The notes beneath the pieces were generated by a model. That model was not told the DNA's origin and did not search any database. It saw nothing but the letters and a program-made list of their open reading frames with translations. From Emcibacteraceae bacterium (GTDB taxonomy: Bacteria > Pseudomonadota > Alphaproteobacteria > Sphingomonadales > Emcibacteraceae), in NCBI GenBank assembly GCA_021774795.1, contig JAJFIR010000014.1, forward strand, positions 1-64,000: a stretch of DNA of 64,000 nt, written 5' to 3'. Shown piece by piece: positions 1 through 64,000 of this stretch. Position numbers and translations under genes: made by a program. Position 1 is the stretch's first letter. Each line of letters starts with the position of its first letter.

Positions 1-645
1 CGGGTTATTGGGATTACAAAGAATAAGACACTTTGTTTCATAATCAAGGCGACTATCAAGGTCTTCAAGATCCATTTGCCACCGACCATCAACTTTTTTC
101 ATTGGGTTCATTTCAACACGCATGCCTGCTTTGTTGATCGCTCCTCTAAATCCACTATATGTCGGCGTTTGCAGGATAACTTTGCCTTTTACCGGGTTAA
201 GACCGCGCATAGATGAAATCATACCAGGTTTAAGTGCAGACGAATTCACGATCCATTCGCGCTTGATATCAAGCCCGTAACGTTCTTTGTTCCAGTTGAT
301 AATGGCGCCATAATAACTGTCAGGAAGGCTTTCATATCCATAGTTATCATATGTTGCACGTTCCTGAAGCGCTTTTACAACAGCAGGGTGTTGTCTAAAA
401 TCAAGGTCCGCAATGCCCATAGGAACAGTAATCTTATCTTTGCCATATCGCCTGATCGCAGAATCCCATTTAATACTGTTCACGCCAACGCGGCTGTAAA
501 TTTCATCAAAATCATAATCTTTGCCCGATCCCCCACTTGATTGACCCATAGCAAAACTGCTTCCAGAGCCAGCCGCAGACATAAGTGCCGTAATACCAAC
601 ACCTTTCATGAAATTTCTGCGGTTTTGTCCCATCATTTTCTTCAT
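1..645 (-). CDS. Tat-exported PLP aminotransferase, MalY/PatB-like (N-terminal part)
   Basis: The start codon is at 645 and the reading frame is open to base 1, so only the first 215 residues are visible. Residues 9-14 (RRNFMK) form a classic twin-arginine motif, followed by a hydrophobic Ala/Gly/Ser stretch and SSFAMG, so export in folded form is likely. The mature part resembles class I/II aminotransferases: a MalY/PatB-like start (VGVNSIKWD, MGIADLDF), a tyrosine-rich YDNYGYESLP segment and, at the cut end, LILCNPNNP, the Asn-Pro motif that positions the PLP ring. MalY/PatB members are cystathionine beta-lyases or aminotransferases; the substrate here cannot be told. The catalytic lysine lies beyond the window. 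It is divergent from the FAD oxidoreductase at 838. The fold is fairly certain, the exact enzyme is not. Confidence 0.8.
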   Translation of the reverse strand, partial: MKKMMGQNRRNFMKGVGITALMSAAGSGSSFAMGQSSGGSGKDYDFDEIYSRVGVNSIKWDSAIRRYGKDKITVPMGIADLDFRQHPAVVKALQERATYDNYGYESLPDSYYGAIINWNKERYGLDIKREWIVNSSALKPGMISSMRGLNPVKGKVILQTPTYSGFRGAINKAGMRVEMNPMKKVDGRWQMDLEDLDSRLDYETKCLILCNPNNP

Positions 646-837
646 ATGTTATTCCTTTAAATGTTATAGCTTGATATTGGACAGTGGCCCAATTTTCCCT
701 TTGAAGACACCCGGTTTCGAGTATTTTTATATCTTAATTTATTATGAGTTTAGCATATAATCCACTATACTCTTTTCTCAAAGATGATATCTTATAACAT
801 GTCAGTTTTATGATGGGAAGTAAAAAGAAAATATAGG

Positions 838-1923
838 ATGAGCGACCATATTGACTACGTAATTATCGGTGCAGGTGTTGTTGGCTTATGCATCGGCCGC
901 ATGCTTGGGATACGCGGAAATGATGTTCTTATTCTTGAAAAAGAAAAAAGTTATGGTATGGGTGTTAGCTCGCGAAATAGCGAAGTTATTCATGCCGGAC
1001 TTTATTTTCCGCCAAAAATGTTAAAGTCTTCCCTTTGTCTGTCGGGCAAACAAATGCTTTATCAATATGCGACAGAACGGAACATTCCCCATAAGCAATG
1101 CGGAAAAATTGTTGTCGCCAGTGGCATATTGGAACTTCCGAAGCTCGAAGCCATAAAAACAAATGCTGAAAAATGCGGTGTTGATGACCTGAGGTTGCTT
1201 TCTGAAAAAGAGTGCCTGGAACTTGAGCCGGACCTAAACGCCGCGGCCGGAATATTTTCACCGTCAAGCGGCGTGATTGATACCCATGCCTATATGACGG
1301 CCCTGCTTGGAGATTTGGAAAATAACGGCGGGCAGGCAGTTTATAATACTGAAATCACCGCAATAGAGAAAATTTCGCCTGGCTTTAAAATAACAACCAA
1401 TGATGATTATAATATTTCTTGCAGTAATCTTATTAATGCAGCGGGGCTCGGGGCTATGAAAATAGCCAAAATGATTGACGCTCTTGATAAGAAATACATT
1501 CCACCATTGGTTCTGGCAAAAGGGAGTTATTTTTCATATTCCGGCAAAACAAACTTCAAACATCTTATTTACCCCGTACCGTTTGTTGGCGGCCTTGGCA
1601 TTCATCTGACGCTTGATATGGCAGGCGGTGTCAAGTTTGGTCCAAATGTGGAATTTATTGAAAAGGAAGATTACACCGTCAACCATTCAATCAAGGATGA
1701 TTTTGTTAAATCGATTAAAAATTACCTGCCAAATATTGATGAAGATAAACTACAGCCAGACTATGCGGGTATAAGACCCAAACTCTGCAAAGAAGGCACC
1801 GATTTCGACATTCAATTCCCGTCTGATCATGATATAGAAGGGTTGGTCAATTTATTTGGTATGGAAAGCCCGGGGCTGACGTCGTCATTGGCAATCGCAG
1901 AATATATAAAGGCCGGAATATGA
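838..1923 (+). CDS. FAD-dependent oxidoreductase, L-2-hydroxyglutarate oxidase-like
   Basis: The protein has 361 residues and a DAO-type FAD fold. A Rossmann motif GAGVVGL lies at residues 11-17, an acidic strand end at VLILEKE, and the signature SSRNSEVIHAGLYFPP around residues 43-58 is shared with L-2-hydroxyglutarate dehydrogenases (LhgO/L2HGDH). The C-terminus (MESPGLTSSLAIAEYI) is the usual second FAD-contact region. The family oxidises 2-hydroxy acids or amines and passes electrons to FAD and then to quinone or oxygen. No signal peptide is visible. The next gene starts 31 bases downstream on the same strand, so the two are probably co-transcribed; a D-threonine-aldolase-like partner hints at hydroxy-acid or amino-acid catabolism, but the true substrate is unknown. 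Confidence 0.85.
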   Translation: MSDHIDYVIIGAGVVGLCIGRMLGIRGNDVLILEKEKSYGMGVSSRNSEVIHAGLYFPPKMLKSSLCLSGKQMLYQYATERNIPHKQCGKIVVASGILELPKLEAIKTNAEKCGVDDLRLLSEKECLELEPDLNAAAGIFSPSSGVIDTHAYMTALLGDLENNGGQAVYNTEITAIEKISPGFKITTNDDYNISCSNLINAAGLGAMKIAKMIDALDKKYIPPLVLAKGSYFSYSGKTNFKHLIYPVPFVGGLGIHLTLDMAGGVKFGPNVEFIEKEDYTVNHSIKDDFVKSIKNYLPNIDEDKLQPDYAGIRPKLCKEGTDFDIQFPSDHDIEGLVNLFGMESPGLTSSLAIAEYIKAGI

Positions 1924-1954
1924 TAAGGTTCGAATAAATTAGGGAATAAATATA

Positions 1955-3085
1955 ATGATAATTGACGACCTGTATACCCCGTGTTTGATTATTGATAATG
2001 CGAAAATGAACAGTAATATTGCGCGAATAACAAGTCATATAGGCGATCTTGGTGTTACATTTCGCCCCCATGTCAAAACAACGAAGTCCGTGCCAATTGC
2101 GCTGAAGTGCCGTGACGGTGAAATTGGACCAATTACCGTTTCCACAATACGAGAAGCAGAATATTTTGCTGATGCGGGGTTTACTGACATTATTTATGCG
2201 GTAAGTATGGTGCCGGGTAAATTAGCGCGCGCTAAAGCGTTGATCGATAAAGGCGTTGAGCTCAAATTAATCATTGATGACGCAGGCGTTGCCACTGATA
2301 TCAGTACCTACGGTGAAGCAAACGACTGCATCTTTAAAATGATGATTGAAATTGACAGCGATATGCATCGGGCCGGTCTTTCACCAGATGCGCCAGCAGT
2401 TATCGAAGTTGCCCGCGCTCTTCATGATGGCGCAGGCACCGCGCTCACAGGCGTTCTGACCCATGCGGGGGAGTCGTATAATTGTCAAAGTGACGATGAA
2501 ATGATTGCGATGGCCGAACAAGAGCGTGCCGCCATAACAACTGCTGCCGATAACATAAGGAAATCCGGCTACCCTTGCCCGATCGTAAGCTGTGGTTCAA
2601 CCCCAACAGCCACATTTGCACAGAATTTAAGTGGTGTTACTGAAGTTCGCGCCGGGGTATTCGTTTTCCAGGACGCCTTTCAAGCAGGCGTTGGTGTGTG
2701 TCACAATAATGACATTGCCTTATCCGTATTAACCACTGTCATCAGCCATAAAGTTAATCAAAACCGTATAATTACGGACGCCGGGGGCCTGGCTCTGTCC
2801 AAAGATCATAGCACCGGCGGCGCGTCATTCGATTGTGGGTACGGATTGGTGTCGGATTTGGACGGCAACATCATAGATAACATATTTGTCGAAGGCGCTA
2901 ATCAGGAACACGGACTAATCACCACAAAAAATGGCGATCTAGAATTTGATAAATACCCCATCGGCACAAAGTTACGCATCCTTCCCAATCATTCCTGCAT
3001 GACCGCCGCCGCATACGATGAATATAACGTCATTGACGGCAGTGATGAAATCATCGATAAATGGCAACGCTGCAACGGTTGGTAA
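1955..3085 (+). CDS. D-threonine aldolase / D-serine dehydratase-like PLP enzyme (DSD1 family)
   Basis: The protein has 376 residues with an alanine-racemase-type N-terminal TIM barrel and a DSD1-type C-terminal domain. Residues 8-14 (TPCLIID) open the barrel. RPHVKTTK at 38-44 contains the likely PLP-binding lysine, K41. Near the end PNHSCMTAAAYDEY carries H345 and C347, matching the zinc ligands of chicken D-serine dehydratase. Known members are metal- and PLP-dependent and cleave D-threonine or other D-3-hydroxy amino acids, or dehydrate D-serine; the sequence does not decide which. It follows the FAD oxidoreductase closely (31 bases; AGGGAA lies upstream of the ATG), so the pair may degrade one hydroxylated substrate. 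The protein appears cytoplasmic and full length. Confidence 0.85.
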   Translation: MIIDDLYTPCLIIDNAKMNSNIARITSHIGDLGVTFRPHVKTTKSVPIALKCRDGEIGPITVSTIREAEYFADAGFTDIIYAVSMVPGKLARAKALIDKGVELKLIIDDAGVATDISTYGEANDCIFKMMIEIDSDMHRAGLSPDAPAVIEVARALHDGAGTALTGVLTHAGESYNCQSDDEMIAMAEQERAAITTAADNIRKSGYPCPIVSCGSTPTATFAQNLSGVTEVRAGVFVFQDAFQAGVGVCHNNDIALSVLTTVISHKVNQNRIITDAGGLALSKDHSTGGASFDCGYGLVSDLDGNIIDNIFVEGANQEHGLITTKNGDLEFDKYPIGTKLRILPNHSCMTAAAYDEYNVIDGSDEIIDKWQRCNGW

Positions 3086-3108
3086 TATAAAATTTCTTGG
3101 GGATTCCT

Positions 3109-4077
3109 ATGTTTAAACTAATAGTTCTAACGACGTATTTAGCGTTGACATCAAATAGCTTTGCCCAAGTTTATGACGAAGAAGCTGCCCAAATACTAAA
3201 TAAACGCCCACTCAACACTGGTTCGGTTTTAAAAAGACTAAGACAAGCATTTGAAGGTGATATTGACCCTTCAATGAAAAGAATAAATATGCCTTTGTCA
3301 ATTCTTATCGACTTACAACCATTTGGGTTAGATGAAATACAATATTCAGAACTATTTTATATCCATAACAAATTTCAGTATTTTCAAACTAGTTACGAAA
3401 AAGCAATTAGTATAATAGAAAAAATAATATTAATCAAAAACATCCCGTCAACGATTGAACTTTCCGCCGTCATCTCATTGGCCTCTTTATATTATAAGAA
3501 TAAAGACTATTTGAATGCTATCAAATATATTAATAGATGGCATATATATGAAAAAAATATGAGACATCAGCTTTATTATGTTCTTGCTGATAGTTATCTA
3601 AAAGTTGGGGACAGAATAAATGCTTATAAAGCATTCACGATAGCAGAAACGGAATTTCAAAAGTATCTAAATAAGGGTCCTGATATGAGCGACAATTTAG
3701 GATTCTTAGATTATAATGATATCGTTCAAAACTTAAAAAGCATCTTTGCTAACGGCAATGAAGATATTATAAATATTTCGCAATCTCCGATTGATATTCC
3801 AAAACCAAGTAATGAATTTTGGCTGCTCATTGAACAACCAAAATTCCCTAAAGCGGCATTACGAAAAAGCAGAGCTGGCTATGTCATCATTAAGTTTGAT
3901 ATTTCTATCAATGGCAGGGTCGTTAATTTTACGATCGAAGAAAACTCGAGATCAATATTTAATAAACCCGCAAAGAGATTTATTGAACGAATGAAATATA
4001 TTCAATATGCTCAAACCAATGAAGAGTATATTGCAAAGGACGTAACTTATAAAATTAATTTTATCTATGAACAATAA
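3109..4077 (+). CDS. Exported protein with TonB C-terminal-like domain
   Basis: The best start is the ATG at 3109 because GGGGA sits 5 bases before it; an in-frame TTG at 3097 lies upstream of that site. Residues 1-20 form a signal peptide (hydrophobic core, cleavage after NSFAQ). The middle is helical and TPR-like (KNKDYLNAIKYINRW, KVGDRINAYKAFTIAE). The last about 85 residues match the TonB C-terminal fold: PKFPKAALRKSRAGYVIIKF, then a strand pattern with DISINGRVVNFTIEENS. There is no membrane anchor, proline-rich spacer or exbB/exbD neighbour, so this is more likely a free periplasmic or outer-membrane-associated protein using the TonB fold for binding than a true energy transducer. It is convergent with the next gene across 11 bases. 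Confidence 0.6.
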   Translation: MFKLIVLTTYLALTSNSFAQVYDEEAAQILNKRPLNTGSVLKRLRQAFEGDIDPSMKRINMPLSILIDLQPFGLDEIQYSELFYIHNKFQYFQTSYEKAISIIEKIILIKNIPSTIELSAVISLASLYYKNKDYLNAIKYINRWHIYEKNMRHQLYYVLADSYLKVGDRINAYKAFTIAETEFQKYLNKGPDMSDNLGFLDYNDIVQNLKSIFANGNEDIINISQSPIDIPKPSNEFWLLIEQPKFPKAALRKSRAGYVIIKFDISINGRVVNFTIEENSRSIFNKPAKRFIERMKYIQYAQTNEEYIAKDVTYKINFIYEQ

Positions 4078-4088
4078 GTTTCTATAAT

Positions 4089-4775
4089 TTAGGTATCATT
4101 TTTTTTCTTTGGTTCAATCTTATAAAAAATGTTAGCGACTTTTTCCGAAAAATGGTTAACCATTTCGTTCCTTCCTTTAAAACCACGAACTATTAGTGCT
4201 ATTACACCGCCCTGAGTATAATCATCAAGATCAGATATATTATAAGATGCTATAGTTTTACCTGTCGCGCTCTCCAAAATGATCAAATATGCATCAATGC
4301 CGTCTTTGCCTCCTACCATGAGAACTCGACCACCATTCGTCATGAAAAACGAATTTATCATTATATTCAACGTAATGTCAGTTTCACCTTTATTTCTATT
4401 TTGAAATAGAGCTTCAACGCTATTTTGTATTTCAACTGGAATATCTATTTTCGATTTTTTTAAAATAGATATTCTCTTTTCTCGAAGGGTGACGGCTTCT
4501 TTAGCCTCATCCCTTGTAGATGAAGTCACTCTTCTTCGCGAATTAATTTGGTCGAGCTTAACTTGTTTTTCTTTAAGTTCTTCAGTTTGGTTCGCTATTA
4601 AGTCTTCTATTTTGCCTAAAAAACCTGGGCTTAATCGAACATTAATTGTGCTAACATTCATTTGACCAACATCATATTTTTCTAATGGATCAATTGTTCG
4701 AACTTCTTGGGCAAAACTCAAAATTGGTATAGTAAATATAATAAAAGATATTAGAAGCTTAAGATTTTTTTTCAT
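4089..4775 (-). CDS. Exported coiled-coil protein of unknown function
   Basis: I do not recognise the family. The ATG at 4775 is preferred over an in-frame TTG just upstream because GGGGA lies six bases before it. Residues 1-22 form a signal peptide (KNLKLLISFIIFTIPILSFAQ). The mature part starts with a short segment (VSTINVRLSPGFLGKIEDL), followed by a charged coiled coil at roughly residues 60-110 (LKEKQVKLDQ and onward). A mixed alpha/beta domain follows, containing GGRVLMVGG, AYLIILESATGKTIASY and a glycine-rich turn, ending in lysines. The last part looks like the compact periplasmic domains that report on or bind envelope components, but I cannot name one. It sits between the TonB-like gene (convergent) and argC, 95 bases downstream of argC. 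Confidence 0.55.
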   Translation of the reverse strand: MKKNLKLLISFIIFTIPILSFAQEVRTIDPLEKYDVGQMNVSTINVRLSPGFLGKIEDLIANQTEELKEKQVKLDQINSRRRVTSSTRDEAKEAVTLREKRISILKKSKIDIPVEIQNSVEALFQNRNKGETDITLNIMINSFFMTNGGRVLMVGGKDGIDAYLIILESATGKTIASYNISDLDDYTQGGVIALIVRGFKGRNEMVNHFSEKVANIFYKIEPKKKNDT

Positions 4776-4870
4776 CAATGATCCCCAATATTAGACACAC
4801 GCACACGCTATTTTATTATTATTTCTTTTTCTCATAATAACCCCTCAAAAACAAAGACTTATTATACTTC

Positions 4871-6010
4871 TTACGGAAATAATGCCATTTGTTCAAGCGA
4901 TGTTGCTTCATCATACCCAAACATCAAATTCATGTTTTGAATGGCTTGACCTGATGATCCTTTAACCAGATTATCGATGGCAGCGATAATAATCGCACGG
5001 CCCGGCACCCGGTCTTCAAACACACCAATCACCGCATTATTTGAACCACGCACTTGCCTTGTGGTTGGTACATTATCTTTTTTAAGAACCAAAACAAATT
5101 GCTCGTCTTTATATCTAGTTGCGAGCACATCTCGCAAATCATCAGCAGTTTTACCAGCTGATAAATTCACATAAATTGTTTCAAGTTCCCCCCTGTTCAT
5201 GGGAATAAGATGCGGTGTAAAGGTGATGAGCAGCTCATCACCAAATGCAACTGATAATTCTTGTTCAATTTCTGGCGCATGACGGTGGGCCGCTATACCA
5301 TATGGATGCATGGCTTCTGATACTTCGGTGAATAGATTAGCTTCTTTTAATGATCTTCCCGCGCCGCTGGCTCCTGATTTCGCATCAATAATAATGCCAT
5401 CTTTCGATATTACTTTTTCTTTCAAGAGCGGTATTAAAGCAAGAAGGGCCGCCGTGGGATAACAACCCGGGCATGCCACGAGCCGCGCTTTTTTGATATC
5501 TTCTCTATAATATTCGCTTAGGCCGTATACTGCTTCTTTTTGAAGTGATAGTGCGTCATGTTCACCGCCGTACCACTCTGCATAGATGGCAGCGTCACGA
5601 AGTCTAAAATCTGCACTTAAGTCAATCACCTTCACACTACCTTTTATCGCATTAGCATAATCTTCGGATTGTTCAATGACCATTTCATCAATAAAATCAT
5701 GGCCCGTTTCGTGTAAGATGCCTTTTATAATACGTTGCGATGTGGCATGAGGAAGCGCACAAAAAACCACATCAAGTTCCAATCCTGCCCATTCCACGTC
5801 AGCGATGGCCATTAAGTCAGGCAGGTTTTCGCCGCTCAGGTGAGGAAAAACCGTTTCAATAGATTGGCCTGCTTTACGGTCAGCGGTGATTAAGACAATT
5901 TCGACATAAGGATGGCGCAGCAACAATCGAATAAGTTCAGCACCAGTATAACCACTGGCACCAAGTATCGCAGCTCTTATTTTTTTTGGGTTGCTATCTG
6001 AAACTGTCAT
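4871..6010 (-). CDS. argC: N-acetyl-gamma-glutamyl-phosphate reductase
   Basis: ArgC catalyses the NADPH-dependent reduction of N-acetyl-glutamyl phosphate to the semialdehyde in arginine synthesis. The N-terminus has the NADP-binding GASGYTGAELIRLL motif, and the catalytic cysteine lies in VACPGCYPTAALLAL. LSADFRL and APHRHAPE-like segments (IAAHRHAPEIEQ) are also characteristic, and SGASGAGRSLKEANLF follows the cysteine region. At 379 residues it is somewhat longer than the usual 310-350, apparently through an acidic insert near residues 95-125. It stands alone; no other arg gene is in the window. The protein is cytoplasmic. Confidence 0.95.
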   Translation of the reverse strand: MTVSDSNPKKIRAAILGASGYTGAELIRLLLRHPYVEIVLITADRKAGQSIETVFPHLSGENLPDLMAIADVEWAGLELDVVFCALPHATSQRIIKGILHETGHDFIDEMVIEQSEDYANAIKGSVKVIDLSADFRLRDAAIYAEWYGGEHDALSLQKEAVYGLSEYYREDIKKARLVACPGCYPTAALLALIPLLKEKVISKDGIIIDAKSGASGAGRSLKEANLFTEVSEAMHPYGIAAHRHAPEIEQELSVAFGDELLITFTPHLIPMNRGELETIYVNLSAGKTADDLRDVLATRYKDEQFVLVLKKDNVPTTRQVRGSNNAVIGVFEDRVPGRAIIIAAIDNLVKGSSGQAIQNMNLMFGYDEATSLEQMALFP

Positions 6011-6098
6011 GTTTTTAGCTTTCGATTATTTAAAACCGATATAAACCCATTTCATTTTCTACACAACTAATTTCAGAACGTTGCGTTAAATGACGTCT

Positions 6099-7643
6099 TT
6101 ATTGCAAATTATTTATTCTGTGATCTCTTCTGGCACGACGTCTGGCTTCCTCGCGTAATCTCTCCCGCACTTGATGGCGGACTTCAATGCGGGCGGTGTC
6201 CTTTAAGTCGCCCTGCGCCTGGTCCTTAATATCTGCGGCAATATCATTTTTTATTTGCATCTCTGCTTGCTCTCGAGCTTCGAGTTCCGCTTGTATTCTT
6301 GCTTCAAATTCAGCTTGTCTTCTTGCTTCCAGCTCCGCTTGTCGACGGGCTTCTATCTCAGCTTGCCTTCTTGCTTCAAATTCAGCCTGACGGCGTGCGA
6401 GGGCTGCTGCTTGCCTCCTTGCTTCAATTCCGGCTTGCCTTCTGGCTTCCAGCTCTGCCTGCCGCCGCGCTTCAAGTTCAGCTTGTCTTCTCGCGTCCAA
6501 CTCTGCCTTGCGGCGCGCCTGTTGTTCGGTTTGGCGGTGTGCTTCAATTTCAGACTGACGTCTTGCCTCCAACTCCGCCTGTCTTCTCGCAACTATTTCT
6601 GCCTGGCGTCTGATTTCTAATTCACTTTGTCGGACCAGATCTGCTTGTTCTTGCCGCCTGTTTTCCATAATTGCCGATATCCGTTCCGTGCGAACAGCCC
6701 GTACTTCATCTAATTGAACTTCCCTTAGTGATATTTTATTATCCAGCAATTCCGCCCGCGCTTTAATGGTCACTATTTTTGATACTCCCAGGCCTAAATT
6801 TTCCACCTTTGAAACATCCACCTGCGGTATCGTAATTTGCTCCTGATTGATCGTTATTCGATCTCTTCCATCCATAAGTAATTGATAAGAAACCATATCG
6901 GGCATTTTATCAAACGGAAGCGGCCCACGTTCTCGTACTTTATTAACGATCAAATTCAATTCACCGTCGCCCTGGATATCCAATATCCCCGATATTTCAA
7001 CATGCTCACCATTTTTTAAACCATGATTTTCCTGAATGACTTTCTGATCTTCAATCCAGTATGAATTTGGCTCCGCCCGTTCAATTGGCCCTCTGAGCGA
7101 CATTTCATTTGCAATAAGCGGAAGTGCTATATGTGACGCAATGATGTCACCCCCTGGCTTTCTGAACCCACTAACCGCAATCTGCCGATTTGAATCTATT
7201 TCACCGCCCGGAATATCAATTATAGTGTCATCTGTCATGATAACCCGTTGACCCATGACTTCCAGCTGATCCGGTGCTACCGATATCACCGGTCCATTCA
7301 CTTCTTCAATAATTTCTATGGAATTTGCAAAAACCCTGTTTCCTTCTTCATCAACCAGCACAGCAACAATTTGACCAATTTTAAGTCGGCTCGGAAGACC
7401 ATCACGGCCCTGTCTGATCACATTTTGCTCCGCGTCATAGAAAATTTCGACACCATTAACCCAAATACTGCCGAAGGCATCGATCCGCCCATAAATGCCT
7501 GTGCCGCCAATACCACCCGGTGCGCCGCTAATACCGGTTCCGCCGATGCCGCCGGGCATACGCGAAAGCGCGAATATAGCACTCAGGATCAAAAGTCCCG
7601 CAAAGGCCAAAGCCGTGCGTCTATTTTGGATAAAGCTACCCAT
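6099..7643 (-). CDS. DUF5666 protein with N-terminal membrane segment and 16-fold octad repeat
   Basis: The ATG at 7643 shares its A with the stop codon of the upstream DUF6502 gene, so translation is probably coupled; an in-frame TTG lies one codon earlier. Residues about 11-28 form a signal or anchor segment. A twice-repeated glycine motif (PGGIGGTGI) at 31-52 precedes several small beta domains at about 53-320, of the DUF5666 type (GRIDAFGSIWVNGVEI). From residue 338 to 465 there are 16 copies of an eight-residue unit, typically RRQAELEA, giving a very long charged helix. A basic tail follows. Function is unknown. The helix could span the periplasm or bind the two similarly charged exported proteins encoded upstream. 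Domain calls are from memory of the family. Confidence 0.75.
   Translation of the reverse strand: MGSFIQNRRTALAFAGLLILSAIFALSRMPGGIGGTGISGAPGGIGGTGIYGRIDAFGSIWVNGVEIFYDAEQNVIRQGRDGLPSRLKIGQIVAVLVDEEGNRVFANSIEIIEEVNGPVISVAPDQLEVMGQRVIMTDDTIIDIPGGEIDSNRQIAVSGFRKPGGDIIASHIALPLIANEMSLRGPIERAEPNSYWIEDQKVIQENHGLKNGEHVEISGILDIQGDGELNLIVNKVRERGPLPFDKMPDMVSYQLLMDGRDRITINQEQITIPQVDVSKVENLGLGVSKIVTIKARAELLDNKISLREVQLDEVRAVRTERISAIMENRRQEQADLVRQSELEIRRQAEIVARRQAELEARRQSEIEAHRQTEQQARRKAELDARRQAELEARRQAELEARRQAGIEARRQAAALARRQAEFEARRQAEIEARRQAELEARRQAEFEARIQAELEAREQAEMQIKNDIAADIKDQAQGDLKDTARIEVRHQVRERLREEARRRARRDHRINNLQ
6252..6635 (-). repeat. In-frame tandem repeat, 16 x 24 bp
   Basis: These 384 bases encode residues 338-465 of the DUF5666 protein as 16 consecutive octads. 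The consensus is RRQAELEA; the outermost units diverge (VRQSELEI first, REQAEMQI last), while the inner units are near-identical in protein but vary in synonymous codons. This indicates an old array kept by selection rather than a fresh expansion. An octad does not fit a canonical heptad coiled coil. The alternating basic and acidic charges instead suit an isolated charged alpha-helix. Confidence 0.9.
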
Positions 7644-8512
7644 CAACTATCATCCTTATCCGAATAATAATAAATTCCAAAAGTCATCCGTTGATCATTG
7701 TTTCCTTTTTTCTGATCACCTTCCGCAAGTTCGTATGCCGCCTTATTTATCGCAATCAGGCTTTCCATCCCCTGCTCTTCAACCAATTCTTCAAGCTTTT
7801 CTGTTGATGCCGCCGTCAGGTCCTTATAATAGACGGAGCGCTCCAAGAACTTTTTACCGGTATCATTTTCGTTTTGCGCAACATTATGAACCGCTGCCGC
7901 CATATGATCATGCAAGTTTCGATCAAAATGGCTTAATAATTCTTCAAAATTTTCCTTTGGAATAAAGGCAGTTTTATTTAATTTTATAAGCCCATCACTA
8001 TCTTTAACCACCATTTTTTGTGCCGTCATCTCATCCAGCGCGACACGCGGGCGTATATCATTATTTATGCTATTCACCAACGCTTCGAAATTGGCTGCGC
8101 CTTTTGCCTTGGATGATAATTTATATAACCTTAACGGCTCGCCCTGCTCATCAGTATAAGCATCATCCGCCAACCATTTTGCAACGATCTGTGCACCAAG
8201 AGAGGCTTTCTTGGCGGATAATTCCACGCCATCCACCGGCACCACGAAATTTACGTTTTCATTTCGAAGCCGCCTTACATCCTTACGGTGAACTTTAGTA
8301 AGCAACGTTATGCGACTATCTGTGACTTCTTTGTCTGGAGAGAGTTTGTAGTCCTTCGCCGCCACTTCAACATAGATATGCTTTAGCATTTCCGCGAACA
8401 TTGGAAAAGTAACACCGCGCGCAATTAAAAACTTAACCAACGGGCGCATCACATTTGTGATGGCTCGTATGATTAATCCGTCATTTTTTGCTATTTGCTC
8501 AGCATCACTCAT
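7643..8512 (-). CDS. DUF6502 family protein
   Basis: The protein has 289 residues and no signal peptide. The N-terminal half carries the family's recognisable blocks: VMRPLVKFLIARGVTFPMFAEMLK, a degenerate helix-turn-helix-like unit, then TDSRITLLTKVHRKDVRRLR, which looks like a winged-helix recognition region. The C-terminal half is helical (NFEELLSHFDRNLHDHMAAAVHN). DUF6502 has no assigned biochemical role; the N-terminal layout suggests DNA binding, which would make it a candidate regulator of its own operon. It lies six bases downstream of the outer-membrane barrel gene, and its stop codon overlaps the start of the DUF5666 gene. From memory, DUF6502 and DUF5666 genes often sit side by side in proteobacteria. 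Confidence 0.8.
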   Translation of the reverse strand: MSDAEQIAKNDGLIIRAITNVMRPLVKFLIARGVTFPMFAEMLKHIYVEVAAKDYKLSPDKEVTDSRITLLTKVHRKDVRRLRNENVNFVVPVDGVELSAKKASLGAQIVAKWLADDAYTDEQGEPLRLYKLSSKAKGAANFEALVNSINNDIRPRVALDEMTAQKMVVKDSDGLIKLNKTAFIPKENFEELLSHFDRNLHDHMAAAVHNVAQNENDTGKKFLERSVYYKDLTAASTEKLEELVEEQGMESLIAINKAAYELAEGDQKKGNNDQRMTFGIYYYSDKDDS

Positions 8513-8518
8513 ATAATT

Positions 8519-9442
8519 TTAAAATTCCCAGCCGACATTAATCGTCGTAATATTTTCATTATAATCTACCGGCTCAAAAGTTGAATTTGAAGCGATATAT
8601 TCATTGCTCAACTTGCCATTAAAGCCGTTCCCAAATGGTACTTCCCATGATACCGACAAAGTATGGCGTTTATCCGATCGGATAACCGTATCAATTGTGA
8701 GACTTGCGACGTCATATCCACGTGATTGAAGTCGGTAACCCATGCGTACGATAGTTTCTCTATCAATAATATCAAGCGGCAATTTCACCGAGAAATCAAC
8801 TGTGTGACCATTATACCGATACGCATCATCCGCAGTATCATGCAGGGAATAAGTATAACCCGCAGTGAAGGTCCGACCTTCCCCCAGCAAAATTATCGCT
8901 TTGATGGAACCACTATTGCGGCTCGCGTTGCGGCTCATCAACGACGCAAGTTTAAAGGTTTGCTTTTGATATTCGTAAGCACCTAATAAGTAGACGTTAT
9001 TTGCACCTGTTAAATATCCGACGCTTGGGCGCACAGTGTGCATATCCAGAAAGCTGTCGCCACCAAGACCTATCGTATTAAACAAGTAAGCTAAACCCAA
9101 ATCTATTCGGTCGATACTATATCGGCTATCAGCGTTAAACCCGTGAATGATCATATCGAATTCATCAAGATCATTATGAATACTTTGGTAATAATCATAT
9201 CCGGCTGAAAAGCTGACTTTATCATTATTGACAAAATCATAATTGAGCGACGCATCAAATATCAGCGCCTGATCACCTACATTGCTCGTACTATCAATAG
9301 AATCAACCGTAAGGTTACTATCAAACTCGTATCCGGCATTTGCTGAAAACGAAAATGGACTATCATTGGTTTGTGCCTGTGCAACCGATACACCGCCGCA
9401 CATCACCGAAGTCATCATCAAAAATTTAATATACATATTCAT
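8519..9442 (-). CDS. Outer-membrane beta-barrel protein
   Basis: The protein has 307 residues. A signal peptide ends at about residue 23 (VSVAQAQ). The rest is alternating hydrophobic/polar strands with aromatic girdles (FSFSANAGYEFDSNLTV, VSFSAGYDYYQS, TFTAGYTYSLHD) and the C-terminal residue is Phe in INVGWEF, the usual BAM recognition end. The layout resembles the C-terminal barrel of surface lipoprotein assembly modifiers (DUF560-like) or small porins, but the N-terminal periplasmic domain of Slam is absent. Its position between two exported charged proteins upstream and the DUF6502/DUF5666 pair downstream suggests it is the outer-membrane component of one assembly. The substrate or ligand is unknown. 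Confidence 0.75.
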   Translation of the reverse strand: MNMYIKFLMMTSVMCGGVSVAQAQTNDSPFSFSANAGYEFDSNLTVDSIDSTSNVGDQALIFDASLNYDFVNNDKVSFSAGYDYYQSIHNDLDEFDMIIHGFNADSRYSIDRIDLGLAYLFNTIGLGGDSFLDMHTVRPSVGYLTGANNVYLLGAYEYQKQTFKLASLMSRNASRNSGSIKAIILLGEGRTFTAGYTYSLHDTADDAYRYNGHTVDFSVKLPLDIIDRETIVRMGYRLQSRGYDVASLTIDTVIRSDKRHTLSVSWEVPFGNGFNGKLSNEYIASNSTFEPVDYNENITTINVGWEF

Positions 9443-9514
9443 ACTCTTTTAATCCCATAATCCTGATTTTTAATAGCGACCCCATTATTATGAGGCCGCT
9501 ATATAAATTTAATC

Positions 9515-10021
9515 TTAACCTTCAGTCGCTGCTGCAATTGCCGCTTCACGTGCTGCGCGTGTTGTCGCACGTACTTCTTCACGTATTTCGCGGGTCGCCT
9601 CTCTGGCGGCCTGGCGGATTTCCTGGCTAGACGCGCGCGCCGCGACACGTGCCTCTTCAGTACCTGCTTCGCGAGCTTCATCACGTATCGCGCGCACTTC
9701 ATCACGGGCTACATCACGAATTTGCCGCACTTCTTCACGGGCCGCTTCACGTATTTCGGCGTTCGCTTCTGCTACTTCCGGGAACTCTGCAACAAATGCC
9801 TCACGGGCTTCTGCATTTGTTTCGCGGCGTGCATCACGGCGTTCATCACGTATTTCGCGGCGATCTGCACGCCTGTCTCCTCTTCGATCTACGCGACTAT
9901 CATCGTCTACCGATATATCAACATCAGTAGATGATTCCTGGGCATTTACCGTTGAACCAAGGCCAAATAATAATGAAACCATGGCTGTAGCAAATATAAT
10001 ATTTATCGTCTTGATATTCAT
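9515..10021 (-). CDS. Exported Arg/Ala/Glu-rich helical protein
   Basis: The protein has 168 residues. GGAGAAG lies six bases upstream of the ATG. Residues 1-27 form a signal peptide (cleavage after TVNAQ). The mature protein begins with an acidic patch (DVDISVDDD), then a stretch rich in RxDRR/RDERR, then a long helix of repeated units such as REAAREEVRQIRD, ARDEVRAIRDEAREAGTEEA and AAREATREIREEV. No enzyme motif is visible. The last about 65 residues align without difficulty to the C-terminus of the neighbouring 10060-10758 protein, so the two are paralogues. This is probably an extended charged helix in the periplasm or at the cell surface. I do not recognise a named family. Confidence 0.7.
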   Translation of the reverse strand: MNIKTINIIFATAMVSLLFGLGSTVNAQESSTDVDISVDDDSRVDRRGDRRADRREIRDERRDARRETNAEAREAFVAEFPEVAEANAEIREAAREEVRQIRDVARDEVRAIRDEAREAGTEEARVAARASSQEIRQAAREATREIREEVRATTRAAREAAIAAATEG

Positions 10022-10059
10022 TTTTCTTCTCCGTTTAAAAGTTTATAAAAAAGTTATAA

Positions 10060-10758
10060 TTACCCGCTCGTTGCATCGCGAACATTTTGACGAGCGTCAA
10101 TACTAATCACTCTCACTTCTGCTCGTGCAGTCTCTCTTAAATCCTGAGTTGCCTGCCTTGCAACAATTCGAGCTTCTTGCGTACCTACTTCGCGGGCTAC
10201 ACGTCTAATTGCCTGTATCTCATCACGGGCTGTATCACGGATTTCCTGTTGCTTTTCCTGCATATCACGAACGGCATCGCGTCTTGCGTCTCTTTGTGCA
10301 TCACTTAGTGCAGCGCGCTTCACATCCACATTTAAATCCATGTCATCCCGAATGTTCTGAACTCTATGAATAGCCTGTTGAATATTTTTTCGAATTTCAA
10401 GAAGAGCGAATTTAAGCCTGTTTTCAATTTTCTTTATCGCTTGCGTCGCTGCTCTTTTCGCTTGTGCAGTTCCGGCAAGTCGCGCTCTTTGCATGATTGA
10501 TTTGATTTTTGCATCTGCTTTGGCTTTAAGTTCATTTGCCTTTTCTTTTTGTGAATGAATGTAACGACGTAATTTTTTATGGATATTCCCATCAGCATCT
10601 GTCACATCAGTTGGAATGCTAACGCTAATGTAATCTTCCTGATTATAGCTAAAGTCACTTTCAATATCTGCTTCTTGTGTATAACCAATGGAACAATATC
10701 CAATCATTATAGAAAATGTTGATGCGCTCATAATTCTGTTGAATTTTTTAAATGTCAT
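10060..10758 (-). CDS. Exported Arg/Ala-rich helical protein, first gene of the five-gene unit
   Basis: The protein has 232 residues. AAGGAAAGAG lies just before the ATG at 10758. A signal peptide covers about residues 1-28 (cleavage after GYTQ). The N-terminal third of the mature protein has a short beta-like segment (EDYISVSIPTDVTDADG), followed by lysine-rich helix and then Arg/Ala/Glu-rich helix with the signature ARDEIQAIRRVAREVGTQEARIVARQATQDL split over several turns. The final 60 residues parallel the downstream paralogue. It is the first gene after a promoter with two palindromes at 10786-10839, and only 38 bases separate it from the next gene, so it heads the transcript. Function is unknown. 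Confidence 0.7.
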   Translation of the reverse strand: MTFKKFNRIMSASTFSIMIGYCSIGYTQEADIESDFSYNQEDYISVSIPTDVTDADGNIHKKLRRYIHSQKEKANELKAKADAKIKSIMQRARLAGTAQAKRAATQAIKKIENRLKFALLEIRKNIQQAIHRVQNIRDDMDLNVDVKRAALSDAQRDARRDAVRDMQEKQQEIRDTARDEIQAIRRVAREVGTQEARIVARQATQDLRETARAEVRVISIDARQNVRDATSG

Positions 10759-10785
10759 TGTCTCTTTCCTTCATAAATATTTATA

Positions 10786-10839
10786 TGGGATAATTTCCCA
10801 CGTTGTAATAATATTAAGTGGGATATTTTCCCACGTCAA
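10786..10839 (-). promoter_or_regulatory. Promoter with paired palindromic operators upstream of the five-gene unit
   Basis: Reading leftward, TTGACG (10839-10834) and TAATAT (10816-10811) form -35 and -10 boxes with a 17-base spacer. The spacer coincides with an inverted repeat whose arms are GTGGGA and TCCCAC (10818-10834). A second copy with arms TGGGA/TCCCA lies at 10786-10800, downstream of the predicted transcript start. The two centres are 33 bases apart, about three helical turns, as expected for cooperative binding of one repressor on one face. I cannot name the regulator; the DUF6502 protein of the same unit is one candidate. Confidence 0.6.
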
Positions 10840-11038
10840 TCAAATTATGAAATAATTATTGCAAAAACATTATGCTTTCTGGGCTCACAGTGAAATAACG
10901 CAGTATACCAAGGCTAATTATGGTTAATAAAAAACTAACGTCGGAAATAAAAATTATAGAAATGGCTGATAGATAAAAAAACACCAACAAATTTCATTCA
11001 TTGGTGCATAAATTGTCTATAAAAAGAATCAACTATGA

Positions 11039-12052
11039 TCAGTGAAGCCCGACCGCTTCTCTTATCGCTTTATTGGCTTCAACATCAATAAATTCATCTA
11101 TTTCAATGTAGTAATTATCTGGATCGTAGCCGATCACAATATCAATAAGGTTGTTACCGTCAGCATCCGCCTCATGATAAAGTTCTTCAGTACGAAGTTT
11201 AAAGGTGGGCTCATCCTTAAGATGGTCAAACCACGCCTGTGCGTTATTGGTAAGAAACCCTACATTTACTGCTTTTTCATGTGTGGCGGTATGCATACCC
11301 TTCCCCGAAAGAACAAGACCAATATAGCCGGTCCGTGAAGAAGTATAAATGTCTGAAAAAGGTTGCTGCACAATCATTTCAAGTCCCATCACATCGCGGT
11401 AAAAATCCGCAGCAGCCACAGAATCCGCATGATAAAGCCAGTATATACTTGCCTTAAAGCCAAGGTCATCGGGGCGTTTTGTGTCCTGCCCTTCGGACGG
11501 GTAGATATTCTCGGACGCATTCAGCAGCGGGATAAATTTGGTATTTTCCGCGTGTGGGGCAAAATATTCAAATTCAAGCGAATACCCACCGGGATCCAGC
11601 ATAATAAAGCCATTATGTGGCGTATCACCGATTGGTTTTGGCCCGTTTTTAATTTCTGCCCCCTGGGAAATCATATAATCATACCATCTGTGTGGCTCAT
11701 CCGTAAGAAAAGCGACTGCGATGGTCTTTGGTTCGTCCGATGAATGCATTCCCCGACCATTATCATTAACAATCGTCAGAAAGGTGGTTGGTGACGTCTG
11801 AAATATGATCGCAAAGCCGGGAAATTCAAAAACATTTTTAAACCCCATTGTTTTACTATAAAAATCGACTGCACCACTATAGTCTTTATAATAAAAGAAA
11901 GCGTTGTTGCCGATAATATCCCGCGCCGCTTCTTTAACGTCGTCCATCTTCGCCATATTATTTTCAGAAGAACCGTTGTCCGAACATGCGGTAACGGCGG
12001 CAAAGGCCATAATTACTATCAATTTGAACGAGCCCTTGATCTTATATCGCAT
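11039..12052 (-). CDS. Lipoprotein with two VOC (glyoxalase-fold) domains
   Basis: The protein has 337 residues. AAGGGATAG precedes the ATG. Residues 1-23 form a lipoprotein signal with lipobox VTAC, so it is probably anchored in the envelope. Two VOC domains follow, about residues 48-165 (NNAFFYYKDYSGAVDFYSKTMGFK ... YSLEFEYF) and 200-325 (SIYWLYHADSVAAADFYRDVMGLE ... YYIEIDEF). The paired beta-alpha-beta-beta-beta units and the final Glu-containing strands suggest retained metal sites. VOC proteins include glyoxalases, dioxygenases and antibiotic-binding proteins; a lipidated version is unusual and its substrate is unknown. It lies 33 bases downstream of the LOG gene on the same strand. Confidence 0.8.
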   Translation of the reverse strand: MRYKIKGSFKLIVIMAFAAVTACSDNGSSENNMAKMDDVKEAARDIIGNNAFFYYKDYSGAVDFYSKTMGFKNVFEFPGFAIIFQTSPTTFLTIVNDNGRGMHSSDEPKTIAVAFLTDEPHRWYDYMISQGAEIKNGPKPIGDTPHNGFIMLDPGGYSLEFEYFAPHAENTKFIPLLNASENIYPSEGQDTKRPDDLGFKASIYWLYHADSVAAADFYRDVMGLEMIVQQPFSDIYTSSRTGYIGLVLSGKGMHTATHEKAVNVGFLTNNAQAWFDHLKDEPTFKLRTEELYHEADADGNNLIDIVIGYDPDNYYIEIDEFIDVEANKAIREAVGLH

Positions 12053-12085
12053 TTCACTATCCCTTTTTAATTTTATGATCCCAGT

Positions 12086-12751
12086 CTAATCACATGCAGC
12101 AATAATTTCAATCACCTCATCCAGATCATCGGTTACCGTCACCAGGTCCAGATCTTCTCTATCAATGGTGCCGTGCTTAACCAGGCTTTTTTCAACGAAA
12201 GGCGCAAGCTCCTTCCAATAATCGGAACCAACGGCAATCACCGGGAAATTTTTTATGGTTTGCGTCTGGATCAGCGTCAAAGTTTCAAACATTTCATCAA
12301 GTGTTCCAAAACCACCGGGCATTAAAATAAATGCTTTTGAATATTTCACCAACATTACTTTACGAATAAAGAAAAAGTTAAAGGAAAGGTTTATATTAGT
12401 ATAAGGATTCAAATGCTGTTCATGGGGCAAAATAATATTACACCCGATGGACAAACCGCCAACATCATACGCCCCTCTATTGGCCGCCTCCATCACTCCC
12501 GGGCCACCGCCCGTCATAACTGCATAGCCATTTTCCGCAAGTTTTTGGCCAACGTCACGGGCTAAATCATAATATTTTTCGCCTTCTTTAAACCGCGCTG
12601 AACCAAAAACCGTAACACATGTCCCTACGTTTCTAAGCTTATGAAATCCTTTTAAAAATTCCCAAACAATTTCAAAAGCCCGCACCAGATCACGGAACCA
12701 GGCCGACGCCCCAACCAATAACCGTTCGCCTTTACCATTCTTTCTGCTCAT
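12086..12751 (-). CDS. LOG family protein (nucleoside 5'-monophosphate phosphoribohydrolase-like)
   Basis: The protein has 221 residues with the Rossmann-type LOG fold. The family motifs are GGGPGVMEAANRGA at roughly residues 80-93 and PGGFGTLDE at about 145-153. LOG enzymes release the base from nucleoside 5'-monophosphates (cytokinin activation in plants, purine/pyrimidine monophosphate turnover in bacteria such as PpnN). The usual PGGxGTxEE ends here in DE. The N-terminal 45 residues form a helical extension. It is cytoplasmic and shares a strand with the VOC lipoprotein gene 33 bases downstream. Confidence 0.88.
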   Translation of the reverse strand: MSRKNGKGERLLVGASAWFRDLVRAFEIVWEFLKGFHKLRNVGTCVTVFGSARFKEGEKYYDLARDVGQKLAENGYAVMTGGGPGVMEAANRGAYDVGGLSIGCNIILPHEQHLNPYTNINLSFNFFFIRKVMLVKYSKAFILMPGGFGTLDEMFETLTLIQTQTIKNFPVIAVGSDYWKELAPFVEKSLVKHGTIDREDLDLVTVTDDLDEVIEIIAACD

Positions 12752-12841
12752 AAAGCTTAACCCTCATAGATTGACTTGATCATCGTTAATATAGTAGCTT
12801 TTCATGATCTCAAATAAAAAAATCTGTAAGGAAATCTAATT

Positions 12842-13861
12842 ATGAATTTAGGGTCACTTAAATACGCAATTCTTATCTCTTTGATGCCAGCTATTTCTTT
12901 CGCACAATTGGTAAAAAAAGACGATACGGCAGACCGTAATTATTTCAACGACGATGGAACCATGCGCATTGCCATTGCCAAACAACTTCAAAGGCCTTCG
13001 TCAGGAGGGGGCAGAAATGCCCTTGACGGCCCAGATGTCATGGCTAACGGCGGCATTCAAGATATTCTTAAAAACATGAATGCAACCGTACGTGTCTCTA
13101 ATGCAGAATTATCAGAGCGCGAAAAAACCGAATATGGAAATTGGCGAAAAATGGGTTACGCCAACGGTCGGCTTGCCGATAATATTATGCAAAATGAAGC
13201 AGATGGTTATTTTACGGTCGCATATCTTGCCAGTTGCCCCTCGTCTCTGGGTGTCCTTGGCGGTTTACAGCAATCATTGTCATCAACTGATACATCGGCC
13301 GTAAGTATTCTCTGGTTAGATGCTCATGCTGATTATAACACGCCGGAAACGACCCGGTCCGGCTCAATGGGCGGAATGCCGCTTGCCATAGCCAACGGCC
13401 TTGCACTGCAACAGGTGCGCCGCGATTCAAAAGTGGAACCCGCCTTACCCTCCAGTCATATTGTGACCGCTGGCCTACGCGATGTTGACCCAATGGAACA
13501 ACATCTGCTTGACGTAAACCGCATAGAGAACATCACTGTTGAAGATATTCGCGGTCTAACACAAAATGTTTATGACCAAATGGACGCCCTTAGTGCGGTG
13601 AGCGATAAAATATATGTGCATATTGATCTTGATATTCTTGACGCGAAGGAGGTGCCCTTTCATAACTATCCCACTGAAAACGGCCCGACCAGCCATGAAC
13701 TTGCAGCAATGTTCAAAGAAATCTTCGCGAAATATCCCAAAGCGGCGGCAATTGGCTTTGCTTCAATACCGGCGAATGATCCCGGCGATGTGACTTTACA
13801 AGCGGTAAACCGTATGACGGTTGCTGCCGTAGAAGGCATTAAAATTCGCGAAGGAAAATAA
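12842..13861 (+). CDS. Exported arginase-family ureohydrolase
   Basis: The protein has 339 residues. An N-terminal signal peptide ends near residue 22 (AISFAQ). The ureohydrolase core has DAHAD at 160-164 and HIDLDILD with D262 and D264, both manganese-binding blocks. At the position of the first metal ligand, where the classic motif is GGDHS, it has ASCPSSLG, so the His ligand is replaced by C132; a Cys at this place is known in a subgroup of arginase-like proteins. Arginase, agmatinase and formimidoylglutamase share this fold, and the substrate is not evident. Periplasmic location is inferred from the signal peptide and is unusual. The stop codon overlaps the ATG of a tiny downstream frame at 13861. 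Confidence 0.82.
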   Translation: MNLGSLKYAILISLMPAISFAQLVKKDDTADRNYFNDDGTMRIAIAKQLQRPSSGGGRNALDGPDVMANGGIQDILKNMNATVRVSNAELSEREKTEYGNWRKMGYANGRLADNIMQNEADGYFTVAYLASCPSSLGVLGGLQQSLSSTDTSAVSILWLDAHADYNTPETTRSGSMGGMPLAIANGLALQQVRRDSKVEPALPSSHIVTAGLRDVDPMEQHLLDVNRIENITVEDIRGLTQNVYDQMDALSAVSDKIYVHIDLDILDAKEVPFHNYPTENGPTSHELAAMFKEIFAKYPKAAAIGFASIPANDPGDVTLQAVNRMTVAAVEGIKIREGK

Positions 13862-13950
13862 TGGTGCATAAAACAATTCTGTCAATACTGACAATCTCTG
13901 CTTTTATTTGCTGCGCTCATGCTGAAGACAATGAAATATCATTCAAATGA
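13861..13950 (+). CDS. Tiny exported peptide or remnant of a broken gene
   Basis: This frame of 29 codons starts on the last A of the ureohydrolase stop codon. It encodes a convincing signal peptide (MVHKTILSILTISAFICCAHA) followed by only eight residues before a TGA. The same frame continues for another 18 sense codons (LRTLDDVTWGGPMLIGSI) to a TAA at 14005-14007, which overlaps the end of the TetR gene on the other strand. A signal peptide with almost no mature part suggests the 5' end of a gene that lost the rest, though a short secreted peptide is possible. Confidence 0.35.
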   Translation: MVHKTILSILTISAFICCAHAEDNEISFK

Positions 13951-13990
13951 TTGAGAACTCTTGACGACGTTACCTGGGGTGGCCCTATGC

Positions 13991-14575
13991 TTATTGGATC
14001 AATATAAGACGCGCTTGTTCCGTTATTTTATTAACATAATCTTCCTGTGCCCAACCGCAGTTCTGCGTTAGTTGCACCCAATTATGAACGGATAATAGCG
14101 TCCATAATATATCAGTAGCCTGCGTCGACGAAAACGTTGATTTTAGCTGGCCTTCTTTTTCAAGTAAATTAATGACCGCTTCACAACCTTCCCTTACCGC
14201 AAGCATTCTATCATCCCATGCCTTTGCCGCATCAATGTCGCTCTCACGCGCCGCCATAAGCACACGGGCAACACCATATATTTCAGGAATATAATTTCCC
14301 CAGCCTTCAATAAATGCATCAAGTCGCCCTACACCGGATTTTGCCGCCCTACTTTTAGCCAAACGGCCATCTATCCCTTTTTTATCATCAATATATCTGG
14401 TTGTCGCAATAAGGAGATCCGTACGATTTTCGAAATGAAGATAAACCGCCTGCCGCGATATACCGGCTTTTCTCGCGATATCTATCATGCGGATTTCATT
14501 GCCTTCATTTGCTTCCAGCAGTTCCCACGTCGCAACAAGAATCCGGGATCGTGTTTTATTTTTTTCACTTGACAT
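13991..14575 (-). CDS. TetR/AcrR family transcriptional regulator
   Basis: The N-terminal helix-turn-helix is clear: TRSRILVATWELLEANEGNEI, then IDIARKAGISRQAVYLHFENR with the Tyr-Leu-His-Phe end of the recognition helix. The C-terminal ligand-binding domain is helical and not diagnostic. I place the start at the ATG at 14575 (194 residues) rather than the one at 14590: the predicted promoter (TTGACA at 14609-14604, TACTTT at 14586-14581) would start transcription about at that ATG, giving a leaderless message. It is divergent from the NAD(P)-binding protein at 14659. Three copies of a 15-base palindrome lie between them, so it very likely represses both itself and that gene. Confidence 0.9.
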   Translation of the reverse strand: MSSEKNKTRSRILVATWELLEANEGNEIRMIDIARKAGISRQAVYLHFENRTDLLIATTRYIDDKKGIDGRLAKSRAAKSGVGRLDAFIEGWGNYIPEIYGVARVLMAARESDIDAAKAWDDRMLAVREGCEAVINLLEKEGQLKSTFSSTQATDILWTLLSVHNWVQLTQNCGWAQEDYVNKITEQARLILIQ

Positions 14576-14624
14576 GATGTAAAGTAACATGTAGTTGACA
14601 TAATGTCAATTGACACGATGTCAA
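14569..14624. promoter_or_regulatory. Three copies of a 15-bp palindromic operator (TetR site)
   Basis: The best copy, TTGACATAATGTCAA (14595-14609), is a palindrome with seven-base arms around one base. A directly adjacent copy, TTGACACGATGTCAA (14610-14624), and a diverged copy, TTGACATGATGTAAA (14569-14583), complete the set. The two adjacent copies contain the TTGACA -35 boxes of the leftward tetR promoter and of a possible rightward promoter (TTGACA 14610-14615, TTTAAA 14633-14638). The third overlaps the tetR start codon. Binding would block both divergent genes. Confidence 0.75.
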
Positions 14625-14658
14625 GAAACATATTTAAATTCAAACACAGGAGTAAGAA

Positions 14659-15285
14659 ATGAAAATCATAATATTTGGATCAACGGGTTCCGTCGGTCGT
14701 CACATAGTGAAACAAGCATTAGAACAAGGCCATCAAGTCACTGCCTTTGCAAGAAAGCCCGAAGTGCTGGACATTGTACATAATAATCTAACATTATTTT
14801 CCGGCGATGTTTTTGATCCGATGGCGGTATCGAACGCCATGAAAGACCAGGAAGCTGCCCTCATCACCTTGGGGTCAGCAAAATTAACCGGAGACCTGCG
14901 TTCCAGGGGCACAAAAAATGTTGTAGCCGCTATGAAACAACATGGTGTCGATCGGTTAATCTGTCAAACGACGCTTGGCGCAGGCAACAGCATTGATAAC
15001 CTGGATTTCTTATGGCGTTACGTATTATTTGGCATCATTCTTCGCTTTGTAATGAGGGATCATAACATTCAGGAAGAAATCGTTAAAAATAGTGGACTTA
15101 ATTGGACTATCATCCGACCTTCTGCATTTACCGATGAGCCGGCATCACATAACTATAAGCACGGTTTTAAAGCAAAATACAGAGAATTAACCCTGAAAAT
15201 GCCTCGTATCGAAGTCGCGGAATTCATGCTTAAAAATTTGACGGACAGTCAATATTTATACAAAGCACCCGGAATATCCTATTGA
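14659..15285 (+). CDS. NAD(P)-binding, NmrA/SDR-like oxidoreductase
   Basis: The protein has 208 residues. AGGAG lies eight bases before the ATG. An atypical SDR Rossmann fold begins at once: IIIFGSTGSVGRHIVKQAL (GxxGxxG), then VTAFARKPEVL, where the Arg points to NADP(H). A later block, GLNWTIIRPSAFTDEP, is typical of NAD(P)H-binding proteins of the PF13460/NmrA group; the SDR Tyr-Lys pair is not obvious. Members reduce quinones, biliverdin or flavins, or act as redox sensors. Divergent pairing with a TetR regulator and shared operators suggests induction by the small molecule sensed by that regulator. Confidence 0.82.
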   Translation: MKIIIFGSTGSVGRHIVKQALEQGHQVTAFARKPEVLDIVHNNLTLFSGDVFDPMAVSNAMKDQEAALITLGSAKLTGDLRSRGTKNVVAAMKQHGVDRLICQTTLGAGNSIDNLDFLWRYVLFGIILRFVMRDHNIQEEIVKNSGLNWTIIRPSAFTDEPASHNYKHGFKAKYRELTLKMPRIEVAEFMLKNLTDSQYLYKAPGISY

Positions 15286-15379
15286 TTATCGACAGGTTAA
15301 TTTAGAAGCATGACTATTTTAGAAAGCGAAACGTTTTCATCTTTATAGTCATGCTCAACGAAATGGTTCGCGCCTTTTA

Positions 15380-16420
15380 TCAGGTGAATTTATGTCTGGT
15401 TCGGTTGGCAAAAGCAACAAGCGATAACATTACGGGTACTTCCACAAGAACTCCAACCACAGTGGCAAGTGCCGCGCCGGAATTAAGACTAAATACACTT
15501 ATTGCCACAGCGACAGCAAGCTCAAAGAAATTAGACGTGCCGATCATCGCTGCGGGAGCGGCCACATTGTGCGGCACTTTCCACAAATAGGCCCAGCCGT
15601 AGGCAATGACAAAGATACCATATGTCTGGATAATCAGCGGTATGGCAATTAACGCTATAATAAGCGGTTTGGCGATAATGGTTTCCGCCTGAAGCCCAAA
15701 CAGGATAACAACCGTCGCAAGCAGTCCCATAATGGACGCTGGTTCTATGGTCTTTGTGAATTTATTAAGTGCACTGTCATCACCATTTTTAACCAACACC
15801 TTACGTGTTAAATAACCCGCAGCAAGCGGGATAACCACATAAAGAACGACAGATAACAATAACGTTTCCCACGGCACAATGATATCTGTAACATCAAGTA
15901 AAAATGCCGCAATCGGCGCAAACGCGACAATCATAATTAAATCATTAATCGAAACCTGAACCAACGTGTAACCCGCATCACCGCGGGTCAGCTGGCTCCA
16001 AACAAAAACCATTGCCGTGCACGGCGCAACACCAAGCAGGATCATACCCGCGATATATTGTTTTGCATCCGTGGGATCAACCAGCCCCGCATAAAAATAT
16101 TCGAAAAACAAAACCCCTATTGCCGCCATGCTAAACGGCTTGATAAGCCAATTCACCACAAGGGTAATACATAACCCTTGAGGGCGTTTACCCAAATTTT
16201 TAAGGCTGGAAAAATCGACTTGCGTCATCATTGGATAGATCATCACCCAGATCAGAACAGCAACAACCATATTCACACTGGCATATTCAAGACCTGCGAT
16301 CAGTTCAAATAATGACGGAACAAAATTTCCCAAAATGATCCCGAGAGCTATACATAAAGCGACCCAGACACTAAGATAACGGCCAAATAAACCAAGGGGC
16401 GAAGTTTCATTTGCAGTCAT
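15380..16420 (-). CDS. acr3: ACR3-type arsenite efflux permease
   Basis: The protein has 346 residues and about ten hydrophobic membrane segments. [22 protein letters not shown] contains the conserved cysteine of the fourth membrane helix used for As(III) transport, and [14 protein letters not shown] is the next family block. [17 protein letters not shown] near the end is also typical of ACR3. The protein exports arsenite or antimonite driven by the proton gradient. The arsR regulator gene ends 18 bases upstream, so the two form one operon. No arsC reductase, arsH or arsM is in the window, so the pair handles trivalent arsenic only, or reductases lie elsewhere. Confidence 0.95.
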
Positions 16421-16438
16421 AATAACTTTCCAACAATT

Positions 16439-16774
16439 TTAACCTGTTTTTTTCTTATTAATTCGACCTGACACCAGACAATCTATATCCGAACTCGCAC
16501 AACAGTTTTCCATCATATAACTGATTAATTCGTCCATGGAAGTCAGGTTCGCATGGTAAATAATTGACCTTCCTTCACGCTTCGAAGTGACCAGACCAGC
16601 GCTGGAAAGATGCGAAAGATGAAAAGAAAGTGTGTTTTGCGGAACCTGAAGTTTTTCACTAAGCAACGTTGCCGCGCAGCCATCCTGGCCATACTCAACA
16701 AGCAGCTTAAATGTTTTAAGCCGCGTTTCCTGCGATAAAGACCCAAATGCCGATAATGCCTCATTAATATCCAT
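16439..16774 (-). CDS. arsR: ArsR-type arsenite-responsive repressor
   Basis: The start chosen is the ATG at 16774 (111 residues); a TTG at 16810 is in frame but coincides with the -35 box. The winged helix is clear: ALSAFGSLSQETRLKTFKLL, LSEKLQVPQNTLSFHLSHLSSAGLV and REGRSIIYHAN. The metal site is not the ELCVCDL type. Instead a C-terminal CCASSDIDC cluster resembles the Acidithiobacillus-type ArsR with three cysteines near its C-terminus. Arsenite binding would release the operator, whose inverted repeat overlaps the start codon. It heads the arsR-acr3 operon. Confidence 0.92.
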   Translation of the reverse strand: MDINEALSAFGSLSQETRLKTFKLLVEYGQDGCAATLLSEKLQVPQNTLSFHLSHLSSAGLVTSKREGRSIIYHANLTSMDELISYMMENCCASSDIDCLVSGRINKKKTG

Positions 16775-16810
16775 ATATCGAGAATTATGGATATATTTAT
16801 GGTTTGTCAA
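16767..16810 (-). promoter_or_regulatory. arsR promoter and operator overlapping the start codon
   Basis: Reading leftward, TTGACA (16810-16805) and TAATTC (16787-16782) have a 17-base spacing. An inverted repeat with nine-base arms (ATATCCATA at 16767-16775 and TATGGATAT at 16786-16794) covers the spacer edge, the -10 box and the ATG at 16774. The predicted transcript start falls at or next to that ATG, so the message would be leaderless. The repeat is the natural ArsR binding site. Confidence 0.65.
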
Positions 16811-16884
16811 GCACTGTTTCCATGCGGCCCTTTTTTATTTTTAAACCCTATGATAATCTGTTTTAAATAACGGCTGAGAACATC

Positions 16885-17961
16885 ATGTTAACAAAAATAA
16901 TCCGCCCATTGATCTGTATTTTAATGATCCAACTTATAAACCAGAATTCATCTGCGCAAACGTTGGGTGATGATGAACTTGTTGCGCAGATAAATCAAAA
17001 TATCGCCGATGGAAAATATAAAAGCGTAATTGCAGCGAAAATAACTGCGGATCAGACAATTGTGCAGTCCTTTGGCGCACTTTCAAGCGACACTAACGAG
17101 CAGCCCAACGAAAACACATTCATTGAAATAAGTTCCAATTCAAAAAGCTTCCTCGGAACCTTGGCTGCGTTGATGATTGATAACGGGGAGCTCGCGCTTG
17201 ATAATCCCATTAATAATTATCTTCCCGACGGCGTAACTCTCGCCTCATTCGAAGGGCGAGACGTCACCATTTTAGATTTGCTTACTCATGCTTCTGGCTT
17301 GCCTATGATGCCACCTGATTATCAGGTGACGGATGAAATTAATCCATACCGAAACTACAGCCAAAATGACTTATGGGCATCCATCAATGCCTTTATACCA
17401 ACCCACAAATCAGGGGAAAAATGGCAATATTCAACTTTCGGTACCAGTATTCTGGCAGAGGCCCTCGCCCATTCGAAAGGACTAACTTATTTTGAGCTTT
17501 TATCCGAATATATCCTGATCCCGCTTGGCATGTCAGATACCCACGTCACTTTAAATATTGATCAACGCCGCCGCCTTGCCCAAGGGCATAATGCGGACGG
17601 CACAAAAACCGATGATTTATTATCCCAAGGGGCATTAAGTGCCGGCAGTTTTATGATATCCACAACCAATGACCTGATTAAATATGTCAAAGCCCAGATG
17701 GGCTTAAGCAGCGTCCTTAGTCATAATGCGTTAAAATTGGGCCGCAAAATTTACCGCACCGACTATATGGCAGGTTTAATGTGGGAAAAAGACGCCGGGT
17801 CGAAGAATGTTTTTAATTTTGGCACCGCGATTGGCTACCGCGCATTCATTGGGTTTAACGAAGATGGAAGCGCAGGAGCAGTCGTTCTTACAAACATCAG
17901 ATACGGAACCATAGATATCGGGAAACGCATATTGGACAGTGAATATTTGTTAAACGATTAA
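16885..17961 (+). CDS. Exported serine hydrolase, class C beta-lactamase-like fold
   Basis: The protein has 358 residues with a signal peptide to about residue 25 (NSSAQT). The PF00144 fold is shown by a SxxK motif at 84-87 (SNSK, usually preceded by a glycine), ALMIDNGELALDNPINNYLP, LLTHASGLP, and EKWQYSTFGTSILAEAL. In the last block the usual Tyr-Ser/Ala-Asn is Tyr-Ser-Thr (182-184). The expected His-Thr-Gly near the C-terminus is replaced by FGTAIGYRAF. These changes suggest an esterase or peptidase, or a weakened enzyme, rather than a beta-lactamase. Its end overlaps the convergent racemase gene by four bases. Confidence 0.78.
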   Translation: MLTKIIRPLICILMIQLINQNSSAQTLGDDELVAQINQNIADGKYKSVIAAKITADQTIVQSFGALSSDTNEQPNENTFIEISSNSKSFLGTLAALMIDNGELALDNPINNYLPDGVTLASFEGRDVTILDLLTHASGLPMMPPDYQVTDEINPYRNYSQNDLWASINAFIPTHKSGEKWQYSTFGTSILAEALAHSKGLTYFELLSEYILIPLGMSDTHVTLNIDQRRRLAQGHNADGTKTDDLLSQGALSAGSFMISTTNDLIKYVKAQMGLSSVLSHNALKLGRKIYRTDYMAGLMWEKDAGSKNVFNFGTAIGYRAFIGFNEDGSAGAVVLTNIRYGTIDIGKRILDSEYLLND

Positions 17962-18656
17962 CCGGAGTTCAACGCCAGTTCGATCGCTTTTTCGCCGTGG
18001 ATGGCTGTGGTATCAAGCAGCGGGACGCCTGTATCCGTTTGTTTGACCAGTATGCCTATTTCTGTGCAGCCTAATATGACTGCTTCTGCACCCGAAGCGG
18101 CAAGACTTTCGATAATCCGTAAATATTCTTTGCGTGAGCTGTCTTCAATTTTACCAAGGCAAAGTTCCTGCATAATCACGTCATGAACGATTTTCCTGTC
18201 TACTTCATCGGGTGTTATCACGCTAATGCCGTGTTCGCTTTCTAATCTGCCTTTATAAAAATCTTTTTCCATCGTAAAGGCAGTGCCAAGCAAGCCAACT
18301 TTTCTAATGTTGCTGGATTTAATGACATCTGCCGTTGCATCGGCAATATGCAAAATAGGAATATTGATATTTTCTTCAATTTGCGGTGCAACAATATGCA
18401 TCGTGTTGGTGCAAATAAGCAAAAAATCGGCTCCTGCCGCTTCAATACGCTTTGCCGCGTCCGATAGCATCACTGCGGACGCATCCCAATCACCAGATTT
18501 CTGCATTTTTTCAATGGGGGCAAAATCAACGCTGATCATGGCAATTTTCGCGGAATGTAGACCGCCAAGTGCTTTTTTTACCCCTTCATTAAGATCGCTA
18601 TAATAATGGGCCGTGCTTTCCCAACTCATCCCGCCAAGTAATCCGATTGTTTTCAT
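17958..18656 (-). CDS. Aspartate/glutamate racemase family protein
   Basis: The protein has 232 residues. The N-terminus MKTIGLLGGMSWESTAHYY is the hallmark of the YgeA/aspartate racemase group. The two catalytic cysteines lie in LLICTNTMH (about residue 83) and ILGCTEIGIL (about residue 197), one in each pseudo-symmetric half. The enzyme needs no PLP and interconverts L- and D-amino acids (aspartate, glutamate or broader). It is cytoplasmic. It follows the DinB-like gene after six bases on the same strand, so they are probably one transcript. Confidence 0.92.
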   Translation of the reverse strand: MKTIGLLGGMSWESTAHYYSDLNEGVKKALGGLHSAKIAMISVDFAPIEKMQKSGDWDASAVMLSDAAKRIEAAGADFLLICTNTMHIVAPQIEENINIPILHIADATADVIKSSNIRKVGLLGTAFTMEKDFYKGRLESEHGISVITPDEVDRKIVHDVIMQELCLGKIEDSSRKEYLRIIESLAASGAEAVILGCTEIGILVKQTDTGVPLLDTTAIHGEKAIELALNSG

Positions 18657-18661
18657 AACAT

Positions 18662-19195
18662 TTATGCCATTTCAGATTGTGGAAAATTGAAGAACGCCGT
18701 CGGGTTCATATCTCCCTGACGCATATAAGTGTCAATATTACCCAAATGATAGGCATAATGCGCATATAAAGCCCACAGGAAGCCCATTGCGCTATATTCG
18801 CCGCCCTGGAACCATACAGTCTTTGTCAGCTGCTCTGCGGTGATCCCTTTAATCATTTCCATACAGTTTTCGTGGATTTCTCGCCCGCGTTTAATAAAAT
18901 CACCACCGTAAACTTCGTTGCTGAGTTCATTATTGATAGGAAGCGGAATTTCCCCGCCGTCTTCTACCGCAAGCAAGGATCGGATAAACCCGTCTTCACT
19001 GGTTGTTAAATGAACATATAATCCTTTTATTGTAATATTTTCCAATCTGTCGCCGAAACTTACACCCGGTCCTTCTAGCGGAATCCATTCATATTTATCT
19101 TCCGGTGTTTTATGGATATAGGTTTCAACAAAATCAAACAAACGATCAAACATAATTAAAAATCGTTCAAATTCGGTCATAGGCATGATGGGCAT
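18662..19195 (-). CDS. DinB-family four-helix protein
   Basis: The protein has 177 residues. GGAGAGCG lies just before the ATG. It is predicted all-helical. Histidines in LYVHLTTSEDGF and LYAHYAYHLGNIDTYMRQ are placed like the metal-binding triad of the DinB/YfiT superfamily (one in the second helix, two in the last). Members are metal-dependent thiol transferases or stress proteins of unknown role. The C-terminal HxxYHLGNI block is the most diagnostic part. It precedes the racemase gene by six bases. Confidence 0.75.
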   Translation of the reverse strand: MPIMPMTEFERFLIMFDRLFDFVETYIHKTPEDKYEWIPLEGPGVSFGDRLENITIKGLYVHLTTSEDGFIRSLLAVEDGGEIPLPINNELSNEVYGGDFIKRGREIHENCMEMIKGITAEQLTKTVWFQGGEYSAMGFLWALYAHYAYHLGNIDTYMRQGDMNPTAFFNFPQSEMA

Positions 19196-19275
19196 ATACG
19201 CTCTCCTGAAATAAGCTCAAATTTTATTGTGCCACTATTTCATAAAAGCCAAAAATTGCAAGAAAATAGCCATAA

Positions 19276-19305
19276 AAAACCCGAAGCTGGTTTCCTTCGG
19301 GTTTT
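19276..19305 (-). terminator. Rho-independent terminator after the dienelactone hydrolase gene
   Basis: An 11-base inverted repeat (AAAACCCGAAG at 19276-19286 and CTTCGGGTTTT at 19295-19305) with an eight-base loop lies 17 bases past the stop codon at 19323. It has A runs on one side and T runs on the other, so it can act in both directions. Confidence 0.85.
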
Positions 19306-19322
19306 ATCTGTAGTAATTAATA

Positions 19323-20213
19323 TTATCTCAGTTTCTGATCGAAAAACAGCAAGGTTTGCTCCCAGGCTTCTGTGGCTGCTTTTTTATCGTAGCGCGCTTC
19401 ATTGCTGTCATTGTTAAACGCGTGCTGCGCGCCCCACCAGATTTTCAGATCATAATCAATCTTCGCTGCTTCAAGATCGGTTCGGTACTGCGGGATAAAA
19501 GCCATCTGACGGCTATCCATTTCCCCATAATGCATCATCATCGGCACACGAATTTTTGGCACGTCTTCCGCCGATGGACGGCCACCATAATAAACCACCG
19601 CCGCATCAAGACTATCGGAACCAACAGCCATGCGGCCCGACATGCTGCCACCCCAACAAAACCCAACGGTGCCTACTTTACCGGTTGAATCCGCATGGTT
19701 TGCCAGATAGTCAACGGCAATCAGGTAAACCTGTCTTGCTTCCTCAGCATCAATTTGCCGTATCATTTCCCGACCTTCGTCATCATCCTTTGCCCGCCGT
19801 CCCAGCAGAGAAACCGCGTCCGGTGCAAGAACCATATACCCTTCAAGGGCAACGCGGCGCGCCACGTCCATAATGTGGCCATTGAGACCCCGATTTTCGT
19901 GAATTACGACAACACACGGCAGTTTGCCCATCGCATCCTTCGGGCGCGCTGCATACGCATATACATCCTTACCTGCTACTTTTAATGTAACATCTCCCGT
20001 CGTCAAGCGGTCATCATCCGGCTGTGTAATCATCGCTTCTGCGTTGCTTTCAAGCATCGGCAACAGACTATTGGCCGTGACCATTCCACCAACCATAAGG
20101 GATAAATTTTTCATAAATTTACGCCTGTCACCATCACCATGAGTAAAATTATGATAAAGGTCGATCACATCCTGCGTGATAAGACTTCTATTGATATCGA
20201 TATTATTTTCCAT
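19323..20213 (-). CDS. Dienelactone hydrolase family protein, Tat-type
   Basis: The protein has 296 residues. An alpha/beta hydrolase core has the nucleophile Cys in VGFCWGGSMSG, an acid in YGEMDSRQ and the His in WGAQHAFNND, the Cys-Asp-His triad of dienelactone hydrolases. HENRGLNGHI is the oxyanion-side block. The N-terminus is long: about 28 residues precede DRRKFMKN, a twin-arginine motif followed by a hydrophobic GGMVTANSLLPML segment. This places the enzyme in the periplasm in folded form. A paralogue with the same unusual N-terminus lies at 59028-59924. The physiological ester is unknown. Confidence 0.88.
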   Translation of the reverse strand: MENNIDINRSLITQDVIDLYHNFTHGDGDRRKFMKNLSLMVGGMVTANSLLPMLESNAEAMITQPDDDRLTTGDVTLKVAGKDVYAYAARPKDAMGKLPCVVVIHENRGLNGHIMDVARRVALEGYMVLAPDAVSLLGRRAKDDDEGREMIRQIDAEEARQVYLIAVDYLANHADSTGKVGTVGFCWGGSMSGRMAVGSDSLDAAVVYYGGRPSAEDVPKIRVPMMMHYGEMDSRQMAFIPQYRTDLEAAKIDYDLKIWWGAQHAFNNDSNEARYDKKAATEAWEQTLLFFDQKLR

Positions 20214-20282
20214 TGCTCATTCCCTATATAATTTGAAGTTTATAATTTAAAACCTGCTTCGCTGCTCCCCATCATAATACGG

Positions 20283-21518
20283 TTAATCCTTATAAACCCT
20301 GCCTTCTTTCATCACGAAAACGATATTTTCTATATCTTTTATTTCTTCAAGTGGATTGCCGCTAACCGCGATAATATCAGCTATCTTCCCGACTTCGATC
20401 GTGCCAAGATCGTCTGACAAGTCAAGAAGATCCGCGCTATTAACCGTTCCGGCTTTAAGGGCATCCGCATTAGCCATCCCCAGCTCAACAAACCGTTCTA
20501 CTTCGCGATAGTTTTTCCCGTGTGGCACAACACCCGCGTCAGTGCCGGTGGCAATTTTGACGCCTTTTTTATAGGCTTCATATATCTTCTTAGGGTTATT
20601 TTCATAGAATTTAGTTTCATGCGCTACCATTTCAGGATCAGATTCAGGATCGGCGATATCCTCTTCGATCATATCCATTACGGCGACGGTCGGAACATAA
20701 TAAACACCCTCCCTGATCATAATTTCCATCGCTTCATCGTTTATGAATGAACCATGTTCGATTGATGAAACACCATATTTCAGAACATGAAGCGCACTGG
20801 CGCGTGGATGGGAGTGGGCCGCTACCTTGATTTCATATTTTTTGGCTACTTCCGTAATGGCTTCAATTTCATCATCAAAAAACATCGGCGCGCCTTCTTC
20901 ATTTGAACAAAACTGACCACCGCTGCATGATGAATATATTTTAATCCAGTCTGCGCCGCTTGTGATCATATCGCGGGTAGTGCGCCTACAACTCTCAACG
21001 CCATTACATTCCTTGCCGTTATCCCGACCGCCAACACCGATAATGTTACCGGCCGACAAAATACGCGGCCCGATAACATCGCCATCAGCCACAGCTTTTC
21101 TAAGCTTGAAAATAGTGTCGTCTGCGGCGCCAAGGTCACGAACGGTGGTGACACCTACCATCAATGTCTTATAGGCGTTGGTTACACCGTTAAGCGCATA
21201 ATCTGCGGGGTTATCCCCTCTCGACGCCAAATGTACATGCACGTCCATCAAACCTGCCATCACAAACTTGTCTTTTAAATCTACGATGGTCACGTCGGCG
21301 TCACCATCTTCGTTGACGTAGGACGGTTTAATACCCTTAATTTTTCCATCTTCGACAATTATTGATTGCCGTTCCAGTGTAGCGTTGCCAGCAACCGCCA
21401 TCAAAGTACCCGCATGAATGATCGTGATTTTTCTTGTTTCTTCCTCAGCCTCGTCTTGGGCAAACCCCATAGACATGACGCTTAAGAACCAAACGCTTAT
21501 GATGATAAGATAGCGCAT
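20283..21518 (-). CDS. Exported amidohydrolase, imidazolonepropionase-like
   Basis: The protein has 411 residues with a signal peptide to about residue 20 (SMGFAQ). The metal-dependent amidohydrolase fold is clear: VMAGLMDVHVHLAS with the first two His ligands, a Lys in DWIKIYSS, HSHPRA and SIEHGSF for the next His residues, and GTDAGVVPHG with the catalytic Asp. LGTIEVGKIADIIAVSGNPL closes the beta-sandwich domain. Related exported proteins cleave dipeptides or other amides (Xaa-Pro dipeptidase-like). Two cysteine pairs (NGKECNGVESCRR and SSCSGGQFC) may form disulfides in the periplasm. The gene stands alone. Confidence 0.88.
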   Translation of the reverse strand: MRYLIIISVWFLSVMSMGFAQDEAEEETRKITIIHAGTLMAVAGNATLERQSIIVEDGKIKGIKPSYVNEDGDADVTIVDLKDKFVMAGLMDVHVHLASRGDNPADYALNGVTNAYKTLMVGVTTVRDLGAADDTIFKLRKAVADGDVIGPRILSAGNIIGVGGRDNGKECNGVESCRRTTRDMITSGADWIKIYSSCSGGQFCSNEEGAPMFFDDEIEAITEVAKKYEIKVAAHSHPRASALHVLKYGVSSIEHGSFINDEAMEIMIREGVYYVPTVAVMDMIEEDIADPESDPEMVAHETKFYENNPKKIYEAYKKGVKIATGTDAGVVPHGKNYREVERFVELGMANADALKAGTVNSADLLDLSDDLGTIEVGKIADIIAVSGNPLEEIKDIENIVFVMKEGRVYKD

Positions 21519-21621
21519 TTTTTTCTCCCTCTATTATTGTTATCATCATAATTAATCAAACAACGGGGATTGGCAATAAAATTCGGCCCCGTGCTCTTAA
21601 CTGTTCGCCTAAATAATATGT

Positions 21622-23511
21622 TTAAACGTTAATGGCTTCATTGATTGCAGTCGGAATTAAGTGAAACGGGTCCAGATGTTTGCTTCCGTCGGCGACGCCA
21701 TCTTCCGTTACCGTAATCTTATGAACATCAATATAAAGGATACCTTTTTCTTCCGACTTTTGCTTTATCACACGGTTAAATTCCAAAATGGCTTCTATGG
21801 CATCTGCACTACCGTCAACATCCAATGTTGTTAGCGGGGCGGCGACCCCGCAATGAATGGGCTTAAGACCAGCTTCCAGTGCTGCATTGTATGAAAAATC
21901 GAAATAACCACTCGCTGTCTGCTCTGCGACTTCTTTTACAGACTTGCCAAGTTTTTTCGCCGCAACCGTTATCCCCTCGTCAACACGCGTGTCAATAGTC
22001 CCGATGTTAAAAATCACCTCTGAGCCATCCGGTATAGCAGTAAGATGAAATTCGACCGATGACTTATACTTATTGTGCTGCGGTTGTGAAAGATGAAACG
22101 CTTTAATACCGGCTATCCACTTTACCTCGGCAATATAATCTTTCCCGTCTTTATGAATGGTGTGGCCTCTGTTTGCGAGTGTGAGGCTTGGCCCTACAAC
22201 CCATATTTTCTCGTTATCGGGTTTTTCCGCGCGTTGTACGCCACTATTATGTTTGTAAAGCCGCTTAAGAAGCGTTCTATAGGCGTGGCAGAATTGAATT
22301 TTTCTAGGCTCGTTCCTGATAGTATCAAGAAGTTCATCGGTTAGCCGTTCTATATAGTCGGCAGTTTTATCCTCATTTCCCATAATATGGTTCATGATCG
22401 CCAGATTGGAAATACTTACCGGACCGTCCGGCAACAATTCCAGTGCCCTTTCAAATTTTTCGATGGCCGCCGGAAAATCACTTTTTTCACCGTAGGTATT
22501 CGCTGCATTATGAATTATCTCAAGCCCGGTGGGATTTAATGCTATAGCTTGCTCAAAAAATTGCACGGCTTCATCAAATTTACCCAACTCTCTGAAAGCA
22601 TTACCCATGTTATTTTGGGTTTTCCACGTAGATTTATCCAAACTCAAGGCGAATAAATATTGCTCTATAGCACCTTCATAATCGCCTTTTTTTTGCAATA
22701 TGTTACCCAAATTATTGTATGCGTCTAAATAAGTGGGCTCAATTTCTATGGCTTTTTCAAATAACTTTTGCGCCTTATCTTCATCCACGAGCGCAAGGTA
22801 ACAAAGTGCCAGATCATGATAAGCTCCCGGAAACTCTGGCTCCAAAGAAATGCACTTTTCATAACATTTAATCGCATTCTCATGATCCTGTTTGTCCCTA
22901 TATGTTCCCGCTATTGCATACTGAATCTGCAAGTTCTTAGGAAGCAGTTCATCCATTAAATTTAAACAATTTAATGCTTTGTCAAACTGTCCCAATTGAC
23001 GATAAATATTACTCATATTATTAAAAGAAGCGATGTGATCCGGTTTTAATTCCACGGCACGCGCGTAACACTGAGTTGCTTTTTCAAATTGGCTTAAAGC
23101 CTTATAAGTATTACCCAAATTATAGTGAGCACTAGCCTTAAACTTGTTATCGGACACAGCTTTCTCAAAAAATGGCAGTGCTTCCTCTGTTTTACCCTGC
23201 GAAGCGAGCGCAGCACCCAACAATTCATCTAATTCCGTCACATCAGGAAAACGTTCCATCAGCATCTTACATTTAATCTCTACTTCCCGAAATTGACCTT
23301 TCTTAAAAAGATCATTTAGCTCGGTCAATTCATGACGAAATAAGCTGTTTGGATTTATTTTCTTTGCTTCTGCTATCGCTTCTTTATGTCCGGGATATTT
23401 TCTGACAACTGCATCAAAATATTTCATTGCTTCGTCGTTGTTCCCCGAAGCCGCAGCTTTTTTTCCAAGCTCCAGTGCCTGAAGTGCGGATATAGACTTT
23501 TGCTTACTCAT
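21622..23511 (-). CDS. TPR protein with C-terminal SGNH-hydrolase-like domain
   Basis: The protein has 629 residues and no signal peptide. Residues about 1-400 contain roughly ten tetratricopeptide repeats (ASAHYNLGNTYKALSQFEKA, LDAYNNLGNILQKKGDYEGA). From about residue 430 a separate alpha/beta domain follows: KIWVVGPSLTLANRG, VIFNIGTIDTR (comparable to the GEID block of sugar-related SGNH proteins) and a final DGSKHLDPFHLIPTAI with Asp and His in the order of an SGNH catalytic dyad. The architecture resembles TPR enzymes acting on glycans or protein-linked sugars. The SGNH assignment is inference from spacing and motif shape. It lies downstream of the first sensor kinase gene, 138 bases away. 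Confidence 0.7.
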   Translation of the reverse strand: MSKQKSISALQALELGKKAAASGNNDEAMKYFDAVVRKYPGHKEAIAEAKKINPNSLFRHELTELNDLFKKGQFREVEIKCKMLMERFPDVTELDELLGAALASQGKTEEALPFFEKAVSDNKFKASAHYNLGNTYKALSQFEKATQCYARAVELKPDHIASFNNMSNIYRQLGQFDKALNCLNLMDELLPKNLQIQYAIAGTYRDKQDHENAIKCYEKCISLEPEFPGAYHDLALCYLALVDEDKAQKLFEKAIEIEPTYLDAYNNLGNILQKKGDYEGAIEQYLFALSLDKSTWKTQNNMGNAFRELGKFDEAVQFFEQAIALNPTGLEIIHNAANTYGEKSDFPAAIEKFERALELLPDGPVSISNLAIMNHIMGNEDKTADYIERLTDELLDTIRNEPRKIQFCHAYRTLLKRLYKHNSGVQRAEKPDNEKIWVVGPSLTLANRGHTIHKDGKDYIAEVKWIAGIKAFHLSQPQHNKYKSSVEFHLTAIPDGSEVIFNIGTIDTRVDEGITVAAKKLGKSVKEVAEQTASGYFDFSYNAALEAGLKPIHCGVAAPLTTLDVDGSADAIEAILEFNRVIKQKSEEKGILYIDVHKITVTEDGVADGSKHLDPFHLIPTAINEAINV

Positions 23512-23649
23512 GTAATCTGCTTCTCTATGAAAATTATAATATTTTAAGAGATATACAGTTGCCGTTCGTTAAATGCAAATTAGCAAAGCAAAAAAAACAA
23601 AATTGATAATGTATGTCAGAAGTAACAGCAAAAAGAAACCGACTTTATC

Positions 23650-26139
23650 TCAGCATAAAACTCTTTCTGGCGGTATAGAAATCGTCGCCGCTGTTCCAAC
23701 ATTTTCGGTACTCGTAAGTGAAAATGAGCCACCGTGAAGTTCAACAAGTTTTTTAACGATAGAAAGCCCTAGTCCGGTACCTTCTTCGTTTAGATCATGG
23801 GCATCATGTATTTGTTCGAATGGATGCAACACCTGTTCAAGTCGATCTTCCGGAATACCAATACCATTATCACTAATGCACAGTATAGCACCGCCATCTG
23901 CCGAACTTGTTACCATACAGTCAATCCAACCTCCAACACGGGTGAATTTCACTGAATTATTAAGTAAATTAATGATGGTCCTTTTGAAGGCACTAATATC
24001 CCCATGAAGTGTAATCGTCTTTTCTGGGACTTTATTTTCGTAGGACAGCTGTATTTTTTTCTCGCTGGCCTGGTCTTTCAGCATTTTGAAGACTTCATTG
24101 ACACAATTATCCAGCTCAAATTCAGTTTCATCCAATTGCCATTTACCGGCTTCGATTTTTGACAAATCCAATATATCCTTAATGACTGTTGCCAAATGCT
24201 CGCCGCTATACTTAATATCCTCGACATATTCCTTATATTTTGGCGGACTAATTTCACCAAATATTTCCGAAGTAATAACTTCAGAAAATCCAATAATGGC
24301 GTTGAGCGGCGTTCTAATCTCGTGGGACATATTTGCAAGGAACGCTGATTTGGCTTGATTTGCTGTTTCCGCATCCATTAACGCCGCATGCGCTTCCGCG
24401 CGCGATGCTCTCAGTTTTCCTTCAACCACTTTTCGGCGTCTCACTTCCTCGCGCAAACTATTGATCCAAATTAAAATAACCAACACCGTTACCAAAATTA
24501 AAATGATACCAAACCCCCGCCAGAAGTTTGTGTAGTTTTCAGTTTCTTCTATTTTCAAAGAAAGCCATTCACGCGATATCGCCGCTTTTTCCATTACACT
24601 AATCGAATTCAAAGCCTTCTGCATTGCACTTGCAAGCAATGGTAACTCTGATCTTATTCCCATGGATAAAGTCGTTTTATAGGGTGTCTCGCCTACGACG
24701 ACCAACTGCGTCAGCCCTTCATTAACAATATGATGTGATGAAATTGGAATATCGCCTATATGGGCGTCTGCCGTGCCAAGCGCAACCATATTAAGTGCAA
24801 CTTGCACTGATTCAACTTCAATAATTTCGAGATCAGGATAGTCTTTTTTTACGAATTCATTAACAGCAGAATCTGTTACCTGTACTATTTTCCTACCTTC
24901 GAGACCGTCCAAACTACCATAGACATTACCACCCTCACGGGCAAAAATCACATTTGAAACAGACATATAATTGTCAGTAAAGTTAAGAAATTGTCGCCGC
25001 TCTTCTGTCGGAATAACACCTGACAATATATCTGCTTCGCTGGAATGGATCATTGTCATAGCTTCCGTCCAGTTTTTATTACCAGCCCACTCAAAATGTA
25101 TATTTAATTTTTTAGAAATTTCTTCGAGATAACTCCCTGCTATTCCTCTAATTCTGCCACCATCATCTATGAATTCAATAGGTGCAATCGTAGGATCAGC
25201 TGCAACAATAAAACTATTATTTTTTGATAACCAGTTATATTCTTCTGCCGTTAATCCAATATCAACATCGACTGAATATGCGGCTTGCCACTTCATAGAA
25301 AGTTGGCCAAATTCTTTCTCAGTAACCGCCGCCATCCCTTTTTCAATGACAGAAGCCAATATTGGCCAATCGTTTCGCGATGCAATATGCATCACTTCTT
25401 CTTTAGTGTTGCGCAAAAAATCTTGCCGACCAATTATTTCTAGCCCCGGAATAAAGTTTTTATTGATAATAAAATTTGAAATTGACGCCGTGTTTATAAA
25501 AATATCTGCGACTTTTGTGGACACACCCACCAACGCATCCTTGACGGTATCAAACTCTACATACGTAAGATTTGGATATTTTTTTTGGTAATATGGCGCG
25601 ACTGCCCATCCCTTAATAAGGGCTATTCTTTTGTTATCCAGATCTTCTATTTTATTGACATATTCCGCCCCTGCACGTCCATAAATAACCGTTGGTAAAG
25701 TCATATAAAAGCTGGAAAAGTTTAAAAATTCATTACGTTTATCTGTTCTTGCCAAACTATGAGTGAGATCAATTTCGCGATTTTCAAGCATTTCCATAAG
25801 TTGATCCCACGGAAGGCCACTTGTGTATTCTATTTCTAGCCCGATTTTTTCCGCTATTAAATTCAGATAATCAACCGAAAATCCCGCAGCTTTCCCATCT
25901 ACAACGTAATCAAACGGCGGATAGTCCATATCATTGGTAGCCCGTATTACCGGATGTTCAGCAATCCATTTAATTTCTTCGGTAGTTAGACCTAAATCAA
26001 TATCTTGCGCTGAGATGCCGGACGACACGACGATTAACGTAAAGATTATGCTAAAGGCAAATTTAAAAACACGACCAAAGAACGAATATGCCTGTTCAAG
26101 TATATTAAAAAATCGATGATAGAAACTTGTCCAATTCAT
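23650..26139 (-). CDS. BvgS-like sensor histidine kinase with two Venus-flytrap domains (paralogue 1)
   Basis: From the ATG at 26139 (AGGGG upstream) the protein has 829 residues; an in-frame ATG at 26268 would add 43 residues of poor signal character. A signal/membrane segment (FAFSIIFTLIVVSSGISAQ) is followed by two periplasmic SBP_bac_3 domains, each opened by LTxEExxWLxxxxxI: the first at about 38-270, the second at about 285-520. One membrane helix (about 544-563) leads into a helix, then HisKA with the phospho-acceptor His in NMSHEIRTPLN (H606) and HATPase_c with NLLNNS, DNGIGIP and GTGLGLSIV. There is no PAS, receiver or HPt domain, unlike BvgS. Such sensors bind small molecules, often amino acids, in the periplasm. 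Confidence 0.9.
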   Translation of the reverse strand: MNWTSFYHRFFNILEQAYSFFGRVFKFAFSIIFTLIVVSSGISAQDIDLGLTTEEIKWIAEHPVIRATNDMDYPPFDYVVDGKAAGFSVDYLNLIAEKIGLEIEYTSGLPWDQLMEMLENREIDLTHSLARTDKRNEFLNFSSFYMTLPTVIYGRAGAEYVNKIEDLDNKRIALIKGWAVAPYYQKKYPNLTYVEFDTVKDALVGVSTKVADIFINTASISNFIINKNFIPGLEIIGRQDFLRNTKEEVMHIASRNDWPILASVIEKGMAAVTEKEFGQLSMKWQAAYSVDVDIGLTAEEYNWLSKNNSFIVAADPTIAPIEFIDDGGRIRGIAGSYLEEISKKLNIHFEWAGNKNWTEAMTMIHSSEADILSGVIPTEERRQFLNFTDNYMSVSNVIFAREGGNVYGSLDGLEGRKIVQVTDSAVNEFVKKDYPDLEIIEVESVQVALNMVALGTADAHIGDIPISSHHIVNEGLTQLVVVGETPYKTTLSMGIRSELPLLASAMQKALNSISVMEKAAISREWLSLKIEETENYTNFWRGFGIILILVTVLVILIWINSLREEVRRRKVVEGKLRASRAEAHAALMDAETANQAKSAFLANMSHEIRTPLNAIIGFSEVITSEIFGEISPPKYKEYVEDIKYSGEHLATVIKDILDLSKIEAGKWQLDETEFELDNCVNEVFKMLKDQASEKKIQLSYENKVPEKTITLHGDISAFKRTIINLLNNSVKFTRVGGWIDCMVTSSADGGAILCISDNGIGIPEDRLEQVLHPFEQIHDAHDLNEEGTGLGLSIVKKLVELHGGSFSLTSTENVGTAATISIPPERVLC

Positions 26140-26312
26140 CGTTAACTTACCCCTGTAATTAACTGAGCCTCCTACTGCATATTCTTTATATGTAATAAAA
26201 ATTAAATTTAGCTTAAAAAATATTAAAACATCTCGCAATACAGCCTCATAAAGGACGAGTAGATGCATTGGTATATAATATATTTAACTTGCGGCAGAAA
26301 TATATATTACAA

Positions 26313-28766
26313 TCATATGACTTTGAAATTCGGGATGTTTATAAAAGCACTCGTTCCCACGCCCAATTCACTTTGCAATTTAAACGTATTCTGATGAAGT
26401 TCGACTAATTGTTTTACAATAGATAACCCAAGACCTGTACCCACTTCTTTTGGTTGCTCGTCATTATGATTTTGGCCAAACGGGCTGATAACATAATCTA
26501 GTCGATCTTGCGGAATACCGATGCCATTGTCCTTTATTTCCAATTCAATACTACCGTTATCCTTGGCAACTACTAAACATCCGACTTCGCCGCCATTTTT
26601 GGTGAATTTGACCGAATTACTTAACAAGTTTATGATAATCCTTCGATACGCATTGACATCACCCCGGATCATCAATGGTTGATTGTCTTTCAAAGGTGAA
26701 TAAGAAAGTTCGATTTCTTTATCCTCTGCCTGTCTTCGAAGCATATTTAACGAATCTTTTATGCAGACATCCAAATCAAATTCATTCTCATTCAACTGCC
26801 AGTTTCCAGATTCTATTTTTGAAAGGTCGAGTATATCTTTAATCACGGTTGCCAAATGCTCGCCGCTACCTTTTATATCTTTAAGATACTCCCTATATTT
26901 TGGAATATTTATCTCACCGAAAACGCCTGATGACATAACATCAGAAAACCCGATAATGGCATTTAAAGGTGTTCTGATTTCATGGGACATGTTCGCAAGG
27001 AACGATGATTTTGCATCGTTAGCGATTTGAGCCTTTGCCCTCGAAATGCGTAATTTCTTTTCGATTACCCGGCGAAGGGCGATTTCTCTGCGTAAACTAA
27101 TTGCCCATACCAATATTATTAAAACCGCAAATAGTGCTAAACCAGATATTTGCCAGATAATCCTATTATCTTGATTATTGACGATTCCAAGTGATAACCA
27201 ATCTTGGGAAATTTTTGCTCTTTCACTGGACGTGATCGATTGCATGGCTTTTTGTAGAGCGCTACTTAAGTGGGGTAATTCCTTTCGTACTCCCATTGAC
27301 AAAGCCGTTGAATACGGGGCCTCACCCACTACTATTATTTGTGTTAATCCCTCTTTGGCGATATAATAAGACGTGGTTATTACATCACCTATGTAAGCAT
27401 CCACAGCACCAGTAACGAGTAATTTTAACGCTTCGGATATAGTTTCCACTTCTGTTATTTCCATATCTGGATAATCTTGTCTTATATAGCTCGTCGTAGA
27501 AAACTCTTTAACTTGTGCCACTCTGCGACCATATAAACCGTCCATACTGCCATATATCTGGTTCCCCTCTCGGGTGAATATGGCGTTAGTAAGAGAAACA
27601 TATTGATCTGTGAAATTTAGAAATTCCCGTCTTTCGGGAGTATCAGCAATAGCCGACAACATATCTGCATCACCGGCTATAACTTTGTTCATACCGGCTT
27701 CAAAATTTTCGCTCACAATCCATTGAAATCTAACACCCAATTTATTTTCAATTATTTTCAAATATGTACCTGCAATACCTGTAATTCCGCCAAATTCGTC
27801 AATAAACTCAAGTGGTGCTATCGTTGGGTCCGCAGCCACCTTTATGATATGGTTTTCTCTTAACCATTTAGCCTCTTCACTATTCAAGCCAATGCGATTT
27901 CGATTATAGTATTGCGCTTGCCATTTTCGGGAGAGTTCTTGAAATTCAATATCGGATACCGCTTTCATTCCTTTTTCCAAAATACGATTTAAAATTGGCA
28001 AATCATTTCTGGCGGCTAAACGAACTTTATTGCCGACGGCGAGTTCAGGAAACACATTTTCTCCAATAACATCCACCCCCGTTATAAAATTCTTGGTTAT
28101 CGTGTAATTGGCAATCGGCAAGATAACCGCAAAAACATCAATAGTTCCAGTTGAAAGTGATCTAAAAGCCTCAAGAACGGTTGTTTGTTCAATTAATTCA
28201 AGGTGAGAATAGTTATTTTTAATGACATTTGCACTGGCAATTCCGTTAATAACACCAATACGTCTCCCGACAAGATCGTCAAGCGACTGAACAGGCTCGT
28301 CTCCTGTTCGTCCAAATAAATAAAACGGCAAATCCAGGTAAGTTGATGTGAAATTCAGGTACTCTTCGCGCGCTGATGTTCTAATCAAGCCATGGGCAAC
28401 ATCAATTTTCCTACTTTTAAGTTGTTCTACCAGGTTCGGTAAATTTGGATCGCTTATATATTCAATGTTTAAACCAACTTTTTGCGCGACTAAATTAAGA
28501 TAATCCACAGATAAGCCCGTGGGTTTTCCAGCATCAAAAAAATCGATGGGGGCCCATTCCGTATAATTTGTCGCACGTACGATCGGATTTTGAATGATCC
28601 AAAGGTGCTCCTGCTCCGTTAAATTCGGCGTTACTGAACCGTCAGCTTGCTGGCTTATATTCTGCGCCCCTGTCGGGACGACCAAAGCCAGATAAATACT
28701 AAAACAAAACAAAAGCTTTAGTGCCGTAAGACGGGGATATTTATGCCAGTGATTATAAGTATACAA
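26313..28766 (-). CDS. BvgS-like sensor histidine kinase with two Venus-flytrap domains (paralogue 2)
   Basis: The protein has 817 residues. No ATG is near the signal peptide (LLFCFSIYLALVVPTGAQ), so translation probably starts at the TTG at 28766, with GGTAGG upstream. The two SBP_bac_3 domains begin at LTEQEHLWII and LNSEEAKWLR. The membrane helix is near residues 540-560, and the kinase His is in NMSHEIRTPLN near 597. N box (NLLSNS), G1 (DNGIGIP) and G2 (GTGLGLSIV) are intact, so it should be active. It has the shortest linker between membrane helix and HisKA (nine residues between the LxxS and AKS landmarks). The gene is 173 bases upstream of paralogue 1 on the same strand. No response regulator is adjacent. 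Confidence 0.9.
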   Translation of the reverse strand: MYTYNHWHKYPRLTALKLLFCFSIYLALVVPTGAQNISQQADGSVTPNLTEQEHLWIIQNPIVRATNYTEWAPIDFFDAGKPTGLSVDYLNLVAQKVGLNIEYISDPNLPNLVEQLKSRKIDVAHGLIRTSAREEYLNFTSTYLDLPFYLFGRTGDEPVQSLDDLVGRRIGVINGIASANVIKNNYSHLELIEQTTVLEAFRSLSTGTIDVFAVILPIANYTITKNFITGVDVIGENVFPELAVGNKVRLAARNDLPILNRILEKGMKAVSDIEFQELSRKWQAQYYNRNRIGLNSEEAKWLRENHIIKVAADPTIAPLEFIDEFGGITGIAGTYLKIIENKLGVRFQWIVSENFEAGMNKVIAGDADMLSAIADTPERREFLNFTDQYVSLTNAIFTREGNQIYGSMDGLYGRRVAQVKEFSTTSYIRQDYPDMEITEVETISEALKLLVTGAVDAYIGDVITTSYYIAKEGLTQIIVVGEAPYSTALSMGVRKELPHLSSALQKAMQSITSSERAKISQDWLSLGIVNNQDNRIIWQISGLALFAVLIILVWAISLRREIALRRVIEKKLRISRAKAQIANDAKSSFLANMSHEIRTPLNAIIGFSDVMSSGVFGEINIPKYREYLKDIKGSGEHLATVIKDILDLSKIESGNWQLNENEFDLDVCIKDSLNMLRRQAEDKEIELSYSPLKDNQPLMIRGDVNAYRRIIINLLSNSVKFTKNGGEVGCLVVAKDNGSIELEIKDNGIGIPQDRLDYVISPFGQNHNDEQPKEVGTGLGLSIVKQLVELHQNTFKLQSELGVGTSAFINIPNFKVI

Positions 28767-28873
28767 TAGTACTACCTACCCATATCAAATTGAAACAGCA
28801 GGTACATATTATATAATGTTGGAAATTTTGCTACATTTTTCGAGCGATAATATATTGATTTTCTATAAAGACC

Positions 28874-31468
28874 TTACGCGATCTTATCAGAATTTAGAGG
28901 CATAGTTTTAGGAACAAGAACTCGTTCAGCGGGTAACTTCATATAAGCTACCGTACCCATTCCGACTTCACTTTTTAACGAAAATTTGCCGCCATGCAAT
29001 TCAATAAGTTGTTTAACGATAGGTAAACCAAGACCGGTACCTTCTTCATTCAAATATGCACCTTCAGCCTGTTCAAACGGATTAAGAACCTGCTTTATTC
29101 TATTAGTTGGAATTCCTATTCCATTATCTTTTATCGCTATTATAGCACCGCCGTCACTGTCTAAAGCCACACCATACCCGACCTCTCCGTTTTCACCTGT
29201 GAATTTTACGGCGTTTGAAAGCACATTTATAAGAGCTCTTTTAAAAGCGTGATTATCACCATACAGGTTCAGCGAAAGCCCTTTGTCGCCTTTTCCCCTG
29301 GACAGGGAAATACTTTTTTGCTCGGCGTGAGGTTCTATCATTTTAACGGCATCATTTATGCAATCATCTAATGAAAATTCTTTCTCGTCTAATAGCCATT
29401 TACCCGCTTCAATTTTAGATAGATCCAGAATGTCTTTAATTACTGTTCCCAGATGTTCTCCACTATCTTTTATGTCATTTAAGTATGAAATATATCTCGG
29501 CTCTTCTATTTTTCCGAAAATTCCAGAAAGCATAACCTCAGAAAACCCAATAATAGCATTAAGTGGCGTTCTTATCTCATGGCTCATATTCGCCAAAAAT
29601 TGGGATTTTGCTTCATTGGCCATTTCTGCTTCCATCTGCGCGACCTCTGCTGAAGCTTGCGCGACCTCCGCAACTTTTTGGGCTTCTTCCGCAATTATTT
29701 GGGACTTCACAGCTTCCGCTTGCGATAAAATTAGATCTGCTTCTGCTATCTTTCTGCGCTGAACTTCACGTTGCAAACCTAAATTCCAGGTTAATATCAA
29801 GGCGACAACAAACGACGAAATGCTGATAACAGCCAACAACATTTTGTAATCAATTTGTTCTTTTGTATTGGGGGCAAGCCACTCTCGATTAATGGCCGAG
29901 CTTTCCATAGGTGAAATTGAATTCAAGGCCTTCTTGAGCGCACTTGCTAGAAGTGTCAGTTCTGAGCGAATTCCAATTGAAACATGTCCCTTGTAGGGCG
30001 TTACACCAACAACTGTTAAATTCGTCAGACCCTGCAAAGCAATATTATACGACGTGATTGGCACACTGCCTATATGCGCATCCACAACACCCGATGAAAC
30101 GAGTTTAAGTGCTGATGCTACGGACTCTACTTCGATGATTTCAAGGTTAGGAAAATCCCGGCGAATATCATCATTTAACGCGAAGTTTTCTACTTGAGCT
30201 ATTTTAAAACCTTTGAGACTTTCCATATCACCAAAAGCTTTTTCTCCTTCACGAGAAAAAATCATACTTGATACATCAATATAGCTATCTGTAAAGTCAA
30301 GGAATTCCCGGCGTGCGGGCGATGGAGACGCCGCCGATAATATATCTGCCTCTTTCGAAATAATTTTATCCATGCCCTGCTTAAAACTACTATTTCCTAC
30401 CCATTCGAACTTGATATTGAGTTTAGCCTCTATGATATCAAGATGGGCCCCTGCAATGCCGCTAATTCGACCATTTTCATCGATAAATTCCACAGGTGGT
30501 ACGGCTGGATCAACAGCAACCTTTACAACAGGATTTTCATCCAACCATTCTAATTCTTGTTCTGTTAAGGCAAGTTCATTATCAAAATTTATTCGTGTCT
30601 GCCATTTATTCGAAAGTGACCGAAATTCTTGTTCGGTCACCGCTTCCATACCTTTATTAAGAATAGTCACTAGTAGAGGCCAGTCATTACGCGCTGCCAA
30701 TCTTATGAAATCTACTTCTTCCAAGCCTCTTGAAATAGGTGTTCCAATAAGCTCTACTTCGGAAATCCGGTTTTGAGCAATTAAGTAATTTGCTACCGTA
30801 ATTGATAGAGGAAGCACATCAATTTTGCCATTGACCAGATCCCCAAATGCTTCAATAGCAGAATCGTATTCGATCAGGTTTAGGTCAGGTAGGGTATTTT
30901 GTAATCTCTCTGTGAAACTTCCTCCTTTAATTGAACCTACTTTTTTTCCAAAAAGTTCGTTATCACGTTCAATTCTATCGGTGCCCGATCTACCGTAATA
31001 TCCCATTGGTATCTCAAGATAGGGCGTTGTAAAATTCAAATACCGATCGCGTTGGTCCGTTTTTACTAGGCCATGCGCCACATCAATCTCACGCGCTTTC
31101 AACATATTTGTAAGCTCGACCCAGGAATATCCGTTTACGAATTCTACTTTCAAACCAACTTTTTCTGCGACCAATTTGAGAAACTCAACTGAGAACCCAG
31201 TGGCTTTACCTGACCGCACATAATCAAATGGTGCCAAATTCAAGGCGTTTGTCGCACGTATTACCGGATGATCTAACAGCCATGCTTTTTCTTCTGACGA
31301 CAACACTATTTCATCTGCAAGAATATTTTGGCCTGTGGTTTGAGCAATAGTAAGATTAGCAGGAATAATGAATAATAAAATCACGCTAGCCATTAGGAAA
31401 CAAATCCTAAATAGACACTTTTTTCTAAAAATATGACGTTCGTTAAAACTAATCAACAGTATTCCCAA
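28874..31468 (-). CDS. BvgS-like sensor histidine kinase with two Venus-flytrap domains (paralogue 3)
   Basis: The protein has 864 residues from a TTG at 31468. Other possible starts are a TTG four codons later, with GGGAA upstream, and the ATG at 31393 just before the hydrophobic ASVILLFIIPANLTIAQ signal. The two periplasmic domains start at LSSEEKAWLL and LTEQELEWLD. A striking alanine/glutamate-rich coiled coil (QKVAEVAQASAEVAQ and flanks) links the membrane helix to HisKA; it is the longest linker of the five paralogues, at 37 residues between landmarks. The phospho-acceptor His is near residue 630, and the ATPase motifs NVLSNA, DNGIGIP and GTGLGLPIV are intact. It lies 107 bases upstream of paralogue 2. 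Confidence 0.9.
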   Translation of the reverse strand: MGILLISFNERHIFRKKCLFRICFLMASVILLFIIPANLTIAQTTGQNILADEIVLSSEEKAWLLDHPVIRATNALNLAPFDYVRSGKATGFSVEFLKLVAEKVGLKVEFVNGYSWVELTNMLKAREIDVAHGLVKTDQRDRYLNFTTPYLEIPMGYYGRSGTDRIERDNELFGKKVGSIKGGSFTERLQNTLPDLNLIEYDSAIEAFGDLVNGKIDVLPLSITVANYLIAQNRISEVELIGTPISRGLEEVDFIRLAARNDWPLLVTILNKGMEAVTEQEFRSLSNKWQTRINFDNELALTEQELEWLDENPVVKVAVDPAVPPVEFIDENGRISGIAGAHLDIIEAKLNIKFEWVGNSSFKQGMDKIISKEADILSAASPSPARREFLDFTDSYIDVSSMIFSREGEKAFGDMESLKGFKIAQVENFALNDDIRRDFPNLEIIEVESVASALKLVSSGVVDAHIGSVPITSYNIALQGLTNLTVVGVTPYKGHVSIGIRSELTLLASALKKALNSISPMESSAINREWLAPNTKEQIDYKMLLAVISISSFVVALILTWNLGLQREVQRRKIAEADLILSQAEAVKSQIIAEEAQKVAEVAQASAEVAQMEAEMANEAKSQFLANMSHEIRTPLNAIIGFSEVMLSGIFGKIEEPRYISYLNDIKDSGEHLGTVIKDILDLSKIEAGKWLLDEKEFSLDDCINDAVKMIEPHAEQKSISLSRGKGDKGLSLNLYGDNHAFKRALINVLSNAVKFTGENGEVGYGVALDSDGGAIIAIKDNGIGIPTNRIKQVLNPFEQAEGAYLNEEGTGLGLPIVKQLIELHGGKFSLKSEVGMGTVAYMKLPAERVLVPKTMPLNSDKIA

Positions 31469-31635
31469 GCACTTAATTTTTGATGGCTTACCGAAAATAT
31501 TAGGGGAAAATGATTAAAGTTCGATTAAAACTATTAATATGATAAAATTATTTGATTACAAGAACTTCACTTCAAAATATGGGTATCAAACAAAGCTGTA
31601 TATGTTTTGGTGAACTAGAATTCAGTCAGTGCGAC

Positions 31636-34041
31636 CTACGCAATCACACTTGTTTCATTTAATTTCAAAGTGGCGCATGTCCCCACACCAATTTTACTTT
31701 CCAGCGAAAATTCGCCGTTATGCAGCTTAACAAGTTGATCAACAATCGTTAGTCCAAGCCCCGTTCCCGCCTCGTTTACCTTCTGAACATCATGCTCTTT
31801 TCCAAATGGGCTTAGAACATGTTCTAATCTGTCTTTCGATATACCAACACCGTCATCAATTACCTCAATAACCACACCTTTTTCGTTAGTTCGAAATATA
31901 TTGCAAATAATTTGACCATCATTTTCGGTAAACTTAATCGCATTTGATAATAAATTTTTAATTATTCTTTTAAAACATATTTCATCCGCGAGTAAGGCAA
32001 GTGCTTCATCTTTTGGGTCTATTTTAATTGTCACAGAAATATTTTTGCCCCTTGCTTTTTCTTTCAGCATCCTGATTTCTGTTTCAAGAACTCGCAAAAT
32101 TTCAAATTCAGTTTTCTTCAACTGCCACTTACCGGCTTCTATTTTTGACAAATCCAGAATATCGTTAATCACAATAGCAAGATGTTGACCACTTCCTTTT
32201 ATGTCCTTTAAATATTCTTTGTATTTAGCTTGACTAATTTTACCAAACATTTCTGACGAAATGACTTCTGAAAAACCAATTATTGCATTGAGCGGGGTTC
32301 TTATTTCGTGGCTCATATTAGCCAAAAAAGTTGACTTCGCTGCGTTAGCGGTTTCAGCTTCTCGCTGAGAATTTCGTAATTTCTTTTCAATCAACTTTCG
32401 CTGATTTACTTCCCGACGTAAACTAAAAATCCAGATCAAAATGATGCCAATAATACTTCCCGAAAATATAGCAATCTGTAATATTAAAGAACTATTATTG
32501 CTTTCTATTTTAAGTGCCATCCATTTTCGTGATATTTCTGCCCTTTCTTCCGGTGTAAGAGAGTTCAAGGCTTTATTCATTGCGCTTGCCAGAAGCGGCA
32601 AATCTTTGCGTATTCCGAATGTATTTTCAGATTTATAGGGCGTTTCACCTGAAATGATGACTTCGTCATATCCATTGGCAACAATTTTACTTGCTGTAGT
32701 TGGAATTCCGCTAATAAAAGCATCAACATCGCCATCTGCCAATAATTGCAAGGCTTTCGCGGTATTATCGACTTCAATGATTTCTATATCAGGGTAATCT
32801 TGGTTAATTTTTTGAGTAACAGTGTAGCTTTTTACCAGCGCAATTTTTTTGCCAACTAATCCCCGAAGATTACCATAGCTCGGACCATTTGAACGGTTAA
32901 AAACCATGTTTGTAACGACCATATAACTATCCGTGAAATTAAGATGTTCTCTGCTATCCGGCGACGGCGTTATGGAAGTTATGATGTGCGCCTCGCCGTT
33001 TACAACCTTATCTAGCCCGTCAGTCCAAGATTCATTGCCAACCCACTCAAATTCTATGTTTAACTTTTTGCCTATTATGTCCAGATAAGCACCGGCGACA
33101 CCGTCAATTTTACCTTCCGAACTTATTTGTGAAACCGGTGACATCGTAGGGTCCGAAGCCACAATAATCTTTTTATTTAAAGACAGCCAATTATATTCTT
33201 CCGGTGTCAACTCATTCACACTGCCAAGGATATAATCGACATTCCATTTTACGAGTAATTGATGAAATTCATCGTCAGTAATTAACGACATACCTTTATT
33301 CAGGAGAATGCTCAGCATAGGCCAGTCTTTGCGTACGCCAAACCGAATTGAATTTGTATCAGACGATTCCGGTAAAACACCCTGACCAATAACTTCAACA
33401 CCCGTAATAAAGTTTCTCGAAATAACATAGGTCGAGGTTGGCAAGCGATCCACAAACACATCGATCTGGCCCGCAGAAATTGCCGTCAATGCGTCTTTCA
33501 CAAAAGGCTGTTCGATAATGTTTAAATGCGAGTAATGTTCCTTTAATATTATGTGGCTTGACCAATCTTTGATTACGCCAATTTTTTTTCCCAGCAAATC
33601 ATCCGCTGTTAAAATGGGTTCGGCACCCACCCTCCCAAAAAAAGTCATTATGAAATTAAGATATGGCGGTGAAAAATCCCAATATTGATCACGGTCCCCT
33701 AAATTTGTGGCACTTTGCAGTATATCTATCTCATGATTTTGTGCTTTTTTGACAAGTTCCATCCAGTCATTGCCCGTCTCATATTCTATATTAAGTCCGA
33801 TTTTTTCGGCGACTAAATTTAAATAATCTACCGAAAGACCAGTTGCTTGCCCACGTACAAAAAAATCAATTGGCGGCCATTGAGTATAATTTGTAGAGCG
33901 GATTACAGGATGCGCGTCAATCCACGCTTGCTCCTGCGCGCTCAGCACTGCTTCATTAATCACGCTTTGTGTTTTACCCAAACTAGTACACAACAGTATC
34001 TGCGCTATTATCATGAGCGACCATGCAATTGATTTTTTCAT
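31636..34041 (-). CDS. BvgS-like sensor histidine kinase with two Venus-flytrap domains (paralogue 4)
   Basis: The protein has 801 residues from an ATG at 34041 with GAGG upstream. The signal peptide ends near LGKTQS. Its periplasmic domains (LSAQEQAWID and LTPEEYNWLS) are the most diverged of the set: the second is labelled by ASDPTMSPVSQISSEG where the others read AADPTIAPLEFID. The Pro-Leu-Glu-Phe segment lines the ligand pocket in this family, so ligand choice probably differs. Nine residues separate the linker landmarks. The kinase core has NMSHEIRTPLN, NLLSNA, DDGVGIS and GTGLGLTIV; the G1 box starts DDG rather than DNG. It is the first of the four tandem kinase genes in transcription order, 29 bases after the 149-residue membrane protein gene. 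Confidence 0.9.
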   Translation of the reverse strand: MKKSIAWSLMIIAQILLCTSLGKTQSVINEAVLSAQEQAWIDAHPVIRSTNYTQWPPIDFFVRGQATGLSVDYLNLVAEKIGLNIEYETGNDWMELVKKAQNHEIDILQSATNLGDRDQYWDFSPPYLNFIMTFFGRVGAEPILTADDLLGKKIGVIKDWSSHIILKEHYSHLNIIEQPFVKDALTAISAGQIDVFVDRLPTSTYVISRNFITGVEVIGQGVLPESSDTNSIRFGVRKDWPMLSILLNKGMSLITDDEFHQLLVKWNVDYILGSVNELTPEEYNWLSLNKKIIVASDPTMSPVSQISSEGKIDGVAGAYLDIIGKKLNIEFEWVGNESWTDGLDKVVNGEAHIITSITPSPDSREHLNFTDSYMVVTNMVFNRSNGPSYGNLRGLVGKKIALVKSYTVTQKINQDYPDIEIIEVDNTAKALQLLADGDVDAFISGIPTTASKIVANGYDEVIISGETPYKSENTFGIRKDLPLLASAMNKALNSLTPEERAEISRKWMALKIESNNSSLILQIAIFSGSIIGIILIWIFSLRREVNQRKLIEKKLRNSQREAETANAAKSTFLANMSHEIRTPLNAIIGFSEVISSEMFGKISQAKYKEYLKDIKGSGQHLAIVINDILDLSKIEAGKWQLKKTEFEILRVLETEIRMLKEKARGKNISVTIKIDPKDEALALLADEICFKRIIKNLLSNAIKFTENDGQIICNIFRTNEKGVVIEVIDDGVGISKDRLEHVLSPFGKEHDVQKVNEAGTGLGLTIVDQLVKLHNGEFSLESKIGVGTCATLKLNETSVIA

Positions 34042-34070
34042 TAAGCCTCGTTACAAAATGGTTTCGTGAG

Positions 34071-34520
34071 TTACGACTTGCGCGCTTTCATTGTGGTAAT
34101 AAAACAGCCAACAGTAAAGACGACCAAACCGATCAAAAATATAAAACCGCCCCAACTGAATTCATTGATATTCATGAATAAATTTGAAGCAAAATTCGTC
34201 AGTGGATCAGTAGCTTTACCAACCAGATCACCTAACAAGCTACCTCCATCATCACTACCATCGCCCATATTCTTAATTACTGGCCATAATAATACCAGCC
34301 AAACTGCAATGGCAGAAACAAATGTTAGTGCCTCTTTTTTTAAGTGGATCAAGATTGGTGCTGAAACTGCAAGAATTACAACAATGATAGCAGACGTGCT
34401 ATCAACTCCGTAATAACTGATATCTCCGACAATCGGTATTGACGCCAGCGGCAGGAATACTCCTGCTATGAATAAGAGTGCACCTAAATATGTGATTTGA
34501 TGAATTTTATCACTTGGCAT
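34071..34520 (-). CDS. Small membrane protein with about four hydrophobic segments
   Basis: The protein has 149 residues. Hydrophobic segments lie at about 10-30 (YLGALLFIAGVFLPLASI), 42-60 (STSAIIVVILAVSAPILI), 65-85 (ALTFVSAIAVWLVLLWPVI) and 118-142 (WGGFIFLIGLVVFTVGCFI), with a glycine/aspartate-rich loop between the third and fourth. I do not recognise a named family. The AAGGGG ribosome-binding site lies inside the 3' arm of an 11-base inverted repeat at 34529-34564, which could limit translation. It is between the OmpA lipoprotein gene upstream and the kinase array downstream, only 29 bases from the latter, so it may be co-transcribed with the kinases. Confidence 0.6.
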   Translation of the reverse strand: MPSDKIHQITYLGALLFIAGVFLPLASIPIVGDISYYGVDSTSAIIVVILAVSAPILIHLKKEALTFVSAIAVWLVLLWPVIKNMGDGSDDGGSLLGDLVGKATDPLTNFASNLFMNINEFSWGGFIFLIGLVVFTVGCFITTMKARKS

Positions 34521-34528
34521 ATAAATTC

Positions 34529-34564
34529 CCCTTCTATGACAATCCCCGAATTATCATAGAAGGG
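34529..34564 (-). promoter_or_regulatory. Hairpin occluding a ribosome-binding site
   Basis: Perfect 11-base arms (CCCTTCTATGA at 34529-34539, TCATAGAAGGG at 34554-34564 on the + strand) flank a 14-base loop. In the leftward transcript the 3' arm contains AGAAGGG, the core of the only ribosome-binding site for the gene starting at 34520. No U run follows in that direction, so it is not a standard terminator for the OmpA gene upstream; a T run follows only on the + strand, where no gene ends. Confidence 0.55.
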
Positions 34565-34591
34565 TTTTTAAGAAATATGCAAGTTTCAATT

Positions 34592-35254
34592 TTATACTAG
34601 TGGGGAAAGAGCTATTTCAACGCGTCTGTTCAGAGACTTTCCTTGCTCAGAACCATTATCACCAATCGGATAACTCTCACCAAGTCCTTTAACAATAAGA
34701 CGTTCGGCAATGATACCTTCGGTCGCTAAAACCGTTGCAACGGATCGCGCTCGCCTTTCGGAAAGTGCTTGGTTATAACTATCAGAGCCACTTGAATCAG
34801 TATGACCGAGTACATCTACATAAGTTTTATCATATTCTATTAGTACAAGCCCAACGGACGTTAAAACTTCCGCAAAATTAGGATTTACGGCAGCACTATT
34901 AGTGTCAAATGTGATATTCCCCGGCATATTTAATATAATATTGTCGCCGTCTCTTACGACCTGAACGCCGGAATTCCTAAGTTGCTCACGAAGTTTGGCT
35001 TCCTGCCTATCCATATAAAAACCAGCCCCGCCACCGGCCAATGCGCCAATACCTGCACCGATCAGCATTGATTTACGCTTGTTATCGCCGCCTACGATAG
35101 CACCACCGATGGCACCAACCACGGCACCTATGCCTGCACCAACTGCTGTGTTTGAAGACTTTCTTTCACCTGTATATGGGTCTGTCGAACAGGCCGATAA
35201 GGCGAGTGTTCCACCTAATATAAGCACCATTGATTTAACAGTAATTTGTTTCAT
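34592..35254 (-). CDS. OmpA-family lipoprotein with glycine zipper
   Basis: The protein has 220 residues. The signal peptide ends with lipobox LSAC, so the mature protein is lipidated at Cys22. Residues about 37-80 are a glycine-zipper segment (GAGIGAVVGAIGGAIVGG, GAGIGALAGGGAG) that can insert in a membrane. The last about 120 residues are an OmpA/MotB peptidoglycan-binding domain: NITFDTNSAAV, VDVLGHTDSSGSDSYN, LSERRARSVATVL and NRRVEIAL. The layout matches YiaD/PAL-like outer-membrane lipoproteins that tether the cell wall. It is divergent from nothing and stands 115 bases from the 2OG oxygenase gene on the same strand. Confidence 0.93.
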   Translation of the reverse strand: MKQITVKSMVLILGGTLALSACSTDPYTGERKSSNTAVGAGIGAVVGAIGGAIVGGDNKRKSMLIGAGIGALAGGGAGFYMDRQEAKLREQLRNSGVQVVRDGDNIILNMPGNITFDTNSAAVNPNFAEVLTSVGLVLIEYDKTYVDVLGHTDSSGSDSYNQALSERRARSVATVLATEGIIAERLIVKGLGESYPIGDNGSEQGKSLNRRVEIALSPLV

Positions 35255-35369
35255 ACCAACTTCCTAAATTATTTAAATATTAGTTAATTATTGTCCATAG
35301 AATCTTAACAAACTATTAAATAACTTAGGCAAAATTATGAAATATCCGACGTTCTTAAGCACAGGTTTA

Positions 35370-36209
35370 TTAGAAACCCAGCTTCCTTTTGATACGCCTG
35401 TATGTGCGGACCAAAATCGGTGGTAAAAAATCATCGCCAAGCTCTTTAAAAATTATATTCCAATCGACTTTATCGGCCGAAGAGGGTCGCGCCCGAAACT
35501 GAGTAGTATGCTCACGCCGTGAGCCATCCCATGTTGCCGTGTAATAATAAAGGGCAATTGACCTTCGCGGGACTTCTTTCGGGTGATTTACCGGTTGAGG
35601 ATTGCCATGATAACTGCTTGAAGTTGTATTAAATATGACACATCGATTGAAATCTGGCGTCGCGGATACAACGCAATCGTTCATATCTTCGTCCCAAAGC
35701 TCTATTTGACCACCATATTCCTCAGACCAGTTTTTATTTAAATATATCAGTACGTTAATGCGTCGCTCGAGATCAAGTTTTACATGATGGTTAAAATCTG
35801 CATGTACCGATAAATGCCCGCCCTGATTAATACGGTGAAATCCACCTCCTGCAAAATGGGGGTCGGGGATCAGCCCTTTAATACCTGTAACATTTTCCAG
35901 GAATGTCAAAAATGGTCGTGAATTAAATGAATAAAACAGCGACCGTAATACGGGAGATAGATAATCTGGATTAAACCCAGTTTTAAAACGTTCCTGCTCG
36001 CGGTCAAAAGTAAGGCTGTCTGGATCTGCTTCTTCGGGAAATTCTTCGATGCATTTTTCTAGTATTTCCGGTGATATAAAATCATCAATAATAATATGTG
36101 GGAAAGGTTTTGCAGCTTTATACTTTTCAGATAGTTCTAACCCTTTATTTTTGATTTTTTCAATATCAAAAAGTCCGAAACTTTTTTTTCCGATTTCAAA
36201 ATACGCCAT
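35370..36209 (-). CDS. 2-oxoglutarate/Fe(II)-dependent oxygenase, prolyl 4-hydroxylase-like
   Basis: The start is set at the ATG at 36209 (279 residues) because GGGATTGAG lies just before it; a TTG at 36224 is in frame. The double-stranded beta-helix has the iron ligands His and Asp in SVHADFNHHV, the distal His in SSSYHGNPQPV, and the Arg that holds 2-oxoglutarate in PRRSIALYYYT. VLIYLNKNWSEEYGGQIELW is the core strand block typical of the P4Hc group. Substrates in the family include prolyl residues and small molecules; related bacterial proteins often act on carbohydrates or peptides. No signal peptide is present. The gene is monocistronic by spacing. Confidence 0.88.
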   Translation of the reverse strand: MAYFEIGKKSFGLFDIEKIKNKGLELSEKYKAAKPFPHIIIDDFISPEILEKCIEEFPEEADPDSLTFDREQERFKTGFNPDYLSPVLRSLFYSFNSRPFLTFLENVTGIKGLIPDPHFAGGGFHRINQGGHLSVHADFNHHVKLDLERRINVLIYLNKNWSEEYGGQIELWDEDMNDCVVSATPDFNRCVIFNTTSSSYHGNPQPVNHPKEVPRRSIALYYYTATWDGSRREHTTQFRARPSSADKVDWNIIFKELGDDFLPPILVRTYRRIKRKLGF

Positions 36210-36474
36210 CTCAATCCCACCCAACCTCGGTTGTAAGTAACTTTTAAAAGAATTATCTTATATATAATCTGTGGACAATTAATTTAAGATAAACCATAAA
36301 AATCCGCCTTGCAATTAATGTAATAACAATTAACGTTTAGTTAACAAGCGACAGGTGCTGTAAAAATAATCCAATATATAAAAATTTTTATACCTTGATT
36401 TTGATTGACAACTTAAGGTATTAATATATCTTTAATACACAATTAAATATACAAATCAATTGGGGGTTTGAAAT

Positions 36475-36747
36475 TTGAAAAAATTAGTATTAGCGATACC
36501 GTTTAGCTGTTTACTAATAGTAACCGGGTGTAGTGTCCGTGAACCGGTTATCCAATCTACGAATCAACCAACATTTCAATGTTTAGATAAATCAAAATCG
36601 AAAATAATACACTATTCAAAAGACGACGTTATTATTTTGAATGATGGAACAACAGTATTTAAAGCAATGGACAAAAACTTGTATCGAATTCAAAGTAGCT
36701 TTAATCAAGTTACTTGTTCACTATTTAGCCATGTCAATAATGGTTAA
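36475..36747 (+). CDS. Small lipoprotein
   Basis: The protein has 90 residues starting from TTG at 36475, with a TGGGGGT site ten or so bases upstream; no ATG fits the signal peptide. Residues 1-18 are a lipoprotein signal (LVLAIPFSCLLIVTGC, lipobox VTGC at 16-19), so the mature protein is about 72 residues. The mature part has three more cysteines than expected (TFQCLD, VTCSL and the lipidated one) and a basic KSKSKIIHYSKDDVIILNDG strand region. A possible promoter is TTGACA at 36405-36410 with TATCTT at 36427-36432. I recognise no family. A 52-residue membrane peptide gene follows after 26 bases. Confidence 0.6.
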   Translation: MKKLVLAIPFSCLLIVTGCSVREPVIQSTNQPTFQCLDKSKSKIIHYSKDDVIILNDGTTVFKAMDKNLYRIQSSFNQVTCSLFSHVNNG

Positions 36748-36773
36748 TTTTTAAGGGGGGAGTCTTAAATCAA

Positions 36774-36932
36774 ATGAATAAAGAAAAAATTGTAATTAAT
36801 CCTAATAATATGAATCAAAAAGAGCTAATAGATTGGGCATTAGAAAATGCAAAGTTATCTACAATGACTAAAGGAATATTGCTCGGTATTATGATTTTAA
36901 TACTAATAATGTTTGGTTTTCTTGTATTCTAG
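36774..36932 (+). CDS. Tiny single-pass membrane protein
   Basis: This frame of 52 codons begins at an ATG 11 bases after GGGGGGAG (36755-36762), a very strong ribosome-binding site. The first 33 residues are polar (INPNNMNQKELIDWALENAK), and the last 18 form one hydrophobic helix (LLGIMILILIMFGFLVF) running to the stop. That topology is typical of a C-tail or small regulatory membrane protein. It lies 26 bases after the small lipoprotein gene and is probably co-transcribed with it. The family is unknown; the site strength and protein-like layout support it as real. Confidence 0.55.
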   Translation: MNKEKIVINPNNMNQKELIDWALENAKLSTMTKGILLGIMILILIMFGFLVF

Positions 36933-37035
36933 CTACACTCATTATGTATTATGTCTTTAATTACGAGTTGGTATATCTATTAAAATGTGTAAGTGTCATA
37001 ACACGTATCATTTATTAGTCTTTTATAAGTGTATT

Positions 37036-37069
37036 AAAAAAAAAAAGAGGTTAACAAAGTTAACCTCTT
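37036..37069 (-). terminator. Rho-independent terminator of the rplM-rpsI operon
   Basis: An 11-base inverted repeat (AAGAGGTTAAC at 37045-37055, GTTAACCTCTT at 37059-37069) has a three-base loop. In the leftward transcript it is followed by a run of about ten U. It lies 30 bases after the rpsI stop codon. Confidence 0.93.
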
Positions 37070-37098
37070 GATTATATTTGATTTTATAAAACTTCCTG

Positions 37099-37626
37099 TT
37101 AACGTTTAGAGAACTGGAAGCTTCTACGCGCTTTTGCTCTACCGTATTTCTTACGTTCAACAACACGAGCATCCCTTGTCAGGAATCCAGCCGCTTTTAT
37201 AACCGGGCGAAGTTCCGGCTCAAAATGCGTAAGCGCCTTACTAATACCGTGGCGAACTGCACCAGCCTGGCCGGAAAGACCACCACCGGAAACAGTACAC
37301 ACGACGTCATATTGTCCTACACGACCAGCGACCTCAAATGCCTGGCTGATAACCATTCGCAGCGTTGGACGGGCGAAATAAACCGCTTCTTCACGACCAT
37401 TTACGGTTAAAGTACCTTTACCTGGTTTAATCCATACACGGGCTATGGCATCTTTACGCTTACCCGTCGCATATGCGCGGCCTTGCGCATCAATTTTTTG
37501 CACATATTCAACTATAGTATTTTCTATTTCTGCTGGTGCTTCTGCTTCGGGTGCGCTAGCATTTGCCACAATAGCATCTGCTGTGACCTCTTTAAGGTCT
37601 TCTAGAGTTTTTTTATCTTCAGCCAT
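37099..37626 (-). CDS. rpsI: 30S ribosomal protein S9
   Basis: The protein has 175 residues. The S9 core starts at about residue 50 ([18 protein letters not shown]) and ends with the universal basic tail [17 protein letters not shown], whose last Lys-Arg reaches the P-site tRNA. The first about 48 residues are an acidic, alanine-rich extension absent from E. coli S9 (130 residues); shorter extensions are usual in Alphaproteobacteria. The gene overlaps the end of rplM by eight bases, so the two are translationally coupled, and an intrinsic terminator follows. Confidence 0.98.
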
Positions 37627-38092
37627 TTTTTGAAATCCTTGAATTCTTTTCGTTCATTGCTGCAACATCGAGTACTTCTGGCTGCTGTGCGTCATGAGTA
37701 TGTTCCGGTCCGGCAAAAATACGTAAATTTTTAAGCTGCTCGCGTCCCAACGGGCCATTATGAAGCATGCGTTTTACGGCTTTCATAACCACACGTTCGG
37801 GATGGTCACCTTCAAGAACTTCGCGCGCAGTACGGTCCTTAATTCCACCGGGGTGTCCCGTGTGCCAATAATAAACTTTCTTATCTTTTTTCGCGCCGCT
37901 GAGCTTAACTTTTTCGGCATTGATAACGATGATATTGTCACCACAATCCATAGAAGGCGTATACATTGGTTTATGCTTACCTTTTAAATATGTAGCGATA
38001 ATAGCAGCCATGCGACCAAGGATGAGACCATCCGCGTCAATGACGAACCATTTTTTTTCAATATCTGCGGGTTTCGCAGAGTAGGTTTTCAT
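37619..38092 (-). CDS. rplM: 50S ribosomal protein L13
   Basis: The protein has 157 residues and is full length. The L13 signature is present: [21 protein letters not shown], then HTGHPGG and [27 protein letters not shown]. It is an early-assembly large-subunit protein. It is the first gene of the classic rplM-rpsI operon, with a promoter predicted about 40-70 bases upstream, and overlaps rpsI by eight bases. Confidence 0.98.
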
Positions 38093-38132
38093 TTGATTTA
38101 ATCCTTAAACAAAGTCGTATAAATTTGCGCGC

Positions 38133-38160
38133 AATATGACATTAAAAAAAATAAAGTCAA
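38133..38160 (-). promoter_or_regulatory. Predicted rplM promoter
   Basis: Leftward TTGACT and CATATT are separated by 16 bases that are mostly T. The transcript would start about 35 bases before the rplM ATG. The assignment is by consensus only. Confidence 0.4.
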
Positions 38161-38308
38161 TCAGATTTTTTGACTATTTTTCAATATGTTATAAATATGG
38201 TATTATAATACCTTTAAATAACTGTCTTGAATATATAGGAAAATTTGAATTGTTCTATATTTAAATAAAACAAACAATAATCGAATTATTGAAAACCAAG
38301 GATAGCCT

Positions 38309-38376
38309 AAAAAAAAAGAGCAGACCACAATACCCTGACAAACAAACTTTACGGGTATTTATATGGCCTGCTCTTT
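38309..38376 (-). terminator. Nested-stem terminator after the 84-residue protein gene
   Basis: Outer arms AAAGAGCAG (38315-38323) and CTGCTCTTT (38368-38376) enclose a second stem TACCC/GGGTA (38331-38335, 38353-38357). Leftward, the structure ends in a U run from the A tract at 38309-38317. It lies about 80 bases after the stop codon at 38458. Confidence 0.7.
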
Positions 38377-38457
38377 ATCGGCATGGGATATAAAGAAAAA
38401 GCAATTTAATCTCATATATCCCTCAATTATGGGCGTGGAGTAACCCCAAATTAGTAA

Positions 38458-38712
38458 TTATTTCTCGGAAGGTGGCTTTTCTTTCATCTTTGCGGCTTCA
38501 GCTTTGGCTTGACCTTCCATTTTCTTATTTTCTGCATTCATCTTTGCGTCTTCTGACTTACCCATGTTATCTTTTTTATCGGCCATTTTTTCCATGGATT
38601 CTTTAGCTTTTTCCGCTGCCGGCGGTGCAGACTGGGCCATAACGTTAGAAGCAGTAAGACCAATTGCAAATAGTGAAGTGGTTATAAGTGTAGTGACTTT
38701 GTTCATTTTCAT
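38458..38712 (-). CDS. Small exported Lys/Glu/Met-rich protein
   Basis: The protein has 84 residues. The signal peptide spans about residues 1-26 (LITTSLFAIGLTASNVMAQ). The mature 58 residues are almost entirely charged helix with methionines spaced through it (KESMEKMADKKDNM, KMNAENKKMEGQAKAEAAKM). There are no cysteines or aromatic residues. The spaced Met/Glu pattern could bind copper or simply form a disordered periplasmic helix; neither is shown. It is 77 bases downstream of the heme A synthase gene on the same strand and has its own terminator. A functional link to copper or heme metabolism is only a suggestion. Confidence 0.6.
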   Translation of the reverse strand: MKMNKVTTLITTSLFAIGLTASNVMAQSAPPAAEKAKESMEKMADKKDNMGKSEDAKMNAENKKMEGQAKAEAAKMKEKPPSEK

Positions 38713-38789
38713 ATCCTTTATGCCCCTTCACTTCCGAAACGGATGATGGTTTCACAATAAGGCATTTTCAAGGCACTTTTTTGATATAT

Positions 38790-39812
38790 TTATGCCTTAA
38801 TGCGATTGAGAAGATAAAGTCCGACAGAAAGCAACACTATTGATCCCGCTTGATGCCCTGCTGCTAGCGGTATCGGCACCATATTAATGACTGTAAAGAC
38901 ACCGAGAATGACCTGAAGGAAAATAGAAGCGAGCAATAAATGCGCTGCAACCCGCACCGATGGATTTACATCGCGATGAAGCATCCACCAAAGTGCGACG
39001 GCAACCGTTGTCGCAATATAAGCCAATATTCTGTGTTCAAAATGAACGGTCAAAGGATTATCGACTAAATTCACATACCACGGATCATCGTAAAACAGGC
39101 CATCCGGCACCAACTGCCCCATCATAAGCGGCCATGTATCACTGACCAGTCCGGCATTAAGTCCGGCAACAAGACCACCAAATAATATTTGGAGAAATAA
39201 TAATTTTATAAATATGAGCACCAGTCCCCGTGGGCGACCGTTCGCAGACCCGGAAGTGGGGATAATCAATCCAATAGCCGTCCAAAACATATAAATATAA
39301 ATAAGAACCGCGAGGCAAAGATGTGCCGTAAGGCGGTAATGACTAACATCTGGCCTATCGACCAATCCGCTTTTTACCATCCACCATCCGAGTAAGCCCT
39401 GTAGTGCACCAAGGAACAACATGATCCAAAGGTGCGATTTTAAGGCACGCTTTATCTTTTTACGAATAAGAAAAATGAAAAAAGGAACTGCAAATACGAC
39501 GCCGATTAATCGTCCTAATACCCTATGGGAATACTCCCAGACGAAAATATTCTTAAATTCGTCCAGTGTCATACCCCGATTAATTTTTTGATACTCCGGA
39601 TATTCTTTATAAGCGTTGAATTCCGTCGTCCACTCTACTTCATTGAGCGGGGGTATTATACCACTAATTGGTTTCCAGTTAACCATGCTTAAACCGGATT
39701 CCGTTAACCTCGTAACGCCACCTACAATAATCATTGCAAAGACAAATGCACAAACAACGAATAGCCACATTGCGATATTTCTATTATCCCGATCAGTGCT
39801 TTTAACGATCAT
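38790..39812 (-). CDS. ctaA: Heme A synthase (Cox15/CtaA)
   Basis: The protein has 340 residues from the ATG at 39812; a TTG two codons earlier is in frame. It has eight membrane helices in two homologous halves. The heme-ligand histidines are in WEYSHRVLGRLIG, HYRLTAHLCL, HFEHRILAYIATT and AAGHQAGSIVLL. GGVTRLTESGLSMVNWKPISG at the start is the hallmark of the alphaproteobacterial/mitochondrial Cox15 type. The enzyme oxidises the C8 methyl of heme O to a formyl group for cytochrome aa3 oxidase, with ferredoxin-type electron donors. No cox structural gene is in the window. Confidence 0.96.
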   Translation of the reverse strand: MIVKSTDRDNRNIAMWLFVVCAFVFAMIIVGGVTRLTESGLSMVNWKPISGIIPPLNEVEWTTEFNAYKEYPEYQKINRGMTLDEFKNIFVWEYSHRVLGRLIGVVFAVPFFIFLIRKKIKRALKSHLWIMLFLGALQGLLGWWMVKSGLVDRPDVSHYRLTAHLCLAVLIYIYMFWTAIGLIIPTSGSANGRPRGLVLIFIKLLFLQILFGGLVAGLNAGLVSDTWPLMMGQLVPDGLFYDDPWYVNLVDNPLTVHFEHRILAYIATTVAVALWWMLHRDVNPSVRVAAHLLLASIFLQVILGVFTVINMVPIPLAAGHQAGSIVLLSVGLYLLNRIKA

Positions 39813-40030
39813 GCTCAATCATTTACCCGTCATGTTATCTAAATTTATGACGCTTTATAATTGATTTAATATGATAACAAAAGACACTATTATTATTTAT
39901 TGGCGTCCGATAAATTTTTGAAACCGTACAAAACACGAATAACGCCGCTGCAACCTCTGCACGGGATTATCTAATTTTATCATTTTCAAACGCCAAAGCT
40001 TTATCTACCAAAAATGAAGCTATAAAGCAT

Positions 40031-40354
40031 TTATTGTACTTTGATGTTTAATAACAGACCTTCGTTACGCGCGATTACGGACTTTTTGCCAGATTTCGGT
40101 AGTGGGATTTTTAGAAACATACAATATCCCATCATCGCCGCCGCAATTTCAGGATTACTGTAATTTACCGTGCCGGCTTTTCCGGCATTAACTTCAAAAA
40201 CTTTCATGGAAATGGCAATAGTATCTTTAGTGGTTAAACTAAACTCCGTAATATTTTCTACGGTGAACTTAATCCCTTTTCGCGCTGAAAATTGCATTAA
40301 CGCAATTTTTAGTTCGGTCTCAGAAAAGTAAATATCTCTATTTTCTTTTGGCAT
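40031..40354 (-). CDS. Conserved-looking small protein of unknown function
   Basis: The ATG at 40354 (107 residues) is preferred because GGGGAA lies five to six bases upstream; an ATG at 40378 is in frame but lacks such a site. The protein has an acidic N-terminal helix (SETELKIALMQFSARKGIKFTVENITEFSL), a beta segment (DTIAISMKVFEVNAGKAG) and a helical middle (NPEIAAAMMGYCMFLKIPLP). No signal peptide or membrane segment is visible. I do not recognise a domain. Flanking intergenic regions of about 200 and 160 bases suggest a single-gene unit. Confidence 0.5.
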   Translation of the reverse strand: MPKENRDIYFSETELKIALMQFSARKGIKFTVENITEFSLTTKDTIAISMKVFEVNAGKAGTVNYSNPEIAAAMMGYCMFLKIPLPKSGKKSVIARNEGLLLNIKVQ

Positions 40355-40541
40355 AACGTTCCCCAGGTCATTGTTCATTATTGTTTGTTATCAATTGCTT
40401 ATATATTATCTGTCCAATTATTAACAATTTGTTAATTTTATATAAAAATGCCGCTAAGTAACGTAAATGTTACCACATTATTTGGTTTATTGATATAATA
40501 TTAGCGTAACCAGATGTAATTTAAAAAATTAGGGACCCATT

Positions 40542-41138
40542 ATGTTCAATCTTCTTTCATTTATTTTTGTACTGATGTGCGTATCAAACATCACCGCGGT
40601 TAATATTAACGCTCAAACGATCGGTAACGATCCTATAATTTACCAACCTAATCCGGATAGCCCGATATTAGAACGTAACCCCGCGCTAACAGGTGAAGGA
40701 GAAGCGTTCGATTTTTTAATGGGAGATTGGGACGTAATAATCACATGGCATCCGGAAAATAGTGAACCTGATACTTATAGGGCAAAATGGCATAACCACT
40801 GGGTGGTCGATGGCAGGGTTGTGATGCAGGAATGGCGCGGACCTACGCTTACAGGTGCTGAATTTAGATTTTATGATATTAAATCAAAAAGCTGGACTGG
40901 GCGGAATATATATGCTGACGGTGCTTGGCGGGAAACAAAAGCACAATCCGACGGTGATAATTTGGTCGTCACGATTTTTGGCCGTAATGAAGCCAGAGGG
41001 GATTTCTTAAACAGAGAAACATATTCCAATGTCACTGAAAATAGTTTTGAAATGAAATCAGACATTTCACTAGACGACGGGAAAACCTGGAAAAAAGGCG
41101 ACTACCGGATGATTGTAACCAGAAACATTGATAAATAG
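40542..41138 (+). CDS. Exported DUF1579-like protein
   Basis: The protein has 198 residues with a signal peptide to about residue 27 (NITAVNINAQT). The mature part opens with GEAFDFLMGDWDVIITWHPE, the MGxW start typical of DUF1579 and related lipocalin-like heme/fatty-acid binding barrels, followed by regularly spaced strands (AKWHNHWVVDGRVVMQEWRG, EFRFYDIKSKSWTGRNIY). Histidines and tryptophans are abundant, which would fit a hydrophobic or heme-type ligand, but no ligand is assigned to this group. A 68-residue membrane protein gene follows after 24 bases. Confidence 0.65.
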   Translation: MFNLLSFIFVLMCVSNITAVNINAQTIGNDPIIYQPNPDSPILERNPALTGEGEAFDFLMGDWDVIITWHPENSEPDTYRAKWHNHWVVDGRVVMQEWRGPTLTGAEFRFYDIKSKSWTGRNIYADGAWRETKAQSDGDNLVVTIFGRNEARGDFLNRETYSNVTENSFEMKSDISLDDGKTWKKGDYRMIVTRNIDK

Positions 41139-41162
41139 GATCATACCACTTATATCATTTTC

Positions 41163-41369
41163 ATGACTATTGAGCTAACCGTCACGATACTTGTAGCCGC
41201 TTTATTGATGCTTATATTCGCGTTTTTTAAATCACGCCGTCAAATGGATATTGATAGCCCGTGGTCAGTACCGTGGCACGGCGTATTGTTCGTCTCAATA
41301 CTGACTATACTGCTGATGATAAACCATATTATTACACTTTATAAAGATTTAGAGGGGCCATTGGTGTGA
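41163..41369 (+). CDS. Small two-helix membrane protein
   Basis: The protein has 68 residues. Two hydrophobic helices (LTVTILVAALLMLIFAFF and GVLFVSILTILLMINHIITL) are joined by a polar loop (KSRRQMDIDSPWSVPWH). It follows the DUF1579-like gene by 24 bases on the same strand and overlaps the 3' end of maeB on the other strand by 21 bases. Two-helix topology and the arginine pair at the cytosolic side support a real protein. No family is recognised. Confidence 0.5.
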   Translation: MTIELTVTILVAALLMLIFAFFKSRRQMDIDSPWSVPWHGVLFVSILTILLMINHIITLYKDLEGPLV

Positions 41370-43646
41370 TTTTTCCTTTTCAAGGTTTTGTGCATCTTTC
41401 ACTGCAATAGCCGTCATATTTAATATACCGCGCGCGCTGACCTCGGGTGTCACGATATGCGCTGGTAATGCTGCCCCAAGCAAAATTGGCCCCACCAGAA
41501 GGCCACGCTCCACACTTTTGACAAGGCCAAGTGCACTATTGGCACTATCAAGATTAGGGAAAATAAGCAAATTCGCCGCCCCCGTTAACGCACAATCATT
41601 TATCATACCGTTACGCAGTTTTTCATTAAGTGCGGCATCTGCATGCATTTCACCATCTATTTCTAGGCCCTGAGCACGCTCTCTAAGCACTTTGACCGCT
41701 TTTTGCATCTTAACAGCGGACGGGGCTCTCGATGAGCCGAAATTAGAATGAGACAGTAAAGCAACTTTGGGTTTGATACCGAAGAGTTCTATTTGTCTCG
41801 CTGCTGCAATAGTGCTTTCTACGATTTGTTCCATGGTCGGATCAACATCCATAAACGCATCAGCAAAAAACAATGTTTGTTGCGGCAGGATTAAAACACT
41901 AACCGTCGATATTTTTTGCGTGGGACTTTTTCGACCGATAATATCGATGATATAGCGAATATGAAAATCAAAGCGACCATAAGTGCCGCATATCATTGCA
42001 TCCTGATATCCCAGTTTCACCGCCATTGCTGCTATAACTGTGCTGTTTGTTCGCACAATCGTACGCGCCGCTTCTCTCGAAACTCCTTTACGGCCCACTA
42101 TGGAATGATAAGCTTGCCAAAATTCGTTATAACGATCATCATGATGCGGATTTATTACTTCATAATCTACATTAAGTTCAAGGCGTAAACCTAATTTTTC
42201 AATACGTTTTTCAATAATTTCTGGTCGACCAACAAGCGTCGCTTTTACCATCCCTTCATCGACGGCAGCCTGCACCGCGCGAAGCACATTTTCATCTTCA
42301 CCTTCGGCGTAAACCACTTTTTTAGGATCTTTCTTTGCATCTTCAATAATGGGTTGCATTAACATATTAGATTTGAAGACAAAATTTCCAATTTTTTCTT
42401 TGTAGGCTTGCATATCCTCAATCGGGCGTGTTGCGACACCACTATCCATCGCCGCTTGTGCCACTGCGGGGGCAACTTCTAAAATAAGTCTGGGATCAAA
42501 TGGTTTCGGAATAATATATTCAGGGCCAAATTTTAAATCTTCATCGCGGTAGGCGTCCGCCACTTCGTCAGAACTTTCACGGTAAGCAAGATCTGCAATC
42601 GCCCATACACACGCTTTTTTCATTTCATCGTTGATTTCTGTCGCACCAACATCCAAAGCGCCACGGAAAAGAAATGGAAAACAAAGTACATTATTTACCT
42701 GGTTCGGATAATCGGAACGCCCGGTAGCGATTACGGCATCGTCACGTGCCTCCTTACATTCTTCGGGGCTGATTTCCGGTGTCGGGTTTGCAAGTGCTAA
42801 TATAAATGGTCTTTCTGCCATTTTTTTGACCATGGCGGGTTTTAAAATCCCGGGCGCAGAAAGACCAAGAAACACGTCTGCACCGCTAATTGCATCATCC
42901 AGTGTTCGTTTCTTTGTATCACGGGCATAGCGGTCCTTATATTCGTTCATTTCCTTCTTGCGGCCAACATAAACCACACCCTCAATGTCAATCAGCGTGA
43001 TATTTTCTTTTTTAAGGCCAAGGGTCACAAGTAGATCAAGGCAAGCAAGTGATGCCGCCCCACCCCCCGTTGCGACAAGTTTGACATCTTCCAGCTTTTT
43101 TTCAACGATACGAAGGCCATTGGATACCGCTGCTCCCGCAACAATGGCTGTTCCGTGTTGATCATCATGAAAAACGGGGATACTCATCCGCTTTTTAAGG
43201 GCTTCTTCCACAACAAAGCATTCCGGTGCTTTGATATCTTCAAGATTAATGGCGCCAAATGTAGGCTCTAACGATGCAATAATTTCGATAAGCTTATCAG
43301 GATCGCTTTGGTCAATTTCGATATCAAAGACGTTAATACCGGCAAATTTCTTAAAAAGTACCGCTTTTCCTTCCATAACAGGTTTGGAGGCGAGAGGCCC
43401 TATATTACCAAGCCCGAGAACAGCCGAACCATTGGTCACAACACCAACAAGATTTGCACGAATGGTCATATTGGCTGCTTCAGCGGGATCATCGACAATC
43501 GCTTCACATGCGTATGCAACGCCCGGTGAATATGCTCGGGCTAAATCGCGCTGGTTTGCGAGCGGAGTTGTAGGGATAATTGCCATTTTTCCTGGCGTAG
43601 GTTCTTTGTGATAGCGAAGTGACGTTTCTTTAAATTTATCAATCAT
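41349..43646 (-). CDS. maeB: NADP-dependent malic enzyme with C-terminal phosphotransacetylase-like domain
   Basis: The protein has 765 residues. The N-terminal malic enzyme half (about 1-430) has YSPGVAYACEAI, the metal-binding FHDDQHGTAIVAGAA and the NADP-binding VATGGGAASLACLDLL. The C-terminal half (about 430-765) is homologous to phosphate acetyltransferase (VVYAEGEDENVLRAVQAAVDEG, LLSHSNFGSS), where it serves allosteric control by acetyl-CoA rather than catalysis. It converts malate and NADP to pyruvate, CO2 and NADPH. It is a stand-alone gene upstream of ald. Confidence 0.97.
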   Translation of the reverse strand: MIDKFKETSLRYHKEPTPGKMAIIPTTPLANQRDLARAYSPGVAYACEAIVDDPAEAANMTIRANLVGVVTNGSAVLGLGNIGPLASKPVMEGKAVLFKKFAGINVFDIEIDQSDPDKLIEIIASLEPTFGAINLEDIKAPECFVVEEALKKRMSIPVFHDDQHGTAIVAGAAVSNGLRIVEKKLEDVKLVATGGGAASLACLDLLVTLGLKKENITLIDIEGVVYVGRKKEMNEYKDRYARDTKKRTLDDAISGADVFLGLSAPGILKPAMVKKMAERPFILALANPTPEISPEECKEARDDAVIATGRSDYPNQVNNVLCFPFLFRGALDVGATEINDEMKKACVWAIADLAYRESSDEVADAYRDEDLKFGPEYIIPKPFDPRLILEVAPAVAQAAMDSGVATRPIEDMQAYKEKIGNFVFKSNMLMQPIIEDAKKDPKKVVYAEGEDENVLRAVQAAVDEGMVKATLVGRPEIIEKRIEKLGLRLELNVDYEVINPHHDDRYNEFWQAYHSIVGRKGVSREAARTIVRTNSTVIAAMAVKLGYQDAMICGTYGRFDFHIRYIIDIIGRKSPTQKISTVSVLILPQQTLFFADAFMDVDPTMEQIVESTIAAARQIELFGIKPKVALLSHSNFGSSRAPSAVKMQKAVKVLRERAQGLEIDGEMHADAALNEKLRNGMINDCALTGAANLLIFPNLDSANSALGLVKSVERGLLVGPILLGAALPAHIVTPEVSARGILNMTAIAVKDAQNLEKEKSHQWPL

Positions 43647-43695
43647 TTATGTGTATCCTCATATGATCAAATAAATTTATAGTCTTTTATAAAAA

Positions 43696-43723
43696 AAGGG
43701 AAGGACAATCACGTCCCTCCCTT
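43696..43723 (-). terminator. Probable terminator after ald
   Basis: Inverted repeat AAGGGAAGGAC (43696-43706) and GTCCCTCCCTT (43713-43723) has one mismatch and a six-base loop, followed leftward by a U run from the A tract at 43691-43697. It lies 24 bases after the ald stop codon. Confidence 0.8.
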
Positions 43724-43746
43724 AATAATTTTAATTAAATAAATTG

Positions 43747-44868
43747 CTAAACAGCCACTGCTACATATGGCAGATCAAGATCATGCGCTACCGCTTCATA
43801 TGTCACATTACCATTGTGAATGTTAACGCCGTTTTTAAGGTGAGCGTCATCGGCACAAGCCTGTTTCCAACCTTTATCAGCCAAAGCCACAGCAAACGGA
43901 AGGGTTGCATTATTAAGCGCAAACGTTGAAGTATGTGCTACGGCACCCGGCATATTGGCGACGCAATAATATACCACGCCATCAATAATAAAAGTGGGAT
44001 CAGAATGCGTTGTTGGTTTTGAGTTTTCAAAGCAGCCACCTTGGTCAATCGATATATCAACCAGCACAGCGCCATCCTTCATGCATTTTGCAGTATCCGC
44101 TGATACGAGCTTTGGCGCAGCAGCACCGGCGACCAATACTGCTCCGACAACCAAATCTGCTTGTAACACAGCCTGTTCAAGATCATGCGCCGTTGAATAT
44201 TGTGTTTTTACGGTACCGCGAAAACGTGCGTCCAGGTGACGCATTTGGTTAACGTTCCGATCAAACACAGTGACATCTGCACCAAGCCCTACGGCCATTT
44301 CAGCGGCGTTCATTCCTGAAACACCACCGCCGATTACGACAACTTTAGCGGGGGAAACACCCGGCACGCCACCAAGGAGAATACCACGACCCCCTTTCGC
44401 TTTTTCAAGGGCGTGTGCGCCCGCTTGAATGGACATTCGCCCCGCAACTTCGCTCATGGGGGCAAGAAGCGGCAAGGAACCATCATCTGCCGTAACGGTT
44501 TCATAAGCAATCGCCGTACAACCGGAAGCCATCAGTGCCTCAGTTTGTGGTTTATCCGCCGCTAAATGAAGATAGGTGAAAAGTAAGTGACTTTTAGTGA
44601 GCATCGCACATTCGTTTAATTGTGGCTCTTTTACTTTCACAATCATTTCTGCTTTTGCAAAAACCTCTTGTGCCGTCGCAATTATTTCGCAACCTACCGC
44701 TTCATAATCGTCGTCCGTAATTCCAATACCCATACCGGCCCCGGTTTCAATGATCACGCTATGACCGTGGCGGATAAGTTCTGAAGCGCTTGAAGGTGTA
44801 AGACCGACGCGATACTCATGTACTTTAATTTCTTTTGGACAACCGATAATCATAACTACTTTTCCCAT
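43747..44868 (-). CDS. ald: Alanine dehydrogenase
   Basis: The protein has 373 residues. It starts with [19 protein letters not shown], the family opening with the substrate-binding Arg. [19 protein letters not shown] includes the catalytic His region, and [30 protein letters not shown] is the NAD-binding Rossmann fold. [12 protein letters not shown] carries the catalytic Asp block. The enzyme interconverts L-alanine and pyruvate plus ammonia. It is divergent from an Lrp/AsnC regulator gene across 113 bases, the common arrangement in which the regulator responds to alanine. Confidence 0.97.
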
Positions 44869-44981
44869 AATAAAATTGGATCTTTGATGAATAAAATATA
44901 ACGGATCCCGTAAAAAATATCCTTGCGTTGTTTGCCAATTTTTAATTGATTTTTCGAATACTCTGTCGTATTGATTGCAAT

Positions 44982-45467
44982 ATGCGACATAAGTTCCGAA
45001 ATTTAAAACTAGATAAGATTGATCATGCGATCCTTGATAACCTACAAGTTAATGGAAGAATTAGCAATTCTGACCTCGCGGAAAAGGTTGGATTATCGCA
45101 ATCCGCTTGCCTGCGTCGGGTAAAATCACTTGAAAGAGATGATGTTATAGAAGGTTATGTTGCGGTAATGAATCAAACGGCTGCCGGTCTCCCTGATAAT
45201 GTATTTGTGCAAATCACTGTTGAGAAGCAAACCAAAGAGCTTCTGTCAGAATTTGAGAGAATTGTAAAAGATTGTCCGCAAATAATGGAATGTTATCTGA
45301 TGAGTGGCGACGCTGATTATATGCTTCGCGTTATAGTTTCTGATGCGTCTGACTATGAAAAACTACATATGGAAGTGCTCACTGCTTTGCCCGGTGTTAG
45401 CCAAATAAAATCAAACTTTTCTCTTAGAACGGTGACAAAGAAGAATGATATCCCTTTTAATCTCTAA
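44982..45467 (+). CDS. Lrp/AsnC family regulator, probable regulator of ald
   Basis: The start is set at the ATG at 44982 (161 residues); upstream in-frame codons include a TTG at 44946. The HTH is typical: LDKIDHAILDNLQVNGRISNSDLAEKVGLSQSACLRRVKSLE, followed by the RAM ligand domain (VFVQITVEKQTKELLSEF, CYLMSGDADYMLRVIVSDASDYE). Such proteins form octamers and bind amino acids. Divergent placement from ald suggests it activates ald in response to alanine, as for AldR-type regulators. A TATTG/CAATA inverted repeat (44969-44982) overlaps its start and may be a binding site. Confidence 0.94.
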   Translation: MRHKFRNLKLDKIDHAILDNLQVNGRISNSDLAEKVGLSQSACLRRVKSLERDDVIEGYVAVMNQTAAGLPDNVFVQITVEKQTKELLSEFERIVKDCPQIMECYLMSGDADYMLRVIVSDASDYEKLHMEVLTALPGVSQIKSNFSLRTVTKKNDIPFNL

Positions 45468-45475
45468 TATTATGA

Positions 45476-48082
45476 CTAGTTCATTGCCGCATTAATTTTT
45501 AGAGCTTTTTCTGGACCTGGTTTTTCATTCAGATTTTTAACGACCCTCGTTGAAGGCAAAGTAATAATCGCACTGGTTCCCACATTTTCCTCGCTCCGTA
45601 GCGTAAATTCGCCGCCATGAAGCTCAACTAACTTTTGAACTATCGATAAGCCGAGGCCTGTGCCCTCTTCGTTTAAATCATGGGACTGCTCGATTTGTTC
45701 GAACGGCTTCAATACCTGATCAAGCCGATCTTCCGGAATTCCAATACCATTGTCCTTTATTTCGATAACTCCGGCTCCCTTATAATTTATACTGACATGA
45801 CAAATTATCGCCCCGCCGACATCAGTGAACTTAAGTGAATTTGAAAGCAAATTAATAACGGTACGCTTTATCGAATGAACGTCACCATTCATAAGTATCC
45901 TTTGATCTTCATCATCCTTAATATAAGAAAGTAAAATTTTCTTGGCTTGCGCGCTGGCCTTTAACATATTAAATGCATCACCGATGCAATCGTCCAGATC
46001 AAATACGCCTTCATGCAGTTGCCACTTTCCGGCTTCAATTTTTGATAAATCCAGTATATCATTTATTACGGTCGCAAGATGTTGACCACTATCACTTATA
46101 TCCTGAAGATACTCTTTATATTTGGGCGGGCTTATTTCACCATATATGCCTATCGTCATCGCTTCTGAAAATCCAATTATCGCATTAAGCGGTGTCCTTA
46201 TTTCATGGCTCATATTTGCAAGAAATCTTGATTTTGCTTCACTCGCAATTTCTGCCTCAGCTTGCGATTTTTCCGCCTTGACTTTCGCTTCTTCAGCGAT
46301 CATTTGTGAATTTAAAAGCTGACCTTCAACAACCTTTCGACGTTTTACTTCCCTTCGCAGCCTCGTATTCCACATCAAAATGAACAGAAAAACAATGAAA
46401 GATAAAATAACAATATTTCTAATTAGGTCATAATCCGGTTTTAGCTGATTTTCCATCGACATCCATTTACGGTTTATCGCGTTTTTCTCGATTGACGGAA
46501 TCGAACGTATTGCCTTTTGCATCGAACTGATCAAAAGCGGAAGCTCTTTTCGTATACCGATCACCTCCTCCACCTTATAGGGGGATTCACCAGCAACGAT
46601 AATATCTTCGAGATTTTCATCAGCGATAACAGGAGAAGCAATAACCATACTGCCGATGAAGGCCTCGGCATTACCATTATTAACATTAAGAAGCGCTTCA
46701 TTTACAGAATTAAATTCAATGACATCTATATCAGGATAATCCTGTTTGATAAAACTTGTTACCGCATAATCCTTAACCTGTGCGACTTTGTGATCATGCA
46801 AGGCTTCCATTGTCCCAAGTGGCTGATTTTCTTTTCTCGTGAATATCATGCTGGTCAATGACATATAACTATCTGTAAACTCAAGATATTTACGTCTGTC
46901 AGGGGTTGGTGTCGCCGCAGAAACAATGTCCGCTTCGCCAGATTTTATCTTATCGTAACCCTCGGCCCAGTTTTGGTTTTCAACCCACTGAAATTGGACA
47001 TCAAGTAATCTTGAAATTTCGGCAAGATAAGTACCTGAAATGCCGCTTACATCGCCTTTTTGATCTATAAATTCCAATGGTGCCAAACCGGGATCAGCCG
47101 CGACCCTGATTATCTTATGTTCTGAGAGCCATGTACGCTCTTCAGGGGTTAAATTAATTTCGCCGTTATTGCCCGCCTGTGTCTGCCATTTGATTGAAAG
47201 GTCATTATATTCTTCTTCCGTTATGGAAGACATTCCTTTTTCAACAATCTTTATTAATAATGGCCAATCTTTTCTGGTGCCGACACGAATTAAGTTATCG
47301 GGGATCGAATTGGGTAAATATACTTCGCCAACAATTTCCAGATCACGAATAAAATTTTTATTTATGGCATAATTTATTATTGGTATTCTACCCACATATA
47401 AATCTATCATACCGTTTGATAATGCAATACTTGCTTCGGTCACCGACGCAAACTCAACCGGTTCAATTTCCGGATATTCCTGTCTATATATTTCATCTGA
47501 CCCCGACCCCTCAACAACACCGATTTTTTTCTCGCGTAAGTCATCAATATCTTCGATCCATTCAGTTCCTGTCTTACCGAAATAAGCCAGCTCCATATCC
47601 AGGTAAGGTTTTGAAAAATCCAGATATTTTTCCCGGTTTGGCGTCCTGATTAAAGAATGAATGATGTCCAGTTTTTTGTTTTGAATTAACGCCTGAAGTT
47701 CCTCCCATGTATAACCATTTATGAAATCCGCTTTTAGACCAACTTTCTCCAGGGCCAAATTCATATAATCAACTGAAAAACCTGCTGGCTCACCGGCGCG
47801 TACAAAATCAAAAGGTGCCCATTCCATTTGGTTACTAACTCGCAGGATCGGATGTTCTGATATCCAAACTTGCTCTTCATCTGTTAGAATAAGTTGTTCA
47901 ATAGTTTGTTGGCTGATGATCGCATCGCTGCGGGTGGTGTTCAACGGCAATTTTTGTTGTGCGGAGGAGATATCGGTCAGATTGGAAATAAAAATCAAAC
48001 AAGCAATCATCGATACCGTCATGCTTTTCAATAAGCACTGGCCCAATGTGCGCCGCCCATGATATTTTGCCCCAATACACAT
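45476..48082 (-). CDS. BvgS-like sensor histidine kinase with two Venus-flytrap domains (paralogue 5)
   Basis: The protein has 868 residues from an ATG at 48082; an internal Met near residue 20 (MTVSMIACLIFISNL) begins the better signal peptide. It has the same order as the four tandem kinases: domain 1 from LTDEEQVWIS, domain 2 from LTPEERTWLS, one membrane helix, HisKA with His in NMSHEIRTPLN (near 630) and HATPase_c (NLLSNS, DNGIGIP, GTGLGLSIV). Its linker is intermediate, 23 residues between landmarks, with a lysine/glutamate coiled coil. It carries a C-terminal tail of about 20 residues (NLNEKPGPEKALKINAAMN) absent in the others. It lies over 11 kb from the array, convergent with the Lrp gene and 160 bases downstream of a PAS kinase. 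Confidence 0.9.
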   Translation of the reverse strand: MCIGAKYHGRRTLGQCLLKSMTVSMIACLIFISNLTDISSAQQKLPLNTTRSDAIISQQTIEQLILTDEEQVWISEHPILRVSNQMEWAPFDFVRAGEPAGFSVDYMNLALEKVGLKADFINGYTWEELQALIQNKKLDIIHSLIRTPNREKYLDFSKPYLDMELAYFGKTGTEWIEDIDDLREKKIGVVEGSGSDEIYRQEYPEIEPVEFASVTEASIALSNGMIDLYVGRIPIINYAINKNFIRDLEIVGEVYLPNSIPDNLIRVGTRKDWPLLIKIVEKGMSSITEEEYNDLSIKWQTQAGNNGEINLTPEERTWLSEHKIIRVAADPGLAPLEFIDQKGDVSGISGTYLAEISRLLDVQFQWVENQNWAEGYDKIKSGEADIVSAATPTPDRRKYLEFTDSYMSLTSMIFTRKENQPLGTMEALHDHKVAQVKDYAVTSFIKQDYPDIDVIEFNSVNEALLNVNNGNAEAFIGSMVIASPVIADENLEDIIVAGESPYKVEEVIGIRKELPLLISSMQKAIRSIPSIEKNAINRKWMSMENQLKPDYDLIRNIVILSFIVFLFILMWNTRLRREVKRRKVVEGQLLNSQMIAEEAKVKAEKSQAEAEIASEAKSRFLANMSHEIRTPLNAIIGFSEAMTIGIYGEISPPKYKEYLQDISDSGQHLATVINDILDLSKIEAGKWQLHEGVFDLDDCIGDAFNMLKASAQAKKILLSYIKDDEDQRILMNGDVHSIKRTVINLLSNSLKFTDVGGAIICHVSINYKGAGVIEIKDNGIGIPEDRLDQVLKPFEQIEQSHDLNEEGTGLGLSIVQKLVELHGGEFTLRSEENVGTSAIITLPSTRVVKNLNEKPGPEKALKINAAMN

Positions 48083-48242
48083 ATCTAATACCGATAAACT
48101 TAATGATTAATATCAGCCATAGATAGTAGAGACTATAGATTAAAGGATCGTTAATCGAAAGATAAATATTGAAAGTAAAACGCATTGAATTAAGGGGAAA
48201 ATAAGGTATAGCATGACCGGGCGGTCACATTATTGACGTCCC

Positions 48243-49523
48243 TTAAGCATGCAATTGCTGATATTCTTCTGCCGATGCCACATTCGCCAGTGGAAGTTCA
48301 ATCCAAAAGTTACTTCCAACGCCAAATTGGCTTTCAAAACCGATCCGCCCATCCATCTGCTCGACAAGCATTTTTGTAACAGCAAGTCCTATTCCGGCCC
48401 CTTCTTTCGCTATCGTCGCATTACCTTCAAGTCTGTGAAACATCTGGAACACGTGATCGTAATCTTTTCTTGCGATACCAAGACCCGTATCTGATATAGA
48501 TACACGAAGATAGTTATCTTCGGTTTCATAACCGTCGACGATAATCACACCTTCATCCCGATTATATTTTACAGCATTGGAAAGAAGATTGAACAAACAT
48601 TGCTTATAGCGCGTTTTATCGGCAAGCAGTTCGATCGTTGGGATCTTTCTAAATCTATCTATAACCTTAAGTTTTCTTCTATCAGCAAGTGGCGCTGTCA
48701 TTACCAGAATTTCATCAATCACTTCGTTGCAAACAATTTGTTCAACATTGAGAGACAATTGTTGTGCCTCTATTTTGGATAAATCAAGTACATCATTGAT
48801 AAGCTCAAGCAAATGATTGCCGCCTTCAATAATATGCTCCACATATTCGTCTTGCCGATCCGTAAGTGCGCGGGATGGATCATACTGCAACATCTGGGCA
48901 AACCCGAGAACAGCGTTCATCGGCGTGCGCAGTTCATGGCTCATAGAAGCAAGAAATTCTGATTTTGCCAAATTTGCCGCTTGCGCCGCTTCGGTTTCTT
49001 TTTGCAACGCATTTTTGGACCGCATTATTTCTTCATTGATTTCTTTTAGTCTTTCGTCGGAACTTTTTTGTTTTGTGATATCCGCAGATACGACCATAAT
49101 ATATTCAACTTGTTCTTTATCATTTAAAACCGGAACAAGGGTAGATTGAAACCATAAACGGCTTCCATCCGATATGATCAGATCTGATTCAAAAGTAAAA
49201 ACTTCGCCTGTATTCTTTGCTTTATCGAGGTTTTCGATCATCTCCCTTTTTGAATGTTCTGGATAAAATTTTAATGGAAATGGTCTGCCATATAGTTTGG
49301 TCACATCTTCGATGCTGAGCGCTTTTATGCCAGCACTGCTCATGTATTGAAGGTTATAATCTAAATCGACAATTTTTGTACAAACCGGTGAATTTTCCAG
49401 GAGCACTGTGCTTTGCTTCTCAAAATATGCCCGTTCCGATACTGCTTTATTAAGCTCATTTTTGGTATTTTGTAGAACCTTAACCCGTTTTATCAGGTCC
49501 TTATATGAAGGTTGCTTGTTCAT
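48243..49523 (-). CDS. Soluble PAS-domain sensor histidine kinase
   Basis: The protein has 426 residues and no membrane segment. A short coiled coil (VLQNTKNELNKAVSERAYF) precedes a PAS domain at about 35-155 (LLENSPVCTKIVDLDYNLQYM ... VEYIMVVSADIT). A helical linker leads to HisKA with H196 in LASMSHELRTPMN and HATPase_c (NLLSNA, DTGLGI, GAGIGLAVTK). The G2 box reads GAGIGLAV. The PAS ligand is not predictable. The phosphorylation partner is not adjacent; this kinase is 160 bases upstream of paralogue 5 on the same strand, with which it could share a pathway. Confidence 0.92.
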   Translation of the reverse strand: MNKQPSYKDLIKRVKVLQNTKNELNKAVSERAYFEKQSTVLLENSPVCTKIVDLDYNLQYMSSAGIKALSIEDVTKLYGRPFPLKFYPEHSKREMIENLDKAKNTGEVFTFESDLIISDGSRLWFQSTLVPVLNDKEQVEYIMVVSADITKQKSSDERLKEINEEIMRSKNALQKETEAAQAANLAKSEFLASMSHELRTPMNAVLGFAQMLQYDPSRALTDRQDEYVEHIIEGGNHLLELINDVLDLSKIEAQQLSLNVEQIVCNEVIDEILVMTAPLADRRKLKVIDRFRKIPTIELLADKTRYKQCLFNLLSNAVKYNRDEGVIIVDGYETEDNYLRVSISDTGLGIARKDYDHVFQMFHRLEGNATIAKEGAGIGLAVTKMLVEQMDGRIGFESQFGVGSNFWIELPLANVASAEEYQQLHA

Positions 49524-49754
49524 TTAGAAGTCACCTTATTTCGTTGACCCCCAAGTGTTCCTTCCCAAATTATATATAACATAATTATTAAATAAATAGT
49601 AACAAATTATTTTCAATTAAAGATTTTCATACCAATTTCAGTTACAAATGCTTATCAGTACTTGTTGAGTACATTTAAACTTGCCCAAAATCAGATTCCC
49701 TGCTAATTCCTAAACCCTAAATATATTATCCATTTTTCTGATAAGGAAAACAGA

Positions 49755-51050
49755 ATGATTCCACGTTATTCGCGCGAAGTAATGACTTCAATTTGGGAGC
49801 CGCAATCACGGTTTCAAATCTGGTTTGAAATTGAAGCGCATGCCTGTGATGCCCTTGCGGAACTTGGTGTAATTCCGAAAGAAAGTGCTAAAATTATCTG
49901 GGAAAAAGGAAATTTTGACATTGACCGCATCGATGAAATTGAAAAAGAAGTAAAACATGATGTCATCGCCTTCTTAACATCACTATCTGAATATATCGGT
50001 CCCGAAGCCCGTTTTGTGCATCAGGGCATGACCTCGTCTGATGTACTCGACACATGTTTAAGCGTTCAGTTGGTCAAAGCGGCCGATATACTTATTGATG
50101 ATGTTAAAAAGCTGCTGGTCGTGCTAAAGTGCCGCGCAATGGAGCATAAAATGGATGTTTGCATTGGCCGCAGCCACGGCATTCATGCGGAGCCCGTAAC
50201 ATTCGGCCTTAAAATGGCGGAAGCATACGCCGAGTTTGACCGTAACCTCGCCCGACTTAAAATGGCCCGTGAAGAAATTGCCACCTGTGCAATTTCAGGG
50301 GCGGTTGGCACATTCGCCAATATAGATCCCTATGTGGAGGAACATGTTGCTAAAGCAATGGGACTAACGGCGGAGCCCGTTTCAACGCAGGTCATCCCTC
50401 GCGATCGCCATGCCATGTTTTTCTGCACGCTCGGCGTTGTGGCCAGTTCCATAGAACGCCTTGCTGTTGAGGTCCGTCATTTGCAGCGCACCGAAGTTTT
50501 GGAAGCAGAAGAGTTTTTTTCAAAAGGACAAAAGGGTTCATCGGCAATGCCCCATAAAAGAAACCCTATATTAACTGAAAACCTGACCGGGCTTGCCCGT
50601 CTTGTGCGCGGAATGGCCCTGCCCGCTATGGAAAATGTCGCCCTTTGGCACGAACGGGATATTTCCCATTCGTCGGTTGAACGGATGATCGGCCCCGATG
50701 CCACTGTCACTCTTGATTTTGCACTTGCTCGTCTGATTAATGTTATGGATAAACTTGTTGTTTACCCGGATAACATGCAAGCCAATATGGACAAGCTAGG
50801 TGGCCTTCATAATTCGCAGCGTATGTTACTCGCCCTCACCCAAGCGGGTGTCAGCCGCGAAGACAGCTACCGACTTGTGCAACGAAATGCCATGAAAGTT
50901 TGGGAGGAAGGCGCCAATTTCGCAGAAGAGCTTAAGGCCGACCCGGAGGTCTCCGCCAAATTATCTGATGCTGAAATCGATGATAAGTTTGATATCGGCT
51001 ATCACACCAAACATATAGACACTATTTTCAAGAGGGTTTTTGGGGAGTAG
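49755..51050 (+). CDS. purB: Adenylosuccinate lyase
   Basis: The protein has 431 residues. MIPRYSREVMTSIWEPQSRFQ is the start of the Bacillus/alphaproteobacterial PurB type. Family blocks are VHQGMTSSDVLDTCL (first catalytic loop), GRSHGIHAEPVTFG and the signature SSAMPHKRNPILTENLTGLAR. It cleaves adenylosuccinate to AMP and SAICAR to AICAR, both releasing fumarate. It belongs to the purine gene block but is separated from it by the gene at 51071-52522 on the other strand. Confidence 0.98.
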   Translation: MIPRYSREVMTSIWEPQSRFQIWFEIEAHACDALAELGVIPKESAKIIWEKGNFDIDRIDEIEKEVKHDVIAFLTSLSEYIGPEARFVHQGMTSSDVLDTCLSVQLVKAADILIDDVKKLLVVLKCRAMEHKMDVCIGRSHGIHAEPVTFGLKMAEAYAEFDRNLARLKMAREEIATCAISGAVGTFANIDPYVEEHVAKAMGLTAEPVSTQVIPRDRHAMFFCTLGVVASSIERLAVEVRHLQRTEVLEAEEFFSKGQKGSSAMPHKRNPILTENLTGLARLVRGMALPAMENVALWHERDISHSSVERMIGPDATVTLDFALARLINVMDKLVVYPDNMQANMDKLGGLHNSQRMLLALTQAGVSREDSYRLVQRNAMKVWEEGANFAEELKADPEVSAKLSDAEIDDKFDIGYHTKHIDTIFKRVFGE

Positions 51051-51070
51051 CCTCAAGTTGTATTGAGTAT

Positions 51071-52522
51071 TCACCGTCCGATAGTTCTCGAAAACTCATC
51101 TAAAGATTCTTGGAAGAAACCAAAGTTGTTTATAACCATCTCAATTTCCATTGAATTGCAGATTTCATATAAAGTGTCGATATAGTCGAGATCTGGTTCG
51201 TATCGATACCCCCCATTTATGACAGATTTTACGGTAATACCTGACAATATTTCCATATGCTGCAGTTGACGAAAATCCCTTATTCTTCTTATAACAATTT
51301 CAAGAAGATACCGCTTGAACCTATTTGTAAATTTATCAGAATTTAAAACTCGATGCATGACTAACCCGAGATTCAGTGCTGCACTTTTAGGAATTGATCT
51401 ATTGTCGTGGGATAACTGAGTATTCGCCCAGCCAATTCTATCTCTATTGTCGATATACTGATATTCACTTATCCAATTTAAATTAGTATCAACAAGATCG
51501 TATATAAGATAATGAAAAATAGTGGGGAACTCTGATTCCAAATTAACATCTTCGTTCGGAGATAATCTGTCGATCATCTCTTTTACAAAATGATCAAAAT
51601 AGTATAACCACATATGCCAAGAAATACCCTTATGCATTGATTGTATTATCATCATATCGAAGAACCTAACAGCTGTATGCACTGGGCAAGAGAATTGATG
51701 CCTTTCAATGAAATCACGGTCCCAGCTGTTGTAAGACCTATTTAAACTTTCGTCTTTTCTTAGTATTTCTATTACAGTATCACCTATAGGTTTGTAAATA
51801 ATATGTTTTTCAGCAGTTCTAGGGTCATCTAAAAAATATCTTAAAAACTTACACTGTTCCGAAAATTGAAAGTTAGGTCCTCTAATTCCTCCATAAAACA
51901 TGCCACCAAATTCATTTACTTCGTGATAAAAAATACTGTTATCTTCTTTAACTAAATTTTCCACATACATTTGGACAAATTTTTCGGCTTTCCAAGGAGA
52001 ATTATTGTCAAAATCATGCAATATCTCCAAAACAATGTATGGGTTTCTATATGACAAAAATTTGACAAATTTAGTGTTTGTAAAAACTTTGTTTGTAGTA
52101 GGTAGAATATTTTCTCTAAAAAGCAAACTAGAATGATTTCCTGCAAGGTTAATTATCTCCTCAAAAGACTCTTTAAACAGCAATTCCTCTATTAGCTTGC
52201 AAAACTCGCCTTCATTTTCCTTCGGAATCACATCTCTATATATTTTGAAAGCAATATAAAAAGCCCAAAAGAAGCAAATCATGTAAATGCTGTTTTGTTG
52301 ATCGAAGCCAAAGGCCCATTTACCCAATGACGGCATTCCAATTGCTTCTAGAATAGGGAAAAATGCAATGTAGTGAATTAGAAAAAACACAACTATTGAA
52401 AATATATAATCAGTTCTCGATACGTATAGCCTAAGATTGTATATTTTTTCTCTCGGCAATAGGGCAAATGCAGCTAATCCAAGACCTACTATAGTCGTAA
52501 GCAAGCTTATTGACGCTTCCAA
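51071..52522 (-). CDS. Membrane protein of unknown function, probable insertion in the purine block
   Basis: The protein has 483 residues, starting from a TTG at 52522 with GGAGAAAG just upstream. Three or four hydrophobic segments occupy residues about 5-100 (LLTTIVGLGLAAFALLP, YIFSIVVFFLIHYIAFFPIL, SIYMICFFWAFYIAFKIY); the remaining about 370 residues are predicted cytoplasmic, helical and rich in Phe, Tyr and Asn. No nucleotide-binding, protease or nuclease motif is evident. Codon use is more AT-rich than in neighbouring purine genes. It runs opposite to the purine genes between purB and the DUF1476 gene, which are usually adjacent in related bacteria. A membrane-anchored accessory protein, possibly defensive, is a speculation only. 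Confidence 0.6.
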   Translation of the reverse strand: MEASISLLTTIVGLGLAAFALLPREKIYNLRLYVSRTDYIFSIVVFFLIHYIAFFPILEAIGMPSLGKWAFGFDQQNSIYMICFFWAFYIAFKIYRDVIPKENEGEFCKLIEELLFKESFEEIINLAGNHSSLLFRENILPTTNKVFTNTKFVKFLSYRNPYIVLEILHDFDNNSPWKAEKFVQMYVENLVKEDNSIFYHEVNEFGGMFYGGIRGPNFQFSEQCKFLRYFLDDPRTAEKHIIYKPIGDTVIEILRKDESLNRSYNSWDRDFIERHQFSCPVHTAVRFFDMMIIQSMHKGISWHMWLYYFDHFVKEMIDRLSPNEDVNLESEFPTIFHYLIYDLVDTNLNWISEYQYIDNRDRIGWANTQLSHDNRSIPKSAALNLGLVMHRVLNSDKFTNRFKRYLLEIVIRRIRDFRQLQHMEILSGITVKSVINGGYRYEPDLDYIDTLYEICNSMEIEMVINNFGFFQESLDEFSRTIGR

Positions 52523-52651
52523 TTTACTTTCTCCACATTAATCGTTGTACGGTCAGATTATTCTATCTAAAAATACGAAAACCGTATCGAGCTTAAAATT
52601 TTTAACAAAATTAGTCAATTAAACTCAGGATCTATCCGGAGAGAATAAAAC

Positions 52652-52685
52652 AAAAAAACCGCCCCAGAAAATGCAGAGGCGGCTT
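52652..52685 (-). terminator. Terminator after the DUF1476 gene
   Basis: In the leftward transcript CCGCCTC pairs with GGGGCGG (one G-U) around a 12-base loop, followed by a run of seven U. It lies about 25 bases after the stop codon at 52709. Confidence 0.8.
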
Positions 52686-52708
52686 TTGAATTCTTTAAAA
52701 CTTATAGT

Positions 52709-53032
52709 TTAAACTTCGGACTTGATCTGCGTAAGAGCGGTTTTCATCAAATCTTCCATTTGTTTGCGCACTTGATGTTCTGATTGATTAGCACCGCTTT
52801 CATCAAGGTCACCTTTGACCTTGCGGTAGACATCATCATCGCCTGTTTCTTCGAAATCACTTTCGATGACTTGGCGGGCATAAGCATCAGCGGCCTCACC
52901 TTCAAGGTTCATAAGACCGGCGGCCCAAAGACCTAATAATTTATTGCGGCGGGCGGTTGCTTTGAATTCCAATTCTTTGTTAAGCGAAAATTGACTTTCT
53001 GATGCTTTTTCCCGATCATCGAACTGTGACAT
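52709..53032 (-). CDS. DUF1476 protein, F1-ATPase zeta (inhibitor) subunit family
   Basis: The protein has 107 residues, all helical. The family opening (FDDREKASESQFSLNKELEF) and LLGLWAAGLMNLEGEAADAYARQVI are clear. Members are found in Alphaproteobacteria and, in Paracoccus, the N-terminal helix blocks the reverse (ATP-hydrolysing) rotation of F1. It sits divergently upstream of purC, the usual place in many Alphaproteobacteria. The gene has its own terminator. Confidence 0.93.
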   Translation of the reverse strand: MSQFDDREKASESQFSLNKELEFKATARRNKLLGLWAAGLMNLEGEAADAYARQVIESDFEETGDDDVYRKVKGDLDESGANQSEHQVRKQMEDLMKTALTQIKSEV

Positions 53033-53230
53033 CGATATTTGCTCCTTAAAATAACTAAAGTTTCAGCAGTACATCATGCCTGTTTACGGTATTTCACATG
53101 ATCTTTCCATGTTTTTTATATAATATGAAAAAAAATATTTTAAAGGCCTAAGTCTGATTGTTTTTAGCTTTTATATAAGCTAGATTGTCCTCGCTTGATT
53201 CTGCTATTTTAAAACTTCTCAAGGACGATC

Positions 53231-53989
53231 ATGTCAGACAAAGAAAAGCTCTATGAAGGTAAAGCCAAAATTCTTTATAAAGGGCCAAGACCGGACACCA
53301 TCATTCAATATTTTAAAGACGATGCCACCGCATTTAACAATGTGAAAAAAGGCACGATCGCGGGCAAGGGAATTATCAATAATAAAATCACCGAACTTGT
53401 CATGACCCGTCTTTCACAAATCGGTATACCGACCCATTTCATTGAAAGATTGTCGGACCGTGAGCAGCTAATTTATGAAGTGGAAATCATACCTCTAGAA
53501 GTAATTGTCAGAAACACCGTCGCCGGAACAATGACCAAAACATTCGGCATAGAGGAAGGCACACGCCTGCCCCGCCCGATCATTGAATTTTCACTAAAAG
53601 ATGATGACCTTGGTGATCCGCTTATTCCGGAAAATCATGTTTTGGTGCTTGGCATTGCTGAAGAATATGAAGTCATCGAAATTATGGAAATGACATCAAA
53701 AATCAATGACTTCCTTCGCGGATTCTTCGCGGGGATTGGCATAGAACTTATTGATTTTAAACTTGAATTCGGTCGTCTGGATGATGGAAATGACGGTCAC
53801 TTCCTTGTTCTTGCTGATGAATTTAGTCCCGATAATTGCCGCCTCTGGGATTTTGAAACCGGTGAAAAAATGGATAAAGACCGTTTCCGCCGTGACCTCG
53901 GCGGTGAAGTAGAAGCTTATCAGGAAGTCGCAAGACGTCTTGGTGTATCGCTCGAACTGGAAGACCCCAAAGCAGAAGACGAAGAATAG
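53231..53989 (+). CDS. purC: Phosphoribosylaminoimidazole-succinocarboxamide synthase
   Basis: The protein has 252 residues. [10 protein letters not shown] is the family start, then [31 protein letters not shown] and [13 protein letters not shown]. It ligates aspartate to CAIR using ATP. It is first in the rightward run purC-purS-purQ-purL-bolA-grxD; the gap to purS is 35 bases. Confidence 0.98.
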
Positions 53990-54024
53990 TTATATTTTAA
54001 AATAATTTTATAAGGAACAATTCC

Positions 54025-54264
54025 GTGAAAGCACGTGTTCATATTACTCTTAAAAACGGCGTATTAGACCCCCAGGGAAAAGCCATTCAGCACGCCCTGC
54101 TTGCCCTTGGTTTTGACGGCGTTGATGATGTACGCCAAGGTAAATATATCGAACTTGACCTTAGTGAAAATGATAAAGACAAAGCACACACCCATGTGGA
54201 AGACATGTGCAAAAAACTTCTTTCCAATATGGTGATTGAAAATTACGCCATTGATATTGATTAA
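54025..54264 (+). CDS. purS: FGAM synthase, PurS subunit
   Basis: The protein has 79 residues with a GTG start at 54025 (AAGGAA eight bases before). ARVHITLKNGVLDPQGKAIQHAL and GFDGVDDVRQGKYIELDL are diagnostic. PurS bridges the glutaminase PurQ and the synthase PurL. It lies between purC and purQ, with 27 bases to purQ. Confidence 0.97.
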   Translation: MKARVHITLKNGVLDPQGKAIQHALLALGFDGVDDVRQGKYIELDLSENDKDKAHTHVEDMCKKLLSNMVIENYAIDID

Positions 54265-54291
54265 ATTGTTTGGCCGACAAGGAATATTAAA

Positions 54292-54981
54292 ATGAAATCT
54301 GCTGTTATGACCTTCCCCGCTTCGAACTGCGACCGGGATATGTATGACGCGCTTGAAAAAATTACCGGAAAGGTGCCCCATAAAATATGGCATCAGGATA
54401 CTGAAATACCGCCCGTTGATTTAATCGCCTTACCGGGCGGTTTTTCTTTTGGTGATTATCTTCGCTGCGGGGCAATGGCCGCACGCTCCCCTGCTATAAA
54501 ACAAGTGCTTGCCCACGCGCAGCGCGGCGGCAATGTTATCGGCATATGCAACGGCTTTCAGGTGCTCACTGAAATGGGCCTGCTGCCCGGGGCGTTAATG
54601 CGTAATCGTTCTTTAAAGTTCGTTTGTAAAACCGTTAATTTAAAAGTGGAAAATGCCAACACCACTTACACAAGTGCCTATCATGAAAATCAGAATATCG
54701 AAATCCCGGTTGCGCATCATGACGGAAACTATTTTGCCGATGATGAAACGCTCACCCGTATCGAAGATAACGGTCAGGTGGTATTTCGTTATGTCGATAA
54801 AGGCGGTGAAGTGAGCAAAGATGCTAATCCAAACGGATCACAGCATAATATCGCCGGTATAACCAACGAACGCGGCAACATACTTGGCATGATGCCCCAC
54901 CCGGAAAGATTTATCGAAGACATTCAAGGCGGCACCGATGGCCGCGGTTTTTTTGAAAGCATTATAAATTCCCTAAACTAG
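54292..54981 (+). CDS. purQ: FGAM synthase, glutaminase subunit PurQ
   Basis: The protein has 229 residues. It is a class I amidotransferase: [20 protein letters not shown], the nucleophile Cys in [19 protein letters not shown], and His-Glu in MMPHPERF. It supplies ammonia to PurL. It ends 12 bases before purL. Confidence 0.98.
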
Positions 54982-54993
54982 GTTTTTAATAGT

Positions 54994-57216
54994 ATGACTG
55001 AAACAAACTGGAATAATAACGTAGAGATCACGCCGGAGATCGTCAAAGAACACGGGCTGTCTGACTCAGAACATAAATTGATGATCAAAATTCTTGGCCG
55101 CAACCCTTCGCTCACGGAACTTGGCATTTTTTCAGTAATGTGGAGCGAGCATTGCTCTTATAAATCATCAAAATTGCATTTAAAAACACTTCCTACCACG
55201 GCCCCTTGGGTTATTCACGGCCCCGGCGAAAATGCCGGTGTTATTGATATCGGTGATAATCAGGCCGTCATATTCAAAATGGAAAGTCACAATCACCCGT
55301 CTTATATTGAACCATATCAGGGGGCGGCAACCGGCGTTGGCGGGATACTGCGCGATGTGTTTACAATGGGTGCAAGGCCCATTGCAAATATGAACGCCCT
55401 TCGTTTTGGCTCACCCGACCATCATAAAACAAGACATTTGTTAAGCGGCGTTGTCGAAGGCATCGGCGGCTACGGCAACTGCGTTGGTGTGCCGACCGTT
55501 GGCGGTGAAACAAATTTCCATCCGTCATATGACGGTAATATACTGGTAAACGCCATGACAGTCGGCCTTGCGGATCAGGATAAAATATTCCTATCGGCAG
55601 CGGCTGGTGTGGGTAACCCGGTAATTTATGTTGGATCAAAAACCGGACGTGACGGCATTCACGGCGCGACAATGGCATCAGCCGAATTTACAGAAGACAG
55701 CGAAGAAAAACGCCCCACCGTTCAGGTAGGTGATCCGTTCACGGAAAAACTTCTGATCGAAGCCTGTCTTGAGCTTATGTCAACCGACATGGTTGTCGCT
55801 ATTCAGGATATGGGTGCTGCGGGCCTTACATCATCATCCGTTGAAATGGCATCGGGGGGTGGTGTTGGCTTTGCCCTTAATCTGGATATGGTGCCGCAGC
55901 GCGAGGAAGGCATGACCCCTTATGAAATGATGCTTTCTGAAAGTCAGGAACGCATGCTTGTCGTGCTTAAACCGGACCGCGTTGAAGAAGCCAAAGAAAT
56001 TTTCGTCCGTTGGGATCTGGATTTCGCGGTGATTGGTGAAATCGCCGGCGACGGCAATCTTACACTGTCGTGGAAAGGTGATATTGTCGCCGATATTCCG
56101 ACCCAGCCACTGGCGGATAACTCGCCGGAGTATGATCGTCCCTGGATTAAGACGCAAGCCCCCGCAACGATTGATCCGAATGATGTCGCAAGCCCCAATG
56201 ATTTGGGCGAAACACTTATAAAGATGATCGCAAGCGCCAATCTTTCAAGCCGTGCCTGGATCTGGCAACAATATGATAATCAGGTGATGGCTGACACCAT
56301 TCAGATGCCCGGTGGTGATGCCGCTGTTGTTCGGGTACACGGAACAGACAAAGCACTGGCCATTTCCACGGACTGTACACCGCGTTATTGTTACGCCGAC
56401 CCGTTTGAAGGCGGCAAGCAGGCCGTAGCAGAAACATGGCGCAATATTACATCAGTTGGCGCAACACCGTTGGCCATTACAGATTGTCTAAATTTTGGAA
56501 ATCCCGAAAGGCCCGATATCATGGGGCAGTTCGTTGGTGCCATTGATGGCCTGCGCGAAGCATGCTCCATTCTTGAATATCCGGTTGTGAGCGGAAATGT
56601 ATCGCTTTATAACGAAACCAACGGCACGGGAATTCACCCAACCCCGGCAATTGGTGGTGTAGGATTAATGGAAGACAGCAGTAAAATGGTCAAAATCGCG
56701 CCAAAGGATGAAGGCGATGTAATTATTTTGGTGGGTGAAAGCAAAGGGCATATCGGTTGCTCGCAATATTTAAGCATTATCGAAGGCCGAGAAGAAGGCG
56801 CGCCGCCGCCGATTGACCTCATGCTCGAAAAGAAAAACGGAAATTTTGTCCGCAAACACATCATTAACGGTAATATAAATGCCTGTCATGATATTTCGGA
56901 TGGCGGAATTTTTATTGCACTTGCAGAAATGGCGATGGCGTCACACAAAGGAATGGATATTTCGCTTAACAATAATTCAATTCCTGTCCATACTTATGGT
57001 TACGGCGAAGATCAGGCAAGATATATCATCAGCACGACTGCCCTTGAAGTGGATCAAATAATCGCAGACGCCGAACAATCCGGCGTTAAAGTAGAAAGAA
57101 TTGGGGTAGTACGCGGTGAAGAACTCATGATAGAAGATTGCTTCAGCATTCCGGTTAATGAATTACTTGACGCTCATGCATCTTGGATGCCAAACTATAT
57201 GTCAAACGAAGCATAG
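54994..57216 (+). CDS. purL: FGAM synthase, PurL subunit (small type)
   Basis: The protein has 740 residues, the size of the PurL used with separate PurS and PurQ. Motifs include [44 protein letters not shown] and [18 protein letters not shown], with a repeat of the same fold in the second half ([27 protein letters not shown]). It amidates FGAR to FGAM with ATP. bolA follows after nine bases. Confidence 0.98.
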
Positions 57217-57225
57217 GAGAAGAAC

Positions 57226-57459
57226 ATGGCATTAGAAGCCCCGGAAATTAAGAATATGATTTTGGAAATTTTGCCAGGTGCCGAAGTTCAAATACAGGAT
57301 ATGCGCGGCGATGGTAGCCAATTTGCTGCTCATGTTGTATCCAGTGAATTTATCGGTAAAAACAGAGTGCAACAACATCAAATGGTCTATAAAGCCCTTA
57401 AAGGAAAAATTGGCGCCGAACTACATGCTCTTTCGCTTCAGACTTCAGCACCGGAATAA
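57226..57459 (+). CDS. bolA: BolA family protein
   Basis: The protein has 77 residues. GGAG lies just before the ATG. The class II KH-like fold is shown by [30 protein letters not shown] with the conserved His residues that, with a CGFS glutaredoxin, coordinate a [2Fe-2S] cluster. Its partner gene grxD follows, which is the standard alphaproteobacterial order; the pair acts in iron regulation or Fe-S trafficking. Confidence 0.95.
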
Positions 57460-57551
57460 AACGAAGCCTTGAGCGCGGTTCATGGGACGCAAAGCGCACC
57501 GGAACCAAAATTAAAATTATAAACAACACGCTACTTATCAGGAAAAAGAAA

Positions 57552-57884
57552 ATGACAAACCCCGTATCCGACCGCATTAAAGATGATGTAACAAGCAATG
57601 ACATTGTCCTTTATATGAAAGGCGATCCCATGTTCCCACAGTGCGGGTTTTCCGCAACCGTGATTGAAATTTTAAACTATTTCAATGTGGAATATAAAAC
57701 CCATAACGTTCTTCAGGATGAAAGCCTACGCGACGGCATTAAGCAATATAGCGACTGGCCAACAATCCCGCAGCTTTATGTAAAAGGTGAATTTCTTGGT
57801 GGTTGCGACATTATTCGCGAAATGGCGGCAAATGGTGAACTGGTTGCTCATTTTGAAGCCAGCGGCATCAGCCCGAAAGAATAA
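57552..57884 (+). CDS. grxD: Monothiol glutaredoxin, Grx4 type
   Basis: The protein has 110 residues. [19 protein letters not shown] contains the CGFS active site, [20 protein letters not shown] the cis-Pro and glutathione-binding part. CGFS glutaredoxins carry glutathione-ligated [2Fe-2S] clusters and form heterodimers with BolA proteins, here encoded 92 bases upstream. It closes the purine/Fe-S run. Confidence 0.97.
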
Positions 57885-58029
57885 TTCTTTTTAGTAAATC
57901 GATGATCTATACATAAATTCTTAACTTTGGTAATGCTTGAAATATTTACTTTCTCATTTGCGTGTTATATAATTTCGTCATATATGGGGGGTATTTGATA
58001 CTTATTCTTCTACTATAGGGAGTAAACTC

Positions 58030-58614
58030 ATGTCCTACCGCGACGATATTTCCAGCCACTGTTTAAAAATACTTTCGGTGATGTTTATATCCATTTCAAT
58101 TCTTTTAATTCCTGAAACAGGGTTTTCGCAGCAAAATCAATCCCTTGAACTAGGAAACAGAGATTCTGTTTCCAGCCGAGCTGCTGCTAGAAATGAAGAA
58201 AAACAGAAAGAACTATTAAAAAAAATAGAGAAAATCCGTAAAGCCATTAACAGAGAAAGATTCCAGGAGGCTGCTGAACAATCCATTGCTATTCTCGAAG
58301 AAGAAGAAGCAGAAAGTGATATGAATAATTTTGTACCAAGTGATTTTTATAAAGAAGCCTATAATTGTCTTTGTGTCAGTGCAACAGGACTTCGCCAAGT
58401 TCAATATGCAATGGATGCATGTAATACGTCACTCATAATGAATAAAGATCACTGGGAAACCTTAAAAAGTCGTGCCACGTTATACTATTTAACGACTGAT
58501 TATTCAAATGCTCTAAAAGATTTCCAGGCTGCGCTAACAAATGCACCTGATGAACGAAAAATTAAAAATTCTTTACGTCGAAATATTGAATTAGTGGAAT
58601 CTAAAATCGAGTAA
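58030..58614 (+). CDS. Exported TPR-like protein
   Basis: The protein has 194 residues with a signal peptide to about residue 35 (VMFISISILLIPETGFSQ). The mature part has a charged coiled coil (RNEEKQKELLKKIEKIRKAI) and then two to three TPR-like helical pairs: EAYNCLCVSATGLRQVQYAMDAC, HWETLKSRATLYYLTTDYSNALKDFQAAL. It probably acts as a periplasmic protein-interaction module. A terminator follows. No operon partner. Confidence 0.65.
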   Translation: MSYRDDISSHCLKILSVMFISISILLIPETGFSQQNQSLELGNRDSVSSRAAARNEEKQKELLKKIEKIRKAINRERFQEAAEQSIAILEEEEAESDMNNFVPSDFYKEAYNCLCVSATGLRQVQYAMDACNTSLIMNKDHWETLKSRATLYYLTTDYSNALKDFQAALTNAPDERKIKNSLRRNIELVESKIE

Positions 58615-58656
58615 TAGCTATTCCTCCAAAAGAATAGTTTTTATTGCATTAACTTT

Positions 58657-58685
58657 AAAAGGCATCCAAATTGAATGCCTTTTTT
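58657..58685 (+). terminator. Terminator after the TPR-like gene
   Basis: Arms AAAAGGCAT and ATGCCTTTT enclose a nine-base loop and are followed by T residues, about 40 bases after the stop codon at 58614. The A tract on the other side allows leftward action on the GNAT remnant as well. Confidence 0.8.
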
Positions 58686-58709
58686 AATTGGATAGGTTAT
58701 ATGTTCCGA

Positions 58710-58983
58710 TTAATTACGTAGAACAGTTTTCTTAAAATTAAACGACGTGACGGTAAACCCTTCTCGAAAATAAAATTTATGAGCATCGCCGCATTTCCTG
58801 TCTGAACAATGAACATCCAACAACTGTGCCCTCATCAACCGCCGCGATAAGGCGGCCGCCCTGACTTTCAATTTCCCGAATAAGCGGTAAATATTCCTGT
58901 TCAATCAGGTGCGGCCTTAACTGGTGCATCACTTCGAATGTATAGCTGATTTCTTCACCAGACTTACATTCAATGACTTCCAT
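58710..58983 (-). pseudogene. GNAT acetyltransferase remnant with internal deletion
   Basis: From the ATG at 58983 about 60 residues read as the start of a GNAT protein (GEEISYTFEVMHQLRPHLIEQ, then RLIAAVDEGTVVGCSLF). The frame then fails. In another frame the same region continues as GDAHKFYFREGFTVTSFNFKK, a typical GNAT C-terminus ending at 58710. The central acetyl-CoA-binding part (the Arg/Gln-x-x-Gly-x-Gly loop and following helix) is missing; the join falls near 58790-58810. An intact member would have about 145 residues, so about 60 are lost. This is a decayed gene. Confidence 0.75.
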
Positions 58984-59027
58984 TTTTTCCTCGACTATCG
59001 CAAGCAGGCATTCATCAACTTAAATTT

Positions 59028-59924
59028 TCAACTTAAATTCTCGGTGAAAAACTCGAGCGTTCGACCCCATGCAAGATTTGCCATTTCTTCAACATAACGG
59101 CCGGTACTGTCATTATGAAAGCCGTGACGCGACCCCGGATACATATGCATTTCATATTTAGCGCCATTAGCTTTTAACACTTCTTCGTAAGGTGGCCAAC
59201 TGGCATTCACGCGCTCGTCCATTTCAGCGAGTTGAACCATCACCGGTCCCTTGACATTACCAACAATGTCGTTGCCTGCCGGCGTGCCGTAAAAAGGCAC
59301 TGCCGCATCAATAACATCAGGAAGGCTCGCCGCCAGGAAATTACTGACATAACCACCAAAACAAAATCCGACAACACCAAGCTTACCGCTTGATAGTCCA
59401 TGACCTTTCAGAAAATGTGCTGCTGCGATGAAGTCCGCCTCAATTTTGCTGCGGTCTAAACTACTTTGCATTGAGCGTCCTTCGTCATCATTTCCCGGAT
59501 AACCCCCAAGTGGATGCAAAGCATCAGGAGCAAAGGCAACAAAACCGGCCTTGGCCAAACGCCGCGCAACATCTTTAACATAAGGGTTAAGACCTCTATT
59601 CTCGTGAACCACCAGAACCGCAGGCGCGGTGCCTCCTTCCGCCAGCCCACTTGGCTGTACCAGATAGCCGCGCCCTTCTCCATGACCATCAGGTGACGGA
59701 AATGTCGCATATGTTGCTTTGATATCTTCATCGTTGAACGAAACCTGCTCAGCAAGTGCATAATTCGGTATTAAGGCACCCGTTAACATTGCCATCGTCA
59801 GGCCACCAACCGCGATGGACCCTAACCTGTCCATAAATTCGCGCCGGCCCATCATGCCGTGAGCATATGCATCATACCAGTCAAATGCCTCTTCCGGAAT
59901 TTTAATTTGTGTTTCGGTCTTCAT
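59028..59924 (-). CDS. Dienelactone hydrolase family protein, Tat-type (second copy)
   Basis: The protein has 298 residues. The triad is Cys in VGFCFGGYVSN, Asp in AEMDERVNA and His in GSRHGFHNDS, with HENRGLNPYV as the oxyanion block. About 26 residues precede GRREFMDRLG, a twin-arginine motif followed by a hydrophobic region ending in NYALAEQ. It resembles the protein at 19323-20213 in this long pre-Tat segment, in the HENRGLN block and in YPGNDDEGR/DDDEGRE, so the two are paralogues. It is in the opposite orientation to grxD and stands alone. Confidence 0.88.
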   Translation of the reverse strand: MKTETQIKIPEEAFDWYDAYAHGMMGRREFMDRLGSIAVGGLTMAMLTGALIPNYALAEQVSFNDEDIKATYATFPSPDGHGEGRGYLVQPSGLAEGGTAPAVLVVHENRGLNPYVKDVARRLAKAGFVAFAPDALHPLGGYPGNDDEGRSMQSSLDRSKIEADFIAAAHFLKGHGLSSGKLGVVGFCFGGYVSNFLAASLPDVIDAAVPFYGTPAGNDIVGNVKGPVMVQLAEMDERVNASWPPYEEVLKANGAKYEMHMYPGSRHGFHNDSTGRYVEEMANLAWGRTLEFFTENLS

Positions 59925-60151
59925 ATCCTATCCTTTCATCCAATTATTACATTTCATAAAATTTCTACCCCTACCATGACCCCGAACCAACATTTTATGT
60001 ACCTTAGCTTATTGGTTTAATGATCATTGATAACCTCACCTAAGAAGAGAGTAGCCGAAAAGAAATAAATTGCAAATTTAAGCAGTCAATTGTGGCCGCA
60101 TTAACGTCATAGCAGTCATTTAATTTAGTCCAATTCCAATTATTCTTATTT

Positions 60152-61021
60152 TCAGTTAGTACGACATAAAACCTGCGCGACAGTCAGGCCGCCGCGCAGC
60201 TCTTCGCCAACTATTGAAAAATCAGCGGGGTTAAGGGTCGTTGACCTTGCCGGGCTTGACGCAACATTCATAATTTCAACATCGCTCTGATTAAGCAGAT
60301 CACCAATTTTCAGAGGCATTGATGAAAATGACCGGCCGCGCCTGATCGACCCGGCCACATGAATACCGACAACACTTCCGTCCTTATTTAAAATAGGTCC
60401 GCCGCTAATACCGCCAAGCGGTTCATTATGGTCCGGTACTCTTATTTTTTCCGCCCACACGAAAACCGGTTCCCTAGCTCGTCTTGTTCCCGTGGTTTTT
60501 ATAGTACGCCGACCAATGAGTTTTGAGTATACCGCGCCCGGTTCACCATGAGGGAAACCAAAATGAAATCCTTCCTGATTAAAAATTGGCGTTGAATAAT
60601 CAATCGGAAGAGCAGCATACCCGCCATCTGTTTGCAAAATGCTGACATCGCCTGCCGTGTGCTCAGCAATATTTTGAACACGCAACGGACGATTGAACGG
60701 CCTAAGTAACATCAATTGGTCACATCCATTGGTCACATGTCGTGCCGTCACCCATAGCCCCCGTTCATCTATCGAAAACGCCGTACCGGTATATTGTTGA
60801 CGTCCGCCTTTTTCCTCGTCCTCAATTTCAACAACCGGATCACGCGGTGATGCGGGTCCAATCTCGCCGAACCCTTCCGGCGGCGCATCAGCCAGCGGCG
60901 GCAGGGTCTGTTCGTCGTGCGGCTTTAATTCAGGATAACCTTCACCGCCTTCTTTACCCATTTCGCCAAGAATAACAACAATGATCAAAATAAAAATTGC
61001 GAATTTGGTTGACCCATTCAT
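60152..61021 (-). CDS. Membrane-anchored trypsin-like serine protease
   Basis: The protein has 289 residues. One N-terminal membrane helix (FAIFILIIVVILG) is followed by a proline/glutamate-rich linker and a protease domain from about residue 76. The triad is H95 in WVTARHVTNGC, D125 in HTAGDVSIL and S206 in GGISGGPIL. The layout resembles DegP/HtrA protease cores but there is no PDZ domain; two cysteines (C100 and one near the end) could pair. It acts in the periplasm. It is 28 bases downstream of the GST gene on the same strand. Confidence 0.85.
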   Translation of the reverse strand: MNGSTKFAIFILIIVVILGEMGKEGGEGYPELKPHDEQTLPPLADAPPEGFGEIGPASPRDPVVEIEDEEKGGRQQYTGTAFSIDERGLWVTARHVTNGCDQLMLLRPFNRPLRVQNIAEHTAGDVSILQTDGGYAALPIDYSTPIFNQEGFHFGFPHGEPGAVYSKLIGRRTIKTTGTRRAREPVFVWAEKIRVPDHNEPLGGISGGPILNKDGSVVGIHVAGSIRRGRSFSSMPLKIGDLLNQSDVEIMNVASSPARSTTLNPADFSIVGEELRGGLTVAQVLCRTN

Positions 61022-61049
61022 CTATATATTATCCAAACTCATTTATATA

Positions 61050-61688
61050 TTAATCGAACGAATATCCGCCGGGAAAATGTTTCATCATCGCTTCATGCGA
61101 TGGCCGCGCTTTCATCTGATCATACCAGCGGCATATATTTTTATGATCCTTTATTTCAAATGACGTATATTCATGTGCCATAATCATCGCAAAAGCAATG
61201 CAATCAGCAATTGATATTTCACTGCCACATAAAAAATCATTATCAGCCAGCAAACCATTCAAATAAGGCAGCTGCTGTTCCAGAAAGCCTGCAGCTTCCT
61301 CTATCGCAGCGGCATCCGGCTCACCTCTACCAAAGGCTTTTTTGGCGATTTCTTGAAAGAAATATGTAGTAATCCACTTCCCGACATGATGGGCAATAAA
61401 ATCAACAGTTTGATCAATTTTTGACGCTTGCAGCGGATCATCCGAATATAATTTCTTATCGGATATATTGGCAAGATAACGGCACATATTATTACTTTCA
61501 AATATGGCATGACCATTATGTTCCATTGCCGGAATTTTACCAAGCGGATGAATTTTCATATATTCGGGGGTTTTCATTTCACCAGATCCAAAATCGATAA
61601 CTACATATTCATAATCAAGGCCCAATTCTTCGGCGACCAAAACCGCCTTAACCGCATTAAAAGTTTTATTTCCGTATATTTTTAACAT
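61050..61688 (-). CDS. Glutathione S-transferase family protein
   Basis: The protein has 212 residues. The N-terminal thioredoxin-like half has LKIYGNKTFNAVKAVLVAEELGLDYEYV and HPLGKIPAMEHNGHAIFESNNMCRYLA, with the Pro and Glu-Ser that bind glutathione. The helical C-terminal half has FLCGSEISIADCIAFAMI, the N-capping box. The catalytic residue (Ser/Asn around residue 11) is not certain. The family detoxifies electrophiles or reduces peroxides. It is 10 bases from the DUF350 gene and in one unit with the protease gene. Confidence 0.9.
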   Translation of the reverse strand: MLKIYGNKTFNAVKAVLVAEELGLDYEYVVIDFGSGEMKTPEYMKIHPLGKIPAMEHNGHAIFESNNMCRYLANISDKKLYSDDPLQASKIDQTVDFIAHHVGKWITTYFFQEIAKKAFGRGEPDAAAIEEAAGFLEQQLPYLNGLLADNDFLCGSEISIADCIAFAMIMAHEYTSFEIKDHKNICRWYDQMKARPSHEAMMKHFPGGYSFD

Positions 61689-61698
61689 TTTAAAATCC

Positions 61699-62118
61699 TT
61701 ATATCTTATCTGAAATTGCTGCTGCGTTTAGAAGTGCGATGGAAATTTTTCCGGCAAAAAGTAATATTGCCGGGCCAACTTCATCACGTTCAATTCGACC
61801 GTTTAGATCGTCGATTACAAGATTTGCGAAAAAGAACGCCAAAATTTGAATGATTAAAATCACCCATCCCCATATAAAAATGTCCCATAGACTGACGCTG
61901 CCTTCAAGGCAGGCAGCAAGCGGGATCGCCAACCCGAGTATTGCAGCCGCCAGGGATATTGATGCGGCGGTGTTTCCGCTACGAACAAGTTCCAATTCAT
62001 GATATGGGGTAATTTTTTCATAAATATATATACCCGCACCCAGCATCAATAATGTGAGGCCAAAATGCGATATAAAGTAAGGAAATCCGCTCAAAAGAGT
62101 ATCTAAAACAAGTTCCAT
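61699..62118 (-). CDS. DUF350 family membrane protein
   Basis: The start is the ATG at 62118 (139 residues), with GGAGG eight bases upstream; a longer in-frame extension to 62172 lacks a site. Four membrane helices are evident (FGLTLLMLGAGIYIYEKI, SISLAAAILGLAIPLAACL, WDIFIWGWVILIIQILAFF, AGKISIALLNAAA). The GNTAASISLAAAILGLAIP block is the DUF350 signature. The family is an uncharacterised small membrane group. It starts the leftward run DUF350-GST-protease and is divergent from the APC permease gene, with a palindrome at 62139-62155 in between. Confidence 0.85.
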   Translation of the reverse strand: MELVLDTLLSGFPYFISHFGLTLLMLGAGIYIYEKITPYHELELVRSGNTAASISLAAAILGLAIPLAACLEGSVSLWDIFIWGWVILIIQILAFFFANLVIDDLNGRIERDEVGPAILLFAGKISIALLNAAAISDKI

Positions 62119-62138
62119 TATGCCTCCAGAATTTTTTA

Positions 62139-62155
62139 ATATACTATCAGTATAT
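62139..62155. promoter_or_regulatory. 17-bp palindrome between divergent DUF350 and permease genes
   Basis: ATATACT and AGTATAT, seven-base perfect arms, are separated by three bases. It lies 21 bases before the DUF350 ATG and contains TATACT in the leftward direction, which could serve as a -10 box. The size fits a dimeric HTH regulator, but none is encoded next to it. Confidence 0.5.
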
Positions 62156-62282
62156 ATTCTACACGCAATCAAAATTTAGCCCTTATACTGTTTGGTAGAA
62201 TGCAGATCCCCTGAGGCGAATAAATGCGGCTTGTGCCGCTAATCCCACCATGTTAGGATCGCCCTTCATAATCGGAAAAACT

Positions 62283-63611
62283 ATGATAAATAAGGGTAAA
62301 TTCAGCGCGGCGACAGCGATGGCAATCGTCGTAGCCAACATGATCGGGACTGGCATTTTTACCAGCCTCGGCTTTCAACTGGCTGATATCCGTTCTGGTT
62401 TTGTTATTATGACCTTATGGGGCCTTGGCGGTATAATGTCGCTTTGCGGTGCTCTTTGTTATGCAGAGCTGGGGGCCAGGCTACCCAGATCGGGCGGTGA
62501 ATATAATTTTTTAGGTGAAATTTACCACCCCGCTGCGGGTTTTATTTCCGGATGGATTTCAGCAACTGTTGGCTTTGCGGCACCAACGGCCCTTGCCGCA
62601 ATGACATTTGGCGCCTATCTTTCCTCTGTTTTTCCGGCCCTTAATCCTCTTTGGCTTGCGACGGTTTTAATTTTATCCATGACTTGGATTCATTCAACAA
62701 GTCACAAAAATAGCGCTGATTTTCAAGGTTTTTTTACATCAGGTAAAATTCTTCTTATTGTAGCATTTTCCTTTTCCGCGCTATTTTTTGTGGGTGAGCC
62801 GCAAGAAGTGAGCTTTATGCCAAAAGCATCTGATCTCTCCCTTTTCACTGGCGGTGCATTTGCCGTATCGCTCATCTATGTCGGTTATGCTTATACGGGT
62901 TGGAACGCCGCAACATATCTCACCAGTGAAATCGAAAATCCGAAGAAAACATTACCTCGCGTTCTAATCGTTGGTACAGGCGTCGTCATGCTCTGTTATT
63001 TATTGCTGAATTACGTGTTTTTGACAGTTGCACCTATGGACGCGATGGCGGGCGAGCTGGAAATTGGTTATATCGCAGCCACCAGTGCTTTCGGCGATAT
63101 TGGCGGAACAATTATGGGGATTTCTTTGTCCTTGCTTCTCGTATCAACCGTTAGCGCAATGCTCGTTGCCGCTCCTCGCGTACTTCAAGTTTTAGGCGAA
63201 GATTACAGCCTCTTTAAAACATTAGCGAAGAAAAACAAACACGGCATTCCCGCGACTGCTATTTGGTTTCAATCCTTCATGGCCATCATCTTTCTCTGGA
63301 CAGCAACTTTCGAAAGTATATTGATTTTTTCCGGTGCCACCATGGCCCTAAATTCGTTCTTTGTGGTTTTCGGCGTATTCATCATCCGTAGAAAAGAGGA
63401 TCAAAATGAGGAAACCAGTTTTCTAGTGCCGTTATTTCCACTACCGCCAATTATATTTCTCATGATCACTGCAGTTACACTCGTCTATCTCACGCTTCAA
63501 AATACCGAAGAAATAGCGTTCAGTGCTGCGGTTATCATAATCGGTGCGGTAGGGTATTTTCTTACAAAAAAATATTCATTTCGCACCGACCTTAAAACTG
63601 AAACAAGTTAG
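62283..63611 (+). CDS. APC-family amino acid permease
   Basis: The ATG at 62283 (442 residues) is preferred: GGAAA lies just before it and the following NKGKFSAATAMAIVVANMIGTGIF is the typical start; an ATG at 62250 is in frame. About twelve membrane helices are present. The first unwound helix MIGTGIFTSLGFQ and YAELGARLPRSGGEYNFLGE are APC hallmarks, as are IENPKKTLPRV and ILLFSG-like blocks. It would take up or exchange amino acids. No substrate-specific marker is evident. Confidence 0.93.
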   Translation: MINKGKFSAATAMAIVVANMIGTGIFTSLGFQLADIRSGFVIMTLWGLGGIMSLCGALCYAELGARLPRSGGEYNFLGEIYHPAAGFISGWISATVGFAAPTALAAMTFGAYLSSVFPALNPLWLATVLILSMTWIHSTSHKNSADFQGFFTSGKILLIVAFSFSALFFVGEPQEVSFMPKASDLSLFTGGAFAVSLIYVGYAYTGWNAATYLTSEIENPKKTLPRVLIVGTGVVMLCYLLLNYVFLTVAPMDAMAGELEIGYIAATSAFGDIGGTIMGISLSLLLVSTVSAMLVAAPRVLQVLGEDYSLFKTLAKKNKHGIPATAIWFQSFMAIIFLWTATFESILIFSGATMALNSFFVVFGVFIIRRKEDQNEETSFLVPLFPLPPIIFLMITAVTLVYLTLQNTEEIAFSAAVIIIGAVGYFLTKKYSFRTDLKTETS

Positions 63612-63639
63612 CCACTAAAAATTATCATTCGACCGATAT

Positions 63640-63984
63640 TTAATCTCCTACAGGCTTAGGGCCATATTGATTGTCTTCTTTACTTTCTTCAATGCAGAAA
63701 ATTATCATGACAATCAAACCTAATAAAGGAATGATACCTATTAATTGCCACCATCCGCTTCTGCCGGTGTCATGAAGACGTCTAGTCGTTATGCTAAGAG
63801 TTGGAAGTAACAAACCTAGACTATAAATTATTGAGACCATACCAGTGTGTAGAATTCCATTGGCAACTAAACAAGCCACATAAAAAATGAAGTAATATAA
63901 GATATACCTCCAAAATTCTTTTTTTGTGGTACGTCCTTCAAAATCCACATAATGTTTTTGAATCGGTCTAGTAAAATATTCCAT
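63640..63984 (-). CDS. DUF805 membrane protein
   Basis: The protein has 114 residues. FEGRTTKKEFWRYILYYFIF is the DUF805 opening, and TTRRLHDTGRSGWWQLIGIIPLLG is the signature loop and third helix. Three to four membrane segments are seen. These small inner-membrane proteins (YhaH/YhaI type) have no settled role. It is the last complete gene in the window. Confidence 0.92.
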   Translation of the reverse strand: MEYFTRPIQKHYVDFEGRTTKKEFWRYILYYFIFYVACLVANGILHTGMVSIIYSLGLLLPTLSITTRRLHDTGRSGWWQLIGIIPLLGLIVMIIFCIEESKEDNQYGPKPVGD

Positions 63985-64000
63985 TTCCTTTTCCTCGCCT

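Follow-up and report, generated by a model that had tools for sequence, protein, structure and literature searches.

A recurrent palindromic operator accompanies DUF6502 genes and overlaps the promoter of a putatively self-regulated envelope operon in Emcibacteraceae

The window, a stretch of 64,000 nucleotides from the genome of an Emcibacteraceae bacterium (G000), carries five leftward genes on the minus strand, named here A (10060-10758), B (9515-10021), C (8519-9442), D (7643-8512) and E (6099-7643). Gene calls agreed with the gaps of 38, 72 and 6 bases reported in an initial annotation and with the final one-base overlap, which lies within TGATG, E starting at the ATG at 7643. The whole gene order is conserved in a second genome of the genus (G008), and A-B and D-E are found on two separate contigs of a third (G006). 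The envelope compartments previously assigned to the five products are plausible according to the predictions described below.

Genes A and B encode predicted exported, charged helix proteins of 232 and 168 aa, that of B being rich in Arg, Ala and Glu. Both show an 11-residue period, with a hydrophobic period of 3.68-3.70 (11/3 = 3.67) and, for B, a lag-11 self-identity of 0.35. As orthologues are present in the same order in G008 and G006, A and B are real genes and not chance frames. Neither reached the cut-off of any family in Pfam or NCBIfam, including the profiles of the LEA and apolipoprotein-type 11-mer proteins, with which they have just the 11-residue period in common. Gene C encodes a predicted outer-membrane beta-barrel of 307 aa, which was over the Pfam cut-offs for the SlipAM barrel (37.4 bits, cut-off 22, 2.7e-9) and for Phenol_MetA_deg. 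The barrel match to SlipAM/Slam (PF04575) is common to C and its relatives in loci L008 and L010, but Slam translocators have an N-terminal TPR domain, whereas no TPR match was obtained for C in the Pfam scan.

The product of gene D matched DUF6502 (PF20112; 77.1 bits, cut-off 27, 1.3e-21), a family for which searches of Pfam and the literature returned no described function. DUF6502, like DUF5666, is widespread in Proteobacteria, with matches in 21 of 398 genomes of the phylum, in 47 of 300 of the order of genome G217 and in 69 of 121 of family f60, where the cut-off was exceeded in 66 genomes. The AF2 model of D (pLDDT 81.7) predicts an HTH followed by a winged HTH, and the 50 structural matches listed were mostly DNA-binding HTH/wHTH proteins, aligned at residues 34-96 and 100-187 with Z values that are middling by the scale of the tool. 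These results agree with the earlier description of D as a regulator-like HTH protein, although the best Foldseek E-value was poor (0.45) and a comparison of the DUF6502 profile with solved structures gave nothing useful (best 8e1e_A, E 0.012). As no match of DUF6502 or DUF5666 was above background (best Z 6.5 and 7.9, respectively), the folds are named only HTH-like and OB-like. The HTH of D (minus strand, 8255-8329) comprises residues 62-86, EVTDSRITLLTKVHRKDVRRLRNEN, of which T64, D65, S66, L70, G73, H75, R76, K77 and R83 were each at least 90% conserved among 69 sequences.

Gene E matched DUF5666 (PF18914; 48.5 bits, cut-off 27, 1.1e-12), a name that is listed, with no function given, in the parts of the literature available. 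Its predicted product has the N-terminal membrane helix (8-27) and the octad-period tail (lag-8 self-identity 0.60) seen in the initial annotation, together with a GGIGGTG linker and tandem OB-like domains (48-316). The two GGIGGTG copies (minus strand, 7498-7550) were the sole matches in the genome to the back-translated motif, and G[IVL]GG[TS]G was present in 59 of 70 downstream partners of DUF6502 genes; this segment is conserved, repeated and disordered. The OB-like part resembles the periplasmic proteins YgiW (1nnx, 70 columns aligned with a Foldseek probability of 1.00, E-value 0.035), PilY2 (3tdq_A, Z 7.6, rmsd 3.0, 81 aligned) and CusF (2qcp, Z 6.9, rmsd 3.6, 64 aligned), from which E differs by its several domains, anchor, GGIGGTG repeats and long charged tail. 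As cytoplasmic OB proteins scored equal or higher (RPA 2pi2_D, Z 7.9), no ligand can be inferred. The sole PADLOC match, of the tail to a Type I specificity protein, was taken as a low-complexity artefact of the charged repeats. The recurrent adjacency of DUF6502 and DUF5666, mentioned in the initial annotation, proved to be widespread: in a phylum sample of 23 loci, the gene immediately downstream matched a DUF5666-partner HMM in 17.

The strongest signal of the region is formed by the operators ahead of the five genes, paired palindromes that are absent from the initial annotation. Upstream of A, a predicted promoter on the minus strand (10811-10839) has a -35 TTGACG (10839-10834), a 17-base spacer and a -10 TAATAT (10816-10811). 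Operator 1, GTGGGAAAATATCCCAC (10818-10834), contains an exact TGGGA-N5-TCCCA at 10819-10833, is conserved in relatives and fills the spacer between both hexamers, whereas operator 2 (10785-10801), with an exact copy at 10786-10800 and its centre at 33 bp from that of operator 1, lies just past the predicted transcription start; both are palindromic and have no strand assigned. A like pair is present in L008 and L114. Promoter-like matches in the region were at chance level (12 found vs. 11.8 in shuffles), so the promoter call rests on conservation in relatives; in the close ones, too, the operator overlaps the promoter of its own operon. The arrangement TTGAC[GA], operator and TATATT-like element was common to alphaproteobacterial relatives: among 14 sites inspected, nine followed TTGAC[GA] directly, two followed TTGATA and three were the second of a pair, and one of the 14 constitutes the promoter for a barrel-like gene of L009 that is transcribed separately. 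The A/T-centred operator was found solely at the A-E operon in the window's genome; with any centre, five sites were detected there, three of them elsewhere (control, 2). A strict search for the double site in the 398 genomes of the phylum, 21 of which have DUF6502, retrieved this genome alone.

When 81 DUF6502 loci (1.19 Mb; 80 of them the best 80 of 164 relatives) were scanned, 66 exact TGGGA-N5-TCCCA sites were detected, compared to 0, 0, 1, 2, 1, 0 and 0 sites when the arms were kept and the gap was set to 2, 3, 4, 6, 7, 8 and 9, respectively. Within -400 to +60 of the DUF6502 start, an N5 site with at most one mismatch was present in 60 of the 81 loci (1.15 in shuffles), and six of the 21 remaining loci had an exact site elsewhere. 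The analysis was extended to 103 DUF6502 genes taken without regard to the motif, some of which double as scan loci (L143 is apparently L011, and L146 is apparently L058). N5 was found near 43 of them, N6 near 33, CGTGT-N9-ACACG near eight and any of these forms near 78, vs. 1.8, 1.4, 1.4 and 4.6 in shuffles, the N6 and CGTGT forms having been defined on loci inspected beforehand, three of which (L135-L137) are among the 103. Control spacings gave one (N4), three (N7) and two (CGTGT-N8) of the 103 genes, four duplicate loci having been removed for this comparison and for that of residue codes. None of the three forms was found near 25 of the 103 unselected genes and 15 of the 81 scan loci. The centres of two samples (G286 and G217) were chosen after their loci had been inspected, but motif content played no part in the choice of loci within the samples; the f60 sample consisted of the 30 best-scoring of 86 rows. 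Thus, the operator recurs near DUF6502 genes throughout Proteobacteria, and no relevant paper on the motif or on DUF6502 was listed in literature searches.

The form of the operator also clustered on the DUF6502 tree, in which N6 required four changes vs. 13.5 in shuffles, with none of 500 shuffles as low; the tree covers sequences of at least 200 aa, with ten of the f60 rows and, selected by an arbitrary hash rule, roughly half of the HRK rows from the scan. It contains just three independent contrasts between N5 and N6. An initially promising one-residue recognition code (K77R with TGTG, H75T with N6) was rejected, as it failed on the order sample and there were too few independent events. 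Among HRR members, the CGTGT form was found in five of seven scan loci and in neither of two genes of the order sample, whereas seven of the 50 unselected HRK genes matched it (HRK members in the phylum sample numbered 14 or 15, depending on the alignment). NRK members had N5 in one group (2/2), N6 in a second (4/4) and neither in a third (0/1).

These data could also be explained if the palindrome were the target of another, unlinked regulator, the DUF6502 gene being just one of those regulated and its product acting on something else, such as RNA, or serving as an adaptor. Of the 114 relatives lacking a DUF6502 match, 18 indeed had the A/T-centred site (five of 118 genomes for a reversed-pattern control), including four genomes of one family in which it precedes a gene labelled by eye as RecF-like. 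When the contexts of 17 of these 18 were inspected, those of G006 and G018 resembled the A-E operon split by contig ends, and the remaining ones were coding regions or unrelated neighbouring genes. Moreover, in G006, which has operator sites but initially gave no DUF6502 match, another contig was found to start within a DUF6502 gene, next to which lie E and then an argC-like gene; the truncated DUF6502 gene was found after the operator search had pointed to the operon. An unlinked regulator is therefore rather unlikely, given also that the window's genome has no further A/T-centred site, which would be odd for a distant regulator, that the form of the operator tracks the DUF6502 tree and that D is the sole predicted DNA-binding protein of the operon. 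We propose that D itself recognizes the palindrome, a DNA-binding role and an operator that are new for DUF6502.

Regarding the sense of this control, D, presumably as a dimer, would bind GTGGGA-N5-TCCCAC, and its binding to sites 1 and 2 would block RNA polymerase, as site 1 is in the -35/-10 spacer and site 2 is just past the predicted start, resulting in autorepression. Alternatively, DUF6502 proteins could be activators, either seated in the spacer in a MerR-like manner or recruiting the polymerase from upstream tandem sites. Pairs of sites were common, mostly spaced by 27-35 or 55-66, and many sites were located 60-150 bases upstream of the gene, a disposition that would suit cooperative activators too. 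Helical phasing of the pairs was considered and dropped, as the two most frequent spacings (28 and 34) are roughly half a helical turn apart. Furthermore, a -35-like hexamer is immediately adjacent to just 13 of the 94 exact N5 sites and not to the other 81, so placement in the spacer is shown for this lineage and not for the family. However, MerR activators have distinctive promoter spacing, whereas the window and its close relatives have a normal 17-base spacer and a good -35 (TTGACG), so that no distortion of the promoter would be needed, and site 2 of the window is past the predicted start. Activation thus appears unlikely, and A-E is likely a locally self-regulated envelope operon in which the HTH regulator D acts on the palindrome as an autorepressor.

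In the initial annotation, the exported charged helices were the core of a unit that might form a dedicated machine of the five proteins, either a trans-envelope bridge or a surface-helix display. The predicted compartments would fit such a machine, as would the conservation of gene order within the genus. However, exported charged helices, defined by a threshold of composition not reached by gene A itself, were found in just three of the 81 DUF6502 loci and not in the other 78, as well as on two contigs from the same family that are truncated within genes of this kind, indicating a lineage-specific addition. The tails of E vary from PEK-rich to AAQEEAE repeats. A five-protein machine is therefore very unlikely, and the helices with 11-residue repeats are an add-on seen solely in Emcibacteraceae. 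The association of a barrel with DUF6502 fared better, as a barrel-like gene was present within seven genes of DUF6502 in 35 of 72 fully covered loci (76 of the 81 loci were anchored and 72 had both neighbours, gene calls being weak in GC-rich loci). Hence, of the helices and the barrel, whose absence from most relatives had been named as evidence against the unit, only the helices were largely missing. The recurrent barrels fall into two clusters, C2 and C24, with no BLAST similarity between one example of each; when three C2 members were compared with Pfam, one was over a cut-off (Phenol_MetA_deg), one was below (DUF3187) and one had no match. The feature uniting these genes is the shared operator.

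RGSGR-bearing PatS peptides act as signals for HetR of heterocystous cyanobacteria, a protein of similar length to D (299 vs. 289 aa) that also has an N-terminal HTH followed by two further parts. HetR (4j00_A) gave the best full-length structural alignment to D (Z 6.5, 218 aligned), although with a large rmsd (12.2). According to the available portions of two papers (PMC4649674, PMC4192349), HetR binds a GGG...CCC palindrome, requires GGG-N5-CCC and is autoregulated, whereas the sites linked to DUF6502 are GGG-N7-CCC or GGG-N8-CCC. Kinship was not detected at the sequence level (hhalign probability 0.1 vs. two HetR sequences), so the likeness is an analogy only. By this analogy, DUF6502 could be imagined as a HetR-like family, a dimer on GGG...CCC palindromes switching a surface programme set, as with PatS, by a GGIGGTG peptide released from the co-translated exported partner, but we regard this as highly improbable.

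Under autorepression by D, a cue would release D from the promoter, and A, B, C, D and E would be made. The single promoter proposed in the initial annotation was supported by a single promoter-like match (10839-10811) overlapping the operators, but a putative RNA hairpin of 13 pairs between B and C (minus strand, 9473-9502), a candidate attenuator or stabiliser, may divide expression. Its z-scores were -5.2 in the window and -5.75 in L008, but only -1.94 in L010, and all 13 pairs are shared by the window and G008, two of them with both bases changed. Owing to such a hairpin, A and B could accumulate to higher levels than C-D-E. The exported amphipathic helices A and B, the outer-membrane barrel C and the anchored rod E, composed of OB-like domains and a charged tail, would then be produced, and the exported proteins would most likely coat or stabilise envelope surfaces.

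In conclusion, DUF6502 is probably an undescribed local transcription factor, an autorepressor controlling its DUF5666 partner and varying exported proteins and barrels. On this reading, a gene cluster hitherto without explanation becomes a control circuit open to testing, in which a defined operator would make two domains of unknown function a regulator and its target. The operator also provides a DNA probe for members of the regulon, having located one operon missed by the protein search, and inducers of the circuit would offer a way to test what the exported repeat proteins and the barrels do.

Re-examination of the window confirmed the five minus-strand genes (A to E, 10758 to 6099), with gaps of 38, 72 and 6 bases and then a one-base overlap, that the initial annotation had described. 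By Pfam scan, C is a SlipAM-type barrel, D a DUF6502 protein and E a DUF5666 protein, and no family scored above the cut-off for the exported helices A and B. Orthologues of A and B with signal-like N-termini were found in two further genomes of the genus, and both proteins show an 11-residue period, the octad repeat being the tail of E (lag-8 self-identity 0.60). The unit is flanked upstream by a Lysine_decarbox-domain gene and a glyoxalase-domain gene and downstream by an argC-like (Semialdhyde_dh) gene; the upstream pair was found again in relative G008 and both flanks in G006 (judged by eye). Two relatives have an extra gene between A and B, for a small exported protein (L008:2111-2374, 87 aa; L114:6347-6655, up to 102 aa), that the window lacks.

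Overlooked initially were two exact TGGGA-N5-TCCCA palindromes (N5 sites) 5' of A, centred 33 bp apart, the first of which fills the 17-base spacer of TTGACG/TAATAT. G008 carries two such sites ahead of A and one ahead of B, G019 one ahead of an exported helix gene, and G038 sites ahead of an exported gene, of D (one mismatch) and of a separately transcribed barrel-like gene. The same layout of operator and promoter precedes an opposite-strand barrel-like gene at locus L009, which points to separate transcription units under one operator. Among 14 alphaproteobacterial sites, 9 lie directly 3' of TTGACG/TTGACA, 2 of TTGATA and 3 are the second of a pair; TATATT-like boxes come after them (by eye). 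Overall, only 13 of 94 exact sites directly abut a -35-like hexamer, so the layout characterises this lineage and not the family as a whole.

When GTDB species genomes were scanned with a DUF6502 alignment, the best 80 of 164 relatives were kept. In these loci and the window (81 in all) there were 66 exact N5 sites, compared with 0-2 for each other spacing, and near the DUF6502 start 60 of 81 had a site with no more than one mismatch (1.15 predicted by shuffles). The distance from one site to the next is mostly 27-35 or 55-66 bases, apart from one pair at 40 and one at 93. Of 17 exact sites farther off, 16 precede genes within their own locus that encode exported proteins (judged by eye), lipoproteins or barrel-like proteins, and one falls inside an over-extended DUF6502 frame. 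Among the 16 is an exact operator ahead of a lipoprotein-like gene with a Fasciclin domain (1.8e-40) that adjoins DUF6502-DUF5666 (L074:10019-10574). At L020, L021 and L029 (~7017-7764, minus strand), genes for exported Pro/Gly-rich proteins (GPRGGPG repeats) run divergently from DUF6502, and three operators lie between them.

DUF6502 was detected in 21/398 genomes of the phylum (24 genes), 47/300 of the order of G217 and 69/121 of one family, f60. In the 103 genes examined from these samples, which were not picked for the motif (23 + 52 + 28, duplicates removed), N5 was found at 43, TGGGA-N6-TCCCA (N6) at 33, CGTGT-N9-ACACG at 8 and any form at 78, against 1.8, 1.4, 1.4 and 4.6 in shuffles; control spacings gave 1 (N4), 3 (N7) and 2 (CGTGT-N8). 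Family f60 had exact N6 sites (mostly TGGGAATACAATCCCA) in 24 of 30 loci, the best-scoring of 86 rows, 36-52 bases 5' of the matched part of DUF6502. N5 and N6 split by DUF6502 subfamily, with 3 changes on the tree, and the N6 label required 4 changes versus 13.5 when shuffled, so the operator evolves together with the protein. Three independent contrasts are, however, too few to derive a residue-level recognition code, and the simple codes tried failed on the second sample. Genome G354 carries four DUF6502 genes (L135, L147, L149, L152) with differing HTH types and differing or no operators, a natural specificity test.

The operator was also followed as a locator. DUF6502 was detected in 4/118 relatives, and an A/T-centred operator in all four plus 18 of the other 114 (reversed control pattern, 5/118). 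Contexts in 17 of these 18 genomes were mostly within coding regions or beside unrelated genes. In G006 and G018, the site marked this operon's promoter on contigs ending inside helix genes; a DUF5666 match in G006 led to a contig whose first gene is a DUF6502 gene cut by the contig start, with E and an argC-like gene after it, and in G018 neither DUF6502 nor DUF5666 was found. Two other sites were seen in genomes with no DUF6502 match (genes named by eye): a TGGGAWWWWWTCCCA palindrome ahead of a RecF-like gene in four genomes of one family (L125, L126, L127, L128), where it may be used by a different regulator or signal, and TGGGAAAAAATCCCA ahead of a conserved ~100-aa FtsB-like gene in two genomes of the window's genus (L115, L116).

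The AF2 model computed for D from 69 sequences (pLDDT 81.7, pTM 0.62) predicts two DNA-binding-type folds, an HTH at residues 34-96 and then a winged HTH at residues 100-187. Most of the 50 structural matches listed bind DNA (sigma factors, TrpR, PcaR, IclR, DtxR/IdeR, MarR-like), with a few others among them; Foldseek alone returned nothing significant for the model. HetR spanned the whole D chain in structural alignment (Z 6.5, rmsd 12.2), but no sequence kinship between HetR and DUF6502 was detected, and the GGG...CCC site of HetR, as described in PMC4649674 and PMC4192349, differs in spacing from the DUF6502-associated one. HetR is treated here as an analogy.

With our own HMM built from 59 partners, a DUF5666-type protein was detected directly 3' of DUF6502 at 17 of the 23 loci of the phylum sample, with stop/start overlap in 12 of the 17; a candidate downstream partner was present in 70 of the 81 scan loci, with GIGGTG-type motifs in 59. 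In the 59 partners the GGIGGTG-type motif is strongly conserved, with 1-8 copies each; of the 55 proteins that have both this motif and FGSIxVN, 47 have the last copy 13 residues ahead of FGSIxVN. For the first 330 residues of E the prediction (pLDDT 84.7, pTM 0.80) shows a membrane helix followed by a GGIGGTG linker, modelled with low confidence, and then by tandem OB-like domains; the back-translated motif (window:7498-7550) has no other occurrence in the genome. One GGIGGTG-type copy was also seen in lipoproteins divergent from DUF6502 at L034, L036, L038 and L064, that of L034 having no DUF5666 match in the Pfam scan.

Of the 81 loci, three were seen to encode exported charged helices. All three belong to Emcibacteraceae, and such helices also occur on the contigs of G006 and G018 that are cut short. 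Barrel-like genes, which fall into two clusters, were present at 35 of 72 loci. A 13-pair hairpin between B and C is conserved in G008, where two pairs have changed on both sides, and is weak in L010; it suggests unequal expression of A-B and C-D-E. Beside the DUF6502 operon of Emcibacter OFTM17 (L010:11195-13150), a further exported Arg/Ala/Glu/His-rich helix gene follows ECF-sigma-like and anti-sigma-like genes (by eye), perhaps a second control route for exported helix proteins.

The trans-envelope machine proposed initially draws its whole support from compartment predictions. The unit would be an envelope operon with a local HTH regulator, ordinary as a kind. As far as the literature searched shows, no regulatory role had been proposed before for these two widespread DUF families, and the one put forward here comes with a putative operator that is defined and widely conserved.
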